From Labilithrix sp. (GTDB lineage Bacteria > Myxococcota > Polyangia > Polyangiales > Polyangiaceae), in contig JAQBQL010000040.1 of the NCBI GenBank assembly GCA_028287035.1, positions 1 through 15,886 of the forward strand: 15,886 nt of DNA, in the 5' to 3' direction. The notes beneath the pieces are model-generated. The model searched no databases, was not told the origin of the DNA, and worked only from the letters and a program-made list of their open reading frames with translations. This document shows positions 1-15,886 of this stretch, piece by piece (position 1 is the stretch's first letter; every line of letters begins with the position of its first letter). The position numbers and the translations under genes are program-made.

Positions 1-1752
<1,752 letters not shown>

Positions 1753-1767
1753 GAGGGCGACCGATTT

Positions 1768-3198
1768 TTACCACAGCTTGCCGGTCGGTCCGTGCTCCGT
1801 TCGGCGCTTCCGCTTCGCGGCGGGCGTGCGCGGCGTGACGGCGGCGCGGGCGACGGTCGCGACCTTCTTCGCGAGGCGGGCCGCGCGATGGCCGCGCCGC
1901 TCCTCCGTCTCGCCGGTGCCCACGGCGACGACCGCGAGGGCCCGCGCCGCGTCCTTCGCGTGGTGCTCGTAGAGCTTCGCGAGCTCGAGCCGCACCGAGG
2001 GATCGTCGACGGTAGCCGCGAGCGTCTCGAAGTCGGCGAGCGCGCGCGCCTTGTCGCCGCGCGCCTTCGAGAGGTCGGCGCGCACGCGCAGGCCGGCGTG
2101 ACCGGCGCCGCGCTCGAGCGCCGCCTCGATCACCTGCTCGGCGTGCTCCTTCTGGCCGGCGCGCTTCAGGGTGCGTGCGACCCCGACCAGATCGTCGGCG
2201 TGGAGCTGCGAGCCCTCGAACGGCTCGCCGTACAGCGCGACGATGGCGGCCATCGAGACGACGTCCCACAGGTTGTGCTCGACGACGCCGAGGAGGGCGC
2301 GCGGATCGCCGGTGCGGAGGAAGTGCAGGTAACACGCGCAGACCTCGCCCGACGGGACGTCGTCCTCGCGGACGAAGCCGAGCACCTCGCGCTCGACCGC
2401 GCCGAGCCGCGCGCCGAAGCCGCGACCGTGGTGGAGGCGCCGGGCGACGTGGACGAGATCGAGGTGCGGGGGCTCGCGCGGAAACGGCGCGCGTCCCATC
2501 ACGAAGCGCGTGCGCAGGACCGGCAGGTCGAAGCTCTTGCCGTTGAACGTGACGAGCATCGACGCCTGCGCGATGCGCTCGGCCACGCGCTGGAGGACCG
2601 GCGCCTCCTCGCCGAGCTGACGCACGAGGAGCTGCTCGCAGACGAGGCCGACGCCCTCGTCCCACCACGCGAGGCCGATCAGGAAGGCGACCGTGCCGGC
2701 GCCGGGTCCGAGGCCGGTGGTCTCGGTGTCGAGGTAGAGCGCGCCTGCCGGATCGCACGCGGCGAGCGACGGATCGAGGGCAAGAAGCGCGAGGAGCTCG
2801 CGCGAGGCCTTGCGCGCGCCGGTGACGGGAACGCGGCCCACGCGGTGGGCGCCGGAGAGGCGAAGCGTCCGGACGTGCAGCGGACCGAGCTCGGTGCGCT
2901 CCACGCAGAACGGGAGCTCCGGGACGTCGACCTGGGGCGGCGCGTGGACCTTGCCCTGGTTGCGCGTCAGGATCGCGTCCATGCGCCGGCGGAGATCCTC
3001 GAGCACGCCGGGGCCGCTGCTGGGCGCCGGCTCTCCCGTCGTGCCCGTCGTGCCCGAGGCGTCTTCGGCGCTGGCCTCGCTGGCGTCGCGGGCGGGCGCG
3101 CTCGGCGCGGGCGACGCGAACGAGATGAACGGCGCCCGCGGCTCCGTGTCCGCGGGCCCGGCGCTGGTGAGCCGGGCGAGCCTGTTGCGCAGTGCCAT
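1768..3198 (-). CDS. YprB-type RNase H-fold 3'-5' exonuclease with helical-repeat C-terminus
   Basis: This is a probable cytoplasmic metal-dependent exonuclease of the YprB / RNase_H_2 (DEDD-like) group; its substrate is unknown. All three exonuclease motifs of the 476-residue protein are visible. Exo I is LDTETTG at residues 156-162, with D157 and E159 as metal ligands. Exo II is TFNGKSFD at 217-224 with D224. Exo III is EHNLWDVVSM at 307-316 with H308 and D312. Residues 1-75 are a low-complexity Ala/Ser/Pro linker. Residues about 330-440 are Ala/Leu/Glu-rich helices resembling TPR repeats, and the last 35 residues are strongly basic, which could help bind nucleic acid. The start is the ATG at 3198-3196, without an obvious ribosome-binding site. 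The gene lies 15 bp upstream of leuS and 50 bp downstream of the peptidase gene. In other bacteria YprB-like proteins often sit beside a DExD/H helicase, but none is seen here. Confidence 0.87.
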   Translation of the reverse strand: MALRNRLARLTSAGPADTEPRAPFISFASPAPSAPARDASEASAEDASGTTGTTGEPAPSSGPGVLEDLRRRMDAILTRNQGKVHAPPQVDVPELPFCVERTELGPLHVRTLRLSGAHRVGRVPVTGARKASRELLALLALDPSLAACDPAGALYLDTETTGLGPGAGTVAFLIGLAWWDEGVGLVCEQLLVRQLGEEAPVLQRVAERIAQASMLVTFNGKSFDLPVLRTRFVMGRAPFPREPPHLDLVHVARRLHHGRGFGARLGAVEREVLGFVREDDVPSGEVCACYLHFLRTGDPRALLGVVEHNLWDVVSMAAIVALYGEPFEGSQLHADDLVGVARTLKRAGQKEHAEQVIEAALERGAGHAGLRVRADLSKARGDKARALADFETLAATVDDPSVRLELAKLYEHHAKDAARALAVVAVGTGETEERRGHRAARLAKKVATVARAAVTPRTPAAKRKRRTEHGPTGKLW

Positions 3199-3200
3199 CG

Positions 3201-3224
3201 TTCAGTAGACTACACCTGTTCAGT
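3201..3224. repeat. Short direct and inverted repeats upstream of the exonuclease gene
   Basis: The 50-bp gap 3199-3248 is clearly poorer in GC than its surroundings. It holds TTCAGT twice (3201-3206 and 3219-3224) and between them the inverted repeat GTAG-A-CTAC (3205-3213). It could be an operator or promoter region for the exonuclease-leuS pair, but no convincing -35/-10 pair with proper spacing was found. Confidence 0.25.
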
Positions 3225-3248
3225 GCAAGCGCCCAGCGATGCTGCGGA

Positions 3249-4760
3249 TCAGGGGATCTTGGCGGCCACGAGCGTACGTGCGTCCTGCCCCAGGATCTGC
3301 CGGCGCACCCACGCCATCGGCGGCTCCTCGCGGGCAGCGCGCGCCCGGACGCCGTCCTTCGCGATGCCGAGCGACGCGAGCAGCCCTTCGATGTCGATGC
3401 GCTCGCCGCCCGAGGCATGGCGGACGACCATGTCGCTGAGCACCTTGGTGCCGGTCACCTCGTCGCCGAGCGCGATGACCTCGGCGACCGTCCACACCTT
3501 CGTCGCGTCACCGCCGCGGGCCAGCGCGGCGCGCACGACGTCGTCGAGCGAGCGCTTGCCGCGGGTCTCGGCGCGGATGCGTACGTCGGCGGCGAAGCAG
3601 AAGAGCGCGCCGCCCCAGTAGATCGAGTCGAGGTCGTCGCGCTCGGCGAGGCTCCTCGTCGCCGCGCCCCGAGCCGGGACCCCGCGCGGCATGTTACGGG
3701 CGAACTGGCGGTACACGTCGTCGGCGGTCATCCAGCCGGCACGCGCCCTCAGGATCGGCTCGTAGTACGTGGCGAGCCCCTCGCCGAGCCAGCGGCCCTC
3801 GCCGCGGAAGGTCGGGAAACCGAGATGGAACATCTCGTGGACGAGCACCCAGTCGTCGCGCCGCGCCGCCTCCTTCATGCGGTCGCCGACGACCAGCACC
3901 ACGGAGGCGCCGGCCAGGGAGAGCACCTTTCCGAAGACGACCTCCTCCTCGCCCTTCTCCGGGACCACGAAGAGCGTCGACCGCTGCACCGGGAACTTCC
4001 CGAAGAGCGGGGTCATGACGCCGGCCGAGTCAGCGACCCAGGCGCGCACGTCCTCGTCGCTCATCGCGAGCGGCTCGCGGCCGACCATCGTGACGTCGAC
4101 GCGCGCCTCCCCCTCCCCGCGCGGCGATGGCACCGCGACGCGCATCTTCCGCATCGGGCCGAAGGCCGTGAAGCTCCCCTCGTCGAGATCGTAGGACCGG
4201 AAGGCAAAGCGCCGACCCGAGTCGTCGGCGGGCTGGAGGCCCGAGCTGAACCCGCCGTCGTCGCCGGGCGTCGCGACGTTCACGGTCACCGGCACGTCCG
4301 TCCTCGGCGAGGGATGCGCGAGCCAGGCGAGCGCCGGCGAGAGCGTCGCGTCGCCGACGCGGCGCGCGCAGTCCACCTCGTCACCGCAGGCCTGCGCGAG
4401 CTGCCCCAGGTCGATGGCGTAGCGGATCGTGCAGTGGGTCGTGCACGATGGCTCGGCCCACCCGGCGCCGTGACGCTCGACGGTGCGCCAGCCGGCGCTC
4501 GTCCTCACCTCGAGGCCGCGCACGAACGGAGCGGAGTCAGGCGCGATCGCGATCTGCGGCGTGCGCGCATCGTCGAAGGTCGCCTGCACCGTGACGACGC
4601 GGGAACCTCGGGCCGGCGCCTCCACCTCGTAGGCCCAGGCGCCCGACGGCCGGGGCTCGGCCGCGGGCCGCATGCACGAGACACCGAGGAGCAGGAGCGG
4701 CAGGGCGAGCGCAGCACGCCCCGACCGGGGCGCGCGGACCCTGTGCTGCAGCGCGTCCAT
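3249..4760 (-). CDS. M61-like zinc metallopeptidase, probable lipoprotein
   Basis: This is a probable exported gluzincin peptidase. The active-site block is VHEMFHLGF, with the HExxH motif at residues 308-312 and the likely third zinc ligand E327 in WLGEGLATYYE. That arrangement resembles the WFxEGxTxYY block of M61 glycyl-aminopeptidases and the M1/M61 clan. Residues 1-29 form a signal sequence with a basic N-region, a Leu/Ala-rich core and a cysteine at 29. The lipobox (GVSC) is acceptable at -1 and -2 but atypical at -3, so lipid attachment is likely rather than certain. Residues 40-210 look like a beta-rich N-terminal domain, and residues after 330 form the helical domain. No PDZ domain follows, unlike typical M61 proteins. 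Three cysteine-containing segments (C106/C110, C125/C131) could form disulfides outside the cytoplasm. The start ATG (4760-4758) is 47 bp after the metallophosphoesterase stop. The substrate is unknown. Confidence 0.83.
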   Translation of the reverse strand: MDALQHRVRAPRSGRAALALPLLLLGVSCMRPAAEPRPSGAWAYEVEAPARGSRVVTVQATFDDARTPQIAIAPDSAPFVRGLEVRTSAGWRTVERHGAGWAEPSCTTHCTIRYAIDLGQLAQACGDEVDCARRVGDATLSPALAWLAHPSPRTDVPVTVNVATPGDDGGFSSGLQPADDSGRRFAFRSYDLDEGSFTAFGPMRKMRVAVPSPRGEGEARVDVTMVGREPLAMSDEDVRAWVADSAGVMTPLFGKFPVQRSTLFVVPEKGEEEVVFGKVLSLAGASVVLVVGDRMKEAARRDDWVLVHEMFHLGFPTFRGEGRWLGEGLATYYEPILRARAGWMTADDVYRQFARNMPRGVPARGAATRSLAERDDLDSIYWGGALFCFAADVRIRAETRGKRSLDDVVRAALARGGDATKVWTVAEVIALGDEVTGTKVLSDMVVRHASGGERIDIEGLLASLGIAKDGVRARAAREEPPMAWVRRQILGQDARTLVAAKIP

Positions 4761-4772
4761 GCCCGGGCCCTA

Positions 4773-4810
4773 GCATCAGGGATGCCGGCGCACGGAGGAC
4801 GGCGCCGTCA
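4773..4810. other. Short palindromes between metallophosphoesterase and peptidase genes
   Basis: A perfect 12-bp palindrome (GACGGCGCCGTC, 4798-4809) overlaps the metallophosphoesterase stop codon at 4810-4808. A second small hairpin (GCATC-AGG-GATGC, 4773-4785) lies just downstream on the minus strand. Neither is followed by a T-run, so an intrinsic terminator is not supported. Rho-dependent ending or read-through into the peptidase gene is equally possible. Confidence 0.25.
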
Positions 4811-6571
4811 CTCGCCGGGGGTCCACCGGAAGGTGTCGACGAGCACCGGGACGGGCCGCGCCACCGGATCCACGACGCCGATCACCCAGGCGTCGACCTG
4901 CGCGCCGCCCGCGGCGCCGGCACGCACGCGCAGCCGCACGAAGTGCTTGTACCCCGGCGACCCCATGGCCGCGTAGGCCTGCGCGTGATTCAGGCCGAGC
5001 CGCGCGAGCAGGGCCAGCATGGCGCCGAAGAGGAAGGCGCTCACGATCGTCGCCAGGACGAGGCCGCCCGTGAAGGCGAGCGGCGATGCCCACCGGCCGA
5101 TCAGGCGCACCGCGACGCGGTCGCTCACGATGCCGACGCCCACCGGGAGGAACCCGATGACGAGCCCGAGCACCGCCGCGAAGGGCCCGAGCCGAGCGGC
5201 ACGGTGTCGCCGCCATCCCACGAGCATCGCGGTGCCGAATGCCACGATGAGGCTGATCACCAGGGCGACCGTCGCGCTCGCGCGGACCCCGCCCCGGAAG
5301 TGCTCGGCGAGCGCCACGAGGTCACCGAGCGCGAAGATCGCCGGCAGGATCCAGCCGGCGCGGCCGAGCGCGGCGAAGACCGGCAGCTGCGTGAGGAGCT
5401 TCCACGAGGCGCGCGGGCCCGGGAACTCGGCATCGATGGCGTACTCGGCGCCGCTGGCGATGCGTGCACCATGCAAGAAGGCGCCGCCGCCGCCCGCGAC
5501 CACGTGGATGCTCTTGCCCTCGCGGGAGCGCTCGTAGTGATGGATGTCGCCGGCGAGGAGCAGCGTCGGGTTCACGGGCATGCGGATGCCGAGCGAGGCG
5601 AGGGTCGCGACGCCGTTGTCGCGCGTCTCGCCCCACGACCGCGCCGGGTCGGGCATGACCACGAGCCGCGCCGGCGCACCGGGGATGGCGAAATAGGCCT
5701 CCTGCCTCACGTCGACGCGTTTCAGCTGCCGGTCGACGCCGAACAGATCGAGGCCCGGCGCGAGCGGGATCCGGAAGTAGCTCGCCCGCTGCACCGCGAG
5801 GTACCCCGCGAGCGCCAGGGCGGTCGGCTTCTTCACCTGGTCGCCGCGGGCGAACGCCTCGGCCCACGCGAGCACCGGGTGCTGCTCGGGCGCGGGGTGC
5901 TGCGCGTCGGCGACGGGCGGGGCGTCCTCGAACGCGCACGGGGCCTGGCAGAGCCGCGAGAAGCCGTCGAGGCCGTCGTACCAGTCGTGGTTTCCGGGGA
6001 CGGCGAGGAGCACGCGCGGTCCGCCGGCAGCGTGCTTCTCGAGCACGCGGTTCCACGGCTCGACCAGGCGCCGCGTCATCTCGCGCACGGTCGCGACGGG
6101 GTACGCGAGGTCGCCGCCGTGGAAGAGGATGTCGCCGCGCGGCAGGACGAGGCGCTCGCCCGGGGCGTCGGGGTCCGGCACGTCGTACTCGGCGACGAAC
6201 AGCTGCGCGACCACCTCGCTGACCGTCGCGTCGTCGCCGGTGTCGCTCACGAAGTCCATCCAGACCTCGCCGCCCATGGCCTCGGCGAGCGTGTGCTCCC
6301 GACGCGCCATCGCCTGGGCGCTCGTGCGCGTCGCGCGGGGGCCGATGATCTCGAGGATGCGCCCGAGGAGCACGTCCGGCGCCTCGGGGATCATCCACTG
6401 CCGCGAGTCGATGTTGTCGGTGGCTATGGCCGAGGCCACGAGGTGGCGGAGGTGACCCCAGAACGCGCTGAAGCCGAACCACGCGATCGCGCGCGGGCGC
6501 CGCGAGCCGCGCGTGATGCGGGGCCCCGCGTCGTCCTTGGGCCAGGGCTCGAGCCGTACGGGTGCGGGCAA
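4808..6571 (-). CDS. Membrane-anchored calcineurin-like metallophosphoesterase
   Basis: This is a probable phosphoester hydrolase with a dinuclear metal centre. Its motifs in order are SDTGDD (residues 109-114), GGDLAYP (152-158), PGNHDWYDG (192-200) and AGDIHHYER (340-348). Motif I is D-x-G rather than D-x-H and motif II is GDxxY. Both are typical of the purple-acid-phosphatase-like branch. The FVSDTGDD, GNHDWYDG and SYF blocks match a widespread uncharacterised family of bacterial metallophosphoesterases. The catalytic part covers about residues 100-370. Four hydrophobic segments follow at about 405-425, 431-452, 463-482 and 498-525, so the enzyme is membrane-bound, and a soluble beta-rich tail ends the protein. 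There is no signal peptide, which favours a cytoplasmic catalytic domain. The likely start is TTG (6571-6569). No ATG or GTG lies between it and the in-frame upstream stop, and the residues just after it look family-conserved. The substrate is unknown. Confidence 0.9.
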   Translation of the reverse strand: MPAPVRLEPWPKDDAGPRITRGSRRPRAIAWFGFSAFWGHLRHLVASAIATDNIDSRQWMIPEAPDVLLGRILEIIGPRATRTSAQAMARREHTLAEAMGGEVWMDFVSDTGDDATVSEVVAQLFVAEYDVPDPDAPGERLVLPRGDILFHGGDLAYPVATVREMTRRLVEPWNRVLEKHAAGGPRVLLAVPGNHDWYDGLDGFSRLCQAPCAFEDAPPVADAQHPAPEQHPVLAWAEAFARGDQVKKPTALALAGYLAVQRASYFRIPLAPGLDLFGVDRQLKRVDVRQEAYFAIPGAPARLVVMPDPARSWGETRDNGVATLASLGIRMPVNPTLLLAGDIHHYERSREGKSIHVVAGGGGAFLHGARIASGAEYAIDAEFPGPRASWKLLTQLPVFAALGRAGWILPAIFALGDLVALAEHFRGGVRASATVALVISLIVAFGTAMLVGWRRHRAARLGPFAAVLGLVIGFLPVGVGIVSDRVAVRLIGRWASPLAFTGGLVLATIVSAFLFGAMLALLARLGLNHAQAYAAMGSPGYKHFVRLRVRAGAAGGAQVDAWVIGVVDPVARPVPVLVDTFRWTPGE

Positions 6572-6581
6572 CCCGCGCAGC

Positions 6582-6595
6582 GTAACCCGGGTGAC
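6582..6595. promoter_or_regulatory. Near-perfect palindrome just upstream of the TTG start
   Basis: GTAACCCGGGTGAC is a 14-bp inverted repeat with one mismatch. It lies 10 to 24 bases before the TTG start of the metallophosphoesterase, in the 51-bp gap after the vWA gene. The position would suit an operator or a structure that limits translation; no regulator can be named. Confidence 0.3.
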
Positions 6596-6622
6596 CGCGG
6601 CGCGCGCGGGTCGCGGCCGGGG

Positions 6623-8173
6623 CTAGAAGCCGAGCTGGGAGGCGGACTCCTGGTTCAGGCGGACCGAGGCCTTGCCCTCGCGTGACGACGGCGAGGCCGG
6701 GGCGGCGGCAACGGGAGCGCCGCGACCGAACGCATTGCCGGCGCCGCTCCCCTTCGCGTCGCCGGGCGGAGGCGGGGCGAAGCTGCGGTCGGCCTGGGCA
6801 ACCGCGCCGAGCTGGTCCTCGAAGTCGCGATCCAGGGACCTCGTCGCGCGCCGCGGGGCGGCGGTCGGGGCAGCAGCGGCGAACGCGAGCGAGGTGGTCT
6901 CGGAGCGCTTCAGCTCGTCCTTCCGGGCGGCGAGCTTCGCGCGGGCCTCGCCAGCGCGGCCGTCCTCGAACAGCTTGTTGGCCTCGGTCAGTGTCGCGGC
7001 GGTCCGGCTGCGTTCCACGCGCGCGGCCACGAAAGGATCGAGCTCACGCTGCTCCGAGCCGTCGCCGCGCACGGCGACCGCGAGGGCGCCGCCGCACGAT
7101 CCGTCGCTCTTCCTGGCGAGATCGCGGTACGCGAGCTTCACGTCCGCGACCGCCTGGGTGCCCTCGCGATCGGCCGGTACGCGAAGCTTCACGAGCACCG
7201 TCTTCTCCTGCTTCGCGCTGAACGTGCCGAACGGGACGATGAGCTTGTTGCCCTCGCGGCGGAAGCTCCGGTCGAACACCTCCGCGACCTCGACTCCCGG
7301 CGCGAGGTCGATGGCGAGCTCCGCCTCCTTCGCGACGGAGGCGAGCACGTCGTCGAACTCCTGCGAGAACACCGCGGGGAGGCCGCTCGCGTTGGCGACG
7401 AAGTAGTGGCGACCGTTCCCCTCGCTCGCGAGCGCGGCCATGACCTTCTCGTCGAAGTCGACGTCGACGCCGATCGTCGAGATGGTGACGCCCTTGCCGC
7501 CCATGCGGCTCGCCATCGCGCGGAGGCCCGGCATGTCCCGGATGCCGGAGTTGGTCGCGCCGTCCGAGAGGAGGATCATCCGGTTGACGTGGTCACCGCC
7601 GAGCGACGTCTGCGCGAGCTCGCGCATCGCCTCCTGCATGCCGCAGGAGATGCAGGTGTCGCCGCCCAGACGGATGGCGCGGATCGCGCTCTCGATGGCG
7701 GGGCGGCTGCCGGCGCTCACGCGCGTGGGGGCGACGACGACCTGCGCGGCCGCGTCGAACGCGACCACCGTGACGCTGTCTCCGTCGCGCAGCCGCTCGA
7801 TGGCAGTTACCGCGGCGTTGATGGCGTTCGCGATGCGGTCACCCTTCATCGAGCCGGAGCGATCGATGACGAGCGCGAGGTTCAGCGGGGCGCTCGCGCC
7901 GGCGCCCTGCCCGTCGGCGGCGGCGACCTGGGCGAAGAGGAAGGTCTCGCCGCGCCCGTTCTTCGCGATCGACGCGTGGCCGAGGCGCGCGTCGAGGGCC
8001 AGCGTGTCGCCGGCGACGACGCGCGACGGATCCGCGGGGTCGTCCACCTTTGCCCCCGCGGGCTCCTTCGTCACGGCGACCGCGCTGGCCGGTCCGGTCG
8101 GGATGGCGAAGGCCCCGGCCGTGCTGGCGAGGACTCCGGCGAGGGCGATGGCAACGGTGGTCTTCAGCTTCAT
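6623..8173 (-). CDS. Secreted von Willebrand factor A domain protein
   Basis: This exported protein carries a metal-binding vWA domain, probably acting in protein-protein contacts at the cell envelope. Residues 1-23 are a clear signal peptide (basic start, hydrophobic core, AFA cleavage site). The vWA domain runs from about 97 to 275. Its MIDAS residues are DRSGS at 104-108, T173 in GDTC, and SDG at 203-205. A CISC pair at 174-177 sits directly beside the MIDAS threonine and could form a disulfide. Residues 285-400 form a beta-rich region after the vWA domain. The last 100 residues are low-complexity (Ala/Pro/Arg-rich). The ATG at 8173 is preceded by GAGG (8180-8183) six bases away, a good ribosome-binding site, and an in-frame stop at 8227-8225 closes the frame upstream. 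The gene begins 58 bp after the redox operon, so it may or may not be co-transcribed. Its function is not known. Confidence 0.92.
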   Translation of the reverse strand: MKLKTTVAIALAGVLASTAGAFAIPTGPASAVAVTKEPAGAKVDDPADPSRVVAGDTLALDARLGHASIAKNGRGETFLFAQVAAADGQGAGASAPLNLALVIDRSGSMKGDRIANAINAAVTAIERLRDGDSVTVVAFDAAAQVVVAPTRVSAGSRPAIESAIRAIRLGGDTCISCGMQEAMRELAQTSLGGDHVNRMILLSDGATNSGIRDMPGLRAMASRMGGKGVTISTIGVDVDFDEKVMAALASEGNGRHYFVANASGLPAVFSQEFDDVLASVAKEAELAIDLAPGVEVAEVFDRSFRREGNKLIVPFGTFSAKQEKTVLVKLRVPADREGTQAVADVKLAYRDLARKSDGSCGGALAVAVRGDGSEQRELDPFVAARVERSRTAATLTEANKLFEDGRAGEARAKLAARKDELKRSETTSLAFAAAAPTAAPRRATRSLDRDFEDQLGAVAQADRSFAPPPPGDAKGSGAGNAFGRGAPVAAAPASPSSREGKASVRLNQESASQLGF

Positions 8174-8231
8174 CGGGGTCCTCGGTACGGGCGAGCTCCG
8201 GGAACGGTCTCCGCCGGCTGCTCCTTACAGG

Positions 8232-10217
8232 TCACGAACGCCGGACGCCGGCCCGCGTCAGGAGATCCCACGACGGAACCCCGCCCACGAGGACGAGGAC
8301 CGCGTCGATCCGGAGCTGCCGCTGGCCGGTGCCGCCGACGTTGACGAGGGTCACGGTGCTCGCGCCGACCGCGACCGGAACGGTGTCGAAGAGGAGCTTC
8401 AGCCGGCCCTTGGCGACGAGATCCTTCACCTCGGCGATGTTGCGCGCCTTGCCCCGCCCGAACGTCGCGCCGCGGTACGAGACGGTCACGGCCGTCTCGG
8501 GCTGCCGCGCGATGGCGATGGCCGCCTCCATGGCCGCGTCCCCGAGGCCGACCACGAGGACGCGCTTGCCGGCGAAGCTGCGTGCGTCGGCGAGCGCGTA
8601 GCTGATCCGGCTCTCGGCGCCGGGCGCAAGGGCGAGGTCGAGGGTCCGCGGGGTGCCGCGGCGCCCGATGGCGACCACCACCCGCGCCGCCCGGTGCCGC
8701 TCGGCGCCCGCGGTGACCACGAAGGAGCCGGAGGGATCGCGCGCGATGTCCGTCACCCGCCGCTGCTCGCGGACGTCGAGGGCCCGCGAGCGGACGATGC
8801 GCGTCCACTGCGCGACGAGCTCCTCCTTCGTCGCTTCCTTCATCCAGAGCTCGCCCTCGGTCGGGAGCTCGAGGGGCGGATCGTAGATGATCTTGTCCCG
8901 CGGGAAGCTCTTCACGCTCGCCGCCACGGTGGCCTGCTCGAGCACGACGCACGAGAGCTTCTTCTCCTTGGCGCGAAGGGCGGCGCTGAGGCCGGCGGGA
9001 CCCGCGCCGATGACGAGCACGTCCACCTCGCCGGCGCCCGCGCGCGAGCCGGTGCGGGCGATGTGGTCGACGGCACGGACCCCCTGGTTGATGGCGTTCT
9101 TGATGAGGGGGAGGCCCGTGAGATCGCCGGCCAGGTAGAGGCCGGGCACGTCGACGCTCTCGAGGTGCTCGGTGACGCGGGGCTGGTCGGTCGCGAGCTC
9201 GCCCTCGCCGACGGTGAGGCTCCCGTTGGGGCACACCTGTTCGCAGAGGACGACGCCGCAGCACTCGTCGGGACGCGCGACGACCGCCACGTAGCGCTCA
9301 ATCGTGAGCACGTCGAAGGGACACACGTCGACGCACGCGTAGCAGCCGAGGCAGGTCGAGGCGTTCACGACCGGCAGGCGTTTGCGCTCCGGAGGACGCG
9401 CCGGCGGCGGCGCAGGCGTCGCGCGGCGACGTCGGCGATCGAGCAGCACCGCCGTCGTGACGAGCGCGGCGCCGGCGAACGCCCCGCCGAGCGGCGCGAC
9501 CGGCGTGCCGTGCCGCGGGGGCGGAGCGACCCAGGCCGTGGTCGTGGCGACCTCGCGCGCCGCGTCCCACGTCACGAGGCGTCCCTCGGCGCCGGTGACG
9601 CTGCTGTGCTCGTCGAAGCACAGGCTGGGCTGCTGGCCCACGCGGGGCCGCGCGGCCGAAGGGACGCACGCGGCGACCGGGTCACGCGGCGAGGACGGAT
9701 CATGGCAACGGGCGCACGCGGCGACCGCCACGAACGGAACGGTGGCGCCGGGCTTCACGACTCCAGGCGCCGTGTCGCGCAGCGTACCCGGCTGCTCGGC
9801 GCCCGCGCCCCACCGCACGAAGCTTCCGGCGGGGCCGAACGTGACGCCCTGCGCGCCTTCGTGCGCGGGGTGGCACGTCGCGCACGTGAGCTCGCCCTGC
9901 GCGGCGAGCCGGCGATGAGCAGGCCTCGTCGACACGTGGTCGGCGCCCGCGTGACAGGAGCGGCACGCCCCGGCGCGCATGTACGTCGCGGCCTCGGTGC
10001 CCGCGGGCGCGGCGTGACAGCTCGCGCAGGCGAGGGCATGCGTTGCGTGCGGACGGGCCATGACCCGCGGGCTACCGGCCGGGACCCCGCCGAGCGCGAG
10101 CACCGCAGCGGCTCCGAGGCCGGCCCCGAGCGCGGCGAGCCCGAGGACCCGCACGCGCGTGACGTCGCTCGACGGAGCGGCGCGCCTCGTGGTCCTTGGG
10201 CGGATGGGCGGGCTCAT
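8232..10217 (-). CDS. Tetraheme cytochrome c - ferredoxin - FAD/NAD(P) oxidoreductase fusion (gene C)
   Basis: This 661-residue protein appears to span the membrane and carry redox centres on both sides. Residues 23-43 are a membrane segment. Residues 45-238 hold four CxxCH heme sites (C64, C85, C112, C168). Residues 240-260 are a second membrane segment followed by RRRRR, which marks the cytoplasmic side, so the hemes should be periplasmic. A ferredoxin-like region follows, with C289/C292/C295/C299 as a normal 4Fe-4S motif and an unusual second set C319/C320/C325/C329. Next is an FAD-type segment, PGLYLAGDLTG (358-368) to NAINQG. Then come the dinucleotide fold GAGPAG (404-409) and an NAD(P)-type fold GLGDAAME (557-564), resembling YpdA and thioredoxin-reductase-like flavoproteins but with no CxxC disulfide. 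The order of the FAD segments looks circularly permuted. The start ATG overlaps the stop of gene B by four bases, implying coupled translation. It likely exchanges electrons between NAD(P)H and hemes; direction and partner are unknown. Confidence 0.92.
   Translation of the reverse strand: MSPPIRPRTTRRAAPSSDVTRVRVLGLAALGAGLGAAAVLALGGVPAGSPRVMARPHATHALACASCHAAPAGTEAATYMRAGACRSCHAGADHVSTRPAHRRLAAQGELTCATCHPAHEGAQGVTFGPAGSFVRWGAGAEQPGTLRDTAPGVVKPGATVPFVAVAACARCHDPSSPRDPVAACVPSAARPRVGQQPSLCFDEHSSVTGAEGRLVTWDAAREVATTTAWVAPPPRHGTPVAPLGGAFAGAALVTTAVLLDRRRRRATPAPPPARPPERKRLPVVNASTCLGCYACVDVCPFDVLTIERYVAVVARPDECCGVVLCEQVCPNGSLTVGEGELATDQPRVTEHLESVDVPGLYLAGDLTGLPLIKNAINQGVRAVDHIARTGSRAGAGEVDVLVIGAGPAGLSAALRAKEKKLSCVVLEQATVAASVKSFPRDKIIYDPPLELPTEGELWMKEATKEELVAQWTRIVRSRALDVREQRRVTDIARDPSGSFVVTAGAERHRAARVVVAIGRRGTPRTLDLALAPGAESRISYALADARSFAGKRVLVVGLGDAAMEAAIAIARQPETAVTVSYRGATFGRGKARNIAEVKDLVAKGRLKLLFDTVPVAVGASTVTLVNVGGTGQRQLRIDAVLVLVGGVPSWDLLTRAGVRRS
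10214..10217 (-). other. ATGA stop/start overlap, gene B to gene C
   Basis: The ATG of gene C (10217-10215) and the TGA of gene B (10216-10214) share four bases. This supports a single transcript with coupled translation and decides the start of gene C. No separate Shine-Dalgarno is evident. Confidence 0.85.
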
Positions 10218-12487
10218 CGGGCGCCCAGCGCAGTGACCACGTGGACGACGAGCAGCACGACGGCGGTCGCGGTCGCGGCGAGGTGGAGCGGCAGCATCGC
10301 CCGGATCGCCACCGTCAGGAGCCGCACCGAGCGCGCCGCGCGCTGCTCGACGAGCATACGCACGAGCTCGGCGACGCGCCCGCGATGCTCACCGAGGCGG
10401 CCCGCCGCGAGCGACGACGCGCGCGCTTCGAGCCGCGCTTCCTCGTCGCGAAGTCGCCGGCCGCTCAGCACGAGCGCCAGCGCGCCGAGCGGCTCTTGCC
10501 GGTAGGGCCGCAGGAGGCCGGCGTACACCGCCTTGACGACCTCGCTCGCGCCCGAGAGCTGCGCGTACATGCGCTCGTCGAGATCACGGGCGCGGGCCCC
10601 GAGCTCCTCCGGCAGCACGCTGCCGCGCTCGAGCCGCGTCAGGCGCGTGGGCAGGACGGCGTAGCCGATCGCGAGAGCGGCGCCGCTCGCGACGGCAACG
10701 CAAAGCGCGAGCAGGAGGGCGCCCGCCGCGTCGCTCGGCACGTGGCCGTGGGTGTGAGCGAGGACGACGCCGCACGCGAGCGCGCCGAGCGCGAGATGGG
10801 CCACGAAGAAGGCGCGCGCCAGCGGCACGCCGCTCCTCACCCGGGCGAGCACCCGGGGCGCGCGCTTCACGGCGCCGTACAAAACGAGGAGCATCACGAG
10901 AACGCCGGCGAGGACGCCGCTCGTGAGGGGGCCGAGCGGCGCGCCGGCCGCTCCGACCGCCGCGAGGCACGCGCCGACCACCCAGGGCCACGCCGCGGCA
11001 CGGCGGGGCATGATGGATGCCGGCGGTGCCGCAGGGAGCGCCCGCGTGAGCAGCCCGCGCGGCGCCTCGCGCAGCTCCACGAGGGCGGCGCTCGGATCGA
11101 TGCGCGCGATCGCCTGCACCGGGCATGCGTTCACGCACGCCGGCCCGGCGGCGGCGCCGGAGCACAGGTCGCACTTGACGGCGACGTCCGGGTAGGGCCC
11201 GGCGGCAGCGCGCGGCGCAATCTGGATGTTGTCCCACGGGCAGCCCTTCGCGCAGCTCCCGCAGCCGGTGCAAAGGTCCTCGCGGATGAAGACCTCGCCG
11301 CGCGCGTCGCGTCCGATCGCCCCGGTCGGGCAGTCGAGCATGCAGCTCGGGTTCTTGCAGTGCTGGCAGCTGTTCGGCACGAGCAGCGGCGCGAGCGGCG
11401 CGCCGGCGGCGAGGCGCACGAGACGCGCCACCGGGTCGTCGGGCGGCGGTACGTCCTCGCGCTGGACGACGACCTTGTCGCCGCGCCGGACGAGCCGCGA
11501 GATGCCGTCGTCGTGGACGTTCGCGCAGCTCCACGCGCAGTGGCCGCAGCGCACGCAGGCGTCCTGGTCGATGACGAGGAGCGACCGCGCGACGCGCATC
11601 CGGTAGAGATCGGCGAAGACGTGCCCGGTCGTCTGGGCTCCGCCCCGCGGCCGCTCGGGAACCATGCTGCTCCGCACGCGCGCCGCGGCCTCGAGGGCGC
11701 CTTCGTGACGTCGCGCGACCGACAGGAACAACTCGGAGGGCAGCGCGATCACCCACGCCGGGCCGCCCGCGACCATCGCGGTCCTCCGGCCCTCGCGCCG
11801 GCCGAGCTCCTCGTGTCCGAAGAGATCGCCTCGCGAGAGGTACGCCTCGATGCGCGGCCGGCCCACGTCCTCGCTCTGCGCCTGGAGGAGCCCGCTGGCG
11901 ACGAAGTACGCGTGGCTCGCCGGGTCGCCCTGGCGGTACACGTGCGCGCCGCGCGCCAGCGTCTCGTGGACCGCGGCGTCGAGCAGGAGCTCGATCTCGT
12001 CGTCGGGGAGCCGGCGCCCGAAGGCGGTCGCGCGGAGCAGATCCGCGGTCACGGCACGCCGGACGGAACGTTCGATGCGTCCCGCGTGCTCGCCGGCGGC
12101 GCTACGGCCGAGCGCGCGCGTCAGCACCGCGACGGGGATCTCCGCGACGAGCCCCCGCCCTTCGCTCCGCGCGTCCATGTGGCGCGCCGCGAACGCGACC
12201 ACCATCGCCTCTTCCCCGAAGCTCTCGCCGGGGAGCACGCGCCGGATGACCGCCGGCTCCGTCTCGCCGCGGCGCACCGCATGCAGGGTGACGAGCCCCT
12301 GCGCGACCACGAGGAGCGCGTCGGCCGGCTCACCCGCCCGGTGCACCGTCTCGCCGGGCGCCAGGTCGCGGAGCCGCCCTGCGGCCTCGATCTCGGCACG
12401 GGCCCGGGCGTCGAGCCCGCGGACGACCGCGGCGTCCCACACGAGGTCCGGCCACGTCATGGCGCGCGGCGGGGCGAGCACGTCCAT
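10214..12487 (-). CDS. Tandem cNMP-binding / four-cluster ferredoxin / diheme-b-like membrane protein (gene B)
   Basis: This 757-residue protein has regulatory and redox parts. Two CAP_ED-type cyclic-nucleotide-binding domains lie at about residues 24-150 and 165-275. Each has a phosphate-cassette-like block (PGESFGEEA at 87-94; LFGHEEL at 222-228, followed by RRTA). Residues 311-460 hold sixteen cysteines in four groups (C311/314/317/321, C374/377/382/386, C406/409/412/416, C439/442/451/455), the pattern of DmsB/NrfC-type proteins with four 4Fe-4S clusters. Five membrane helices follow at about 497-518, 522-543, 558-578, 587-612 and 727-751. Helices 3 and 5 each contain His-x13-His (H564/H578, H735/H749), as in diheme cytochromes b. 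Basic loops place the N-terminus, the Fe-S region and the 612-726 loop in the cytoplasm. The start ATG at 12487 overlaps the stop of gene A by one base. An upstream ATG at 12850 exists but would lie deep within gene A. It probably links gene C to the membrane and periplasm. Confidence 0.93.
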   Translation of the reverse strand: MDVLAPPRAMTWPDLVWDAAVVRGLDARARAEIEAAGRLRDLAPGETVHRAGEPADALLVVAQGLVTLHAVRRGETEPAVIRRVLPGESFGEEAMVVAFAARHMDARSEGRGLVAEIPVAVLTRALGRSAAGEHAGRIERSVRRAVTADLLRATAFGRRLPDDEIELLLDAAVHETLARGAHVYRQGDPASHAYFVASGLLQAQSEDVGRPRIEAYLSRGDLFGHEELGRREGRRTAMVAGGPAWVIALPSELFLSVARRHEGALEAAARVRSSMVPERPRGGAQTTGHVFADLYRMRVARSLLVIDQDACVRCGHCAWSCANVHDDGISRLVRRGDKVVVQREDVPPPDDPVARLVRLAAGAPLAPLLVPNSCQHCKNPSCMLDCPTGAIGRDARGEVFIREDLCTGCGSCAKGCPWDNIQIAPRAAAGPYPDVAVKCDLCSGAAAGPACVNACPVQAIARIDPSAALVELREAPRGLLTRALPAAPPASIMPRRAAAWPWVVGACLAAVGAAGAPLGPLTSGVLAGVLVMLLVLYGAVKRAPRVLARVRSGVPLARAFFVAHLALGALACGVVLAHTHGHVPSDAAGALLLALCVAVASGAALAIGYAVLPTRLTRLERGSVLPEELGARARDLDERMYAQLSGASEVVKAVYAGLLRPYRQEPLGALALVLSGRRLRDEEARLEARASSLAAGRLGEHRGRVAELVRMLVEQRAARSVRLLTVAIRAMLPLHLAATATAVVLLVVHVVTALGAR

Positions 12488-12489
12488 CA
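12485..12489 (-). other. TGATG stop/start overlap, gene A to gene B
   Basis: The TGA of gene A (12489-12487) and the ATG of gene B (12487-12485) share one base. This is the main reason for choosing 12487 as the start of gene B and points to termination-reinitiation on one transcript. Confidence 0.85.
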
Positions 12490-15400
12490 GTCGACTCGAC
12501 CCGTCGCTTCCGCGAGGTCGACGGGATGGTTGCGGCGCAGCATGGACGCCGTGATCTGCGGGCCGCTCGGGCGGAGCCCCTGCGCGGCCTTGCGCGCCTC
12601 GTAGTCGATGAACGCGCGGAGCAGGAACGGCGGAAACGGCCGGAAACGAAGGCGCGCCCGCACCGTGAACGGCCCGGGTCGTCCGCGCGTGTCGATGGCG
12701 TACACGTACGTGATCGGGACGCCGGGCGGCGCGGACCGCGTGTCGAGGATGGCATCGGGAGCCTTGGCGATGCCGCGGTCGGCATCGAGCCCGCCCACCG
12801 GGAAGTAGGTCTCGAAGAACGCGTTGGGGCCGGTCAGGTTCGAGCGGCACTCGCCGGTGTCGAGGTCGTAGGCGCCCTCGTCGAAGCGGTCGGCGCGCGT
12901 GCGGCCCTGATTGGGCCCTGGCTGGCAGCGGCCCTCACCGTCGATGACGCCGATGCAGCGCACGCAGCGGAGAAAACCGTTCTGGAAGTTCAGGAGCCCC
13001 TGCCCCCGGAAGCGCGTCCCGCCGAGGATGGGGTTCGGCGTCCAGCGCGGCACGTCGGGGCCGTCGACGACGTCGGCGCCGAACACGCCGAGCGGCCGGC
13101 CCTCGGAGTCCTGCGCGCCGTCGCCGGTGGTGACGCGCACGAAGGCCTTGTCCTGCAGGTCCGCGTCGTCGGCGGCGATGCGACCGACCTCGTAGACGAC
13201 GCCGCCGCGCGCGTCCTCGACGACGAGCTCGAGCCAGGTCTCGCGCTCCTGGCTGAAGCCCGCCGGGACCCGGTGGCCCGCGCCGACGTTCTCGAGCTGC
13301 ACCGGGATCTCGAGCTGGCTGCCGGCCCGCGCGGCGTTGCCGATCGCGAGCGAGAACGTGTGGCGGAGGAGCTGGAGGCGCCGCGCCTCGAGGCCGAGCG
13401 GCTGTCCGCTTGCGTCGAGCGTGCGGTCGTCGGCCCAGCGGTCCGGGAAGTCGGGGGCGAGCGGCAGATCCACGCTCGTGAAGTAGTGGCTCGCGACCGA
13501 GCCGGCGCTCGCCGACGTCGCGGCGGTCAGCCCGCGCGCCCGCTCGCCCGGGGCGCGCCCCTCGAACCGCGTCCCCGCCGGGCACCCGTCCTTGCCGCTG
13601 CCCGCGCCGGGAACGCAGACGCCCGGGTAGAGGCTCATGTGACAGTCCTGGCAGCTCGCGGCCTTCCGGCCGGCCGCCTTCTCGGTGTCCGCCCACGCGC
13701 GCCACTCCGAGTAGGCGTTCCGCAGCCGCTTGAAGTGCTCGCCGCGATCGCGCACGCCGACCGCGTCGGTGCCGAACAAACGAACGTCGTGGCAGGCGCC
13801 GCAGTGCTCGCTCGACGCGAGGTAGCTCTTCGCCGCGGCCGGCGGGCGCCGGTGGACGACCGGATCGCCGGGCACGGAGGCCCCGAGCGTGCGCACGAGC
13901 AGCGAGCCGGGATCGAGCTGGTAGCCGCTGTTGCCGATGCCAGGGATCCCCGCGCCGTCCTCGGGGCGCATCCGGAACACCGCGCCGGTGACGGGCGAGG
14001 TCCAGGTCGGGTTGCCCTCGTAGTCGCCGGTACGCGCGCCGCCCGCCACGTGGACGGGACCGATGGCCTGGTGACAGACCGCGCACGAGATGCCCTCCAT
14101 CGGCCCCGCCGGGAGGATGTCGCGGAGCGGCTGCCGAGACGACGTGCCCGCGGAAGAGAGCGACCGGGCGCTCCACGGCGGGACGGCGTCGGCGAGGGTG
14201 TTCGCCGCGGCGTGACAGTTCACGCACCAGTGCTCGCCGCCGGTGCCGGTCAGCGTCCGGCCGGTACGCTCGTCGCGGCACACCTCGCCTCCGGGCTTGC
14301 GGAGGACGCCCGCGCCGTTCGGGCAGCGCGCGTCGCGGCCGACCTGCTCCTCGACGACGCTCTCCAGCGCGCCGAAGAGCGGGCTCTTCGCGGCGTGCGC
14401 CATGACCGAGCGCTGCCACTCGGCGACCTCGCGCGCGTGGCATCCGGCGCACGTGCTCGAGAGCGTGCTGGTGAGCGGGCGGCGGTCGGCGATGTGCGGC
14501 GGGGCAGCCGGGAGCGGCGCGGTGGCGTGCGACGAAGCGACCCCGGCGAGCGCCGCGATCAGCCCGAGGACGAGCGGCGCCATGGTCAGCAGCACCCGTC
14601 GCAGCGGCGGGCCTCCCGCTGTGCGCACGGCCCGAGCCGGGCGCGACGCGGGCCGGGGCGCGGGCGGCGTGGAAATCGCGCGGCCGCGGGGCGGCGCGAT
14701 CCCGGAGAGCAGCTCGTCGCAGCGCTGCGCGATCGCCTCGGCCGACGCGGGACGGCGCGCCGGCAGCGGATCGATGAGCGCGAGCACGAGGCTCTGGAAG
14801 CCGGGACGGAGGGTGCGCGCGACCGCGTCGTCGAAGGGCGGCGGCGGCGCGGACTGGGCGGCGAGCGCGTCCCGGAGACCGGAGCCGGACCACGGATGAT
14901 GCCCGGCGACGAGACGGTAGGCGACGAGGCCGAGCACGTACCGGTTCGCGGCGTTGTCCCACGGCGCCCCGCTCGCCTGCTCGGGCGGGGTCCACCGCGG
15001 CGAAGGCCCGCTGCTTCCGCCCTGACGCGCGGGCTCGCCGACGAGCGACCGCACGTATCCCTCGGCGGTGATCCAGGCCTCGAGGCGCGACCCTTCGCCG
15101 AGGGCGATCTCGCCCGGCCGGAGCGGCCCCGGGAAGAGAGCGGCGCGCTCGCACGCGGCGAGCGCCCGCGCCACGTCACGGACCCTGGCGAGCGCCTCCA
15201 GCGGGTCGAGACGCTCGCCCCGTCCGAGCCGCTCCACCGTGAGAGCCGGGACGCGGCGCACCGCGAAGGCGCCGAGCGCGTCCTGCCCCCAGCCGAGATC
15301 GAAGCCGCCGACCCCCTCCGCCCCGAGCCGCGCGAGGCGGCGGGCGAGCGCCTGATCCGTCTCCGGCAGGCTCCACAGCTCGGCAACCCCGCCTGACGAA

Positions 15401-15519
15401 AGCGTGCAGGATGCACGCGACGCGCGGCCCACCGGATCGAGCGGGGCGCCGTGCTCCGGCCGCGTGACCGCGGGCACCTCGCCGGCCCCGCCCGCCAGGC
15501 CGCTGCGCGGACCGAGCAT
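12487..15519 (-). CDS. Pseudokinase - membrane span - pentaheme cytochrome c fusion (gene A)
   Basis: The 1010-residue protein has two unlike halves. Residues about 40-275 align by eye with a Ser/Thr kinase fold. The VAxK-like strand is AFAVRRV (84-90), with Arg for Lys. The catalytic loop is PGPLRPGEIAL (130-140), with no His-Arg-Asp and Glu for Asn. No DFG is found. The APE-like PPE (178-180), the YVLGLVAYRLVAG helix and DPLPARRP (250-257) are retained, so it is probably a pseudokinase. After a Pro/Ala/Arg linker, residues 309-330 form one membrane helix preceded by two Arg, placing the kinase-like part in the cytoplasm. Outside are five CxxCH sites (C357, C432, C479, C573, C623). Next comes a beta-rich domain containing NVGAGHRVPAGF (744-755), typical of multiheme cytochromes, and a CVRCI cysteine pair at 852-856. 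The start ATG lies two bases after the upstream gene. It likely forms the periplasmic heme end of a complex with genes B and C and may pass a signal across the membrane. Confidence 0.92.
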   Translation of the reverse strand: MLGPRSGLAGGAGEVPAVTRPEHGAPLDPVGRASRASCTLSSGGVAELWSLPETDQALARRLARLGAEGVGGFDLGWGQDALGAFAVRRVPALTVERLGRGERLDPLEALARVRDVARALAACERAALFPGPLRPGEIALGEGSRLEAWITAEGYVRSLVGEPARQGGSSGPSPRWTPPEQASGAPWDNAANRYVLGLVAYRLVAGHHPWSGSGLRDALAAQSAPPPPFDDAVARTLRPGFQSLVLALIDPLPARRPASAEAIAQRCDELLSGIAPPRGRAISTPPAPRPASRPARAVRTAGGPPLRRVLLTMAPLVLGLIAALAGVASSHATAPLPAAPPHIADRRPLTSTLSSTCAGCHAREVAEWQRSVMAHAAKSPLFGALESVVEEQVGRDARCPNGAGVLRKPGGEVCRDERTGRTLTGTGGEHWCVNCHAAANTLADAVPPWSARSLSSAGTSSRQPLRDILPAGPMEGISCAVCHQAIGPVHVAGGARTGDYEGNPTWTSPVTGAVFRMRPEDGAGIPGIGNSGYQLDPGSLLVRTLGASVPGDPVVHRRPPAAAKSYLASSEHCGACHDVRLFGTDAVGVRDRGEHFKRLRNAYSEWRAWADTEKAAGRKAASCQDCHMSLYPGVCVPGAGSGKDGCPAGTRFEGRAPGERARGLTAATSASAGSVASHYFTSVDLPLAPDFPDRWADDRTLDASGQPLGLEARRLQLLRHTFSLAIGNAARAGSQLEIPVQLENVGAGHRVPAGFSQERETWLELVVEDARGGVVYEVGRIAADDADLQDKAFVRVTTGDGAQDSEGRPLGVFGADVVDGPDVPRWTPNPILGGTRFRGQGLLNFQNGFLRCVRCIGVIDGEGRCQPGPNQGRTRADRFDEGAYDLDTGECRSNLTGPNAFFETYFPVGGLDADRGIAKAPDAILDTRSAPPGVPITYVYAIDTRGRPGPFTVRARLRFRPFPPFLLRAFIDYEARKAAQGLRPSGPQITASMLRRNHPVDLAEATGRVD

Positions 15520-15521
15520 CG

Positions 15522-15886
15522 TCAGGGCGTCGCGGGCCGGGCGCCCGGATCGACGCTGGCGCTGGTGGTGATCGACGACGACCCCGGCGCCGCGCTCCGG
15601 ATGCGGAGCAGGTACGTCGACAGGCCGGCGGCGAGCGAGAGCGCCACGATCACCACCAGCGCGAGCCAGGTCGGCACCTCGCGTGATCGTCGGGCGTTGC
15701 CCTCCACGAGCGCCACCGTGTCGGTGCGCGGCCGTCCGGCCGGAGCGGGAGCCTCGACCCCTGCCGCACCGCGGGCGAACGGGGCGCCCGAGTGACGCGT
15801 GTCGCCCGTCCGTCCCGCCGGCGTGGGCGAGGCGGGCGCCTCCGGCATGCGCGAGGTGTGCGGCGCCGCCTCGGCCCGCGCCGACG
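15522..15886 (-). CDS. Single-span membrane protein of unknown function, C-terminal part (5' end likely outside window)
   Basis: The reading frame stays open to the window edge, so the gene probably begins upstream. The ATG at 15848-15846 (108 residues) is a possible internal start. The visible part is rich in Ala, Pro, Gly and Arg. It has one hydrophobic segment (PTWLALVVIVALSLAAG and following, about 27-50 residues before the C-terminus in the central tail) flanked by basic residues on both sides. After it comes a short Ser/Thr/Pro tail. There is no cysteine, heme site or recognisable domain. The stop is two bases before the start of the pseudokinase-cytochrome gene, so it very likely belongs to the same operon. 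It could be the C-terminal anchor of a larger regulatory or assembly protein. I do not recognise it. Confidence 0.5.
   Translation of the reverse strand, partial: SARAEAAPHTSRMPEAPASPTPAGRTGDTRHSGAPFARGAAGVEAPAPAGRPRTDTVALVEGNARRSREVPTWLALVVIVALSLAAGLSTYLLRIRSAAPGSSSITTSASVDPGARPATP

Follow-up and report, generated by a model that had tools for sequence, protein, structure and literature searches.

A conserved three-gene unit of myxobacteria and the transmembrane NAD(P)H:multiheme-cytochrome oxidoreductase that it may encode

Three overlapping genes of a Labilithrix sp. contig (A, B and C) constitute a conserved unit, and we judge their products to form a real complex, apparently undescribed so far, which would act as a transmembrane oxidoreductase built from a new set of parts; among the titles and abstract openings listed by searches of the open-licence literature, none combines these parts. 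The unit lies in a stretch of 15,886 nucleotides (assembly GCA_028287035.1, contig JAQBQL010000040.1), which is called the window below. An electron path that led straight from NAD(P)H to periplasmic heme, bypassing the route through dehydrogenase and quinone, would to our knowledge be unusual; if it is real, soil myxobacteria have a means, controlled from the cytoplasm, of carrying reducing power over the inner membrane.

The mechanism that we favor, and that we hold as a whole to be moderately probable, would settle cofactor loading, electron order, topology, direction, acceptor and regulation in the following way. A, B and C would be one inner-membrane oxidoreductase, in which (i) NAD(P)H would reduce the FAD of C in the cytoplasm; (ii) electrons would pass from the ferredoxin clusters of C to the four clusters of B; (iii) they would cross the membrane via two b hemes on the His helices of B, the inner one between H564 and H735 and the outer one between H578 and H749; and (iv) in the periplasm the tetraheme part of C and the pentaheme part of A, nine c hemes together, would deliver them to a periplasmic acceptor. 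The pair of CNB domains in B and the pseudokinase of A would face the cytoplasm and would probably set activity or assembly, the neighboring Ser/Thr kinase being a likely partner. The invariant ligands described below support such a route, which starts at NAD(P)H and leads via flavin, Fe-S clusters and the membrane to heme in the periplasm.

Results

Layout of the Unit and Its Neighbors

An earlier note on this DNA had described three overlapping genes with certain cysteine, heme and membrane motifs, a description borne out by the open reading frames and the motif scan (Table 1), with A and B overlapping by one base and B and C by four. The unit reaches past the trio on both sides, to the tail of a kinase gene (K) upstream of A and to a gene with a VWA domain downstream of C.

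Table 1. Features of the unit, in positions of the window
Feature	Position	Strand	Basis or remark
Gene K: C-terminal tail (with TM) of a Ser/Thr kinase gene	15522..15884	minus	homology to L003; cut by window end
Gene A: pseudokinase - TM - pentaheme cytochrome c	12487..15519	minus	ORF of 1010 aa; alignments A1, A5
A, pseudokinase domain, residues about 14-276	14692..15480	minus	cytoplasmic by charge bias; PknA match
A, single TM helix, residues about 309-329	14533..14595	minus	net +4 on N side
A, predicted periplasmic pentaheme region, with eight further invariant Cys	12490..14502	minus	alignments A1, A5
Gene B: CNB-CNB - four [4Fe-4S] - diheme-b-like membrane domain	10214..12487	minus	ORF of 757 aa
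B, tandem CNB domains	11633..12445	minus	Pfam PF00027
B, four-cluster ferredoxin domain (DmsB/FdnH type), 16 invariant Cys	11123..11557	minus	alignment of 27 sequences
B, membrane domain, about five TM helices; H564/H578 and H735/H749	10217..10996	minus	alignment A4
Gene C: TM - tetraheme - TM - 8-Cys ferredoxin - FAD/NAD(P) flavoprotein (circularly permuted by motif order)	8232..10217	minus	ORF of 661 aa
C, predicted periplasmic tetraheme domain, residues 57-235	9513..10049	minus	between TM helices about 22-43 and 240-259
C, 8-Cys ferredoxin domain	9198..9374	minus	alignment; eight Cys invariant
C, flavoprotein, Pyr_redox	8235..9176	minus	FAD segment AGDLTG before GxGxxG segment
VWA-domain protein, probably secreted, conserved neighbor	6623..8173	minus	Pfam VWA; homologs

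Over 96 residues, the tail of K shares 60% identity with the end of K in locus L003, whose K is a Pkinase match (1.7e-52). Among the loci that we call class 1, a kinase gene on the same strand stands upstream of A in 11 of the 13 that have upstream sequence, the exceptions being L011, where no kinase gene lies directly upstream, and L035, where it is on the opposite strand; all 11 of these genes carry HRD plus DFG or DLG strings, and the four that were scanned are Pkinase matches. The VWA protein has a homolog in 13 of 19 class-1 loci, mostly close behind C, 3-4 kb further on in L010 and L031, and on the other side in L035. One locus (L011:16766-20547) holds an aldehyde-oxidase-type molybdopterin protein with its FAD subunit, 2.3 kb downstream of C. 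The named relatives of the A, B and C proteins are mostly from Labilithrix or other myxobacterial MAGs.

Co-occurrence and Gene Order

The phylum set comprises 282 genomes from the phylum of G001 (the genome of L003), with the best few candidates per genome scored. Full-length A (E = 0) occurs in nine of them, and these are also the nine that have B at E <= 1e-100; full-length C occurs in eight of the nine, the C of the ninth (G228) being cut at a contig edge; weaker matches, mostly partial, are found for B in 23 (E <= 1e-40), for A in 37 (1e-10) and for C in 77 (1e-50). Within the family (108 genomes, E <= 1e-100), 44 genomes have A, 45 have B and 47 have C; the full trio is present in 42 and none of the three in 59, many of the genomes being MAGs of unknown completeness and co-occurrence within one family being partly a matter of descent. 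Both members of a pair lie on one contig in 39 of the 43 genomes with A and B (within 200 bases in 32) and in 39 of the 44 with B and C (within 200 bases in 34). Genes mostly apart in relatives would, by the earlier note, have refuted its proposal; they are mostly found together and adjacent, in one order.

The class-1 loci number 19, six of them from whole genomes and 13 from a search with the B alignment (12 titled myxobacterial and one “Deltaproteobacteria bacterium”). A is directly upstream of B in all 19, and C directly downstream in 16, the contig ending in the other three; A is broken into several ORFs in L006, and several loci have an A or a C that is incomplete where the contig stops. 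Since the trio recurs in many genomes, an artefact of assembly or frame is rejected. A strict operon is argued against by G331, in which A lies 11.7 kb from B on the opposite strand, and by seven other genomes with gaps of 0.8-5.7 kb inside the unit; in the five gapped genomes that were read, 5.2-5.7 kb separate B from C. The insert between B and C amounts to one or two extra genes, which include one for a protein with PPC and DUF4215 in L060, L061 and L063, and one for a 967-aa protein with a weak VWA match in L067. A B-like gene stands on a contig that has no C-type gene in L036, L041 and L049 (short contigs) and in L042 (a distant B-like gene on a 16-kb contig), four loci that were assigned to no class, and the 12,191,466-base contig of Labilithrix luteola has matches to A and C and no B protein among the 120 matches listed.

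Pseudokinase and Pentaheme Cytochrome of A

The kinase-like domain that had been read in A is there, with a PknA match over residues 98-291, but it is a pseudokinase: PGP stands in the window in place of HRD and AEG in place of DFG, and among 25 A sequences the HRD string is found in one and the D[FLYM]G string in one. An active Ser/Thr kinase in A is thus rejected, as these motifs are missing. The five heme motifs expected of A are there, as CXXCH at 357, 432, 479, 573 and 623 in the window, and five are kept in 25 of 25 sequences, and the A of L034 keeps the cytochrome part with the kinase domain absent. In the predicted model of A the pLDDT is mostly near 90 in the pseudokinase region, while the heme part is poor and gives no usable heme region.

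CNB Domains and Fe-S Clusters of B

As had been proposed, B contains two cyclic-nucleotide domains, both stretches exceeding the Pfam cut-off for cNMP_binding (PF00027), our measure of the CNB fold; in the fold searches with the model of B, the best 50 of 932 and the best 50 of 981 rows are CNB matches. R102 and R234 are invariant and align with the Arg of a phosphate-binding loop of PKA, and cyclic-nucleotide binding by the pair is at most plausible.

The four [4Fe-4S] clusters ascribed to B likewise find their ligands, all 16 Cys being invariant in 27 of 27 aligned sequences; this invariance comes from the alignment, as the regular expression for four clusters, with its narrow gap limits, matched 15 of the 27 rows. 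The domain matches the FdnH chain 1kqf_B at 7.5e-13 and reaches no NCBIfam equivalog cut-off, and the predicted model of B is poor in this part.

A Candidate Diheme Cytochrome b

The membrane domain of B had been described as bearing a His pair; paired His were indeed found, but as four invariant residues in two pairs and not as one pair. The two H-x13-H pairs are kept in 28 of 28 sequences of alignment A4, which covers all gene arrangements, including those where the membrane domain is a separate protein, and four of its eight invariant columns are His. Of 32 membrane parts available, 28 went into A4, all but L005, L006, L036 and L040; by a simple string test, two H-x13-H occur in 31 of 31 whole ORFs with a membrane match, among which the match in L040 may be due to chance, its frame stopping short of the second helix in a separate alignment. 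A diheme cytochrome b needs paired His on two equally oriented helices, and the charge bias gives TM3 and TM5 of B the same orientation, so that inner His can pair with inner His. Because both helices are invariant, even in the separate proteins, two b hemes in this domain are likely.

The domain of the window's B has no Pfam match, Ferric_reduct included, and a profile search of the PDB gave no sensible match; among the 28 members there are weak matches to DUF4405 (6/28), to Ni_hydr_CYTB (PF01292; 5/28, best 1.9e-7) and to Ferric_reduct (3/28, best 0.0069). The unit also brings to light a conserved membrane domain, probably one that binds heme, which Pfam does not match in the window's B. The matches to PF01292, together with that of the Fe-S domain to FdnH, would suit a quinone-reactive cytochrome b as in formate dehydrogenase N, with NAD(P)H or the periplasmic hemes trading electrons with the quinone pool and not directly with one another; however, c hemes on the outer side are always present, and a simple NAD(P)H:quinone enzyme would have no need of them, so we consider this reading unlikely, if the best placed of the alternatives to the mechanism that we favor.

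Tetraheme, Ferredoxin and Flavoprotein of C

The tetraheme part of C stands as it had been read, with four CXXCH between two TM helices; 26 of 28 C sequences have four and the other two have five. Given that five are kept in every A and four or five in every C, these motifs are not the product of chance. The FAD/NAD(P) folds and ferredoxin clusters previously assigned to C also recur, as the Pyr_redox match and the 8-Cys domain. The FAD segment AGDLTG precedes the GxGxxG segment in 28 of 28 sequences, and with the alignments to 3ab1 and 7a7b this order marks the flavoprotein, as judged from sequence, as a circularly permuted member of the thioredoxin-reductase type without CxxC. A single Cys (423) follows the ferredoxin part, and a thioredoxin or bacillithiol disulfide reductase was rejected, since the redox-active CxxC is lacking. 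A relative of the flavoprotein core in the C-terminal portion of C (window 8235-9374) is found in 77 of the 282 phylum genomes (E <= 1e-50), mostly without a class-1 B; being so widespread by itself, the ferredoxin-flavoprotein core has other uses.

All the types of carrier named here are reversible in principle, and the domains found do not fix the direction of flow. A periplasmic donor could thus feed the c and b hemes, then the Fe-S clusters and FAD, with the membrane potential driving the reduction of NAD(P)+; yet the conserved genes K, A, B, C and VWA include no periplasmic donor enzyme, and we regard such a reverse run as distinctly improbable beside the outward flow that we favor.

Relatives With Separated or Fused Modules

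In class 2 (L037-L040), the gene after B encodes a long C-type protein that combines the flavoprotein with six or seven CXXCH, and FHA domains are present in all four loci (3, 4, 3 and 1 stretches). In class 3 (L043, L044), the CNB-4Fe4S part, the membrane domain and a nine-CXXCH protein are separate frames, the last including the flavoprotein in L044 and being cut by the contig end in L043. In class 4 (L045-L048), a single chain of 1,006-1,052 aa reads FHA-FAD/NAD-CNB-CNB-4Fe4S in 4/4 (Pfam), with the flavoprotein in normal order, and the b-type membrane protein follows it separately. CNB domains occur in all classes, the pseudokinase in class 1, and FHA in classes 2 and 4. Modules that one lineage keeps apart are thus joined in another while the invariant His stay the same, which is good evidence for one complex.

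Two further proteins, both belonging to class-4 loci, join FHA and one TM helix to a ten-CXXCH cytochrome (L047:11173-13092 and L050:4119-5915), an unusual electron-transfer protein of phospho-binding type; the matching ten-CXXCH protein of L045 shows no FHA match at 1e-5. Near a class-4 locus, a 1,302-aa protein combines ten CXXCH with LVIVD repeats (L052:220-4128).

Discussion

The earlier note had supposed that the three products form one complex, and co-occurrence, the single gene order and the re-fusion of modules make it very likely that they act together. It had also seen built-in sensors in the CNB and kinase-like domains, which they may be; the kinase domain is degenerate and, in the A of L034, absent. 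The least credible of the alternatives is a redox-signaling device outside respiration, in which a low flow of electrons between NAD(P)H and periplasmic hemes would be read by CNB, pseudokinase or FHA with the adjacent kinase. In its favor are the recurrence of cytoplasmic signaling domains on these electron-transfer proteins across classes and the HRD/DFG-bearing kinase gene that stands before A, with the same orientation, in 11 of the 13 class-1 loci that have upstream sequence; against it, a sensor would not be expected to need so many cofactors, and the A of L034 retained its cytochrome part without the kinase domain. Under the oxidoreductase mechanism, the presence of CNB, pseudokinase and FHA on electron-transfer proteins makes the regulation of a transmembrane electron step testable.

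With regard to the acceptor, none was recognised among the ORFs scanned. The extracellular acceptors that had been suggested do not find support in class 1: MtrB_PioB and an MtrA-like decaheme each have 0/13 matches in class-1 genomes, a set in which many assemblies are incomplete and which does not include the genome of the window. As no outer-membrane parts of Mtr type were found in these 13, a periplasmic acceptor is likelier, and extracellular electron transfer of that type, not supported for class 1, is kept open for the class-4 locus of G105. There (L046:7305-11227, L050:1004-4122) an MtrA-like decaheme and a likely outer-membrane barrel lie within 8 kb: the decaheme matches 6r2q_A at 1.4e-31, an entry which we take to be MtrCAB (the chain is titled otherwise in the structure listing), and a 708-aa protein with sub-threshold beta-barrel matches overlaps its gene by one base, the Pfam MtrB_PioB model giving no match on this contig. 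Set against the 0/13 of class 1, these neighbors suggest that outlets may differ between lineages.

More tentatively, the units could be members of a new superfamily of transmembrane oxidoreductases that pass electrons between NAD(P)H and multiheme cytochromes and are subject to regulation. Their common core of flavoprotein, CNB-4Fe4S, diheme b and multiheme c would be gated from the cytoplasmic side, both by second messengers and by phosphosignaling through kinase, pseudokinase or FHA, and the periplasmic outlets would differ by lineage; we would still call so wide a grouping doubtful.

Comparison With Known Systems

Two known systems resemble portions of the proposed unit. The YpdA/thioredoxin-reductase-type flavoproteins (7a7b, 3ab1) share the FAD and NAD(P) folds of C, whereas C appears circularly permuted, is fused to ferredoxin and tetraheme parts, and has no redox CxxC. 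The MtrCAB-type conduits likewise have a chain of multiheme c cytochromes after an inner-membrane step, but the 13 class-1 genomes gave no match to MtrB_PioB or to an MtrA-like protein.

The membrane step itself has two counterparts. In formate dehydrogenase N (FdnH and FdnI, 1kqf) a four-cluster ferredoxin is coupled to a diheme b membrane part, which we take FdnI to be; B differs in that it fuses the Fe-S and membrane parts, has its Fe-S domain predicted on the cytoplasmic side and adds CNB domains, and the unit has a flavoprotein and multiheme c partners. A molybdopterin subunit is absent from the eight window ORFs scanned, and the one in L011 was not seen as a conserved member; membership of the unit in the formate dehydrogenase type is unproven.

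NADPH oxidases and ferric reductases have NAD(P)H and FAD inside, two bis-His b hemes across the membrane and an acceptor outside. The unit resembles them in its presumed NAD(P)H-FAD side, in the two His pairs on two TM helices (28/28 in A4) and in a putative outside acceptor; it differs from them in a flavodomain of TrxR type and not FNR type, in the intervening Fe-S clusters and in the multiheme c outside, and Pfam Ferric_reduct does not recognise the window's B, with the weak matches confined to 3/28 members. In summary, by analogy, the mode of working would be that of formate dehydrogenase N, passing electrons from Fe-S clusters to a diheme b, crossed with that of NADPH oxidase.
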